From a virus, in the IMG/VR virus record IMGVR_UViG_3300020202_000163, positions 1 through 38,163 of that record: 38,163 nt of DNA; one strand, given 5' to 3'. Position numbers and translations under genes: made by a program. Numbering within the stretch: position 1 is the first letter of the stretch; each line of letters begins with the position of its first letter. Below the pieces are notes generated by a model. It was not told the DNA's origin. It searched no databases and saw only the letters and a program-made list of their open reading frames with translations. Below, one piece after another: positions 1 to 38,163 of this stretch.

Positions 1-2
1 CG

Positions 3-188
3 GTTCGCGACTGGGTCGCTCGCCGGAAAATCCCGTTTACCCGGCTTGAGAGGCGGGTATACGTCTCGGCGGGTGTTGTTGAAGAAATCCTGAAGCGCAA
101 CGCCACTCCGGCGGTGCCGATTTCGCCACGTTCAACGCTCGCAGAGCAGGGAGGTGCCCAGACATCGGGAGATGAGACACATGGGTAA
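3..188 (+). CDS. Excisionase-like helix-turn-helix protein, 3' part only
   Basis: The gene enters from the left edge in the third frame and stops at TAA 186-188. The visible residues include VRDWVARRKIPFTRLERRVYV, with positive charges around a short wing and then an acidic helix. This fits the HTH_17 (MerR/excisionase-type) DNA-binding fold, in which a winged helix recognises DNA and helps the integrase in excision. The stop overlaps the start region of the integrase that follows by 8 bp, an arrangement usual for xis-int pairs. The rest of the chain, about 25 residues rich in Ser, Thr and Gly, looks like a disordered tail. The start is outside the window. The family call is an inference from a short stretch. 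Confidence 0.6.
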   Translation, partial: VRDWVARRKIPFTRLERRVYVSAGVVEEILKRNATPAVPISPRSTLAEQGGAQTSGDETHG

Positions 189-1260
189 TCCCAAGTCGTT
201 TCTGTTTATCGGTAGTACTCGACGCTATCGGGTCTTTTACCATCGCTGGACGGGCTACTGGTTCGCTGCGTTCCGTGATGGTCATAGACGGCAACGAGTG
301 ACACTCGGTGTCAGAACGAAGCTCGAAGCCGAGGCAGCCATCAAGCAGTTAGATCGGCCAGTGATCATTCAGAAGCATCAAGCAGTACTCTGGCTGGATT
401 TACAGAAGCAGTATCTGACGTACAAACAGGAACTCGGCAAGGCGCCCAAGACGGTTCGTCGCTACACGTCGGCCTTGGATGCGTTTAGCCGCTACCTGAA
501 ACAGAAGACAATCCAGTACGCGAATGACATCACGTTACCGGCTCTGGAAGGCTACATGCGTTACAGAACAGAGACGGAAGGATGCGATGCCAAGACGGCC
601 TATACGGATGCGTTGGTGATCAAGAATGCATTCAAATGGGCATCGAAAGCATCGAGGGGCCTCATGAAGTCCAATCCAGCCACGGATTGGGAGACCCCGG
701 AGCCTGTGAAGCCGAAGCGCAGGACCTATACGGCTGAAGAAGTGGTTAAGCTAGAAGCTGAGGTAAGGCCTTGGCTAAGAGCTGTGATCACGACGCTTGC
801 TTGGACCGGGATGAGAATCGACGAGTTGTGCAACCTGCGATGGCAGGATGTCGATTTCAAGAAGCAGGTCATCCATGTCCGGGTGCAGGAGGACTGGAAA
901 CCGAAGGGGCGGAAGGACCGCATGGTTCCGATGCATCCGAAGGTTGAAGCCGTACTCCGGCAGCAGCGTGTGGGAGAGTACGTGTTTGTAGGGCCTCTGG
1001 GCGGCCGTATGAAGGAAACTCGTTGTCTTGCCTGTCTGAAGGCGGATCAGCGCAAATTAGGCCTTCCAGAGAGCGATCTACACGGTTTCCGGCGCTTCTT
1101 TGCGACGACCATGATGCAGGCCGGTGTCCCGACTGAGACGGTGAGGCAGTGGGGCGGATGGAAGTCGCTCGAAACGATGCTTCGCTATCTGGCGGACGTG
1201 GATGTGAAGGACAGCGTTGAAGCGATGGCAGCGGCAGCGAAGAAGCTGGCATCTGCGTAA
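181..1260 (+). CDS. Tyrosine recombinase (integrase) of the left element
   Basis: This is a 359-residue site-specific tyrosine recombinase. An N-terminal arm and SAM-like core-binding domain are followed by a catalytic domain with all the usual residues: Arg in TGMRIDELCNLRW, Lys in the beta hairpin (WKPKGRKDR), HxxR in LHGFRRFF, Trp in GGWKS in place of the second His, and the nucleophile Tyr in LRYL. I prefer ATG 181 because GGGAG lies about 9 bases upstream and the start overlaps the excisionase stop. A GTG at 154 in the same frame would add nine residues. The gene ends 86 bp from the 3' end of a tRNA-Ser gene, so it probably integrates its element there. That element extends left, out of the window. 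Confidence 0.9.
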   Translation: MGNPKSFLFIGSTRRYRVFYHRWTGYWFAAFRDGHRRQRVTLGVRTKLEAEAAIKQLDRPVIIQKHQAVLWLDLQKQYLTYKQELGKAPKTVRRYTSALDAFSRYLKQKTIQYANDITLPALEGYMRYRTETEGCDAKTAYTDALVIKNAFKWASKASRGLMKSNPATDWETPEPVKPKRRTYTAEEVVKLEAEVRPWLRAVITTLAWTGMRIDELCNLRWQDVDFKKQVIHVRVQEDWKPKGRKDRMVPMHPKVEAVLRQQRVGEYVFVGPLGGRMKETRCLACLKADQRKLGLPESDLHGFRRFFATTMMQAGVPTETVRQWGGWKSLETMLRYLADVDVKDSVEAMAAAAKKLASA

Positions 1261-1263
1261 AAC

Positions 1264-1285
1264 GACTAGATTTTGACTAGGTTTT
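1264..1285 (+). repeat. Tandem 11-bp direct repeat, possible integrase arm site
   Basis: Two adjacent copies of GACTAG(A/G)TTTT lie at 1264-1274 and 1275-1285, four bases after the integrase stop and between that gene and the tRNA-Ser. Short direct repeats beside an attachment site are often arm-type integrase binding sites. That role is inference here. Confidence 0.5.
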
Positions 1286-1345
1286 GAAACAGCGACAAAA
1301 AACTTCTTGGAACTACAGAGAAGACAACGAGTTCTAGGAAGGATA

Positions 1346-1432
1346 CGGAGAGGGAGGGATTCGAACCCTCGAGACCCTTGCGGGCCTACTTGTTTTCGAG
1401 ACAAGCCCAATCGACCACTCTGGCACCTCTCC
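1346..1432 (-). tRNA. tRNA-Ser (anticodon CGA)
   Basis: The minus strand folds into a complete class II tRNA. The acceptor stem GGAGAGG (1432-1426) pairs perfectly with 1353-1347, and the discriminator is G (1346), as in serine tRNAs. The anticodon stem is CTTGT/ACAAG around loop CTCGAAA, with anticodon CGA at 1398-1396, reading UCG. The long variable arm pairs GGCCC with a GGGTC-like strand, and the T arm is GAGGG-TTCGAAT-CCCTC. No CCA is encoded. It lies between two integrase genes. Its 3' end faces the left integrase and its 5' end lies 20 bp from the stop of the right integrase. Confidence 0.95.
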
Positions 1433-1453
1433 AGTCTTTACAGCGTAAGGACT
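1433..1453. repeat. 9-bp inverted repeat between tRNA-Ser and integrase
   Basis: AGTCTTTAC at 1433-1441 pairs with GTAAGGACT at 1445-1453 around a 3-base loop, with a single G-T pair. It fills the space between the 5' end of the tRNA and the stop of the right integrase. There is no T tract on either strand, so it is a poor intrinsic terminator. An inverted repeat of this size at the integrase-proximal end of a prophage could be a core integrase site or an RNA processing hairpin. Confidence 0.55.
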
Positions 1454-2565
1454 TACGACGCCGATGACTCGCCGCTTGCGGCGGCTTTTGGGGCGGTGTC
1501 CGACATAAGGCCCCGAAGATCGAGCAGGTTGACGACGTTTCGAGCGTTCATCGTCCGCAGGTCCTTGTAGTGCTTCTCGATCACAGCCACCGAGTTCCCG
1601 GCAATGCTGGCGACCAGCTCGGCGCTGATGCCCGCATCCATGCACAGACTTATAAACGTCCGTCGGCACCCCTGCAAGGTGACGTTATCGCGAAGATTGT
1701 TCGCCCGCCGTAGGTTCTGAATCTGCTGGTGGAGGTTCTGCCGTTTCATGTCGAGGATGCGGTCCGTCTCTCCCCCGCCCTTCTGAGCCTTCCAGACGGT
1801 CAGCTCATCGACGGTCCAGTCGTTCAGAGGAACGAACCGCTCGCGACGCTTCTCAAACACGCGCAACGTTTTCGCGCTCGCATTGAAGTCGCTCCACCGG
1901 AGGCGGAGTGTGCCGGCGGGACGCATTCCTGTCGTGATGCAGAGCAGCACCGCGGGCCAGATCGTCGTGGCGCGGCCTTTCGTCAGTAAGATCTTGAGTT
2001 CGTCCTGAGAGACCGGCGGCCGCGGCTGCCGGAACACCGTAGGCAGCTCGAGAAAGTCCTTACTCGCGGGGTTCGCTTGCCATGAGACGCGGCGCCGCTG
2101 AATCAACCAAGAGAACAGGCGTGAAAGTTTGCGCTGCCGGTGAATCACCGTCTGAGGCGCGTCGGATGCCTTGCAGCCGTCGAGGTACTTCTGCACCACC
2201 TGGACGGCCGACTCGAAGCTGAGTGATCCGAGATCAAGCCCCTTGTGCTTCTCTGCGAAGTGAGAGAGCTGCGCTTTCGTGGTGACGTGATGCTGTTCCT
2301 TCCGGCTCTCGTCTGTTGGGAAGCGTTCCGCCAGCGAGTCGGCGATTGCGGTCTCGATCGTCAGGCGCTCGCCTGTGCGGCCAGCGCGATCGAGCACCAT
2401 GTCACGAGCCGATGCACGAGCCTGGGGCTCGAACATCTTCCCGGTTGACTCGCGATACCGCTTGCCCTTCCACCAAAAGCAGGCGTAGAACGGGCCGCTG
2501 GTCTTCCGACGCTGCAGGACAACACGCACGCGCTTTCGTTCGGTCTGGACGTTGAAGGCGATCAT
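1453..2565 (-). CDS. Tyrosine recombinase (integrase) of the main prophage
   Basis: This is a 370-residue phage integrase. An arm-type region (residues about 1-60), a core-binding domain and a C-terminal catalytic domain can be seen. The catalytic domain has Arg in TTGMRPAGTLRLRW, Lys in EKRRERFVPL, Arg in LQGCRRTF and Tyr in IEKHYKDL. Both catalytic His positions differ: HxxR reads QGCR, and the second His reads Asn in AGNSV. Start ATG 2565 overlaps the stop of the upstream membrane-protein gene (ATGA); an ATG at 2586 is possible but lies deep in that gene. It is the last gene of the repressor operon and should be expressed with it. Confidence 0.88.
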   Translation of the reverse strand: MIAFNVQTERKRVRVVLQRRKTSGPFYACFWWKGKRYRESTGKMFEPQARASARDMVLDRAGRTGERLTIETAIADSLAERFPTDESRKEQHHVTTKAQLSHFAEKHKGLDLGSLSFESAVQVVQKYLDGCKASDAPQTVIHRQRKLSRLFSWLIQRRRVSWQANPASKDFLELPTVFRQPRPPVSQDELKILLTKGRATTIWPAVLLCITTGMRPAGTLRLRWSDFNASAKTLRVFEKRRERFVPLNDWTVDELTVWKAQKGGGETDRILDMKRQNLHQQIQNLRRANNLRDNVTLQGCRRTFISLCMDAGISAELVASIAGNSVAVIEKHYKDLRTMNARNVVNLLDLRGLMSDTAPKAAASGESSAS

Positions 2566-3155
2566 TTCCGGTGTTTCTCGTCCCACTCGATAGCACGTCG
2601 CAGCATCTCAGCTTCCGTGTCCTTAGTTGCCTGCACGAGGCTCGCTTCGAGATCGGGCTGTTTCGGAACCTCGCGAAATAGGAACTCCGAGAGTGCCTTG
2701 GCATACAGTTCTTCAGACATTGCGCCCGGCGCGAAGGCCGCGTCGTATTCAGCGACATCGAACCCAGCAGCCTTCAGGACATCAGGGATCTTACTGAACG
2801 ACGAGCGAGCGTGTTTGGAGACATAGATCGAAACTTTTCGCACGCGCTCCCGCAGCGCGAGTTCCTGTCCTGGTGTCAGTTTCGGTGCGGCCTGAGGCTC
2901 GGCCTTCGATGGCTCAACGACCACCGCCGGGAGTGGTCGCTGTAACTGAGCAGTCACCGCGGCCTCGCGTTTCTCGAGATCAGCACGCAACGCCGCGACC
3001 TCTGCATCGGCTTTCTTTACCTTGCCCATGTAGAACACGATGAAGATGCCGCCAAGCACCAAGCCCGCGACGGCCGCCACGAGGAACAGCTTCACGCGGG
3101 ACGGCCGCTCCGAGGCCGACGCGGCAGCATAGAATCGATCTTCAGCAGAGGACAT
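2562..3155 (-). CDS. Small membrane protein with coiled coil, lysogeny operon
   Basis: This 197-residue protein has one clear membrane segment near the N-terminus (about residues 20-42, VKLFLVAAVAGLVLGGIFIV), then a Glu/Ala/Lys-rich coiled coil, a Pro-rich linker and a soluble helical C-terminal domain. I chose ATG 3155 because GGAGG lies 8 bases upstream and the start overlaps the repressor stop (TGATG). It sits between the repressor and integrase genes, so it should be made in the lysogen. I do not recognise a family. Membrane proteins in this position are often superinfection-exclusion or defence factors, but nothing in the sequence proves that. Confidence 0.75.
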   Translation of the reverse strand: MSSAEDRFYAAASASERPSRVKLFLVAAVAGLVLGGIFIVFYMGKVKKADAEVAALRADLEKREAAVTAQLQRPLPAVVVEPSKAEPQAAPKLTPGQELALRERVRKVSIYVSKHARSSFSKIPDVLKAAGFDVAEYDAAFAPGAMSEELYAKALSEFLFREVPKQPDLEASLVQATKDTEAEMLRRAIEWDEKHRK

Positions 3156-4096
3156 CACTCGACCTCCAACAGCCCCACGAACTGCGCATAGAATTTTACG
3201 CTTTGGGTTTTGCGGACGTGCATGTCGGGCCACTCGCTCGGGTTGTCGGCCTTGATCACAAGGCGCCAGTCGGCCACGCCCTCAGTAATGTCGTAGTGCA
3301 CCCGCTTCAGCGTTGGAAAATCATCGTCGACGCTGAGTATGCATATGGAATCTTCGGGCACCTCGCTCTTGAGCCGGTACATATCGTTCTTTGGATTGTT
3401 GCCGCGAGGAGGAAGCTCAAGCCCCTTTTCGCCCCAGCGGTGTTTAAGTAAAATTCGGTCCCCGACCCTGATCGTATCGAGCATCGACTCGCCAGCGACA
3501 CGCGCGTATGTATAGCCCTGCGGAGACGGCAGCTCTCGAACGTAGAGCAGGTCTGGCGACCGCTCCAAATCGCGCCCAGGCCCAGCCGCCAAGCCCCTGT
3601 AGCCGTGAACCGGCAAGCCCTTCCCCATGGAGCTCAGGTAGTATCTGGGCAAGTCATCGCGTCGATTGATTCGTCGTAGTCGCTTCATCGGTTGCACAAC
3701 CCTGACTTTAGTTGTAGTGGCTGCTGGCAGTAAAGGCCGTTCGGGCTTCCGAGGGAGCGGCAAGCTCCGAAGCATCGCGAGCACCGTATCGTACGGCGGC
3801 GCCTCGAACCGACGCAGCGCATCAAGCACCTGCTGTTCGCCCTCGAATAGTTCATCAGCTTCCGGAAGCTCGCCGAACGCGAGCCACGCTGCGCGACGGT
3901 CAAAGAACCGCGCAACTCTTAGCGCCTCAACGATATTCGGCACCTGCCACGAGGTTCCACGCTGCGAGCCCCACCACCGCATTTTGTCGTCGCTGATGCC
4001 CGTCTCCTTGCGGAGGTCATCCTTGGACACGGACTTGTAGAGCGGCCGGAACCGCTCCTCGAATTTCCGACATATGTCGGCGTCTGAGGGGCCCAT
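3155..4096 (-). CDS. CI/LexA-like repressor with S24 peptidase domain
   Basis: This 313-residue phage repressor keeps the lytic genes off and should cleave itself after RecA activation. The N-terminal part (residues about 1-75) is a divergent helical DNA-binding region (SKDDLRKETGISDDKMRWW). A Pro/Arg linker follows, then an S24 peptidase domain with the nucleophile Ser204 in GESMLDTIRVGDRILL and the general base Lys264 in PTLKRVHYD. ATG 4096 has no ribosome site but lies 7 bases after a good -10 box, so the message is probably leaderless, as for lambda cI. A TTG at 4177 would run through an operator and is unlikely. The operator-like palindrome 4067-4080 lies inside codons 6-10. Confidence 0.88.
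   Translation of the reverse strand: MGPSDADICRKFEERFRPLYKSVSKDDLRKETGISDDKMRWWGSQRGTSWQVPNIVEALRVARFFDRRAAWLAFGELPEADELFEGEQQVLDALRRFEAPPYDTVLAMLRSLPLPRKPERPLLPAATTTKVRVVQPMKRLRRINRRDDLPRYYLSSMGKGLPVHGYRGLAAGPGRDLERSPDLLYVRELPSPQGYTYARVAGESMLDTIRVGDRILLKHRWGEKGLELPPRGNNPKNDMYRLKSEVPEDSICILSVDDDFPTLKRVHYDITEGVADWRLVIKADNPSEWPDMHVRKTQSVKFYAQFVGLLEVE
4067..4080. promoter_or_regulatory. Operator-like palindrome, copy 1
   Basis: CCGACATATGTCGG is a perfect 14-bp palindrome just inside the repressor gene. It shares CGACA..TGTCG with the palindrome at 4172-4183. Two matching dyads around a divergent repressor/early promoter region are the expected layout of repressor or Cro operators. Confidence 0.7.
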
Positions 4097-4103
4097 GTAA
4101 AAA

Positions 4104-4132
4104 TTCTTATCGCCTAAACCCTTGTGGGGCAA
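4104..4132 (-). promoter_or_regulatory. Candidate repressor-maintenance promoter
   Basis: On the minus strand, TTGCCC (4132-4127) and TAAGAA (4109-4104) are separated by 17 bp, and the repressor ATG begins at 4096, 7 bases after the -10 box. This predicts a leaderless transcript. It lies between the two operator palindromes. Confidence 0.5.
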
Positions 4133-4161
4133 GAACGAACAAAATAGGCGAAAAATAGTCC

Positions 4162-4190
4162 TTGCAGATACCGACAATTGTCGTTAAATA
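4162..4190 (+). promoter_or_regulatory. Candidate early rightward promoter
   Basis: TTGCAG (4162-4167) and TAAATA (4185-4190) are 17 bp apart, a normal sigma-70 spacing, and face the HTH gene at 4235. The palindrome CGACAATTGTCG occupies the spacer, so a bound repressor would block polymerase. Confidence 0.6.
4172..4183. promoter_or_regulatory. Operator-like palindrome, copy 2
   Basis: CGACAATTGTCG is a perfect 12-bp palindrome inside the spacer of the candidate early promoter. It matches the 4067-4080 palindrome at every position except the two central bases. Confidence 0.7.
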
Positions 4191-4234
4191 TAGGCATCAA
4201 CGAAATTGATAACGACACTTGGCGGGAAAACTCG

Positions 4235-4570
4235 ATGCATCCTCTCCGAGAGTACAGGCTGAAAAACGGGGACATGACCCAGGAGGAACTCGCCAACCGC
4301 ATCGGGTGGAGCCTCAGTGCAGTGAAGAAGGTCGAGCAGCGCAAGGTAAATGCGAAGGACCGTCTCGTCGTGCGGCTGGCTGAGAAGCTCAGTTTGTCGA
4401 ACGACGAAGCCCTCGCTCTGGTCGGGGGGCCAGACAATGCCGCAGCAGCAACCACGACATCCAAGCGAGTTCGAGACCCTAGCGGACTGGCGTCGCCTCG
4501 TGCTGAAAAAGGCACAGTGGCAAATCGCAGAGGCCGCGTTCGGAGATCGAGAGCGGCAGCCGTTCATTAG
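4235..4570 (+). CDS. Cro-like HTH regulator (C-terminal part uncertain)
   Basis: This frame encodes 111 residues. Residues 1-65 are a clear XRE/HTH_3 domain (DMTQEELANRIGWSLSAVKKVEQRK followed by RLAEKLSL). It is the first rightward gene after the operator region, the place of cro in lambda-like phages, so it probably antagonises the repressor. I chose ATG 4235; the frame is open from an earlier TTG. The last 44 residues are Arg/Ala-rich, look non-native and overlap the next gene in another frame by 134 bp. A run of six G at 4424-4429 sits just before the overlap, so a frameshift (real or programmed) may join the two frames. Confidence 0.7.
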   Translation: MHPLREYRLKNGDMTQEELANRIGWSLSAVKKVEQRKVNAKDRLVVRLAEKLSLSNDEALALVGGPDNAAAATTTSKRVRDPSGLASPRAEKGTVANRRGRVRRSRAAAVH

Positions 4571-4895
4571 CGACATCGAGAACGGGCACCTGCCGAGCCC
4601 GCTGAACGAGTGCTACGACAAAATCATCAAGGCGTACGAACTGAACCACTTCCCCGCTGAGTTCGAGCGGATGGTGAAGAACGGAGAACAGCGCCGGCTC
4701 GACAGAAAGCAACGCTGGGCACTGCGCAAACCCGTGGCAGAGACAGAGCCGCTGATAGCGCAGCAGAAGACGTACGAGACGCCGAAGATCGACCCGATTT
4801 TCGGAGCCGAGGAAACGATCAGACGGGCAGCAGAAGGAAGCGCCGAGGCACAGGCGATTCTGCAAGAGAAACTGAGAAAGGCGAAGCTGGGATGA
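4437..4895 (+). CDS. Phage regulator with HTH-like N-terminus
   Basis: This is a 152-residue protein from ATG 4437. The N-terminal half (FETLADWRRLVLKKAQWQIAEAAF..FISDIENG) resembles an XRE-type HTH with a small insertion, a form common among phage early regulators. The C-terminal half is charged and helical. The region before 4437 in this frame is open but has no credible start. It is coupled to the next gene by an ATGA overlap at 4892. It could instead be the second half of a single protein with the HTH gene upstream, joined by slippage on the G run at 4424-4429. Confidence 0.7.
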   Translation: MPQQQPRHPSEFETLADWRRLVLKKAQWQIAEAAFGDRERQPFISDIENGHLPSPLNECYDKIIKAYELNHFPAEFERMVKNGEQRRLDRKQRWALRKPVAETEPLIAQQKTYETPKIDPIFGAEETIRRAAEGSAEAQAILQEKLRKAKLG

Positions 4896-5149
4896 CGGCA
4901 CCGCTCTCACTCGAAGGCATGCGACTCGCGGCGAAGCTCAGCCCGCGCGAACTCGCGGAGCGCGCCGGAATCTCGCACACGACCGTGCTGAACTACGAGC
5001 ACGGCATCGTGAAGAACCCGGACGGGCATGTCCTCGAAAAGCTGGCTCTGGCTCTGGGCGTTCCGGTTGCGGACGTGATCCGCTCTGCGCTCGCGGTTCG
5101 TGATTCACGTGTCGCCCGATACGCGACGACGAAAGCGAGGGCGTCGTGA
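4892..5149 (+). CDS. Small XRE-family HTH protein
   Basis: This 85-residue protein is almost wholly one Cro/C1-type HTH domain: LAAKLSPRELAERAGISH, then TTVLNYEHGIV, then LEKLALALGV. It should bind DNA as a dimer. Its ATG overlaps the upstream stop (ATGA), and its own stop overlaps the next GTG, so it is one step in a translationally coupled early operon. It is the third HTH protein in a row. A CII-like activator or second Cro role is possible, but the sequence does not say which. Confidence 0.85.
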   Translation: MTAPLSLEGMRLAAKLSPRELAERAGISHTTVLNYEHGIVKNPDGHVLEKLALALGVPVADVIRSALAVRDSRVARYATTKARAS

Positions 5150-5484
5150 TCAACCTGAGCGACACTTCCGACGATCTTTTCGCGCAACTGGAAGCCGAGC
5201 GCAGCAAGCACGCAGCCGCGGCCGCGAAGTGGATGCGCGAGAACCCGCAGGCGATGGAACTCTTCGAGCGGTTCGCTCTGGAGGCCGCGCACAAGCGCCG
5301 CCGGTTCGGGATCGGCGCGCTGGCTGAGCGTGTCCGCTGGGAGTGCCACATCGGCGAGTACGAAGACTTCAAGATCAACAACAACTACCGCGCGTACATC
5401 GCGCGCGAGCTGGTCCGCAAGTATCCGCACCTCGCCAAATTCATCGAGTTCCGCACGGTCAAAGCCGAGAGGGCGAGCGCATGA
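5146..5484 (+). CDS. Phage early protein of unknown function
   Basis: This 112-residue soluble protein starts at GTG 5146, which overlaps the previous stop, with GAGGG about 9 bases upstream. The C-terminal half (FGIGALAERVRWE..FKINNNYRAYIARELVRKYP) is a pattern I recognise as recurring in uncharacterised proteins of the early regions of many temperate phages. No catalytic motif is visible. It is strongly charged and should be cytoplasmic. The tight coupling on both sides places it in the early transcript. Confidence 0.75.
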   Translation: MINLSDTSDDLFAQLEAERSKHAAAAAKWMRENPQAMELFERFALEAAHKRRRFGIGALAERVRWECHIGEYEDFKINNNYRAYIARELVRKYPHLAKFIEFRTVKAERASA

Positions 5485-5699
5485 CACAGACCGCACAGAC
5501 TCCCGGCGTCATCGAGTGCACCGTCGGAAAGCTAAAAGTCGTCGGCACCGGGTTCCTCTCTGTCGCTGAGGGCTTCGCGACGCTGAACGTTTACGAGGAC
5601 GGGCTCGACGTCACAGCGAAGCTGGCACAGGTCCACCGCACTCACCTGCACGACGCACTGATCAAGACGTACATGGAGGCCGCATCATGCAGACGGTAG
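5481..5699 (+). CDS. Small phage early protein, unknown
   Basis: This is a 72-residue protein with start ATG 5481 overlapping the upstream stop and GAGAGGG about 8 bases before it. The sequence suggests a compact beta-rich fold (VIECTVGKLKVVGTGFLSVA, then a helix near the C-terminus). No family is recognised. Confidence 0.65.
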   Translation: MTQTAQTPGVIECTVGKLKVVGTGFLSVAEGFATLNVYEDGLDVTAKLAQVHRTHLHDALIKTYMEAASCRR

Positions 5700-5938
5700 C
5701 ACCAGAGCGAAAGGTTCACCCGAGCCTTGAAGTCGGCCAGTGGATGGGCCTCTACGGCGTCGAAGTCGGGATGACGCTGCCCTATCGCATCATCGCGTGC
5801 GAGTACGACCCTGAGACAGACAAGGCGCTCGTGACGTTCGACGCGCGGCACTACCACAACCACTACGAAGTCACGAACGCAAGTCAGGACAAAGTCGGAT
5901 GGCCGGACGGCCGCTGTATGCGGCTGCTTCCGTGGTAA
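5687..5938 (+). CDS. Small phage early protein, unknown
   Basis: This 83-residue protein starts at ATG 5687, with TGGAGG 7 bases upstream inside the preceding gene; the two overlap by 13 bp. It is rich in aromatic residues and His (DARHYHNHYEV) and looks like a small beta domain. No known motif is seen. Confidence 0.65.
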   Translation: MQTVAPERKVHPSLEVGQWMGLYGVEVGMTLPYRIIACEYDPETDKALVTFDARHYHNHYEVTNASQDKVGWPDGRCMRLLPW

Positions 5939-5971
5939 CGCACACCCCCACTTTCAAGGAGAACGAAGGCA

Positions 5972-6469
5972 ATGGCAACACGCATGGTACCGCTGGAACT
6001 TGGGCTCATCGACGAGGGAAAGCTGCTGAACGACGTCAACGACGACCTGAAGCTGACGATCGCGGACCTCATCAAGTACAAGCTGAAGTACAAAGACAAA
6101 GCGATCGGCGCGAAGGCTGAGCTCTGCCTCAAGGTCAAGATCGAGATCGACGAGAGCGAGGACGGCTACAGCATCAAGGGCGACATCTCGCGCAAACTGC
6201 CGAGCCGCCCGTCTCGCGTGACCATGGCGATCGAGGACAAAGAGCAGGACGGCGAACCGACACTGTTCGTGCGCAAGTCCGGCAGCTCTCACGACTCGCC
6301 CAGGCAGCAGACCATCGGCGATGTTCTGCAGGAAGCGGCCGACAAGACCGGCGCATCGGTCGAGATCCACAGCCGCGGCAAGAAAATCGCCGAGGCGAAG
6401 CCGTCCACACCGCCGAAGGCCGACCCTGAGACCGGCGAGATTCTCGAGGACTCCGAAGAAGCGAAGTAA
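5972..6469 (+). CDS. Phage early protein, unknown, upstream of DUF2303-like gene
   Basis: This 165-residue soluble protein has a good ribosome site (AAGGAG) about 13 bases before ATG 5972. The N-terminal half alternates helices and charged strands (LNDVNDDLKLTIADLIKYKLKY, then AELCLKVKIEIDES). The C-terminal third is Pro/Glu-rich and probably disordered (KADPETGEILEDSEEAK). I do not recognise a family. Its position directly before the DUF2303-like gene and near the recombination genes suggests a role in early DNA metabolism, which is inference. Confidence 0.75.
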   Translation: MATRMVPLELGLIDEGKLLNDVNDDLKLTIADLIKYKLKYKDKAIGAKAELCLKVKIEIDESEDGYSIKGDISRKLPSRPSRVTMAIEDKEQDGEPTLFVRKSGSSHDSPRQQTIGDVLQEAADKTGASVEIHSRGKKIAEAKPSTPPKADPETGEILEDSEEAK

Positions 6470-6476
6470 CTCCGCG

Positions 6477-6494
6477 CGCTGGCGTGTGCCGGCG
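6477..6494 (+). repeat. Hairpin with GTGT loop before the DUF2303-like gene
   Basis: CGCTGGC at 6477-6483 pairs with GCCGGCG at 6488-6494 around a GTGT loop: 7 bp with one G-T pair. No T tract follows. The loop and flanks resemble the hairpin at 7416-7437, after the same gene. Confidence 0.45.
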
Positions 6495-6529
6495 GCATCG
6501 TATCGAACCACACCAAACCGAGGGGACAC

Positions 6530-7348
6530 ATGAAAACCGTTCAGGAACTTCTCACGCACATCGTCGAGGGTCAGACGACCGTTATCGACCTGCAGCAGGA
6601 TCTCGACAACGGAACGCCGAAGCGCATCCTCGAAATCAGGACCGAGAAGCAGCCGCCGCTCTCGCCTATCCGCGCCGAGTCGAAGCGCCGGGCTCACACG
6701 TTCTACGACGTTCTGAGCTTTAAGTCGTACCTCACGAAGTACGGCGGCGCCGACACCGTCGTGTACGGCAATCCGGAGACGGGCGTCATTCACGCCACGA
6801 TCAACGAGAAAGCCTTGACTGGCGTCGAGGTTCTGCGCTTCGAGCCGATGCTTCACCCGCTCTGGCGGCCGTGGGAGCTGCTTCTCAAGGCGTCCGTTAT
6901 TCCGCTCGACGCGTTCGTCGATTTCGTCGCGAAGAACCGCCGGACGATCATCAACCCGATGGGCCGTGAATTGCTGATGCTGTTCTCGCAGATTCACGCC
7001 TCGACGCACAAGGAACTGGACCGCGGCCGCGGCAAGAACGCGGTTAACGGCATGATCGTTACGACGAAGATCCAGGGCGTCGACAAGGCCGAGCGCGTCG
7101 AACTGCCGGACGCGATCGAAATCAGCGTGCCGATTTTCGTGCGCACCTCTCCGCGCATCATCGAGATCGACCTCACGATCGGCGTCGACAGCGAAGGTGA
7201 AGACGTGCAGATCACGCTCGCGGCCGCTGACCTCATGGAAGCGAAGTTCAAGGCGTTCGAGGAGATGTTCGCGACGCTGACTGAGCTGAAGGACATGACG
7301 GTCACGCTTGGCGACCCGGCTCACAAGGAATGGGACTACCTCAAGTAA
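6530..7348 (+). CDS. DUF2303 (YfdQ-like) phage protein
   Basis: This 272-residue protein has GAGGGG 5 bases before ATG 6530. Its layout fits the DUF2303 family of temperate phages. A region with AHTFYDVLSFKSYLTKYG and VVYGNPETGVIHATIN is followed by a WRPWELLLKAS..LDAFVDFVAKNRRTI segment, then a beta-rich C-terminal domain (ELPDAIEISVPIFV) ending in a long helix with a coiled-coil character. The function of this family is not known. Its members usually sit, as here, among early genes close to homologous recombination functions. The family call rests on pattern memory, not on an alignment. Confidence 0.65.
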   Translation: MKTVQELLTHIVEGQTTVIDLQQDLDNGTPKRILEIRTEKQPPLSPIRAESKRRAHTFYDVLSFKSYLTKYGGADTVVYGNPETGVIHATINEKALTGVEVLRFEPMLHPLWRPWELLLKASVIPLDAFVDFVAKNRRTIINPMGRELLMLFSQIHASTHKELDRGRGKNAVNGMIVTTKIQGVDKAERVELPDAIEISVPIFVRTSPRIIEIDLTIGVDSEGEDVQITLAAADLMEAKFKAFEEMFATLTELKDMTVTLGDPAHKEWDYLK

Positions 7349-7353
7349 TTCTA

Positions 7354-7437
7354 GGCATGGCTCCTACGGGGCCGCGGATAGTCCGTTGCCCCACAATTTT
7401 CCGTAGGCATGCCGACCCCGCTGCGTGTGCGGCGGGG
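7354..7437 (+). promoter_or_regulatory. Candidate structured RNA: extended stem plus second hairpin
   Basis: This lies in the 110-bp gap before the lipoprotein gene. GGCATG (7354-7359) pairs with CATGCC (7408-7413), and CCTACGG (7363-7369) pairs with CCGTAGG (7401-7407). That gives 13 perfect pairs split by a one-sided 3-base bulge. Inside, GGC/GCC and CGG/CCG can stack towards an ATAGT loop. A second hairpin follows at once (7416-7423 with 7430-7437, 8 bp). No T tract follows, so it is not a typical terminator. A leader RNA or riboregulator for the downstream gene is plausible but unproven. Confidence 0.5.
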
Positions 7438-7458
7438 AACAAGATTCGAGGCCACCGC

Positions 7459-7818
7459 ATGAAATTCGCGATGTTCCTTCTCTGCGTTCTCGCAGGCGTG
7501 CTGATCGGTTGCGCTGGCTGCACTGAAACCGACTGGCGCAAGAAGTCGTGGAGTGAGAAGGACCGTCGTGCTGCTGGCATCCGCACCGCCCAGGACGAGG
7601 AACCCGGCGAGGCTGTGATCGAGGAGACGTACGGCAAGAAGCTCCCGCCGCCGAACCTCACAGAACGCAAGACGCGCGCTCACTACTCGACGAGCGACGA
7701 CGCGCGCGAGGCAGAGCGGACGCCGATGCCGGAAGGCTGTTGGGAAATCGACCCGCGCTACAAGGACACGCGTGCCTTTGACGGCTCGCAGGTCATTTGG
7801 CGCGACGTTGGACAGTGA
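7459..7818 (+). CDS. Small phage lipoprotein
   Basis: This 119-residue protein starts at ATG 7459. It has a type II signal peptide: Lys near the start, a hydrophobic stretch (FAMFLLCVLAGVL) and lipobox LIGC, so Cys20 or a neighbouring Cys should be lipidated. The mature part is hydrophilic, rich in Glu, Lys and Arg, and probably extended. A lipoprotein made early by a temperate phage could alter the cell surface or exclude other phages. No family is recognised, so this is only a possibility. Two strong RNA hairpins lie just upstream. Its stop overlaps a weak small frame at 7815. Confidence 0.75.
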   Translation: MKFAMFLLCVLAGVLIGCAGCTETDWRKKSWSEKDRRAAGIRTAQDEEPGEAVIEETYGKKLPPPNLTERKTRAHYSTSDDAREAERTPMPEGCWEIDPRYKDTRAFDGSQVIWRDVGQ

Positions 7819-7958
7819 GAGCCGTACGAACCGACGCCGGGCGCGTCATCCGAAGGCAAGTGAGGTCACACTACGTGAAACGCTCGTCGATTTGTGTAGG
7901 CAATGTTCGATGGGCAACGGCTCGTGAGCAGTTGGCTAACAGGAGGCAGCATGCCTAA
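7815..7958 (+). CDS. Possible 47-residue Arg-rich peptide
   Basis: GTG 7815 overlaps the lipoprotein stop (GTGA), and the frame runs to TAA 7956-7958, overlapping the exonuclease start by 8 bp. The coupling on both sides resembles the real genes here, and it would fill an otherwise empty 132-bp gap. The peptide is basic and low in complexity, with no motif, so it may be chance. Confidence 0.3.
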   Translation: MRAVRTDAGRVIRRQVRSHYVKRSSICVGNVRWATAREQLANRRQHA

Positions 7959-8790
7959 GCCACAACTGCATTGGAGCCATGTCTCATTATTGATGAAGTG
8001 CGGGATTCAGTATGAGTTCCGCTATGTCAAAGGCATGCGCCGGCCGCCGGGCGTCGCTGCTCACATCGGCGGGGGGACCCACAAAGGCGTTGAAGTGAAC
8101 ATGCTTCACGTCAAGGAAAAGCGCGAACTGCTGCCCGAGGACGCCGTCGCTGAAGCCGCGCGCGACGAGGTGAACCGAAGGTTTGCAGACGACGGTGTCA
8201 TGCTCGAAGGCGATGAGGTCAGCGTCGGGCTCGACACGATCAAGGGCGAGGCGGTCGATACTGCCGTCACGCTGGCGAAGCTGCACCGCAACGTTCTAGC
8301 GCCGAGCATCCAGCCCGTTCACGTTGAACGGAAGTGGGTTATCGAGCTTCCCGATCAGCCGTTCGACCTCAGCGGGACGATCGACCTGCAGGAGCCGGAC
8401 CGAATTCGCGACACGAAGACCGCGGCGAAGTCGCCGAACGCAGAGGCCGCGCACAACTCCGACCAGCTCAGCTTTTACGCGCTGGCTGCGCTGGTTCACG
8501 ACAAGCAGTTGCCGAAGTTGCAGCTCGATTACCTCGTGAAGACGAAGACACCGAAGGTCGTGACACTGGAGACCGAGCGCAGCCGCGAAGATCTCACGAT
8601 CGTCGTTCGCAGGCTCCAGGTCGTGATGTCGAGCATACAGACGGGCGTGTTCTTGCCCGCTCCGCAGGATTCTTGGGTCTGCACTCGGAAGTTTTGTGGG
8701 TGGTTCGACATGTGTCCGTACTCGCGGAAGCGCGTGACAGTCGCGGCGGGAATTGATGAGGTTCTACAGGCTAAGGAGATCACACGATGA
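7951..8790 (+). CDS. PD-(D/E)XK nuclease (RecB/Cas4-like phage exonuclease)
   Basis: This 279-residue protein has AGGAGG 5 bases before ATG 7951. It has the order expected of a PDDEXK_1-type nuclease: an N-terminal SHVSLLMKCGIQYEFRYVKG helix, a GTHKGVE segment, then DLSGTIDLQ and RDTKTAAKSP, where GxxD and DxK form the metal site, and SDQLSFYALAA, the QhxxY motif. Near the C-terminus CTRKFCGWFDMC, together with the N-terminal Cys, could hold an iron-sulphur cluster as in AddB and Cas4. It overlaps the RecT gene by ATGA, so it should act as the 5'-3' exonuclease that makes single strands for annealing. Confidence 0.88.
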   Translation: MPKPQLHWSHVSLLMKCGIQYEFRYVKGMRRPPGVAAHIGGGTHKGVEVNMLHVKEKRELLPEDAVAEAARDEVNRRFADDGVMLEGDEVSVGLDTIKGEAVDTAVTLAKLHRNVLAPSIQPVHVERKWVIELPDQPFDLSGTIDLQEPDRIRDTKTAAKSPNAEAAHNSDQLSFYALAALVHDKQLPKLQLDYLVKTKTPKVVTLETERSREDLTIVVRRLQVVMSSIQTGVFLPAPQDSWVCTRKFCGWFDMCPYSRKRVTVAAGIDEVLQAKEITR

Positions 8791-9848
8791 CGACGGCACT
8801 GGCAGAAGCGCCGAAGGCGCAGGGCACGAGCCTTATCGCGACGCTCGCAGGTCAGTACGGGCTCGCTCCGAAGGCGTTCGAGGAAACGATCCGCAAGACG
8901 GTCATGCCGTCGGCGACGACGAACGAGGAGTTCTGTGCGTTCCTCCTGGTCGCGCACAAATACAACCTCAACCCGATCACGCGCGAGATCTACGCGTTTC
9001 CGAAGAAGGGCGGCGGAATTCAGCCCATCGTCGGAGTTGACGGCTGGATGAATCTGGTCAACTCACACCCGGCTTTCGACGGCGTCGAGTTCGAAGACGA
9101 CTGGGGTAAGGACGGCGACGCAAAGGCACACCTCAAGTCGGTCACGTGCAAGATGTATCGGAAGGACCGCTCACGGCCGATCGTTGTCACAGAGTACCTG
9201 AGCGAATGCCGCCGGGACACGGAGCCGTGGCGCAACTGGCCATCGCGGATGCTCCGTCACAAGGCTTACATTCAGTGCGCTCGCGTGGCGTTCGGCTTCT
9301 CTGGCATCGTGGACGAGGACGAGTTCGAGCGTCAGGTCGTGAGCGTTGCCCAGGAGCGCAAGGCGGTCGAACGCGCTGCGCTCAATATCGAGGACCTCAA
9401 GCCGGCCGACCCGGCTGCACACGTCGCGGTGAGTGAACCGACGGGCCCGGTCAAGGCCGCTGAACCGGCCGCTGCGCCCGTTCCTGAGGCCGCCACAGAG
9501 CCCGCGAAGGTCGAGGCGCCTGCAACCACCCCAGCCGCCGAAGTGCTGCCACCGAAGCCGCCACGCGGCCGCAAGGCGCTCACGACGCCGACGGCTGAAC
9601 CCGCACCGGCTGCGGCGCCTGCACCGGCTGCTGAGCCGACTGTCGATCACTGGACGGGCAGCATCGCGACCGTGCTCAGCATCGGCCAGGGGAAGCACAA
9701 GGCCACGTCGAAGGACAACGACGTGTTTTACACGGACGACGCGAAGGTCGCGGAGTTCCTCAAGGCATCGATTCAGAAGTACGACGTAGGGATCACGTAC
9801 ACGGAGAAAGACGGCCGCTGGCACATCGTCAAGGCCGAGAACATCTGA
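8787..9848 (+). CDS. RecT/Bet-family single-strand annealing protein
   Basis: This 353-residue protein has AAGGAG 8 bases before ATG 8787. The core (about residues 30-195) carries the Bet/RecT signature NLNPITREIYAFPKKGG.IQPIVGVDGW and later RMLRHKAYIQCARVAFGF. It anneals complementary single strands produced by the upstream exonuclease. A long Ala/Pro-rich linker (about residues 215-285) joins a small C-terminal domain (DHWTGSIATVLSIGQGKHKA to the end) that is not part of the usual 250-270-residue core. That extra domain may bind single-stranded DNA or a host SSB-like partner, which is inference. Confidence 0.9.
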   Translation: MTTALAEAPKAQGTSLIATLAGQYGLAPKAFEETIRKTVMPSATTNEEFCAFLLVAHKYNLNPITREIYAFPKKGGGIQPIVGVDGWMNLVNSHPAFDGVEFEDDWGKDGDAKAHLKSVTCKMYRKDRSRPIVVTEYLSECRRDTEPWRNWPSRMLRHKAYIQCARVAFGFSGIVDEDEFERQVVSVAQERKAVERAALNIEDLKPADPAAHVAVSEPTGPVKAAEPAAAPVPEAATEPAKVEAPATTPAAEVLPPKPPRGRKALTTPTAEPAPAAAPAPAAEPTVDHWTGSIATVLSIGQGKHKATSKDNDVFYTDDAKVAEFLKASIQKYDVGITYTEKDGRWHIVKAENI

Positions 9849-9852
9849 ACGG

Positions 9853-9942
9853 CGGTCCGGTCGGTCACGGATAGCCCAAGTGGAGAGTGTTTACCACGCG
9901 GCGCTGCAGTGACGGGCACCGCCGCCGTGACCGAGAGGACCG
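9853..9942 (+). promoter_or_regulatory. Candidate three-way-junction RNA covering a ribosome site
   Basis: In the gap after the RecT gene, CGGTCC (9853-9858) pairs with GGACCG (9937-9942), and GGTCACGG (9863-9870) pairs with CCGTGACC (9925-9932), with a symmetric 4x4 internal loop between them. Two further helices fit inside: GTGG/CCAC (9880-9883 with 9894-9897) and CGGCG/CGCCG (9899-9903 with 9920-9924), the latter stacking on the closing stem. The GAGAGGA ribosome site (9933-9939) of the gene at 9948 lies in the closing stem. A translational switch is a reasonable guess. Confidence 0.5.
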
Positions 9943-9947
9943 ACCGC

Positions 9948-10199
9948 ATGACAGCCAACACGAAGGTAACGCGCGCGCTGAAGAAGCTCGAAGCGGTGCA
10001 CGGCTGGGAGGGGCTCGTCGAGGTCTGGATCGACAAGTACGGCATCCAACGAATCGAGTGCAAGTACCGGCTCGATTCTGACCCGCAAGACAGGGAGTTC
10101 CGGTCGCACTGCGTTGTCGAACGGATGAACACGAAGGTGACGGACGCCGAACTCATGATCGAGTTCGCGGACAAATGCGTCGAAGGGCTGGAAGACTGA
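9948..10199 (+). CDS. Small phage protein, unknown, behind structured leader
   Basis: This is an 83-residue protein from ATG 9948, with GAGAGGA 8 bases upstream. A GTG at 9909 in frame would start inside the predicted RNA structure. It is a compact alpha/beta protein (ALKKLEAVHGWEGLVEVWIDKYG, then an acidic helix at the end) with no known motif. It sits between the annealing protein and the RusA resolvase, and its stop overlaps the RusA start, so a role in phage recombination or replication is likely but not shown. Confidence 0.7.
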   Translation: MTANTKVTRALKKLEAVHGWEGLVEVWIDKYGIQRIECKYRLDSDPQDREFRSHCVVERMNTKVTDAELMIEFADKCVEGLED

Positions 10200-10699
10200 T
10201 GAGCATCGAGGTTTGGGTCTCTGGCGTTCCGACTCCGCAGCCGCGCGCGAAAGCATCCTCTCGTGGCGGTCATGTGCGCATGTACACGCCTTCGACGTTC
10301 ATCTCTAAGAAGAACGGCATCGAGCAACGGGTGACGCACCCCATCGTCGCATGGAAGAACGCTCTGAGGGATGCGTTGAGGCCGGTCGCGCCTTCCGTTC
10401 CGTGGGAGGGGCCCGTCCGCGTTGACCTCACGTTCATCATGCCCAGGCCGCAGGCTCTGATGCGGAAGAAGGACCCAGACGCGCCGATCTACTGCGGACG
10501 CAAGCCGGACCGTGACAACCTCGACAAAGTGGTCCTCGACGTATTGACGGAGTTGAAGTTCTGGCTCGACGACGGGCAGGCCGCCGCGGGTGAAATCTCG
10601 AAGCTCTATCACGCGAAGACATCAGGCGAGCCGGGTGCGCGAATTCGGCTGACGCCGTTGGCTGAGGCTGCGCTCGGACGCGTGGCGATGGAGATTTGA
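10199..10699 (+). CDS. RusA-family Holliday junction resolvase
   Basis: This is a 166-residue homodimeric endonuclease that cuts four-way junctions. The RusA pattern is clear: N-terminal VSGVPTPQPRAKASSRGG strand and loop, KPDRDNLDKVVLDVL, where the Asp residues bind Mg2+, and FWLDDGQ with the further catalytic Asp pair. An insertion of about 30 residues with HVRMYTPSTF and NGIEQRV lies in the N-terminal half. The start ATG 10199 shares one base with the previous stop (TGATG). It would resolve the intermediates made by the nearby exonuclease and RecT protein. Confidence 0.9.
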   Translation: MSIEVWVSGVPTPQPRAKASSRGGHVRMYTPSTFISKKNGIEQRVTHPIVAWKNALRDALRPVAPSVPWEGPVRVDLTFIMPRPQALMRKKDPDAPIYCGRKPDRDNLDKVVLDVLTELKFWLDDGQAAAGEISKLYHAKTSGEPGARIRLTPLAEAALGRVAMEI

Positions 10700-10704
10700 G
10701 ACGC

Positions 10705-11058
10705 ATGATCATCAGAAACGCGCTGATCACTTCGGCCAGTATCGCGCTCGAGAACGGCATCCTCTGCTGTTCGCTCGGGTTCGACACGGGCAGCTTTCAT
10801 CAATGCATCACGATCGTGCTCGACACGGCGACAAAGTACGACCGCCGCGAGCCGACTGCTGGCGGTCTCGCCTACATCCAGGCCGTGATGCAGACCGTCG
10901 GCGTCGACCGCTTCGAGCATCTCAAAGGAAAGTACGTCCGGCTCCGCTACGAAACGGGCAAGTGGAACGAGGAGATTCACTCCTTCGGCCACATCCTTGA
11001 CGACAAATGGCTCGTCGCGAGCGAACTCTTCTGCAGATACGCGGAGATGCAGCGATGA
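10705..11058 (+). CDS. Phage protein, unknown
   Basis: This is a 117-residue protein. I prefer ATG 10705; a TTG three codons earlier overlaps the RusA gene. The sequence suggests two beta strands, then SFHQCITIVLDTA and a helix, and an aromatic-rich end. It is translationally coupled to the ASCH-like gene by ATGA at 11055. No catalytic motif is seen and I do not recognise the family. Confidence 0.7.
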   Translation: MIIRNALITSASIALENGILCCSLGFDTGSFHQCITIVLDTATKYDRREPTAGGLAYIQAVMQTVGVDRFEHLKGKYVRLRYETGKWNEEIHSFGHILDDKWLVASELFCRYAEMQR

Positions 11059-11711
11059 GCGTGACGAAAACGAAGCCCGACGCCTACGGCATCCTGTTCA
11101 AAGCCGAGATGGTCCGCGCGATCCTCGCCGGCCGAAAGTCGCAGACGCGTCGCGTCGTGAAGCTTCCGCCGTGTGAGTACGAGTACCAGTTTTACGGAAT
11201 TGGTAGCGGGGAGTTTCTGTTTGGCGAGGCCGACTATCCAGAGGAAGGCGTCTTTCCGGTCCGCTGCCCATACGGCCAGGACGGCGGCAAGCTCTGGGTT
11301 CGCGAGACGTGGGCAAAGTACGACCGAATGTTCTACGCCGCGACATCGGACCGCCCAGTATTCAACGGCATGCCGATGGCGTGGACCTCGTCGATGCTCG
11401 TGCCGCGCTGGGCCTCGCGCATCACGCTCGAAGACATCAAGATCCGCGTTGAGCGCGTGCAGGACATCAGCGAAGAGGACGCCATCGCTGAGGGGCTTGC
11501 CGTCGTCGGTCACGGCATCTCGGGTTGCCCGCTCTACTCGGTCAATCCGGATGCAAACCCCAAGCTCCACTACACGCGGCAAAACGAGGGGACGTTCGAC
11601 ACGGCGCGTCAGTGCTTCCTCGACCTGTTCTTTAGCATCAACAAACGAGCGCCGGCCGATTCGAACCCGTGGCTATGGGTCATCTCCTGGGAGAAGGCAA
11701 CAATCAAATGA
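11055..11711 (+). CDS. ASCH-like phage protein
   Basis: This 218-residue protein matches the pattern of a widespread phage protein related to ASCH/PUA folds: ILFKAEMVRAILAGRKSQTRR at the N-terminus, LWVRETWAKY in the middle, SRITLEDIKIRVERVQDI followed by SEEDAIAEGL, and a closing segment SINKRAPADSNPWLWVISW. ASCH domains are thought to bind RNA or modified bases; the phage role is not settled. The start ATG 11055 overlaps the previous stop with GGAG 8 bases upstream. It belongs to the early operon and is coupled to the next gene. Confidence 0.8.
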   Translation: MSVTKTKPDAYGILFKAEMVRAILAGRKSQTRRVVKLPPCEYEYQFYGIGSGEFLFGEADYPEEGVFPVRCPYGQDGGKLWVRETWAKYDRMFYAATSDRPVFNGMPMAWTSSMLVPRWASRITLEDIKIRVERVQDISEEDAIAEGLAVVGHGISGCPLYSVNPDANPKLHYTRQNEGTFDTARQCFLDLFFSINKRAPADSNPWLWVISWEKATIK

Positions 11712-12019
11712 ACCACCAAGAAGAACACTGGAAGAAACGCGCCGAGGAGGCCGAGGCGAAGCTCGCGGCTCAGTCGATCGTTCACGTCGACGGTGCGTTC
11801 GTCGGCACGAGCGTCGTCATCGCTGGCGTTCTCGGCATCGTCGACAAGGCGCAACTCCGCGACCTGAAGGCTGGACAATCGGTAGTCGTAACGATTCCGC
11901 TCAAGCGCCTGTACGTACGCGCTGAGGGCGAGCTGAACGCGCTGGAGGTCGAAGTCACAGGGTCAGGTCTGTCGAAGGGCGAGAACGGCCGCGAACTCAT
12001 GTTGACGGTGAAGCGATGA
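11708..12019 (+). CDS. Small phage protein, unknown
   Basis: This is a 103-residue protein starting at ATG 11708, overlapping the previous stop. A short basic/acidic helix at the N-terminus (EEHWKKRAEEAEAKLAAQS) leads into a beta-rich domain. No family is recognised. Its stop overlaps the start of the methyltransferase remnant. Confidence 0.7.
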   Translation: MNHQEEHWKKRAEEAEAKLAAQSIVHVDGAFVGTSVVIAGVLGIVDKAQLRDLKAGQSVVVTIPLKRLYVRAEGELNALEVEVTGSGLSKGENGRELMLTVKR

Positions 12020-12111
12020 ACTACGGCAGCGTGTGCTCTGGAATCGAGGCCGCCACGGTCATGCGTTGGATCGGAGAGCGGATTCAGGATGTGGAGGCGT
12101 TGCACGCTTGA
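12016..12111 (+). pseudogene. Internally deleted remnant of a C5 cytosine methyltransferase
   Basis: This is a 31-codon frame in the coupled operon, ATG 12016 to TGA 12111. Its first half, NYGSVCSGIEAAT, is the start (motif I region) of phage Dcm-type methyltransferases. Its second half, MRWIGERI, is a sequence often found at the very end of the same proteins. The whole catalytic middle is missing, without loss of frame or of coupling at either end: ATGA at the start, TTGA at the end. It cannot methylate DNA. It may persist because translation through it feeds the replication gene, which starts inside its stop codon. Confidence 0.7.
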
Positions 12112-12980
12112 GAATACGCACGATCAAGCCTCAATTCTGGTCGCACCCGGTGCTGCGTCGTCTCTCTGACTCCACGCAGCTCTTGGCAATCGGCCTGCTG
12201 AACTACGCCGACGATCACGGCTACTTCTGGGCGGCGCCGAGTCTCGTGCGAAGCGCGCTGTGTCCATTCACTGATGATTCAGTGAGCGTTCAAACATCCC
12301 TCATCCAACTGGCAAAAGTAGGGTTTATTGAGCTCCGAAAACACGAAACGCACGGCGAAATCGGATGGATCGTCAACTTCACAAAACACCAAAAGGTCAA
12401 CCGTCCCAACTCCAGCAGTATCAAGGACTATTGGAAGCAAGCGGATTCACTGAACATTCAATGCGTGATCACTGAACCGTCACTGAACACTCAGTGCCGG
12501 AATAAGGAAGAAGGAATAAGGAATAAGGAAAAGGAAAACAGCAGCGCGCCTTCGGCGCCGGTTGATATTGTTCCTGTCTCGACCGAACCTGCACTAGCTC
12601 CGAAACCACCCGAAAAACCGCCACGCGAACGCTCACCAGCGGTCTTAGCCGAGATCCCGGACAATCTGCGGACCGAAGCGTTTCACGCAGCCTGGGAACG
12701 CTGGCAGCAGCACAGGCGCGAGAAAAAGAAACCCGTCACGCCGACGAATGCTTTCATGCTGCTGAAGAAACTCGCGGACATGGGCCCGGAGCGCGCCGTC
12801 ATCGCGATCGACCACAGCATCACGCACGGCTGGCAGGGCATATTCGAGCCGAACGAACTGAGCCCGCCGAGCAACCGACCGCAGCCGCAGAAATCGTTCA
12901 CCGGGGACGACTTCAAGGACTTACTGCCCGCGCCGATCGAAGACCCGTCGGACGAGCCAGGGAACAGGATTCCGATATGA
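12108..12980 (+). CDS. Phage replication initiator-like protein
   Basis: This 290-residue protein most likely starts at TTG 12108, which overlaps the preceding stop. From there it reads LRIRTIKPQFWSHPVLRRLS, the usual opening of phage winged-helix replication proteins. Residues 20-110 look like the winged-helix DNA-binding domain (STQLLAIGLLNYADDHGYFW; FIELRKHETHG). A Lys/Glu/Asn-rich and then Pro-rich linker leads to a C-terminal helical domain (FHAAWERWQQHRREKKKPVTP) typical of loader-contacting regions. The next gene is a DnaC-like ATPase, so the pair probably opens the phage origin and loads the host helicase. The origin itself is not identified. Confidence 0.8.
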   Translation: MRIRTIKPQFWSHPVLRRLSDSTQLLAIGLLNYADDHGYFWAAPSLVRSALCPFTDDSVSVQTSLIQLAKVGFIELRKHETHGEIGWIVNFTKHQKVNRPNSSSIKDYWKQADSLNIQCVITEPSLNTQCRNKEEGIRNKEKENSSAPSAPVDIVPVSTEPALAPKPPEKPPRERSPAVLAEIPDNLRTEAFHAAWERWQQHRREKKKPVTPTNAFMLLKKLADMGPERAVIAIDHSITHGWQGIFEPNELSPPSNRPQPQKSFTGDDFKDLLPAPIEDPSDEPGNRIPI

Positions 12981-13933
12981 GCATGAAGCATATCCTCGTG
13001 CAATTCCGCGGGCAGGACGGGCTCGCCGCAGGCTTCATCGTTCCAGACAACGAGCCTGAGGACCGCACCGTCCTCGAATACAGCGACGCAGGCTGCGCAA
13101 CGTCCGGCCCGTGGCGCCAGTGCGGCCAGTGTCAGGAGTGGAAATCCGAGTGGGGCTACGGGAACACACAGCGTGAGCACTTCCGCTGCGACCTCACAGG
13201 CCGCTATTTCTGCGAGGCGTGCAGCCGGCGGCGTGGGGGCGGTCCGGGCGAGCTGCCTGTCGTCACGGCTAAAGTACCGGCCGAATACATGTCCACGTCG
13301 TTCGAGTGGCTCATCGCCAACGGCATGCTCTGCAAGCAGAAGGCGGTCACGCGCGGCGTAGTGGCGCAGCTCAAGCGGTGGCCGAAGGAACAACCGTTCG
13401 TGCTGTTGGTCGGAGCCGCAGGCATCGGCAAAACGTCCGCAGCGTGGGCCATCGTCAAGGCTCAAGCCATCGAACACCGCGAGGTGACAGTGATCGACTG
13501 CCTCGAGCTGCGCTCACGGTGGAACACGCCATACGCAGACGCACGCGAACGAGTTATCACCCAGGCCACACGCGTACAGTTCGCCATCCTCGACGAGTTC
13601 TCAGGACCGCAGGCGTCGCAACCGTGGAACGCTGCCATGCATCGCCTGCTGAACGAACGACTACAGGCCCAGCGTCCGACGATCATCATCAGCCGCATTC
13701 CGCCGCAGAAGCTGCCCTATGGCGAGGACGTCACATCACGACTCAATCGCTTCCAGTGGGTAGGCTGCGACGGTGTGGACCGACGCAGCGCACGCATACC
13801 GGGCGAAACGCCGGACCTGCGCATCGTACCCAAAACAGGAGAGCAGCAGCAGACGGCAGGAGAGAGCCGGGGGGCTACTCAACACCCCGCAGCAGCGCAA
13901 AATGCAGAGCAGCATACGGAGGCCGTACGGTGA
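12977..13933 (+). CDS. DnaC-like helicase loader ATPase
   Basis: This 318-residue AAA+ protein has its start coupled to the replication gene by ATGA. Residues about 45-85 hold a zinc-binding region (CGQC ... CDLTGRYFCEAC). The ATPase domain has Walker A GAAGIGKT (Lys152) and Walker B AILDEF (Asp206, Glu207), with sensor-like SRIPP and an Arg-rich region (SRLNRFQW) after it. The last 50 residues are Gln/Ala-rich and probably disordered. Such proteins deliver DnaB-type helicase to the phage origin. The zinc region is unlike Escherichia coli DnaC and may replace its helicase-binding domain. Confidence 0.85.
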   Translation: MSMKHILVQFRGQDGLAAGFIVPDNEPEDRTVLEYSDAGCATSGPWRQCGQCQEWKSEWGYGNTQREHFRCDLTGRYFCEACSRRRGGGPGELPVVTAKVPAEYMSTSFEWLIANGMLCKQKAVTRGVVAQLKRWPKEQPFVLLVGAAGIGKTSAAWAIVKAQAIEHREVTVIDCLELRSRWNTPYADARERVITQATRVQFAILDEFSGPQASQPWNAAMHRLLNERLQAQRPTIIISRIPPQKLPYGEDVTSRLNRFQWVGCDGVDRRSARIPGETPDLRIVPKTGEQQQTAGESRGATQHPAAAQNAEQHTEAVR

Positions 13934-14076
13934 ACAGGCATAGCAGCAGTGTGAATGTGAGATGCTGCGAAAATAGCCCGCCACAAGGGCCGCAAACGCT
14001 GTGTGTGAGCGGGTCCTCCCGACGGGGGGGTAGTACGGGGGTCAGGTCTCCGACCGCGGTGTCCGGCTCTATGTGA
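13930..14076 (+). CDS. Weak 48-residue frame in G-rich gap
   Basis: GTG 13930 overlaps the loader stop, and the frame runs to TGA 14074-14076. The peptide is Ser/Gly/Arg-rich with two adjacent Cys and no recognisable fold. The DNA includes a run of seven G at about 14025-14031 and a CCTCCC/GGGGGG hairpin. The whole 13934-14137 gap shows no better gene. It may be a decayed gene or a structured DNA site. Confidence 0.25.
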   Translation: MNRHSSSVNVRCCENSPPQGPQTLCVSGSSRRGGSTGVRSPTAVSGSM

Positions 14077-14137
14077 CCTCGATTTCTGCACTCTTACAAC
14101 GGAATGATGCACCACGAGTGAACGGGAGAGACGCAAA

Positions 14138-14542
14138 GTGAGCTGGATTGACTACATCGGATGCTTCGCGGTGCTGTCTGTTCTGAGCCTGGGGTTTCTG
14201 GACATCTGCCGGGCTGTGACGCTGTTCATTCACTCGAAAACGCTGGGCAACACCGCACGATTACGCCAGGACGTTCCGACACCGCACCCGATTCCACCAG
14301 CCGCACCGCCGCCACAGCCAACGCCAGCGAACCCACTCAAGTTATGGGAAACGGTTCATGTTATCGCACCGAAACTGACCGACGCGGAAGCTCATGAAAC
14401 GGTGGAATGTCGAGTGGTTGGCATTACGCGACGCAAGGACGGCGTTCTGACTTTAAAGCTTTGGGATGCGGAGAAAGCGGAGGCTTCAATAAAGGCCGCC
14501 CGAGAGGAGACGAGACGTGTCGATCAACCAACACGAAATTAA
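14138..14542 (+). CDS. Single-pass membrane protein, unknown
   Basis: This is a 134-residue protein starting at GTG 14138 with CGGGAGA upstream. A membrane segment near the N-terminus (YIGCFAVLSVLSLGFLDIC) is followed by a Pro/Ala-rich linker (HPIPPAAPPPQPTPANP) and a small C-terminal domain of about 60 residues with strand-rich character (TVECRVVGITRRKDGVLTLKL). The topology suggests a membrane-anchored cytoplasmic domain. No family is recognised. It overlaps the ParB-like gene by 26 bp. Confidence 0.65.
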   Translation: MSWIDYIGCFAVLSVLSLGFLDICRAVTLFIHSKTLGNTARLRQDVPTPHPIPPAAPPPQPTPANPLKLWETVHVIAPKLTDAEAHETVECRVVGITRRKDGVLTLKLWDAEKAEASIKAAREETRRVDQPTRN

Positions 14543-15200
14543 GCGGATGCCGCTCTCTAAGCTGAAGCCGGCGGCGTACAACCCGCGGCAGATCAGCGAC
14601 GGAGCCATGTCCGGCCTGAAGGCGTCGCTCAAACGCTTCGGACTGGTGCAGCCGCTCGTGCTCAACAAACGCACGGGCAATCTGGTCGGCGGTCATCAGC
14701 GATACAAGGCGCTGGTCGATCAGGGCGTCAAGGAGGCCGACGTCGTCGTCGTGGATCTTCCAGAGACGGAAGAAAAGGCGCTCAACATGACGCTGAACAA
14801 CCCCGAGATACAGGGCGAGTTCACCGCGGGCGCGCTCGACATCCTCGCATCGATCGAGATGGACGCGCCGGACCTCGCGGACGACACGCTGTTGTCGACG
14901 CTGAAGAAGACGCTCGGCGCCGAAGACTTCGAGACCGACGGCGCGGAGGAAGGCGACGACAAACCCGTCGAGGGTGAGAAGACGATCCCCGAGATGGAGC
15001 TCAAGCCATTCGAGCACTTCGACTACATCCTCGTGGTCGCGAACAACGTTCAGGACTGGAACTATCTCTGCGAGCGGCTGGGCATCGCGAAGGTTGACGC
15101 GACGGTCGCGGGGCTGGCGAAGAAAGTCAGGAAGATCGGTCTCGGGCGGGCGATCTACGCGAGCAAGCTGGTCGAGCTGCTGGAGGGCAAACCGAAATGA
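14517..15200 (+). CDS. ParB-like nuclease-domain protein
   Basis: This is a 227-residue protein with GAGGAG before GTG 14517. Residues 10-100 are a ParB/Srx-type domain: LSKLKPAAYNPRQISD, LKASLKRFGLVQPLVLNKR and NLVGGHQRYKALVDQGV. The GGHQR box is the nucleotide-binding motif of this fold. An acidic linker (TDGAEEGDDKPVEGEK) joins a C-terminal domain (FEHFDYILVVANNVQDWNYL) seen in many phage ParB-like proteins. Such genes often accompany phage DNA methyltransferases or terminases. The only methyltransferase trace here is the remnant at 12016. Confidence 0.85.
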   Translation: MSINQHEIKRMPLSKLKPAAYNPRQISDGAMSGLKASLKRFGLVQPLVLNKRTGNLVGGHQRYKALVDQGVKEADVVVVDLPETEEKALNMTLNNPEIQGEFTAGALDILASIEMDAPDLADDTLLSTLKKTLGAEDFETDGAEEGDDKPVEGEKTIPEMELKPFEHFDYILVVANNVQDWNYLCERLGIAKVDATVAGLAKKVRKIGLGRAIYASKLVELLEGKPK

Positions 15201-15568
15201 CCACTCCCGCCCTTCCCGCGCCGCTGCCGCCGAGATGCGAGCTAATAAAGCGCAAGAGCATCAACGGCCATAAGGTCCAAGTGCTTGAGGTTGAAGGCGT
15301 ATTTGAAGTCGTGCTCTCTGATTTCAAATGCTGGCAAGGTTGGGACAGCAAACTAGCCAAGCGGTTGCGCCCGCTAATCGGAGCATACTTCGCAGAGGCT
15401 TGGAGTGCCGAGTATCGGCGATGCAACAAACACGTTTGGAAATGGTACGGCGAATCCCGAAGCGAATGCGCTAAGTGGGAGCGAAAAACGCGAGCCGCTT
15501 GTGCTGCCAGTGACGCTTGGCGCTCGTGGTCCCGTCAGGCAGAGGCGAAGGAGGGAGGCGAGAGATGA
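15197..15568 (+). CDS. Small array protein, unknown
   Basis: This is a 123-residue protein, start ATG 15197 coupled to the ParB-like gene, with GGAGGG 9 bases upstream. The N-terminal PAPLPPRCE segment recurs in the protein at 15917, and the C-terminal WSRQAEAKEGGER recurs at 16213-16513. The middle is unique, with many Trp and Lys (CWQGWDSKLAKRLRP). It is the first of a series of small genes with shared ends. No function can be assigned. Confidence 0.7.
   Translation: MTTPALPAPLPPRCELIKRKSINGHKVQVLEVEGVFEVVLSDFKCWQGWDSKLAKRLRPLIGAYFAEAWSAEYRRCNKHVWKWYGESRSECAKWERKTRAACAASDAWRSWSRQAEAKEGGER
15531..15549 (+). repeat. Array 3'-end repeat A, copy 1
   Basis: CCCGTCAGGCAGAGGCGAA, at the end of the first array gene. 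Identical 19-mers occur at 16224-16242 and 16476-16494. This copy and the third continue in near identity through GGAGGGAGGCGA(G/A)AGATGA, so the repeat supplies the C-terminus, the ribosome site and the next start. Confidence 0.85.
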
Positions 15569-15750
15569 AAGAGAACGAAGCTAACGACATGCGCTGCATC
15601 GCCAGCGAAATCATCATCAAGCTTATGGAGGCGGGCCAATGGGAGCAGCTTTGGCTACTTCAGCGGCACGCGACTAGTGCGCTGGAGCGAAAGCCGAAAG
15701 AGATTGAGCTTTTTGCCGCTCGCCAGCACGGGGAGGGCGGGAAGCGGTGA
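15565..15750 (+). CDS. Small array protein, unknown
   Basis: This is a 61-residue helical protein (MRCIASEIIIKLMEAGQWEQ) with start ATG 15565 coupled to the previous stop and AGGGAGG just upstream. Its last residues, ARQHGEGGKR, lie in repeat B and are nearly the same as the end of the gene at 16510. Unknown function. Confidence 0.65.
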   Translation: MKENEANDMRCIASEIIIKLMEAGQWEQLWLLQRHATSALERKPKEIELFAARQHGEGGKR

Positions 15751-15751
15751 G
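15721..15751 (+). repeat. Array 3'-end repeat B, copy 1
   Basis: A 31-bp block covering the C-terminus, stop and next GTG start. It matches 16657-16687 with one mismatch. Key part: GGGGAGGGCGGGAAGCGGTG. Confidence 0.8.
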
Positions 15752-15920
15752 CAGAGACATCTACAAGCACACGCTGGCCACTGGGCCCGTTAGCCAAGTT
15801 TACGGTATTCCAGTCGAATACGGACGCGGTGGCGGATGCGGGCATTATGGCTGCCGCATTTGTTATCCACGAAAGCGCGTTCATCCACCACGTGACAAGT
15901 ACGACAAGGAGCCCGCATGA
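15747..15920 (+). CDS. 57-residue Cys-rich mini-protein
   Basis: GTG 15747 overlaps the upstream stop (GTGA) inside repeat B, and the frame ends at TGA 15918-15920, overlapping the next ATG. The peptide contains GGGCGHYGCRICYPRKR: three Cys and a His within nine residues, suited to bind zinc or another metal. Both ends are coupled to neighbours, which supports a real gene. Function unknown. Confidence 0.55.
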   Translation: MSRDIYKHTLATGPVSQVYGIPVEYGRGGGCGHYGCRICYPRKRVHPPRDKYDKEPA

Positions 15921-15938
15921 CCCCGACCCCACCCGCGC
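15912..15938 (+). repeat. Array 5'-end repeat C, copy 1
   Basis: This 27-bp block around the ATG at 15917 is identical to 16791-16817 and encodes the opening MTPTPPA in both genes. The following bases (15932-15956) also match 15215-15239 with one mismatch, linking three gene starts. Confidence 0.85.
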
Positions 15939-16258
15939 CGCTGCCGCCGAGGTGCGCGTTCATCTACGAACACGGTGGCGAGCACTTCAGCGTGTTACCC
16001 GGCGAGAACCTTGGCGCTCCACTCGATTGGGAGCATGAACGAAAGTCGCCAAAAGCTCTGACGCGCCGTGAGGTTGTCGGTGCGTGCGTTGCAATGGCGT
16101 GGCTGGACGAAGCAGAGCAGCGAAACGCTCGCATGTACGCCACCGACGACGAAGACGAGAATATCACGCTTTACGAGCTAGCCGAAGAGGCATACGCGCA
16201 CGCCGCCGCTTGGCGTCGCTGGTCCCGTCAGGCAGAGGCGAAATCAAAGGAGGAATAA
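15917..16258 (+). CDS. Small array protein, unknown
   Basis: This is a 113-residue protein, ATG 15917 in repeat C. Its N-terminus MTPTPPAPLPPRC is shared in parts with the proteins at 15197 and 16796, and its C-terminus RRWSRQAEAK is shared with the protein at 15197. The central part (REVVGACVAMAWLDEAEQ, then a Tyr/Glu/Asp-rich helix) is unrelated, so the gene looks like a new core between borrowed ends. Unknown function. Confidence 0.7.
   Translation: MTPTPPAPLPPRCAFIYEHGGEHFSVLPGENLGAPLDWEHERKSPKALTRREVVGACVAMAWLDEAEQRNARMYATDDEDENITLYELAEEAYAHAAAWRRWSRQAEAKSKEE
16224..16242 (+). repeat. Array 3'-end repeat A, copy 2
   Basis: Identical 19-mer to 15531-15549. Beyond it the sequence differs but still gives AAAGGAGG before the next gene. 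Confidence 0.8.
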
Positions 16259-16261
16259 GTT

Positions 16262-16513
16262 ATGGGCGAATTACTGACTTGGATGTGGGATGGACAGAAG
16301 CGCGTTCTAAAGGCATTGCTGCCCGATCCGTACCGAATCGAAATTGAGAAGCAGCGCGGGCCAGCGGACGAGGAGAAGTGGGAAGTCTTCACCGTCGTCA
16401 ATAACCGGATTGCTGGCGAATACTTCGAGTGTCTTCACGATGCCATGAACTATGCCCAGCGTTTCTATACTCAAGCCCGTCAGGCAGAGGCGAAGGAGGG
16501 AGGCGAAAGATGA
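16262..16513 (+). CDS. Small array protein, unknown
   Basis: This is an 83-residue protein from ATG 16262 with AAAGGAGG 8 bases upstream, in the tail of the previous gene. It begins with a Trp-rich amphipathic helix and ends in QARQAEAKEGGER, encoded by repeat A. The pattern EKWEVFTVVNNRIAGEYFECLHDAMNYAQRF resembles small phage proteins with a short beta sheet and helix. Function unknown. Confidence 0.65.
   Translation: MGELLTWMWDGQKRVLKALLPDPYRIEIEKQRGPADEEKWEVFTVVNNRIAGEYFECLHDAMNYAQRFYTQARQAEAKEGGER
16476..16494 (+). repeat. Array 3'-end repeat A, copy 3
   Basis: Identical 19-mer to 15531-15549. The match with copy 1 continues through the ribosome site to the next ATG (16510). Confidence 0.85.
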
Positions 16514-16686
16514 TCGAGCGATTCTGGCAAGCATTGAACACGTCCAGACTAAACCGGAGCATCATTGACGACGTAATTTTAATCGGCGGTGTGCTTACGA
16601 TCATTGCCGCCATAGCGGGCATTGGCATTCTTTATCTTTGGTTGGCCGGGAAAGTTCGCCAGCGCGGGGAGGGCGGGAAGCGGTGA
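16510..16686 (+). CDS. Small membrane protein of the array
   Basis: This 58-residue protein has start ATG 16510 coupled to the previous stop. One membrane segment is clear (VILIGGVLTIIAAIAGIGIL, continuing YLWLAG), with a short N-terminal helix and a basic tail VRQRGEGGKR encoded by repeat B. Possible roles such as a holin-like or exclusion peptide are only suggested by size and topology. Confidence 0.6.
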   Translation: MIERFWQALNTSRLNRSIIDDVILIGGVLTIIAAIAGIGILYLWLAGKVRQRGEGGKR

Positions 16687-16687
16687 G
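16657..16687 (+). repeat. Array 3'-end repeat B, copy 2
   Basis: One mismatch in 31 bp with 15721-15751. It again spans the end of one gene and the GTG start of the next. Confidence 0.8.
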
Positions 16688-16784
16688 TAAGCACGAATAC
16701 GACATCGGACAGAATCTAGGTTGCGCATTGATGACCATCGCCGTGTGTGCGGTGCTAATCGTGGCAATCATCTACAGTCACTAG
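16683..16784 (+). CDS. 33-residue membrane peptide
   Basis: GTG 16683 overlaps the upstream stop (GTGA), and the frame ends at TAG 16782-16784. After a short hydrophilic start it is one hydrophobic helix (LMTIAVCAVLIVAIIYS). A coupled start and a well-formed membrane segment support a real micro-protein, but it is too short to be sure. Confidence 0.45.
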   Translation: MSKHEYDIGQNLGCALMTIAVCAVLIVAIIYSH

Positions 16785-16790
16785 GAGCCA

Positions 16791-16817
16791 CCCGCATGAC
16801 CCCGACCCCACCCGCGC
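16791..16817 (+). repeat. Array 5'-end repeat C, copy 2
   Basis: Identical over 27 bp to 15912-15938, around the ATG at 16796. Confidence 0.85.
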
Positions 16818-17095
16818 GGAGCGAGGCAAGAACCGAAGGGGAGACAATCAGCCTCACGACCGCGAGCACGAATGATGTGACTCCGTGGCCGGTGATTCGC
16901 CTTGAGTGCATCAAGAGCCTTGGCTACGCGATGATGTACATGGAGTATCTGCATCCCGACGTGAACTTTGAAGGGCAGCGCGAAGCTGTCGAAGGGCTTT
17001 GCGAAGAATTGCACCGGAACCGCAATCTGGACTGCCAAGCGTATTGGCAGCACTTCAAGGAAGTCATCGACAACGAAATCGAGAACATGTGCTAG
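16796..17095 (+). CDS. Small array protein, unknown
   Basis: This is a 99-residue protein from ATG 16796 with AGGAG upstream. The first seven residues MTPTPPA come from repeat C. A disordered stretch follows, then a helical domain (ALGYAMMYME-like segment, EGQREAVEGLCEELHR, then FKEVIDNEIENMC). No family is recognised. Confidence 0.65.
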   Translation: MTPTPPARSEARTEGETISLTTASTNDVTPWPVIRLECIKSLGYAMMYMEYLHPDVNFEGQREAVEGLCEELHRNRNLDCQAYWQHFKEVIDNEIENMC

Positions 17096-17111
17096 CGGAG
17101 GCCCGCGCCCA

Positions 17112-17354
17112 ATGACCACGCAGGGGAAGAGCGTTGAAGACCGTGAGCGACTGATAAGCCTGCTCTCGGAGAGCCTGATTGAAATGGTTGCGCAGCATTG
17201 TACGTCCGGTGCTGCTGGCAAGCTGGACAGCATGTCTCTATCTGCGAACGCACGAGCAATGAGACTGCTCGCCAGCTTGGGGCATCTGAAGGTGACGGCT
17301 GAATATGGCCGTCGCGTGATGGCTGAATGGAACGACACGGAGGCCCGCCCATGA
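17112..17354 (+). CDS. Small helical array protein, unknown
   Basis: This is an 80-residue protein from ATG 17112, with GCGGAGG about 11 bases upstream. It looks all-helical (ERLISLLSESLIEMVAQHC, ANARAMRLLASLGHLKV). Its stop overlaps the next ATG. Function unknown. Confidence 0.65.
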   Translation: MTTQGKSVEDRERLISLLSESLIEMVAQHCTSGAAGKLDSMSLSANARAMRLLASLGHLKVTAEYGRRVMAEWNDTEARP

Positions 17355-17584
17355 GCGACGCAGCGCCAGAATTGAAACCATTACCAGACCACGGCGATTT
17401 GATGCCGTTCGCCGATTGGCTGGAGTCTGTGAACGACGGCTTCTTCATCGACTACGACGGCCACGGCCACATGGCTACCAAAGACGGCTATAGCCCCAAG
17501 CACCCCGTCTATCCTTCACAATGGAAGAATAAAGTCGAACGCTGGCCTGCATGGGCAACACACGTGGTTTGGTACAACCGATAG
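17351..17584 (+). CDS. Small array protein, unknown
   Basis: This is a 77-residue protein, ATG 17351 coupled to the previous stop. It opens MSDAAPE; the same ATGAGCGACGCAGCG start is used by the gene at 17596. The body is rich in Trp, Tyr, His and Asp (FFIDYDGHGHMATKDGY). Function unknown. Confidence 0.65.
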   Translation: MSDAAPELKPLPDHGDLMPFADWLESVNDGFFIDYDGHGHMATKDGYSPKHPVYPSQWKNKVERWPAWATHVVWYNR

Positions 17585-17595
17585 GAGCTAGACGC

Positions 17596-17775
17596 ATGAG
17601 CGACGCAGCGAAGCGAAAGCGCCGTCGAATCAGCCGCGCAACCGCCATCGCGCTTTATCTCAAGGGCTGCACCGTCCTCGGACCCGACCGCAAAGAACTC
17701 AAGAACTACTTCGACATTCCGAAACGCGGACCTTTTTATTTCCCAGAACAGGAGCCTTACGAACGTGAGCGATAA
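17596..17775 (+). CDS. Small basic array protein, unknown
   Basis: This is a 59-residue protein, ATG 17596 with TAGGAGC upstream. It opens MSDAAKRKRRR and is strongly basic, so it may bind nucleic acid. It overlaps the next gene by 11 bp. Confidence 0.6.
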   Translation: MSDAAKRKRRRISRATAIALYLKGCTVLGPDRKELKNYFDIPKRGPFYFPEQEPYERER

Positions 17776-18043
17776 GAGCGACGCAGCGAAGCAGGAGCGT
17801 TACTACACGGTCCACGACAGCGGCAATGACATGTATCTGATCGTGGACCGCAAGCACGAGGAATGTATCGCCACGTGCGTGAATCAGTGCCACGCGAATA
17901 CCCTTGCTGGCGTGCTCAACGACTATGAGCCAATGCGCGATGGACTGGAGTGGTACGCAAAGCCAGAGAGTTACGTCGAAGACGGCGAAGACTGGAAACT
18001 CGCCAAGGCCATCATCCACGAACGCCCGAGGAGACAGCTATGA
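17765..18043 (+). CDS. Small array protein, unknown
   Basis: This is a 92-residue protein, GTG 17765. It opens MSDKSDAAKQE, and its GCAGCGAAGCAGGAGC stretch (17783-17798) is repeated at the start of the next gene (18046-18061). The centre has CIATCVNQCHA, and the rest suggests a small alpha/beta domain (YYTVHDSGNDMYLIVDR). Coupled to the next ATG. Function unknown. Confidence 0.65.
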   Translation: MSDKSDAAKQERYYTVHDSGNDMYLIVDRKHEECIATCVNQCHANTLAGVLNDYEPMRDGLEWYAKPESYVEDGEDWKLAKAIIHERPRRQL

Positions 18044-19599
18044 GCGCAGCGAAGCAGGAGCAGCAGGTGCCGGTTGACATCTTACGAAACGCATTGCAGG
18101 AGATTCGCAACAGCGCGCACCGCCATAGCGCGTGGTGGGCTTCAGAATTGGCTGTTAAGGCACTGACGGAATACTCGCACGCCGCCGCCCACTGCGCCGC
18201 AGAGCAGCAGCAACACATCTGTGGACTGGAAGGCTTTAACCCAGCTGTCGATACGTGCCGTGGCTGTGCACACAAGAAAGGAAGCCATGTACTGCAAAGC
18301 GTGCCCAAACCGGAAGTGCGCGGATTGCCCGACAGTGCCGTGGTATCGACAACTGATTCGACACCTGCACGAGATTCACTGGAACTTCCACAGGCGAGCC
18401 AAGGGCATGATGAACCGCACGATGCCAAAGCCGGAGAAGTGAAAGAGAACTTGCGCGAACTGGAAATCATCATCGACAGGGTGACAGACGGGCGCGAACG
18501 TGATGAGTGCTTCCAGCTAATCGACGCGATCCGTGCGCGCCTCGCCGCAGAGCAGCAGTTGGTCCCGATCTCAGACAAGACGATGCTCCAAGCCGCCGAG
18601 ATGGACAAGACTGCATTGCGCCAGCAGGTTGCCCGCCTTGAGGATGAGGCATCAATGCTGCGGCAAACGGTAAAGCGCCTCGCCGCAGAGCAGGGGCGAG
18701 AGCGGGAAAGCACAATCGTCGGCAGCAAAGTCATTTCAAAGCCTGGAGCGGCAATAGAAGTGACACAGATAAAGCTTTCCGAGAAAGCGCGGCGAGCATT
18801 GACGACGTGTGCACCGCTGATTCCCGCCGCCCGCCCCGCCTCGCCCGAAGCGGAGCAGAAGGCAAAAAACGGCGTGTCATGTACGTGCGAATCTCCAATA
18901 CCAATACTCGGACTATTTAAGCACGAGCCGGAGCAATTCCGCTGCGCTCGATGCCAACGTGTTACGGACGCTGAGCCAGTCGGCTGCTGCGAGAGTGACA
19001 AGCATGACTTTAACGCCTTATCGGGTGAGTTGGAGTGTCGCAAGTGCGGATACAAGCCGTATCTCGACAAGCCGCCCGAAACGACGCATGAGCTTGGGCG
19101 AAATGTCTGTGATCCCGAGGACAAATCGCATCCACCCAAGGCTATCGGGATAGCTTCATCGCCCGCCCCTGACATCGCGCGGCTGAGGGAGCTGCTGACG
19201 AGAATCACCGAAGGCCCGTGGAGCCGAGAATACCTGCCGCGTCCATACACGGGCGCTCGTGTTGTCGGGCCAGAAGAGGCCGATGGTGTTGAAGAGTCGT
19301 GCAAGGTCGTCGTCGCGGAGCACTCCAGCGCATTCGACGCAGAGTTTATCGCGCTATCGCGTGTCGCCGTCCCATACTTTCTGGCGCACCTGGAGCTGGT
19401 TGAGCGAGAAAACAATCAATTTAGACAGGATTATGCCGCCCTGCTCGAGCGGCTGGAGAGGGCGGAGACGTTGCTGAAAGACATCTGGGCGCTGAAGCCT
19501 GATGTTCGCACCCACGAGAAGGAATGCGAGATGGGAAAGTTTAACGAGGACTGCATCACGTGCTGTGTCCGTAAGGCTCTTGGATGGGAGTGGAAGTAA
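18040..19599 (+). CDS. Large Ea22-like mosaic protein
   Basis: This 519-residue protein seems to be assembled from several small modules. A helical start (residues 1-55) is followed by a Cys/His pair (CGLEGF..TCRGC), a low-complexity part, a coiled-coil region with three AAEQ blocks (about residues 50, 168 and 214), two zinc-ribbon-like parts (FRCARC; ELECRKCGYK) and then an Ea22-like domain (LRELLTRITEGPW, DAEFIALSRVAVPYFL), the kind seen in lambda Ea22. A Cys-rich end (CEMGKFNEDCITCC) closes it. Ea22-like proteins are accessory phage proteins of unknown role. Start ATG 18040 overlaps the previous stop. The stretch 18287-18442 also reads well in another frame, so part of this frame may not be native. 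Confidence 0.65.
   Translation: MSAAKQEQQVPVDILRNALQEIRNSAHRHSAWWASELAVKALTEYSHAAAHCAAEQQQHICGLEGFNPAVDTCRGCAHKKGSHVLQSVPKPEVRGLPDSAVVSTTDSTPARDSLELPQASQGHDEPHDAKAGEVKENLRELEIIIDRVTDGRERDECFQLIDAIRARLAAEQQLVPISDKTMLQAAEMDKTALRQQVARLEDEASMLRQTVKRLAAEQGRERESTIVGSKVISKPGAAIEVTQIKLSEKARRALTTCAPLIPAARPASPEAEQKAKNGVSCTCESPIPILGLFKHEPEQFRCARCQRVTDAEPVGCCESDKHDFNALSGELECRKCGYKPYLDKPPETTHELGRNVCDPEDKSHPPKAIGIASSPAPDIARLRELLTRITEGPWSREYLPRPYTGARVVGPEEADGVEESCKVVVAEHSSAFDAEFIALSRVAVPYFLAHLELVERENNQFRQDYAALLERLERAETLLKDIWALKPDVRTHEKECEMGKFNEDCITCCVRKALGWEWK
18287..18442 (+). CDS. Nested 51-residue zinc-finger-like frame
   Basis: Inside the Ea22-like gene, in another frame, ATG 18287 is preceded by AAGGAAG and opens MYCKACPNRKCADCPTVPWY, then HLHEIHWNFHRRAKGM. 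Four Cys and later His residues are well spaced for a zinc site, and the peptide looks more protein-like than the host frame at the same place. It may be a real nested gene, or the mark of two frameshifts in an older fused gene. Confidence 0.45.
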   Translation: MYCKACPNRKCADCPTVPWYRQLIRHLHEIHWNFHRRAKGMMNRTMPKPEK

Positions 19600-19892
19600 T
19601 GAAGCGATACGACATTTACATTACTCCGGCTGAAGACCTTGCTTCAGAGGAAAGCGAAGACGGGGAGTGGGTGCAATGGGAAGATGTGCGCGCCCTGCTG
19701 GCCGAGCGGGAGCGGGTGAGGAAGCTCGTAGACGATAAGTGCCACGAGTACGACCTCATGCGAGAGCGCGGCAAGGGTACGTGGCCGGGGCCGAATTACG
19801 TCACGGACGAAGAATGGGCGCGACTTGGCGGAAAGCTGCATGCTTGGGAAGAGATGCGCGCCGCGCTCGAACGCATGAAAGCGGAGGGGTAG
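19599..19892 (+). CDS. Small helical array protein, unknown
   Basis: This is a 97-residue acidic helical protein. ATG 19599 shares one base with the previous TAA. The first part (MKRYDIYITPAEDL) and WVQWEDVRALLAERERVRKL resemble short coiled-coil proteins that often follow Ea22-like genes. Function unknown. Confidence 0.65.
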   Translation: MKRYDIYITPAEDLASEESEDGEWVQWEDVRALLAERERVRKLVDDKCHEYDLMRERGKGTWPGPNYVTDEEWARLGGKLHAWEEMRAALERMKAEG

Positions 19893-19896
19893 AGAG

Positions 19897-20658
19897 ATGA
19901 AACCAGGTATCACGATAATCATTCCATCCCGAAAACGTGCACAGAACATTCCGCACACGCTCGAGCTGCTGCCGTCGGCTCTGATCCTCGTGGACGAGTG
20001 CGAGAAAGCCGACTACGCGCGAGTCGTGCCGAAGGGCCAGCTCATCACGCATCCGGGGCTGAACTGCATTTCAAAGATCAGGAACTTCGCCCTCGACGCG
20101 GCAAAGACAGAGTGCGTCGTCATGAGCGACGATGACCTGAGCTGCGTGCGCGCGCTGGTCGGTCGCACTCAACGCAAGATCGTCGAGCCGGAGGCTATCC
20201 ACGCGATTCTGTGGTCGGCGTACATGTGTACGCGTGATCTCGGGCTCTCGCTGTTTTCGTTCTGCCGTGACGCGCGCTGGGCGATCATGAAGTACCTGCC
20301 GCACGACCCGTACAGCCTCAACGGTCCGGCCGCGGGATGCTTCGGAGTCATCGGCCGTAGGGTAAGATTCAACGAGGAACTGATCACACGCGAGGACGTA
20401 GACCTCACGCTGCAATCGCTGCTGAAGGACAGAATCACGCTCCACGATCGGCGCTTTTATTTCGACTACGGCCGCACGTGGCACGGCGCAGGCGGGAACC
20501 AGGGACGACGGACAAAGGCGAACGAGGCCGCGGACCTGAAGACAGTGAAAGACCGCTGGGGGGCGTACGTCAGTTTCAGCAATAAGGAACACGGCGACAA
20601 CGCTTCAATGTCGGTGCGCGTACCACGTAAGAACAAGGAACTCACGGACTGCTACTGA
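19897..20658 (+). CDS. GT-A glycosyltransferase, TET-associated-like
   Basis: This 253-residue protein has GGAGGGG before ATG 19897. It opens with ITIIIPSRKRAQNIPHTLEL and VDECEKADYA, then RNFALDAAKTECVVMSDDDLS, where the DDD should bind metal and a sugar nucleotide. Later GCFGVIGRRVRFNE and TREDVDLTLQSLLKDRI complete the pattern. This order recalls the TET-associated glycosyltransferase (TAGT) family of phages, predicted to add sugars to modified bases in DNA. No thymine or cytosine hydroxylase is visible in the window, so the acceptor is uncertain and could be protein or surface sugar. It lies just before the terminase genes. Confidence 0.7.
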   Translation: MKPGITIIIPSRKRAQNIPHTLELLPSALILVDECEKADYARVVPKGQLITHPGLNCISKIRNFALDAAKTECVVMSDDDLSCVRALVGRTQRKIVEPEAIHAILWSAYMCTRDLGLSLFSFCRDARWAIMKYLPHDPYSLNGPAAGCFGVIGRRVRFNEELITREDVDLTLQSLLKDRITLHDRRFYFDYGRTWHGAGGNQGRRTKANEAADLKTVKDRWGAYVSFSNKEHGDNASMSVRVPRKNKELTDCY

Positions 20659-21365
20659 TGGCGAGACGACGCGAGGCCACGATCGGCGAGTTGCAGGAGA
20701 AGCTGCAGAGAGACCCGAAGTCTCTCACGCCGAGCGAACTCGCGGCCATCGAGAAGGTCAACCGCTTCAAGAAAGCGAGCGCGCCGCAGTCACCCGAGGC
20801 CCGTTGGTTCTGCACACGCCAGGAAGCCGCGCAGTTGCTCGCCTGCAGTGTGATGAACGTCGACAAGTACACGCAGGAGAAAAAACTCACGAAGGACGAC
20901 AGCGGCAAGCTCGACATCCGCAGCATCTGCGAGCTGCTGCGCAACCGCTCGCGCGTGGATGACGATGACGACGACGACACACACGACGACGGCAGCGCGC
21001 CGGCCGTGCCGGGCGGCGAGAGCCTGTCGAAGCAACTGAAGCGTGAGCAGGCGCGGTTTCGCAAGCTGAAGTCGGACCTCGCGGAGATCGAGCTGCGACT
21101 CAAGAACGGCGAGGCGGTGCTCACGGAGCAAGTCGTCGCGGAAACGAACCGCGCGCTGATGTCGCTAAGGGACAACCTTCTCGACGCTGGGAGACGGCTG
21201 CCGGAACAATGCCAGGGGCTCGACCTGAGGAACATGGCCGAGGCGATGGAGAAGGAATTCCGGCGGATACTCACGGACTTTAACCTGTTGCTGTCAACAC
21301 CGCTGCCGGATGACTGGAAGGCTAAGTATTTGGTGCGAATGAATGACGACAACAGCGCCAAGTAG
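20658..21365 (+). CDS. Small terminase subunit (Nu1-like)
   Basis: This 235-residue protein recognises phage DNA for packaging. A winged-helix region (CTRQEAAQLLACSVMNVDKYTQ) like that of lambda Nu1 is followed by an Asp-rich linker (VDDDDDDDTHDDG) and a long coiled coil (KREQARFRKLKSDLAEIELRL) suited to oligomer formation and contact with the large subunit. ATG 20658 shares one base with the previous stop, and the 3' end overlaps the large subunit gene by 23 bp. It is longer than lambda Nu1 (181 residues) because of the N-terminal 45 residues and the linker. Confidence 0.85.
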   Translation: MARRREATIGELQEKLQRDPKSLTPSELAAIEKVNRFKKASAPQSPEARWFCTRQEAAQLLACSVMNVDKYTQEKKLTKDDSGKLDIRSICELLRNRSRVDDDDDDDTHDDGSAPAVPGGESLSKQLKREQARFRKLKSDLAEIELRLKNGEAVLTEQVVAETNRALMSLRDNLLDAGRRLPEQCQGLDLRNMAEAMEKEFRRILTDFNLLLSTPLPDDWKAKYLVRMNDDNSAK

Positions 21366-23172
21366 ACTAGTGCTGCATCGATCGGCGCCGCTGGTGTTAC
21401 CGCCAGCGAAGCCGCCCGTTGCCGAGTGGGCTGAGAAGCACCTCCGTTTCGACCCGGCGGTTGACGCAGCCACGAGCTACATCCTCGCGAAGTCGCCTTA
21501 CTCTCGTGCCGTGTTCGAGTGGTGGCTCGACCCACTCGTCGAAGAAATATTCATGATCTACCCGACGCAGGCGTCGAAGACTGCAAGCATTGTGGCGCTA
21601 CTCACGTACTGCTTAGCAAACGACCCCGGACCGATCATTATTGTGCAAGCTAAGGAAACAACCACGAAGTCGTTCATTAAAAAACGTCTAAGACCCACCA
21701 TCGCGAAAACGCTGCCGCAGTTTGCCGACGCCGAATGGTCGGAAGATGCCGGAGCACGCATCGGCGGCTCTGACATTTGGCCCGCGTGGAGTACATCCGA
21801 AGATCGATGCCGTCAGTGGCCGCGGCGCTACGTATTCGGCGACGAAACTTCGATCTGGAGTAACTCTCGACAACTTGTATGGGAGCGAACAAAACAGTTT
21901 CAGCGCAACCGGAAAGCGTTGTGGGGCACGACGCCGACCGTCGAGACAGAGCAGAGTTGGATTGCAGCGACGGAGGTCTTTCAGCTCTATCGCTACCACG
22001 TTCCGTGCCCACTCTGCGGTGCGTTCCAGGTGCTCGACTTCAAGCGCCTTAAATTCGATCACTGCAAGAACGCGGATGGCACTTGGGACCTCGAGAAAGT
22101 CGAACGCGACACGCGGTATCAGTGTGAGCACTGCGAGGAAGAGATCACACAGGACAAGCGCCCCGCGATGCTTCAAGCTGGCGAGGCCCGGACGGAAGTC
22201 CCGAACCGCTCGCCACGTCGCAAGGCGCTCCGCATCACAGCCGCGGACGTTCCGAACATCAGTTGGGGGCTGTACGCGCGTACGTTCCTTGAGTGCAAAG
22301 CGAACCCGGACGACCTTCGCGTGTTCGTCAACTCGTGGATGACTGAGCCGTGGCGTCCGCGCGAGAACGGGCTCGTGGCGAAGCAGGTCATGTCGCGTGT
22401 GCTCGAGATGAAGCAGGACAGCGTTCCTGAGAACACCGTCTGTTTACTCGGGGCGGTGGACGTTCAACGCGGTCACGTCTGGGCAACGGTGCGCGCGTTC
22501 ATGGACGACGAGCGAAGCGTTCTCATCCACTGCGCGCGCGTGGACGGTCACAAGGCCGACGGAACAGCGAGCACAGCCATCGCGCTCGAAAACTGCTGGA
22601 ACCAGGTCCTGTCGCGTCAATGGCGCTGGACCTCTCAGCACCCAAGCATCGGCGTGATGATGACGATCGTCGATTCGGGCGACGGCGAGACAGCCGGCGA
22701 CGTGTACCGCTGGGCGTGGAATCATTACGGCCGCGTCGTTCTCGCGAAGGGATCCTCGACACAGGCGCAGGCGTGGCGCGCGAGCAGCGTGAGCCGGTAC
22801 CCGGACGGGCGTCCCATCCCCGGCGGCGTGAAGCTCTATCACGTCCGCAGCGACTACTACCGCGAGATCATCGTCGGTTCGTACATGGCTGCGATGGAAG
22901 ACAAAGGCGCGTGGCTCATCGCTCCCGGAACTCCACAGGAGTACGGCGACCACATGTCGGCGTGGCAGATCGAGAGTAAGAAAGGCAAGGACAACCGGCT
23001 CGTGAGGGAGTGGAAGCAGATTCGGCGGAACGATCACTGGCTCGACTGCGAGATCTACGGCGCGGCGCTCTGGGAGATCATGCGGTTTATGCCGAAGTCG
23101 AATCCAGTGGCCGAACGTCCGACCGCCGTTGCACCGAAGCCGTTCTCAGAATTCCGTCGTGAGCGTTTCTAG
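21343..23172 (+). CDS. Terminase large subunit, lambda gpA family
   Basis: This 609-residue packaging motor and nuclease is close to lambda gpA in size. The ATPase half has the variant Walker A MIYPTQASKTAS (about residues 71-82) and Walker B YVFGDETSIW (about 163-172), followed by the coupling segment GTTPTVE. A zinc ribbon (CPLCGAF...CEHCEEEI) lies between the two halves, as in this family. The nuclease half begins at LLGAVDVQRGHVW and includes IVDSGDGETA, with acidic residues for the metal. It cuts concatemers and pumps DNA into the prohead through the portal encoded at 23809. Confidence 0.95.
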   Translation: MTTTAPSRLVLHRSAPLVLPPAKPPVAEWAEKHLRFDPAVDAATSYILAKSPYSRAVFEWWLDPLVEEIFMIYPTQASKTASIVALLTYCLANDPGPIIIVQAKETTTKSFIKKRLRPTIAKTLPQFADAEWSEDAGARIGGSDIWPAWSTSEDRCRQWPRRYVFGDETSIWSNSRQLVWERTKQFQRNRKALWGTTPTVETEQSWIAATEVFQLYRYHVPCPLCGAFQVLDFKRLKFDHCKNADGTWDLEKVERDTRYQCEHCEEEITQDKRPAMLQAGEARTEVPNRSPRRKALRITAADVPNISWGLYARTFLECKANPDDLRVFVNSWMTEPWRPRENGLVAKQVMSRVLEMKQDSVPENTVCLLGAVDVQRGHVWATVRAFMDDERSVLIHCARVDGHKADGTASTAIALENCWNQVLSRQWRWTSQHPSIGVMMTIVDSGDGETAGDVYRWAWNHYGRVVLAKGSSTQAQAWRASSVSRYPDGRPIPGGVKLYHVRSDYYREIIVGSYMAAMEDKGAWLIAPGTPQEYGDHMSAWQIESKKGKDNRLVREWKQIRRNDHWLDCEIYGAALWEIMRFMPKSNPVAERPTAVAPKPFSEFRRERF

Positions 23173-23204
23173 TCGTGGGGATGTGGGGGAGAACAGGGGA
23201 AATC

Positions 23205-23462
23205 ATGTCGAAGAAGGACGTTGCACCCGTCGCACCAGTCATCAAGGCACCGCCGCCAGCTCCACCGGCCGCACCGGCAGAGCCGAAAAAGCCGCCCGAA
23301 GAGGCTGCGCAGGGCATCGTTTGCCCGAATCGCGCATGCCGCTCGCGGCGTAACTCTGTCCTGAGGACCGTTCCGAAGGGCAACATCGTCGTTCGTTACC
23401 GCTGCTGTCAGGCATGCGGGTCGAACTTTGTGACCGAGGAGAAATCGCTGTTCTCGAATTGA
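23205..23462 (+). CDS. Small zinc-ribbon protein in packaging cluster
   Basis: This 85-residue protein starts at ATG 23205, with CAGGGG about 6 bases upstream. The first half is Pro/Ala/Lys-rich and disordered (KAPPPAPPAAPAEPKKPPEE). The second half is a zinc ribbon with CPNRAC and CCQAC, about 30 residues apart. Position between the large terminase and the connector suggests a packaging or transcription role. No known family. Confidence 0.7.
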   Translation: MSKKDVAPVAPVIKAPPPAPPAAPAEPKKPPEEAAQGIVCPNRACRSRRNSVLRTVPKGNIVVRYRCCQACGSNFVTEEKSLFSN

Positions 23463-23471
23463 GACAGCGGT

Positions 23472-23493
23472 TTCTAAATTTCCATTAGTAGCA
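23472..23493 (+). repeat. 22-bp motif before late genes, copy 1
   Basis: This begins TTCTAAATTTCC and continues ATTAGTAGCA. It matches 25585-25606 with two mismatches. Each copy lies in a gap of the late operon, 43-45 bp before the next start codon. The AT-rich run stands out from the GC-rich surroundings. Confidence 0.7.
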
Positions 23494-23536
23494 GCGAAGC
23501 CTTGCGCACGTTCCGTTGTCTGGCTCTACTGCGCGC

Positions 23537-23809
23537 ATGTTGACCGACGCACAGCGCGCGGCTGCCGAGGCCGATTACGTCGCGTACGCGGACTACGAGT
23601 CGGACACGACAGGCGCTTATGCCAAGTCGTTCCGTGCTGCGTGTCGAAAGCTCATCCTGTCACCGTCACAGGCCAGTGTCGGCGGGCGCTCATACACACG
23701 TGAGAGCCTGCAAAAGCTGATCGACGACGCGACGGAGTGGCTGCGGATTAACGGTCTCGACAATTCGCCGACCAAGATCGTGCCCATCGGATTCCGGAGA
23801 CCGAGCTAA
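23537..23809 (+). CDS. Head completion protein candidate (gpW-like)
   Basis: This is a 90-residue protein from ATG 23537; a TTG at 23516 is also in frame. It sits between the terminase and portal genes, the place of gpW in lambda. It is helical, with CRKLILSPSQASVGGRSYTRE between two helices, recalling the helix-hairpin-helix of gpW-like connector proteins. The next ATG overlaps its stop (TAATG). The family call rests on size, order and this weak likeness. Confidence 0.6.
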   Translation: MLTDAQRAAAEADYVAYADYESDTTGAYAKSFRAACRKLILSPSQASVGGRSYTRESLQKLIDDATEWLRINGLDNSPTKIVPIGFRRPS

Positions 23810-25584
23810 TGTCAGCGAAGCCTTTGCTGCTGCCGATGGACGGTCGCGGTGTCGATGTCGTGATCCAGCGGCCGACGCGCGAGAAGACGAGCATCGGCAC
23901 GCGCGTTACCGGCGGTCTGGGCTCAGCGATCGACTCCGCAATCTCGATTGTTGCTCCCGGCTACGCGTACAAGCGCGCTATGGCGCGAGCGATGTACCGC
24001 AGCATTGCGGCCGCGGACAAGTCGCGACTGACTGAGCACCGTATCCCGAGTTTGCGCGACGCCGACAGCGAGTTGCAGAACAAGCAGAGCCGTCTCCGCT
24101 GGTCCGCGCGCGAGGAAGTCCGGAACAACGCGATTGCGAAGAACCTGAAGCGCACGCACAAGAACAACACGATCGGCGACGCCGACACCGGCCAGGGCGT
24201 CACGGTTGACCCCGCAGTGTTGAAACCCGACGGCACCCCGGACGTCGAAGTGAACCGCCAGCTCAAGCAGCTATGGGCGAAGTACCGCGACCGCCTCGAG
24301 TTCACCGGCCGCTGGGGCTTCACCGACATGCTCACCCTGAACGACGGCGAGCTGTGCGAAGCAGGCGAGGCGCTCGGGATCTTCCACGACCGTCCAGCGC
24401 CGGGCAGTGATCTTCCGTTCTCAGTGGAACTGATCGAAGCCGACCGGCTGCCGATGGACACGGACATGTTCCTCAGCGGCGTCACACTCTCACCCGGCAC
24501 GGAGTTTATGATTGCCGGTGCCAATGGGATGCCGCGGCTCGGTGCGGACAACAAACCCGAGAAGCACTTCATCAAGCACGGCATCGAGTACGACGACAAG
24601 AAGCAGATCGTGGCGTTTCACATCCTTGAATGTCACCCCGGCAGCTTCCACCCAAGGACTCTGCACACGCTTCAGACGCGACGCATCGAGGCGTCGAAGG
24701 TCTTTCACTACTTCGACCCGGAGCGCGCGGAACAGACCCGCGGCATGAGCAAGTTTATCTCGTGCCTTCCGTTGATGGCCGACCTTCGCGACCTGATCGA
24801 ATGGGAACTCATGGCAGCGAAGCAGCAGGCGGTGTTCGGGATCCACTTCGGCGGCGGCGGCGTTCCAAATCTGCCGTACCCGAACGGCACCAGCAACCCG
24901 CCAGTCGATGCGAACGGAAACCCGATTGCGCAACTGCAGCCCGGCATGGTCACAGTCGGCGGCGAGCAGGCGACGTTCTACGCGGGCAACCGGCCCGGCG
25001 GCACGTTCTTGCCGTTCTTCCAGAGCCTCGTGCGTCTTGCGGGCGCCGCCTTCGGCATCGGCTACAGCGCCACAGCCAAGGACTACAGCCAGGGCGCTTA
25101 CTCCGCTCTGCGCCAAGAGGACAACGAGGACGGGCGCGCGTACCAGTCGAGCCAGGGCCTTCACACGCGACACTTCATCCGGCCCGTGTGGCGTCGGTTC
25201 GTGCGAGCGTGCGCGCTGAAAGGACTGATCGATACCGCGGCTTATATGAAAGACCCGTCGCGCTTTGAACGCTGCGAGGTCAACGTTCCAGGCCGCAAGC
25301 ACATCAACCCGCTGCAGGAAATCACCGCTGAGGCCGTGGCCGTGAAGAACGGTTTCAAGGATCTCGACGAAGTGATCAACGTTAGCGGCAAGGAACCAGA
25401 GGACCGCATCGCCAAGCTGGGCGAGCAGAAGAAACTCGCGGAGTCCGCTGGTCTTGAGCTCGGATGGATGACGGGCGAGATCAAGCCGCCGAACAATCAG
25501 AAGCTCAACACGACCGACCCGGACAAAGAGCCGACGGGCGACGAGGAACCAGAAGAAGCCGAGAGAAAATTCGCTCGCGCATAA
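23809..25584 (+). CDS. Portal protein, lambda family
   Basis: This 591-residue protein forms the dodecameric ring through which DNA enters and leaves the capsid. Lambda-type portal features are clear: the N-terminal region with LRDADSELQNKQSRLRWSARE and VRNNAIAKNLKRTHKN, the central GRWGFTDMLTLNDGELCEAGE, EADRLPMDTD, HYFDPERAEQTRGMSKFIS (the stem region) and the C-terminal AGAAFGIGYSATAKDYSQGAYSALRQE. The Asp/Glu-rich tail is probably flexible. Its start shares bases with the previous stop. A 67-bp gap with the repeated motif separates it from the capsid gene. Confidence 0.93.
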   Translation: MSAKPLLLPMDGRGVDVVIQRPTREKTSIGTRVTGGLGSAIDSAISIVAPGYAYKRAMARAMYRSIAAADKSRLTEHRIPSLRDADSELQNKQSRLRWSAREEVRNNAIAKNLKRTHKNNTIGDADTGQGVTVDPAVLKPDGTPDVEVNRQLKQLWAKYRDRLEFTGRWGFTDMLTLNDGELCEAGEALGIFHDRPAPGSDLPFSVELIEADRLPMDTDMFLSGVTLSPGTEFMIAGANGMPRLGADNKPEKHFIKHGIEYDDKKQIVAFHILECHPGSFHPRTLHTLQTRRIEASKVFHYFDPERAEQTRGMSKFISCLPLMADLRDLIEWELMAAKQQAVFGIHFGGGGVPNLPYPNGTSNPPVDANGNPIAQLQPGMVTVGGEQATFYAGNRPGGTFLPFFQSLVRLAGAAFGIGYSATAKDYSQGAYSALRQEDNEDGRAYQSSQGLHTRHFIRPVWRRFVRACALKGLIDTAAYMKDPSRFERCEVNVPGRKHINPLQEITAEAVAVKNGFKDLDEVINVSGKEPEDRIAKLGEQKKLAESAGLELGWMTGEIKPPNNQKLNTTDPDKEPTGDEEPEEAERKFARA

Positions 25585-25606
25585 TTCTAGTTTTCCATTA
25601 GTAGCA
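25585..25606 (+). repeat. 22-bp motif before late genes, copy 2
   Basis: This begins TTCTAGTTTTCC and continues ATTAGTAGCA, directly after the portal stop and 45 bp before the capsid fusion start. A shorter echo, CTCCATTAAATG, lies at 25632-25643. Confidence 0.7.
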
Positions 25607-25651
25607 CCGACCCATTCCTTTTTTCTCGAAGTCTCCATTAAATGCGCGGGC

Positions 25652-27910
25652 ATGAAGAAACCCGCGCCGCAAAAACCACAGCCGAACGATCCGCGCTACA
25701 CGGACCGCAAGAAAGGCGGCATCCGCACGCGCAACAGCGATCACAACGGCACGCGGCAGCATCGTTTCCTGAGCCTCGACAAGCGGTCGATCAACGAGAA
25801 GGACCGCACGCTCGAGGTCAGCTTCTCAAGCGAGTGTCGCGAGGTTCCCTGTTACGACTGGGATCTTGGCGAGGTTCCCGAAGTCCTAAGCCATGCCGAC
25901 GGGGCGGTCGATCTTTCGCCGTTCGTGTCAGCCGGCAGCGTCCTTCGGAATCACAACTCCAACGAACCGATTGCAGTCCCGGTCGATGCCCGCATTGATG
26001 TATCTACGAAGCGCGGCAAGGCGATCATTCACTTTCCCGCGGGAGACCCAGACAGCGAACGCGCCTGGAATCAGGTGCGCTCGGGGCTCTTGCGCGGCGT
26101 GTCCGTCGGCTACGAGGTTCTCACCTCGGAAAAAGTCCCCGCCGGGCGCGAGTCGTCTCAGGGTCACGCTGGTCCGTGCATCGTCGCGACCAAGTGGCGT
26201 GTCCATGAGATTTCACTGACTCCTGTTCCAGCCGATTCGTCCGTGGGTGTCGGGCGCGGCAAACACAACACACCCCCCAACAAGGAGAATGCCATGCCCG
26301 TCGATCCGAAAATCATCCGCGCGATGGTCCGCAGTGCCGGTCTCAACGCCGAGTACGCCGAGGACCTCATCAAGCGCAACCTCACGAGCATCGACGAGGT
26401 CGAGGCCCTGATCTCGAAGGAACGGGAGAAAGTCAACGCCAGCACGCGCGCGAAGCGCGAGGACGAAGGCGCCGACGACAACACCAAGAAAGACGACGAC
26501 GAAGAGGACGAGGAGGAACGCTCCGCTCCGAAGTCGAAGCAGCGCAAGAAGGGCGCGGACCATGTCGCCCAGGAGCGCGAGCGCCAGAAGCAGATTCGCG
26601 CGGCCGTCCGCGCGGCCAAGCTCGGGGAGGACGTCGCTGACGACCTCTGCGAGCGCGACGTGTCCATCGAAAAAGCCCGCGAGATCGTGCTCGCGAAGCT
26701 CGCCGAGAATGACCATCAGGCGCTGGTTGACGGCGGCCGCGGCCGCTCGATCGAGGTCGGCGCCGGAGCCAACGAGAAGCGCATGCGCAGCTTCGAAGCC
26801 AACATCGCGCGCCGCGCGGGTGTGGCCGGCAACGACGACTACAAAGGCGTCGAGCAGGAGCATTACACGCTGATCGGCGTCGCGCGCGAGTATCTGCGCA
26901 TGATCGGTGTTCCGGGCGTGAACCAGATGAGCAACGACATCGTTGCCCGCGAGATCTTCAACCCGCGCAACAAGTTCCGTGCGGCCGCGGCGAATGCCAC
27001 GGGCGACCTCGCGAGCTTGTTCGCGAACATCCAGAACAAGGCCCTGATTCGCGCCTACAACATGGCGCAGCCCACGTGGCGCAAGTGGTGCAAGAAGGGA
27101 AGCCTGAGCGACTTCAAGTTGGCGAAGCGCATCCAGCTCACAGACTTCGCCCAGCTCCGCGAGACCGGCGAAAACGGCGAGATCTTCGACAGCAAGATCG
27201 CGGACCGCGGCGAGAACATCCAGCTCGCGTACTACGCGCGCTCGATTTCGTTCACGTGGCAGATGTTCGTGAACGACGACCTCGACGCGCTCAGCTCGCT
27301 CCCGGCGTGGATGGGCAAGAGCGCCGCGCAGCTCCCGAGCCGGTTGGTGTATGCGCACCTGCTGGCAAACCCGACGATGGGCGACGGCGTCGCGCTGTTC
27401 CACGCGGCGACCCACGGCAACCTCGAGACGGGTGCCGGGTCGAACCTCGACGACAGCAACAAGGTCGCCGCGCTGAAGGCCGCCATCAAGGCGTTCCGCA
27501 AGCAGACGGCTCCGCAGGCTCCGAACGACACCGCGTTCGCGGCCGAAGCGATCGACATCGAGCCGCGCCTGCTGCTGGTGCCGCCTGAACACGAGTACGC
27601 GGCTTACCAGCTCGTGAACCCGAACCTGTACGTTGCTGAAACGCAGTTCTTCAAGGGCAAGTTCGACATCGCCGTCGAGCCGCGCCTCAGCAACACCGGG
27701 TACACCGGCTACAGCCTCACGGCGTGGTACCTCACCACGACGCCAGATCAGGCCGACATCATGGAAGTCGCCTTCCTGGACGGCAACGAAGCGCCGCGGA
27801 GCGATTCGTGGGAAGACTTCGATCGTCTCGCGCTGCGCTACCGCGCGATTCTGCCGTGCGGCGTGAAGGCGCTGGATTGGCGCGGAATCGTCAAGTCCGC
27901 GGGCGCGTAA
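25652..27910 (+). CDS. Fused prohead protease and major capsid protein
   Basis: This is a 752-residue fusion. Residues about 30-205 are an HK97-type prohead protease: VLRNHNS with catalytic His101, LLRGVSVGYEV with Ser151, and HEISLTPVPAD. Residues about 215-400 are charged and helical, with an Asp/Glu block (DDDEEDEEE), as expected for a scaffold or delta domain. The rest is an HK97-fold capsid domain resembling Mu gpT (RIQLTDFAQLRETGENGEIFD and LAYYARSISFTWQMFVNDDLD). The protease should process the scaffold and release itself. An internal ATG at 26294 with AAGGAG 6 bases upstream, in frame, would make the capsid part alone. The true start at 25652 has no strong ribosome site. Confidence 0.9.
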   Translation: MKKPAPQKPQPNDPRYTDRKKGGIRTRNSDHNGTRQHRFLSLDKRSINEKDRTLEVSFSSECREVPCYDWDLGEVPEVLSHADGAVDLSPFVSAGSVLRNHNSNEPIAVPVDARIDVSTKRGKAIIHFPAGDPDSERAWNQVRSGLLRGVSVGYEVLTSEKVPAGRESSQGHAGPCIVATKWRVHEISLTPVPADSSVGVGRGKHNTPPNKENAMPVDPKIIRAMVRSAGLNAEYAEDLIKRNLTSIDEVEALISKEREKVNASTRAKREDEGADDNTKKDDDEEDEEERSAPKSKQRKKGADHVAQERERQKQIRAAVRAAKLGEDVADDLCERDVSIEKAREIVLAKLAENDHQALVDGGRGRSIEVGAGANEKRMRSFEANIARRAGVAGNDDYKGVEQEHYTLIGVAREYLRMIGVPGVNQMSNDIVAREIFNPRNKFRAAAANATGDLASLFANIQNKALIRAYNMAQPTWRKWCKKGSLSDFKLAKRIQLTDFAQLRETGENGEIFDSKIADRGENIQLAYYARSISFTWQMFVNDDLDALSSLPAWMGKSAAQLPSRLVYAHLLANPTMGDGVALFHAATHGNLETGAGSNLDDSNKVAALKAAIKAFRKQTAPQAPNDTAFAAEAIDIEPRLLLVPPEHEYAAYQLVNPNLYVAETQFFKGKFDIAVEPRLSNTGYTGYSLTAWYLTTTPDQADIMEVAFLDGNEAPRSDSWEDFDRLALRYRAILPCGVKALDWRGIVKSAGA
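26282..26296 (+). promoter_or_regulatory. Internal ribosome site and start within the capsid fusion
   Basis: AAGGAG (26282-26287) stands 6 bases before an in-frame ATG (26294), exactly at the junction after the protease domain. Initiation here gives a 538-residue scaffold-capsid protein. It is a better ribosome site than that of the full-length start, so the short form may be the main product. Confidence 0.75.
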
Positions 27911-27936
27911 GCAACGCTCGAATAGATCACAAACCG

Positions 27937-27988
27937 TGCCCCGTCCAGCAGTCCGGCGGGGCAGCGGTGTCAGAGGCCGACGGCGGCC
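27937..27988 (+). repeat. Two hairpins after the capsid gene
   Basis: TGCCCCGTC (27937-27945) pairs with GGCGGGGCA (27955-27963), 9 bp with a 9-base loop. GGCCG (27975-27979) pairs with CGGCC (27984-27988). Neither has a clear T tract. They may stabilise the abundant capsid message or damp read-through. Confidence 0.5.
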
Positions 27989-28018
27989 GTCATAAGATTT
28001 TGAAATGGAGGAACGACA

Positions 28019-28720
28019 ATGTCACAGGCCGCACTCAGGGGCGACGGGCGCTCCATCCGCTACACCAACGGTACGGGTGGCGCTCTCACCGTCGGAAACA
28101 TCATCTCGGTCGGCGAGCTGCTCGGTCTGTTGCTCGATGCCGGCGAAGGCTCGAGCGGTCCGAACACCACGCTCGCGGACGGTTCAACAGGCGACGTGGC
28201 GATCGACGGCATCGTCGAAGTCGCCAAGGTCGGCGGCGCTGGTGGCGCTGTGGTCGCGGGCCAGAAAGCATTCTGGGATGCGGGCAACAGTCGCATGACG
28301 CCTCTCGCCGACGGCAACCGCTATGCGGGTGTCTTCGCCGAGAATGCGACCGAAGCGGCCACGCGCTGCCTCGTGAAGCTGAACGTGCCGAGCGACGCGA
28401 GCATCGCGTCCGTTCCGATGCTGTTCACCAAGAAGGCGGCGGCAGCCTCCGGCAGCAACGCGTTTTTCACCGCGCCGCGCGCTCTGCGCCTCATCGACTG
28501 GTGGATCATCTCGCGCACCACGGGTGCCGCGAACGTGAAGCTGGTCAACGCTGGCACGGACATGACCGCCGTTGTCGCCAAGGGCACGACGGACGACGCC
28601 ATCGTGCGCGGCTCGACGATCGTCGAAGCGCAGGAGGTCGTGGCGAAGGATGCCGCAGTCACGATCAACATCTCGGCGGCCGAAGAAGTCGACGTCTTCG
28701 CGCTGTTCGAACCGCAATAA
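28019..28720 (+). CDS. Capsid decoration-like protein (DUF2190 type)
   Basis: This 233-residue protein has TGGAGGA before ATG 28019. The first 110 residues follow the DUF2190 pattern of phage head proteins: RYTNGTGGALTVGNIISVGE, GDVAIDGIVEVAK, KAFWDAGNSRMTPL and NRYAGVFAENA. The rest is a second beta-rich domain (LIDWWIISRTTGAANVKLV) probably exposed on the capsid. Position right after the capsid gene supports a decoration or stabilising role. It is followed by the only good intrinsic terminator of the window. Confidence 0.75.
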   Translation: MSQAALRGDGRSIRYTNGTGGALTVGNIISVGELLGLLLDAGEGSSGPNTTLADGSTGDVAIDGIVEVAKVGGAGGAVVAGQKAFWDAGNSRMTPLADGNRYAGVFAENATEAATRCLVKLNVPSDASIASVPMLFTKKAAAASGSNAFFTAPRALRLIDWWIISRTTGAANVKLVNAGTDMTAVVAKGTTDDAIVRGSTIVEAQEVVAKDAAVTINISAAEEVDVFALFEPQ

Positions 28721-28724
28721 GCGC

Positions 28725-28757
28725 AGGCGGCTTAGAGAACCATTCAAGAGCCGCCTG
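28725..28757 (+). promoter_or_regulatory. Alternative hairpin competing with the terminator
   Basis: CAGGCGGCT (28725-28733) is a perfect 9-bp complement of AGCCGCCTG (28749-28757). The second strand is also the left arm of the terminator, so the two hairpins exclude each other. This is the layout of an attenuator or antiterminator. Confidence 0.5.
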
Positions 28758-28777
28758 ACACGATCGGGCGGCTTTTT
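28749..28777 (+). terminator. Intrinsic terminator after the head genes
   Basis: AGCCGCC (28749-28755) pairs with GGCGGCT (28767-28773), and the arm runs into TTTTT (28773-28777). It divides the head-gene transcript from the tRNA and lysis/tail genes. Confidence 0.8.
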
Positions 28778-28782
28778 CTTAC

Positions 28783-28856
28783 CGCGGGCGGCATGGGCAT
28801 GGTTGTCCGGTGAGGCTCATAACCTTGCGTTCTGGGTTCAATTCCCAGGCCCGCTA
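28783..28856 (+). tRNA. Phage tRNA with CAU anticodon (Met or Ile2)
   Basis: The acceptor stem GCGGGC (28784-28789) pairs with GCCCGC (28849-28854). The outermost pair, C28783 with T28855, is mismatched. The anticodon stem TGAGG/CCTTG encloses CTCATAA with anticodon CAT, and the T arm CTGGG-TTCAATT-CCCAG is fully regular. The D arm is weak: a 4-bp GGCA/TGTC stem is possible with a GG-containing loop. No CCA is encoded. A C1 mismatch recalls initiator tRNAs, but the anticodon stem lacks the three G-C pairs of that class, so elongator Met or Ile2 is also possible. It starts 5 bases after the terminator T tract. Confidence 0.65.
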
Positions 28857-28891
28857 TCGAGACAACTGAGTCGGCTACGCGGAGCGACAGC

Positions 28892-29338
28892 ATGGCTGCA
28901 GACAGCGAAGGGTACAGAGCCGTCACGGTTCGGACGCGAGATAACAATCCGCACGAACGCGCCGACGATGTGGCCTTCAGGACGAGGATCATCAGGCGCG
29001 GCGCTGATGTTCTTCTGCAGTACGGCGCGATCGGTGTCATCTGCCTGTTTTTCATGGCGGTGTTCGGGTTTGGCTTCAAGTGGATGCACGACGCGGACGT
29101 CGCGCGCCAGGAGGAACAGTCAGAGCTGATCCAGCGGCAGGGGCGGGCGCTCGAAGAAGCGCGCGAAGAGAGCGCAGTGCTGACACAACAAGCGATCCGG
29201 GTCATCGAGAACAACACCCAGGCGATGACGGGCATGAAGGAAGAAATACGGGAGGTGCGAGAGGCCGTGGTGAATATGGGCCAACGCATTACTCGAATCG
29301 AGACGGGGAAACCGAGAGCGGAGTTCGTCGAACCGTGA
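28892..29338 (+). CDS. Membrane coiled-coil protein, holin-like candidate
   Basis: This 148-residue protein starts at ATG 28892 with GCGGAG upstream. It has a basic N-terminal part, one membrane segment (LLQYGAIGVICLFFMAVFGFGF, about residues 41-62) and a long coiled coil (EEQSELIQRQGRALEEAREE to the end). It opens a cluster with a lipoprotein after the head genes, where lysis genes are common. A holin or spanin-type role is plausible but not shown, since no endolysin is recognisable nearby. Confidence 0.7.
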   Translation: MAADSEGYRAVTVRTRDNNPHERADDVAFRTRIIRRGADVLLQYGAIGVICLFFMAVFGFGFKWMHDADVARQEEQSELIQRQGRALEEAREESAVLTQQAIRVIENNTQAMTGMKEEIREVREAVVNMGQRITRIETGKPRAEFVEP

Positions 29339-29511
29339 GCAAGCGCAAGGAGATCACGCAGAAGGAAATCGCGAGCTATCAGCTCGCTCTGCGTTGCTTG
29401 CGCTGGGTGAAGCTGAGGACCGGCGGCGTTGTGAAGTTCAACTCTGCCGACGTCCACGGGCTCGCGAAAGAGATCCGCGCGTATCGGAACGAAGAAAGGA
29501 AAGTGAACTGA
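29335..29511 (+). CDS. Small basic protein in lysis-like cluster
   Basis: This is a 58-residue protein starting at GTG 29335, overlapping the previous stop (GTGA). It is basic and helical (KEITQKEIASYQLALRCLRW, then GLAKEIRAYRNEERK). Its TGA shares one base with the next ATG. No family is recognised. Confidence 0.6.
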   Translation: MSKRKEITQKEIASYQLALRCLRWVKLRTGGVVKFNSADVHGLAKEIRAYRNEERKVN

Positions 29512-30053
29512 TGAAAGCGTTCCTGAGTTGGTTCCTGATCCTCGCGTTTGCTCTATCCGCTGGTTGCAGCAAGCGGCCCCCGCAGGTCAACGAGGCCAAC
29601 GCGACGAAGAAAAAGGCGTTCATCGCGGCCTCTGAAGGCAAGAGCAAGATCATCGCTGCCGTGCTCGAGGGGCTGAAGAAAGCCGAGTACGACCGCATCG
29701 ACATGAAAATCGAAGTTGAGATGCAGAAGCAGCTCGCTCTCGTGCGCCAGAACGTCGGCGCCGACGGCAAGGTCAACGCCGACCAAGCTATCGCTGGCAT
29801 GCAGAAGTTGGTCGAATTCAGGGACAGCGAACGCGCCAAGCACCGCGCCGCTGTAGACGCAGCCATCGAGCGCGTGCGCGAGCTTGTGTCACAGACCGAT
29901 GACCAGCTCGCCATTGCCCTCGAGTTGGATGAACTGGTCGACAAGTTCGACAACGCAGGCATCGATATGAGTGGTGTGCGTAGCGCCGTCTCGCAGATCC
30001 TCGACGTTTGGAAGAAACAATCGACCAAGGCAGAAGTCGTTCCGCTGAAGTGA
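29511..30053 (+). CDS. Phage lipoprotein, possible spanin component
   Basis: This 180-residue protein starts at ATG 29511. It has a lipoprotein signal: AFLSWFLILAFALSAGCS, with Cys19 as the lipidation site. The mature part is a long helical coiled coil (KKAEYDRIDMKIEVEMQKQL; AAIERVRELVSQTDDQLAIALE). A lipoprotein with a coiled coil beside a membrane coiled-coil protein (28892) could form a complex across the periplasm, as spanins do, but the length and order are unusual, so this is only an inference. Confidence 0.7.
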   Translation: MKAFLSWFLILAFALSAGCSKRPPQVNEANATKKKAFIAASEGKSKIIAAVLEGLKKAEYDRIDMKIEVEMQKQLALVRQNVGADGKVNADQAIAGMQKLVEFRDSERAKHRAAVDAAIERVRELVSQTDDQLAIALELDELVDKFDNAGIDMSGVRSAVSQILDVWKKQSTKAEVVPLK

Positions 30054-30083
30054 TAACGCGCTAACCGCGCGGGGGAGAAAGCT

Positions 30084-30329
30084 ATGTCGGGCCCAAACGC
30101 TGAGAACCCGTTCGACGTCAACCCGACGCCGATCGACTTTTCGCCAACCGTCACGACGGCGCAGCTCGACGCGCTGCAGCAGGCGATCACGGCCGGGAGC
30201 GTAAAGCCTGAGGACGCGGAGAAGGCGAAGGCCGCGATCGAGAAGGCGATCCAGGAAAAGAAATCGGCGAGTGAGATCCTGTCGACGGTTGTCGGGATCG
30301 TTAAGGGTGTCGCTGGCATCTTGAAGTAA
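30084..30329 (+). CDS. Small late protein, unknown
   Basis: This is an 81-residue protein from ATG 30084 with GGGGGAG 6 bases upstream. A Pro-rich N-terminus is followed by helices (DAEKAKAAIEKAIQEKK), and it ends in a hydrophobic, amphipathic tail (LSTVVGIVKGVAGILK). The tail could touch a membrane. Unknown. Confidence 0.65.
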   Translation: MSGPNAENPFDVNPTPIDFSPTVTTAQLDALQQAITAGSVKPEDAEKAKAAIEKAIQEKKSASEILSTVVGIVKGVAGILK

Positions 30330-30334
30330 CGGCC

Positions 30335-30499
30335 GTGTCGCGCTTCGGACTCACACGAGAGCCGAAGTATTGCACTGCCTGTCACGACACGACGACGATG
30401 GAGAAGAAGGCAGGCGAGCGGAAATGGAAGTGCTTGCGGTGCGGCGCGGAGCTGAAGGAAACGGAGGCTAAGGACAAAGGACGTGAGCCGCTTCGATGA
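30335..30499 (+). CDS. 54-residue zinc-ribbon mini-protein
   Basis: GTG 30335 begins a frame to TGA 30497-30499. It has CTAC and CLRC pairs about 20 residues apart, the layout of a small zinc ribbon, in a Lys/Glu-rich chain. It fills the gap between two genes and overlaps the next start by 17 bp. Confidence 0.55.
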   Translation: MSRFGLTREPKYCTACHDTTTMEKKAGERKWKCLRCGAELKETEAKDKGREPLR

Positions 30500-30854
30500 C
30501 AACATGGGTTCGACGGTGCCGTGCTTCCTGGCTGACTTCGGGGACACGATCACGTATCAACCCGAGTCGAACGCAGCGAACAATAAGAGCATCGTGGCGA
30601 TCCCGGCAGACGGCGAGCCTGAGCCGTTCCCGGAGGCGAGCGACACCCTCGAGTACCGCGAGTGTGAGATCCTGATCTCCGCTCGCAACAACACCGAGGG
30701 GCACGTGACGCCGAAGATTGCAGGCTTTGCAGGGCAGACGCCGGACAAGGTCATCGGGTACCGAGGGCTTGACTGGTTTGTGGTGAACATCATTCAGACG
30801 GACGACGCCGGAGTGCACCGTCTCGTGCTTCGAGATAAGTGCATCCCAGCGTAA
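30483..30854 (+). CDS. Neck/head-tail joining protein candidate
   Basis: This is a 123-residue protein from GTG 30483. It is beta-rich (VPCFLADFGDTITYQPES; YRECEILISARNNTEG; GLDWFVVNIIQTDDAGVHRL). The pattern of a small beta barrel carrying FGDTITY-like and DWFVV-like strands is common among tail-attachment proteins of siphoviruses and podoviruses. Placement after the head genes and before the tail genes agrees. The exact family is not certain. Confidence 0.6.
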   Translation: MSRFDDNMGSTVPCFLADFGDTITYQPESNAANNKSIVAIPADGEPEPFPEASDTLEYRECEILISARNNTEGHVTPKIAGFAGQTPDKVIGYRGLDWFVVNIIQTDDAGVHRLVLRDKCIPA

Positions 30855-30871
30855 GCGGCGAGGGCTGAAAC

Positions 30872-31285
30872 ATGGCATGGGCAACGGCAGCAGATAGCGG
30901 TTTCCGCATCACGGGTTTCACGTTCGACCCGAGCGGCACGCCTGTGACCATTCTCGGGCGCATCCGCGCTTTCGTGCAGAAGATCATCGACCGCGAGGTC
31001 CTGCAGTACGACGGCGACAACTTTCCGAGCGCGCGACCTGTGGACAGCAAGGACGCGCGCGCCGTTCTGGCGTTCGCTGCGATGGAGCAATTCATCAGCG
31101 AGACCGTGGCAGCGAAGAACCTCAAGATCGATTTCACCGCGGCCGACGGCGGCGCCGGCAGCATCACGATCGGCAAGATGCTCCCCGGCAGCGTGGATTT
31201 CACCATGCAGCGCCGTATGGGCGGCTTCATGGCAGAGCAGACCTTCGAGCTCGAAGGCGATTTGACGTTGACCGTTAGCATCTGA
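30872..31285 (+). CDS. Virion structural protein candidate, unknown
   Basis: This is a 137-residue protein with CGAGGG upstream of ATG 30872. The first half has mixed strands and helices (VTILGRIRAFVQKIIDREVL); the last part has regular strands (SVDFTMQRRMGGFMAEQTF, ELEGDLTLTVSI). This could be a small tail or neck component. No family is recognised. Confidence 0.6.
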   Translation: MAWATAADSGFRITGFTFDPSGTPVTILGRIRAFVQKIIDREVLQYDGDNFPSARPVDSKDARAVLAFAAMEQFISETVAAKNLKIDFTAADGGAGSITIGKMLPGSVDFTMQRRMGGFMAEQTFELEGDLTLTVSI

Positions 31286-31293
31286 GGTGCGCG

Positions 31294-31785
31294 ATGAGCG
31301 AGAAAAAAGTCGAGAAGCTGCCGGAGTCCGAGAAGGATTTCGTGCCGCCGGACTTCTCAAAGCTGCTGGTACCGGGCGACGAAATCCCCGCTGAGCTGCC
31401 GTTCGGCAAGGCTCAGGGCACCGGCAATGCGCTGGGCGTCATCTATCTGCGCGAGAAGCCACATCCAGACGCGCGGTTCTCCAAGGACACGAACCTTCGC
31501 ACGGCTCTACGATACCTGAAAGGCCAGTCGCAGAAGTGGCTGGCGATGAATCCGGGCTTGCGCGGCCGCAGCTCGATCGACTGTTTCCGCATCATGGAGC
31601 TACCGCATAACGCAAAGGCGGTGGAGGACATCCGGCGAGTCTGCAAGGAAACAGGCCAGTCGCTCGCGTGGACCTTCCACACGTGCGACCTGGTTATCGA
31701 CGGCGAACAGCCGGAGCACATTCGGCGCTGGTGGATTGTCCCAGCGCCAGGGGTGGAGGGCGTGTGGTGTATCTTCTACGTCTAA
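31294..31785 (+). CDS. Late protein, unknown
   Basis: This is a 163-residue protein from ATG 31294 with GAGG 6 bases upstream. A charged start leads into a soluble alpha/beta domain with several Cys and Trp residues (TFHTCDLVIDGEQPEHIRRW, then WIVPAPG). No motif is recognised. Its end overlaps the next gene by 19 bp. Confidence 0.65.
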   Translation: MSEKKVEKLPESEKDFVPPDFSKLLVPGDEIPAELPFGKAQGTGNALGVIYLREKPHPDARFSKDTNLRTALRYLKGQSQKWLAMNPGLRGRSSIDCFRIMELPHNAKAVEDIRRVCKETGQSLAWTFHTCDLVIDGEQPEHIRRWWIVPAPGVEGVWCIFYV

Positions 31786-32060
31786 TCCTCGCGGTGTTCT
31801 TGCTGCCGGTCTATGTGCTGGCGTTCATGGTCGGGATGCTGAGCAACGCCGTTCGTGGCGGTGCGAAAGATCATCCCGCGGACGCTTTGCCGGTCGAACA
31901 CGACACGATCAATCAGCCGGACCACGTCGTACACGCGCGCGTGATGCAGGCGCTCTATGAGCCGCAGAACACATTCACGCCGTCGAAGGAATCGCCCGAG
32001 GAGTGGGAGGCACGCAGGAAGGCAGAACGAGACAAGGCGCTCGCCGCTCTGCGCAACTGA
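31767..32060 (+). CDS. Small N-terminal membrane protein, unknown
   Basis: This is a 97-residue protein from GTG 31767, with GGAGGG 6 bases upstream; GTG 31764 is an alternative. One membrane segment opens the chain (LLRLILAVFLLPVYVLAFMV), and the remainder is hydrophilic with a Glu/Lys/Arg-rich helix at the end. It could be part of the tail-tip or entry apparatus, or of lysis. Confidence 0.6.
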   Translation: MYLLRLILAVFLLPVYVLAFMVGMLSNAVRGGAKDHPADALPVEHDTINQPDHVVHARVMQALYEPQNTFTPSKESPEEWEARRKAERDKALAALRN

Positions 32061-32072
32061 TCGAGGTAGTCA

Positions 32073-32504
32073 ATGGCCGGAGACATCGTCATCACGCCTT
32101 CGGGCGGCGCCGCGGTGACGTTCGGAGCGGCCACTGCGGGCTTCTATCGCACCGTCGGGCGTTACTGGGGACTCGGGATCATCCAAGACCCGGAGTACGC
32201 GCTCGAATACGTGCCCGCGCCGGGCGTGGCCGGCTGCGCGATTCGGCGGCATGGCTGGCGGCGTCGGCAGTTCGACATGTTGCTCGTTGAGTACGTGAAC
32301 ACGACGGCTCAGCTCGTCGCGAACATGTACAACAACGACGTGGCTGCACTAAAGAACGTGAAGACTCAGATCGTCATGCCGGACGACGCGACTTACGCAA
32401 GTTGCGAGATCCTGAGGATGGTGAAGGAAAGCTATCCGAAAAACAACGGCGTCACGTTTCGGATGCGTGTGCGCATCATCGCGAGGCAGGTGCGGCTGAC
32501 ATGA
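32073..32504 (+). CDS. Tail-region protein, unknown
   Basis: This is a 143-residue protein from ATG 32073 with GAGG 6 bases upstream. It is beta-rich and basic (GVAGCAIRRHGWRRRQFDML; VRIIARQVRLT). The middle (VEYVNTTAQLVANMYNNDVA) is helical. Position suggests a minor tail or neck protein. Its stop overlaps the next ATG (ATGA). Confidence 0.6.
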   Translation: MAGDIVITPSGGAAVTFGAATAGFYRTVGRYWGLGIIQDPEYALEYVPAPGVAGCAIRRHGWRRRQFDMLLVEYVNTTAQLVANMYNNDVAALKNVKTQIVMPDDATYASCEILRMVKESYPKNNGVTFRMRVRIIARQVRLT

Positions 32505-33907
32505 AGCGCGGTCTGGTTGACCTCATCAAGAGCATCGTCCGGCAGGTCATCAAGTCGGAGATGCCGAAGGCTGCGCAGCAGGCCGCCCAGGACGCGGGCG
32601 TGCCGCAGGTCGCGCCGTCGGTGGATGAAGGCACGCGCGCCGAGGCGGTGCGAAACCTCAACGCGAAGTATTCTGGCGTCTCCCAGGCGCACCAGAAGAA
32701 GATTTCGAGCATCACGAAGAACTGGGCCAAGCGCATCATCAACATGGGCCCGCGCGTTCCACCAGCGGTGCAGCAGGCCGCTCTGGAGGCAATGTCCGGC
32801 GTCGGCAACGACAAAGACCACCTCGAGGTGTTTCGCGCGTACGAGAACGTCAGTCGCTCAGGAGCGACCGGGGCCAAGGCTGCCATGCGTCCTGTCCGGG
32901 CGATGGTCGGAGCAGGCGCTCGAGCAGCAACGCTGATGAACACAATCGCGCAGGGGGGAGTAGGCGCGGCGTTCGCAGGTGGCGAGCTGTTCAATCTCGG
33001 GACGCGCGAGCTTGCCAACATCAGCAACCGGAAAACGTTCCAGGGCCAAGCGTGGCAGGCCATGTCCTCAATGCTTTGGGAGGACCCCGCACAGGGCAGC
33101 CGGATAGCCAAGAGCATCAGTCGCTTCGCGAAGAAAATGGGTGTGCTGGGCGATGCTGCGGCGCTGGGCTACTCGATCGGCGGCACGGCGGGAGCCCCCA
33201 TCGGCAACTGGTTCGCAGACATCTCCCAACTCAATCGGGCGGCCGCTGAGGGCGACGCGTTCGACGTCGCGCGACGCTCCAAGATCGACAATGCGCGCGC
33301 CATCGCGGAAGCAACGCGTATTCGCGCAGAGGAAGACCTCGAAGGCGGCTGGTGGATCAGAAAGTACCGCCGCGGCATGAACGACAACACGGATTTCGAG
33401 GGCAAGGTCAAGGAGCGGTTGCAGGCTCGCGAGGCGCAGATCGTCCGGGCGCGGAACCTTGCGGCAGATCTCGGCATCGACGTTGCCGCGGTGCTCGCCA
33501 AAAAAGCCGCGAGTCTCGGCAAAACGATGTCGGAGCTTACGGAGCGCGAGCGCACCAACGCGATTGACGACGCGACGCAGAACATCCTCGACGTTAACAA
33601 TCGGCTCAAGGATCCACGCATCGAGAACCGCCTCGCGTTGCAGAGTCCAGCCGAGAAGGCGATGGACGTCGCGAAGACTGAAGCGCAGATGAACGCGAAG
33701 CGGGCACGCATCGCAGGCGAGCTGATCAACGACGACTTGAACGACAAGGAGCGCCGCCGTGAGGAAGCACGCCTCGAAGGTGAAAAGACCATGACGCGCC
33801 TGTTCGACACGCCTGAGAAGTGGGCGGCGCTTAGGCGCGAGCTGCGCAAGGCGAGCACGGAGTATGACGCGTGGAAGTCGCGTCATCAGCAGGTGGAGCT
33901 TGACTGA
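32501..33907 (+). CDS. Helical virion protein, tape-measure or ejection candidate
   Basis: This 468-residue protein is almost entirely helical. Residues about 140-265 are Ala/Gly-rich with hydrophobic stretches (AMVGAGARAATLMNTIAQGG, VGAAFAGGELFNL; LGDAAALGYSIGGTAGAP), and both ends are charged coiled coils. This profile fits a tape-measure protein or an internal virion protein that crosses the host membrane during DNA ejection. It is short for a tape measure; a few hundred residues would match a very short tail. No enzymatic motif is seen. The start is coupled to the previous stop. Confidence 0.6.
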   Translation: MKRGLVDLIKSIVRQVIKSEMPKAAQQAAQDAGVPQVAPSVDEGTRAEAVRNLNAKYSGVSQAHQKKISSITKNWAKRIINMGPRVPPAVQQAALEAMSGVGNDKDHLEVFRAYENVSRSGATGAKAAMRPVRAMVGAGARAATLMNTIAQGGVGAAFAGGELFNLGTRELANISNRKTFQGQAWQAMSSMLWEDPAQGSRIAKSISRFAKKMGVLGDAAALGYSIGGTAGAPIGNWFADISQLNRAAAEGDAFDVARRSKIDNARAIAEATRIRAEEDLEGGWWIRKYRRGMNDNTDFEGKVKERLQAREAQIVRARNLAADLGIDVAAVLAKKAASLGKTMSELTERERTNAIDDATQNILDVNNRLKDPRIENRLALQSPAEKAMDVAKTEAQMNAKRARIAGELINDDLNDKERRREEARLEGEKTMTRLFDTPEKWAALRRELRKASTEYDAWKSRHQQVELD

Positions 33908-36066
33908 TGATCACGAACTATGCAGCGACGGTCTACACGGACGCTCAGCTCATCGCCTATACGGGGTACACGTGGACTGACCCAGTCGCGTACACGAGTC
34001 AGAAGTCGAAGCGTGCGGACGCGAAATATTTCTTCTCTGAAACCACGTCGATGTTGATGAAGCTGCGCGACATCGCGATCACGAACGGCATGGGCATCCG
34101 GGTCCGTAACGTCAGCGGTGGCACGCTCGCGGCCGGGCCGGTGCGTGTGACCGGGTACAACTCAGCGAACGATCGATTCACGATCACGCTCGCGGACGCC
34201 GATGCCAACGCACCCGCGGACCTGCTGTTGCTCTCGAGCCTCGCGAACAACACGGACGGCATGGCGTATTTCGCGGGCGAGTTCGTGAGCGCGCTGGACA
34301 CGTCTGCAATTTCGATCGGGACTGAAGTTTTTCTTTCGGCAACGGGCACGATCACGACAACGGCTCCCACGGGCGGCGATCAGATTGTGCAGTCGCTCGG
34401 CTTTACCAAAAATCAGAGCGCGACGGGCACGATCAAGGGTTTCGTGCATCAGCCGAAGAAGTTCGGCGCGTCGTGGCTCCAGGCTGCGATGTCGATGTCG
34501 TGGACGGGTGACCACTCCTTCGGCGGTGCGATCGTCTGGAATGGCATCATCAGCCCGACGGCGCTCGCAGCGAACACAAACGACTGGGCACCCACAGGCT
34601 TCGCGACGGCGAACACGATTCGCATTTCAGCCAGCAGCGCGGTGGACCTCACCGGCATCGCGGGCGGCAGCAGCGGCCGAATCCTGACGATTCACAACGT
34701 CGGTGCGAACGCGATCACGCTGAAGGACGAAAGCGCCAGCAGCACGGCCGGGAACCGCTTCGCACTATCTGCGGATCTGACGCTCGGTGCCGATTCAATG
34801 ATCATGCTTCAGTACGACGCAACATCGTCGCGCTGGCGGTGTATCAGCGGTGCCAGCATGGACATAAACGGCCTGACTGCTGCTGATGTAGCGTTGAACG
34901 ACACCCTGCCGATCTACGATGTCAGCGCGACAGCCAACCGCAAGACGACAGTCGAGCGTCTGCAGGGGTGGTTTAATTCGACGTGCAACGGCCGTCTGAC
35001 GTTGACGAGTCAAACCCCAGTCACGACGTCAGACGTGAGCAATGCGACGACGATTTATTATTGTCCCTATGCCGGGCGAAAGATTGCGCTCAACGACGGC
35101 ACGCGCTGGGTGCTCCGTGAGTTCACAGAAATTGCAATTCCACTGGGGACGTTGACGAGCGGGAAGAACTACGACGTTTTTGCGTTCACATCGACCGCGG
35201 CTCCATCGTCCACAGACACCGGCACCGATGTGTTGACGTTCGGCTCAGCGACGGGCTGGTCAACAGGGGCGCAGGTTGTTCCGGATGCGACGGGCGGCGG
35301 GCTCACGGCAGGCACCACATATTTCTATAACGCTGCCAGTGCGACCACAGGGTCACTGCACACGACGCTGTCCGATGCGTTGTCGGGCGCAAGCAAAGTC
35401 AATCTCACTGCGAGCATCACGGCGAACCTGACAGCCGTGACTCTGGCGTTTTCTGCCGCGTGGACAAGCGATACAGCGCGAAGTGATGCTCTGGTCCTGA
35501 CCGATTGGGTGTTGACGAAGACAGGTACGTCAACGCATCGATACCTCGGCACATTCCGCACGACCAGCACGACCCAGACGCAGGATAAGCTCACGCAGCG
35601 GTTCCTTTGGAATTACTACAATCGCGTCAGCCGGCCAATGATGGGACGGCGCGTTGAGACTGGTGGAGCCACAAGCTCGACCTCTGTTGGCACGTCGTTC
35701 ACGTCGCTGGGCGCAGACTTCGAAATCGAATGCGTTCAGGGCTACGCAGAGGACGAGATTGCCCTCACAGCGTTCGCTGTGACCGCGCATGGAACCGCTG
35801 GCACCGGCAATGCCGTAGCTATCGCCAAGACGACCCAAGCGAACGCTATGGCGAAATCGCTCGCAACAACGCCGGTCAACAACTATCTGACCTCGCACGG
35901 GATCACATACACAGATCCGGCAGTCACAGGTTACGAAAAGTACCTTCTGTCGGCAGCGTTCGACGCGACGACCGGGACTGTGTACCTGGACTTTGGTGGA
36001 GGACATGGCGAGTCGGCTACGAACGACCCGCCGGGATCACTCATTCGAGGAATCTTGCGTGGTTAA
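33907..36066 (+). CDS. Tail fibre or receptor-binding protein candidate
   Basis: This 719-residue, Thr/Ser/Ala-rich protein begins at ATG 33907 (TGATG coupling). Repeated beta modules are seen: GIRVRNVSGGTLAAGPVRVT, then NTIRISASSAVDLTGIAGGS with LTIHNVGANAITLKDESAS, and later GRKIALNDGTRWVLREF with NYDVFAFTS. These segments recur in tail fibres and other extended virion proteins of many phages. The C-terminal part (about residues 560-719) looks like a separate domain. It probably contacts the host surface. It is the largest complete tail gene in the window. Confidence 0.7.
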   Translation: MITNYAATVYTDAQLIAYTGYTWTDPVAYTSQKSKRADAKYFFSETTSMLMKLRDIAITNGMGIRVRNVSGGTLAAGPVRVTGYNSANDRFTITLADADANAPADLLLLSSLANNTDGMAYFAGEFVSALDTSAISIGTEVFLSATGTITTTAPTGGDQIVQSLGFTKNQSATGTIKGFVHQPKKFGASWLQAAMSMSWTGDHSFGGAIVWNGIISPTALAANTNDWAPTGFATANTIRISASSAVDLTGIAGGSSGRILTIHNVGANAITLKDESASSTAGNRFALSADLTLGADSMIMLQYDATSSRWRCISGASMDINGLTAADVALNDTLPIYDVSATANRKTTVERLQGWFNSTCNGRLTLTSQTPVTTSDVSNATTIYYCPYAGRKIALNDGTRWVLREFTEIAIPLGTLTSGKNYDVFAFTSTAAPSSTDTGTDVLTFGSATGWSTGAQVVPDATGGGLTAGTTYFYNAASATTGSLHTTLSDALSGASKVNLTASITANLTAVTLAFSAAWTSDTARSDALVLTDWVLTKTGTSTHRYLGTFRTTSTTQTQDKLTQRFLWNYYNRVSRPMMGRRVETGGATSSTSVGTSFTSLGADFEIECVQGYAEDEIALTAFAVTAHGTAGTGNAVAIAKTTQANAMAKSLATTPVNNYLTSHGITYTDPAVTGYEKYLLSAAFDATTGTVYLDFGGGHGESATNDPPGSLIRGILRG

Positions 36067-36310
36067 CTTGAAGCTGGTGGCACAACACGCGGACGTCTAT
36101 CAGAGAGTCAGCGCCGTGTGTCCGATCGTTCGCATCGATTGGCGCGATCGAACTGCGGAGCGCATTGTTTACGCTGAGAATGCGACGGACGCGCAGAAGG
36201 CGGCCGCGGAGAAGGTCATTGCTGACTTCGACTGGACGAGCACAGGGCCTGATGTGCCGCCGTTGACCAGCGATGAGATCCTCAAGATTCGTGCATTGTT
36301 GAAACGTTAA
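36059..36310 (+). CDS. Small tail-region protein, unknown
   Basis: This is an 83-residue protein, GTG 36059 overlapping the previous gene by 8 bp; TTG 36068 is an alternative. It has a short beta part with CPIVRIDWRDRTAERIVYAE followed by helices (DAQKAAAEKVIADFDW). It is small and follows a fibre gene, so it may be a fibre-associated or assembly protein, by position only. Confidence 0.6.
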   Translation: MVNLKLVAQHADVYQRVSAVCPIVRIDWRDRTAERIVYAENATDAQKAAAEKVIADFDWTSTGPDVPPLTSDEILKIRALLKR

Positions 36311-36326
36311 ACCGAAAGGGAGACCG

Positions 36327-36716
36327 ATGAAGCTCACTCAGGATATGACCATCGCGGCCTGGAACGTTCTCTCGAGCGCCCAGGTGAACAAGCCGAAGCT
36401 GCTGAAGCAGCACCGCCGGTTGTTCCAGGCGCTCAAGGAAGGCTGCTGTAAGCTCATCCCCGCACAGCCTGAGCAGCGCGACGCCGAGGGCAACGTCACG
36501 AAGCCGGGCGTCCCTGAAGGCTGGGAGCGCAACGCGGGCGAGTTCTCACCCGAGCCCGACGATCTCAAGTTCTTCCAGCAGCTCTATACCCAGGCCGTCG
36601 AGCGCGGAATTCCGGGGCACCTGGTCGAGGTCTGGGCGCAGCTCGGGGACGCGATCGAGGAGGCGCTTCAGACCGCGCCGAAGCGAGAGCAGGAGGTTCC
36701 CGCAGCGGCGAAATGA
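36327..36716 (+). CDS. Small tail-region protein, unknown
   Basis: This is a 129-residue soluble protein with AAAGGGAG before ATG 36327. It is helical and charged (WNVLSSAQVNKPKLLKQHRR; FFQQLYTQAVERGIPGHLVE), with a Lys/Glu/Pro/Ala-rich tail. No family is recognised. The next gene starts inside its stop codon (ATGA). Confidence 0.6.
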   Translation: MKLTQDMTIAAWNVLSSAQVNKPKLLKQHRRLFQALKEGCCKLIPAQPEQRDAEGNVTKPGVPEGWERNAGEFSPEPDDLKFFQQLYTQAVERGIPGHLVEVWAQLGDAIEEALQTAPKREQEVPAAAK

Positions 36717-38163
36717 TCCCAGGCTTTCCGACCTCAGTCGCCATCGGCGACCCGGACGACATCTTTCTCGTGCTCGACCGTCAAGGCAACGGGCTGGGCA
36801 CTGGCGAGATCGTGACCGGACAGGCCGCAGTTGAATACGGCGAGACGTGGGCCGCGTTCGTGTGCGACGGTCGGAAGCAGGAGATCCGCTACTTTCCAGA
36901 AGGCGAGTCAGTAGTCGCCACAGTCGCGCACGATCCCAACCGCGAGAAGCACGTCGTCAGCATCGCGCCGCTCGGTGACTGGGACAGCGACCTCGACATC
37001 GATGTAACAATCCAACAGTTGTATTTCACGAGCGACAAAGGCCAGTGGGTGACGCTCGACTTCGATGCGTCCATTGAGACGTTCGAGGTCAACGGCGACA
37101 GCGGTCAGCTTTCGTCATGGTCTCTCACAGGAATCAGCCGCTTCAGCACCAGTAAGCCCTATACGCGACGCACCGAAGCGCAGATCGATGTAACGCTGAC
37201 CGATGTCGCGGGCACGCGCACAGTCACGTTGAAGCTGGGAGACTATGCCATCGCGAGTGGCTCTCGGTCCGGCGACGGTGCGATCACGCTCACAGCGGAG
37301 AACTCGAGCGGCGTCTCTGGCTCGGTGAATGTCGTCTACACAGCCGACTTCACGTCGGACGCTTACCTCGTCGTGCGCTGGTGCGAGAAGTACACCGTCA
37401 CGGTGGGCGCGCTCTCTGTGACCGTGAACGACAACGGACTCGCGAACCGGCTGCAGGCTGTCGTCGGTCCGTTCGACGCTGGAACGTACAACTGGAGTAT
37501 CACGCCGATCTCAGACACGCAGATCAGCGGCACGGCAGCGACCGGCACTGTTGACGTTCCAGGAGCGCCAGAGCCCCCAGGAACGCCGGTTTACTCGAGC
37601 GGAGACTGGGACGACCCGACCGTCATCGCGTTTGCAGCCAGCGACACACCCGGAGCCACGTACAGGATCTATGATTCTGAGCTGGGGCTCCCGACGAATT
37701 TCGATGTTGTCGCAGCGACGCATATCGCAGGCAGCGGCACTCTCACGGTCAACTTGCCCGCGCTCGCGTCCGCAGGCACCGGCATCCGTCGTGTCGTGGT
37801 CGAGAGCGTGTTCGGGGGCATCGAGAGCGGCTTCCGTCGCAGCGTCGAGATTGAGTACGCGTCTGGCGTCGTCATTCTGCCACGTCCGAACGTGCCAGGA
37901 TTCGCGCTGCGAGTTAATGACCCGGTCACCTCAGGCCGGACGCTCAATGTCGAGTACGAGTACGACGCGACCGACCAAGAAGGCGTGGCCACGCATGTCC
38001 GGCTGGACATTCGCAGCGAGGCCGGTGTCGTCACGACTGGCACTCCACAGGCTCTCACGCCAGCGGTCAACGGAGTTTCGCGCGGTACGCTCACAGCGAC
38101 CGCTGGCGCCGACGGGTGGTATGAGTTCATCGTCGTGGCACTCACGGCCGCAGGCACGGCGAG
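36713..38163 (+). CDS. Large beta-rich tail protein, 5' part only
   Basis: ATG 36713 overlaps the previous stop, and the frame stays open to the right edge (at least 483 residues). The sequence is Thr/Ser/Val-rich with repeated strands and short Pro linkers (GTVDVPGAPEPPGTPVYSSG), which suggests a chain of immunoglobulin or fibronectin-like domains from about residue 190 on. The first 190 residues differ and may attach it to the virion (DDIFLVLDRQGNGLGTGEIV). It could be a tail fibre or a host-specificity protein. The C-terminus is outside the window. Confidence 0.65.
   Translation, partial: MIPGFPTSVAIGDPDDIFLVLDRQGNGLGTGEIVTGQAAVEYGETWAAFVCDGRKQEIRYFPEGESVVATVAHDPNREKHVVSIAPLGDWDSDLDIDVTIQQLYFTSDKGQWVTLDFDASIETFEVNGDSGQLSSWSLTGISRFSTSKPYTRRTEAQIDVTLTDVAGTRTVTLKLGDYAIASGSRSGDGAITLTAENSSGVSGSVNVVYTADFTSDAYLVVRWCEKYTVTVGALSVTVNDNGLANRLQAVVGPFDAGTYNWSITPISDTQISGTAATGTVDVPGAPEPPGTPVYSSGDWDDPTVIAFAASDTPGATYRIYDSELGLPTNFDVVAATHIAGSGTLTVNLPALASAGTGIRRVVVESVFGGIESGFRRSVEIEYASGVVILPRPNVPGFALRVNDPVTSGRTLNVEYEYDATDQEGVATHVRLDIRSEAGVVTTGTPQALTPAVNGVSRGTLTATAGADGWYEFIVVALTAAGTA

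Follow-up and report, generated by a model that had tools for sequence, protein, structure and literature searches.

INTRODUCTION

Short conserved boundary sequences, described in lambdoid phages and in the Island3/Brujita comparison (PMC3029335), are short stretches of homology at the ends of unrelated genes, and they have been used to explain gene gain, loss and swapping by general recombination. Island3 gp67 and gp68 have common 3′ ends, of which Brujita carries a recombinant single copy (PMC3029335), and within-genome copies are found both in Island3 and at P22 eaF/eaD. The SAS/ESAS of cluster K mycobacteriophages are repeats that carry a ribosome site at the starts of unrelated non-structural genes; SAS has a single 13-bp consensus, present in 11–19 copies, mostly before genes with >50 bp spacing (PMC3203893). 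In addition, a start block is repeated at successive genes in the P22 ea region and other Ead/Ea22-type accessory genes, a junction block of tail, ribosome site and ATG is repeated at successive genes in RcC phages, and the small genes of integron cassettes are exchanged between repeated elements.

The window analyzed here, a stretch of 38,163 nucleotides of viral DNA (IMG/VR record IMGVR_UViG_3300020202_000163), contains an array of small genes (positions 15197–18061) that shares features with all of these systems. The array is a rich variant of the known 'short conserved boundary sequence' mosaicism, from which it differs in having several different blocks per genome, in a repeated order and with some relic tails. 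In contrast to SAS, the blocks are of several unrelated kinds and include the upstream coding tail, and the genes overlap; the blocks do not conform to one common consensus, as SAS/ESAS do with GGGATAGGAGCCC at 3–7 bp before many starts, the wide spacing of the SAS/ESAS genes is absent, and the blocks showed no hairpins, whereas 17-bp inverted repeats sometimes accompany SAS/ESAS. P22 has one start block and a short tail, and ordered multi-block sets were not seen in it, whereas the RcC phages have one block type at the corresponding place, with a sequence unrelated to the blocks of the window.

RESULTS

Repeated blocks at gene junctions

We found nine pairs of exact repeats of at least 15 nt (15–31 nt) within the array. 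The mean number of such pairs in 300 dinucleotide shuffles of the same segment was 0.007 (maximum, 1). Of 56 further segments of this length elsewhere in the window, 55 contained no such pair and one contained a single pair. Across the whole 38 kb, the eleven longest exact repeats all fall in 15215–18700. The recurring gene-end blocks of the original prediction are therefore real, and their repeats lie far above those of the shuffles and of the rest of the window.

The blocks contain the C-terminal tail of a gene, its stop, a ribosome site and the next start, which bears out the proposal that these signals travel together. Counted from the stop codon upstream, all copies of a given block are in the same reading phase, and copies are 93–100% identical, synonymous sites included. 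Block interiors are identical at 20/20 positions and the flanks just outside mostly at 2–9/20, that is, identity is at chance level within 20 nt beyond the block edges.

All blocks and genes of the array lie on the plus strand. Block A occurs at 15531–15573, where it comprises the tail of g1, a ribosome site and the start of g2, and at 16476–16518 (tail of g5, ribosome site and start of g6); these two copies share 31 nt exactly and are 93% identical over 43 nt. A partial copy at 16220–16242 matches the former exactly over 23 nt and the latter over 19 nt (16224–16242), but it consists of the coding tail only, and a different ribosome site comes next. Block B (15720–15751 and 16656–16687; 97% over 32 nt, of which 23 nt are exact) comprises in its first copy the tail of g2, ending in GEGGKR-stop, a ribosome site and the GTG of g3. 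The two copies of block C are identical at 27/27 positions: the one at 15912–15938 holds the coding tail of g3 (KEPA-stop) and the start of g4, and the one at 16791–16817 holds an in-frame relic tail (EPPA-stop), located after g7's own TAG, and the start of g8. The start of g1 (15203–15246) is related to block C (80% over 44 nt). Starts of the ATGAGCGACGCAGCG type follow at 17350, 17595 and 17776, with a shorter version at 18040. The SDAA start differs in sequence from the three lettered blocks, which also differ from one another and have no element in common. Hairpins or palindromes were absent from all six blocks tested.

The order of blocks along the array is (C′)-A-B-C-A′-A-B-C, and the A–B spacing is similar in the two units (189 versus 180 nt). 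This order corresponds to two tandem three-gene units and one inserted gene, g5, which is flanked by 19-nt direct repeats (16224–16242 and 16476–16494). When these repeats were joined in silico, g5 was removed and g4 gained a g1-type tail in frame. The repeated order of the blocks is an addition to the original description.

Genes of the array

The array genes overlap or sit ≤16 bp apart. The first unit comprises g1 (123 aa, 15197–15568), which has the C-like block at its start and ends in block A (WSRQAEAKEGGER-stop), g2 (61 aa, 15565–15750) between blocks A and B, and g3 (57 aa, 15747–15920) between blocks B and C. The second unit opens with g4 (113 aa, 15917–16258), the C-terminal half of which is predicted to be mostly helical; after the inserted g5 (83 aa, 16262–16513) it continues with g6 (58 aa, 16510–16686) between A and B and g7 (33 aa, 16683–16784) between B and C. 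The genes g1 and g4 are diverged paralogues, with the family pattern P-x-P...AW..E....AWR.W in g1. Beside the shared sequence, g2/g6, g3/g7, g4/g8 and g5 show no similarity beyond their ends. The statement that gene middles are unrelated thus holds for g2/g6, g3/g7, g5 and g8, but not for the homologous proteins of g1 and g4. Hydrophobic stretches, read by eye, suggest that g6 and g7 encode membrane proteins.

Farther downstream, g8 (99 aa, 16796–17095) begins with block C (MTPTPPA) as g4 does, and its remainder is unrelated. The GGAGGCCCGC sequence is common to the junctions on both sides of g9 (80 aa, 17112–17354), namely g8/g9 and g9/g10. The ATGAGCGACGCAGCG start of g10 (77 aa, 17351–17584) recurs as the start block of g11 (59 aa, 17596–17775), which is preceded by a read-on relic (ELDA-stop), and g12 (92 aa, 17765–18043) has an SDAAKQE start block. 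The last gene, g13 (519 aa, 18040–19599), starts with SAAKQE, and related tail repeats carry on inside it at 18195, 18543 and 18675 (CAAEQQQ, RLAAEQQ and RLAAEQG). Comparison of the array proteins with Pfam, PHROGs and PADLOC assigned them no function; the exceptions were a match of g10 to phrog_14149 (unknown function) and weak matches in g13, which has a weak Ead/Ea22-like region. For the g1/g4 family, a predicted fold (mean pLDDT, 75) matched nothing significantly.

Probable gene exchange at blocks in other phages

Viral contigs were searched with the terminase, the ParB-like protein, the array and core proteins, and genome contigs with the terminase, and neither yielded a phage closely related to that of the window; similarly, nothing close was obtained for the array DNA in phages and plasmids or for the exact block patterns in viral contigs.

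Different small genes between the same end blocks, as the original prediction expected for related prophages, were found in proxies, namely the Rhodobacter capsulatus RcC cluster and P22-type phages. Isolates of the RcC cluster differ by one or two small genes that some of them carry between blocks and others lack, giving the versions X-Y-Z-W, X′-Z-W and X-W, and the presence or absence sits at a 25-nt block. RcMeacham carries a recombinant block, the left part of which matches the X/Y junction of RcSwan and the right part the Y/Z junction. Each of these differences in gene presence may be a gain or a loss. In P22, a 26-nt block (CAGCCCAATGAGCAACATCGACAAAC) occurs at two successive junctions (the starts of eaF and eaD), and a query across this block matched 91 phage records, in which the neighbouring genes bear different names. 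RcD phages, reported to be repeat-rich, were considered as a further parallel and rejected; their repeats are mostly intergenic and of another sort.

An unrelated viral contig, L008, displayed the same architecture: the block order D3-D4-D1 occurs twice, with unrelated genes between. Its relic tails include a RusA-like tail (GVEIRIEAR), untranslated behind another gene's TAG, IHKRE-stop behind another gene's TAG and TPEKDVHRVDPLTPEKE-stop behind another gene's TAA. Contigs L002/L007 were set aside as a comparison for L003/L006, being the same virus (100% over 9.5 kb) and hence uninformative.

Recombination genes

The window phage encodes, on the plus strand, a PD-(D/E)XK exonuclease (7903–8790), an adjoining RecT-family annealing protein (8787–9848), which is a candidate driver of the array, and a RusA-type Holliday junction resolvase (10175–10699). 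Two tyrosine recombinases (154–1260 and 1453–2586) lie about 13 kb from the array. The array pattern is present in RcKemmy, L003, L008 and P22, in which RecT was undetected, whereas lambda has Beta (RecT family) and lacks such repeats in the stretch examined. On present evidence, which comes from a small, hand-picked set of control phages, the array pattern therefore neither requires RecT nor follows from its presence. A RecT-driven reading is not favoured by this comparison, although a role of RecT as driver in the window array itself is plausible.

DISCUSSION

The array of the window probably represents a mosaic of accessory genes in a tailed phage of temperate type, shaped by recombination at gene junctions. 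Ordinary homologous or annealing recombination at these junctions, selected for intact translation, is in our judgment the likely cause and the best explanation. Since small genes overlap or abut, the last 15–30 nt of each would, besides coding, carry the next gene's ribosome site and start; recombinants in which a gene body is swapped would survive best when they keep the junction, and junctions would for this reason outlast genes. A junction present in multiple copies, in one genome or in a phage population, would offer short homology for homologous or annealing recombination, which may add, remove or swap the intervening gene, and unequal exchange could duplicate whole ordered sets (A-B-C-A-B-C). 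By analogy, the window array presumably arose by the same process as those of the proxy phages, and a phage annealase, such as the RecT of the window phage, may perform the exchange. We consider it unlikely that, beyond this, phage populations keep shared ordered junction blocks as standing landing sites through which accessory genes are traded by annealing recombination, the blocks being selected for trading.

The possibility that the blocks are functional start-associated elements, conserved for translation or regulation rather than recombination, has a published parallel in SAS and agrees with the fact that blocks end at start codons and carry strong ribosome sites. It is nevertheless unlikely, because the partial copy of block A shares the coding tail only, because A, B and C differ and hence provide no common element, because identity reaches into C-terminal codons, and because relic tails have no coding role. 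If three genes had been duplicated in tandem and their middles had then diverged fast, without gene exchange, this would account for the doubled block order, the similar A–B spacings and the true paralogy of g1 and g4. However, near-identity of the blocks even at synonymous sites contrasts with the dissimilar bodies of g2/g6 and g3/g7, and divergence alone yields neither sharp block edges nor relic tails behind foreign stops; we therefore regard this scenario as quite improbable.

The original prediction went further in proposing a gene-capture platform, driven perhaps by the phage's own RecT system. In a dedicated system of this kind, phage machinery would recognize the blocks and insert small genes between them. 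The exchangeable units do carry their own expression signals, and the phage has the enzymes listed above, but block sequences vary from phage to phage, phages in which RecT was undetected display the pattern too, no site-specific recombinase is tied to the blocks, and the six blocks tested lack the hairpins of integron attC sites. We consequently consider such a system very unlikely. An integron-like array in particular was rejected: the blocks are coding, attC-like palindromic sites are absent from those tested, and there is no dedicated integrase beside the array, the tyrosine recombinases being far off. Since the window comes from an IMG/VR-type virus record, a metagenomic contig could in principle have been joined wrongly at short repeats. 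Misjoins exploit existing repeats and do not make them, however, all frames and junctions are intact, and the pattern recurs in P22 and in Rhodobacter phages that were isolated, so that an assembly artefact is extremely improbable.

Recombination at junctions under selection for translation bears on an old question, namely whether phage mosaicism arises via homologous recombination at short boundaries or via illegitimate recombination filtered by selection. Arrays of this kind display many boundaries at once, in order and with relic tails that record replaced genes, and the cultured RcC phages are ready test systems, in which the presence or absence of single genes can be scored at the 25-nt block. 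They also offer a simple rule: a gene tail would be kept because it serves as the start signal of the next gene.

Ordered junction blocks in the small-gene array

The array consists of 13 tightly packed genes (g1 to g13) on the + strand at positions 15197–19599, most of which overlap by ATGA or GTGA, and lies between a ParB-like gene and a glycosyltransferase gene. We located the repeats at the gene junctions exactly where the original prediction had placed them: three copies of block A (one partial), two of block B, two of block C plus one relative (C′), and the ATGAGCGACGCAGCG starts. Each block joins the coding tail of the upstream gene, its stop, a ribosome site and the next start. The array contained nine exact repeats of 15–31 nt, compared with 0.007 expected from shuffled sequences, and each of 56 other window stretches of equal length contained at most one; therefore, the blocks are not due to chance. 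Of all the repeats in the window, the eleven longest were inside the array or just downstream. Base agreement was 20/20 within a block and mostly 2–9/20 in the adjoining 20-base steps; counted from the upstream stop, the codon phase was common to all copies of a block.

The blocks follow the order (C′)-A-B-C-A′-A-B-C, which the original prediction had overlooked. The first three-gene unit comprises g1 (C′ to A), g2 (A to B) and g3 (B to C), and the second g4 (C to A), g6 (A to B) and g7 (B to C), after which g8 begins at C. An extra gene, g5, lies between two 19-nt A repeats; when these were joined in silico, g5 was exactly excised and g4 gained the tail of g1, WSRQAEAKEGGER and a stop. The gene middles had been described as unrelated, which holds for g2/g6 and g3/g7 (no similarity past the ends) but not for g1/g4, since these are diverged members of one family that also has members in viral contigs L003 and L008.

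Two further array genes deserve mention. The product of g10 (17351–17584) matches phrog_14149, other members of which occur in large enteric myoviruses and roseophages (25 records). The longest gene, g13 (18040–19599), is a single long ORF in which a tail-like peptide, C/R-(L)AAEQ, occurs three times; this gene may have arisen by fusion of small genes that shared the tail.

Genomic setting

The window, a single 38,163-bp virus record, encodes two tyrosine recombinases (154–1260, + strand; 1453–2586, – strand) separated by a tRNA-Ser(CGA) gene (1345–1433); the interval 154–2586 may represent an attachment site region or else a pair of integration modules. Its further products include RecT with a PD-(D/E)XK exonuclease, RusA, an AAA ATPase, a replication initiator, a ParB-like protein and a gpA-type terminase. 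Capsid and protease are fused, the major head protein and the maturation protease sharing a single 752-aa ORF (25652–27910). The glycosyltransferase (19897–20658) matches TAGT (TET-associated glycosyltransferase), which hints that the DNA may contain modified bases that are glucosylated. In the late operon, a 26-nt repeat (88%), TTCTA..TTTCCATTAGTAGCA.CGA, at 23472–23497 and 25585–25610 lies shortly 3′ of two stop codons, ahead of genes at 23516 and 25652, and is possibly a regulatory or processing site.

Parallel blocks and relics in other viral contigs

Contig L008, picked up through the g4 family, is an unrelated second case with its own blocks, in which the series D3-D4-D1 occurs twice, with different genes in between. 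Copy 1 of D3 is the coding end, YGVEIRIEAREA and a stop, of a gene named RusA-like by eye and without a Pfam match, and in copy 2 the same sequence persists behind the TAG of another gene. For D4, copy 2 is coding (IHKRE and a stop) and copy 1 is a relic behind a foreign TAG, while copies 1 and 2 of D1 form a relic reading TPEKDVHRVDPLTPEKE and a stop behind a foreign TAA. L008 thereby shows what became of genes that were replaced. A milder relic occurs in the window, where copy 2 of block C reads EPPA and a stop after the TAG of g7. Start repeats similar in kind but shorter occur in contig L003, a distant relative by its terminase (49%). Another viral contig, L005, carries a CRISPR-like array (8044–8663) in which 36-nt repeats, GTTTCAACACCCGGCTCGCCGGGCCAAAAGCGAGAG and its variants, occur about eight times at a spacing of about 73 nt.

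Junction blocks in cultured phages

We found no close relatives of the window phage in the collections searched. The expectation that small genes vary between the same end blocks in related phages was borne out in stand-ins, namely the Rhodobacter capsulatus phage RcKemmy, which has two junction blocks (L012, 31925 and 32238), and its 10 listed relatives. Among five aligned phages, RcKemmy and RcSwan had the gene order X-Y-Z-W, RcBaka and RcOceanus X′-Z-W, and RcMeacham X-W; the remaining six showed coverage of 99% or 77–78%, unaligned figures that fit the X-Y-Z-W and X′-Z-W versions. These Rhodobacter RcC phages differ in a single small gene or a pair of them, present or absent between the junction blocks, by either gain or loss. 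At the RcMeacham X/W junction, the left side corresponds to RcSwan X/Y and the right side to RcSwan Y/Z, precisely the outcome expected of a crossover within the block.

In P22, the starts of the successive genes eaF and eaD share a 26-nt block (L021, 15482–15507 and 15838–15863). A 38-nt query spanning it matched 91 phage records, in which the annotated genes under the matches include EaD, EaF, EaE, EaA, an HNH endonuclease, a DUF262 protein and a putative DNA-binding protein.

In a small, hand-picked set of control phages, to which RcKemmy also belonged, no exact repeat of at least 16 nt was found in lambda (19–48.5 kb) or at the gene junctions of GTE2 and Pd_22F.

Proposed origin of the array

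Where phage genes are tightly packed in an operon, the end of one gene also holds the ribosome site and start for the gene that follows. Recombinants that alter a gene but retain its junction would still express the downstream gene, so that junctions would outlive the genes before them, spread along with them and provide short homologies for later exchange. Where two genomes carry different genes between shared junctions, unequal exchange would then generate ordered tandem sets in a single event. Of this process, the block anatomy, the relic tails and the recombinant in the Rhodobacter phages were seen directly, and we infer that the window array was built in the same way.

The exonuclease/RecT pair of the window phage, suggested earlier as a driver, is a candidate for the exchange. 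Matches of RecT, Erf and Sak4 type are scattered among block-bearing phages (P22 has Erf and L008 a Sak4-like ATPase), though RcKemmy and L003 bear blocks without a match to any of these three families, whereas no blocks were seen in lambda (19–48.5 kb) despite its RecT-family Beta.

The SAS/ESAS of cluster K phages are single-consensus start elements (PMC3203893), two defining features of which are absent from the window array, and the window blocks failed the hairpin test for integron cassettes. The array belongs to the boundary-sequence kind, of which it is a rich variant with several different blocks, ordered repetition and relic tails; among open-licence papers, we found none describing ordered multi-block sets. 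The records that share the P22 block constitute a large natural data set on gene exchange at junctions.
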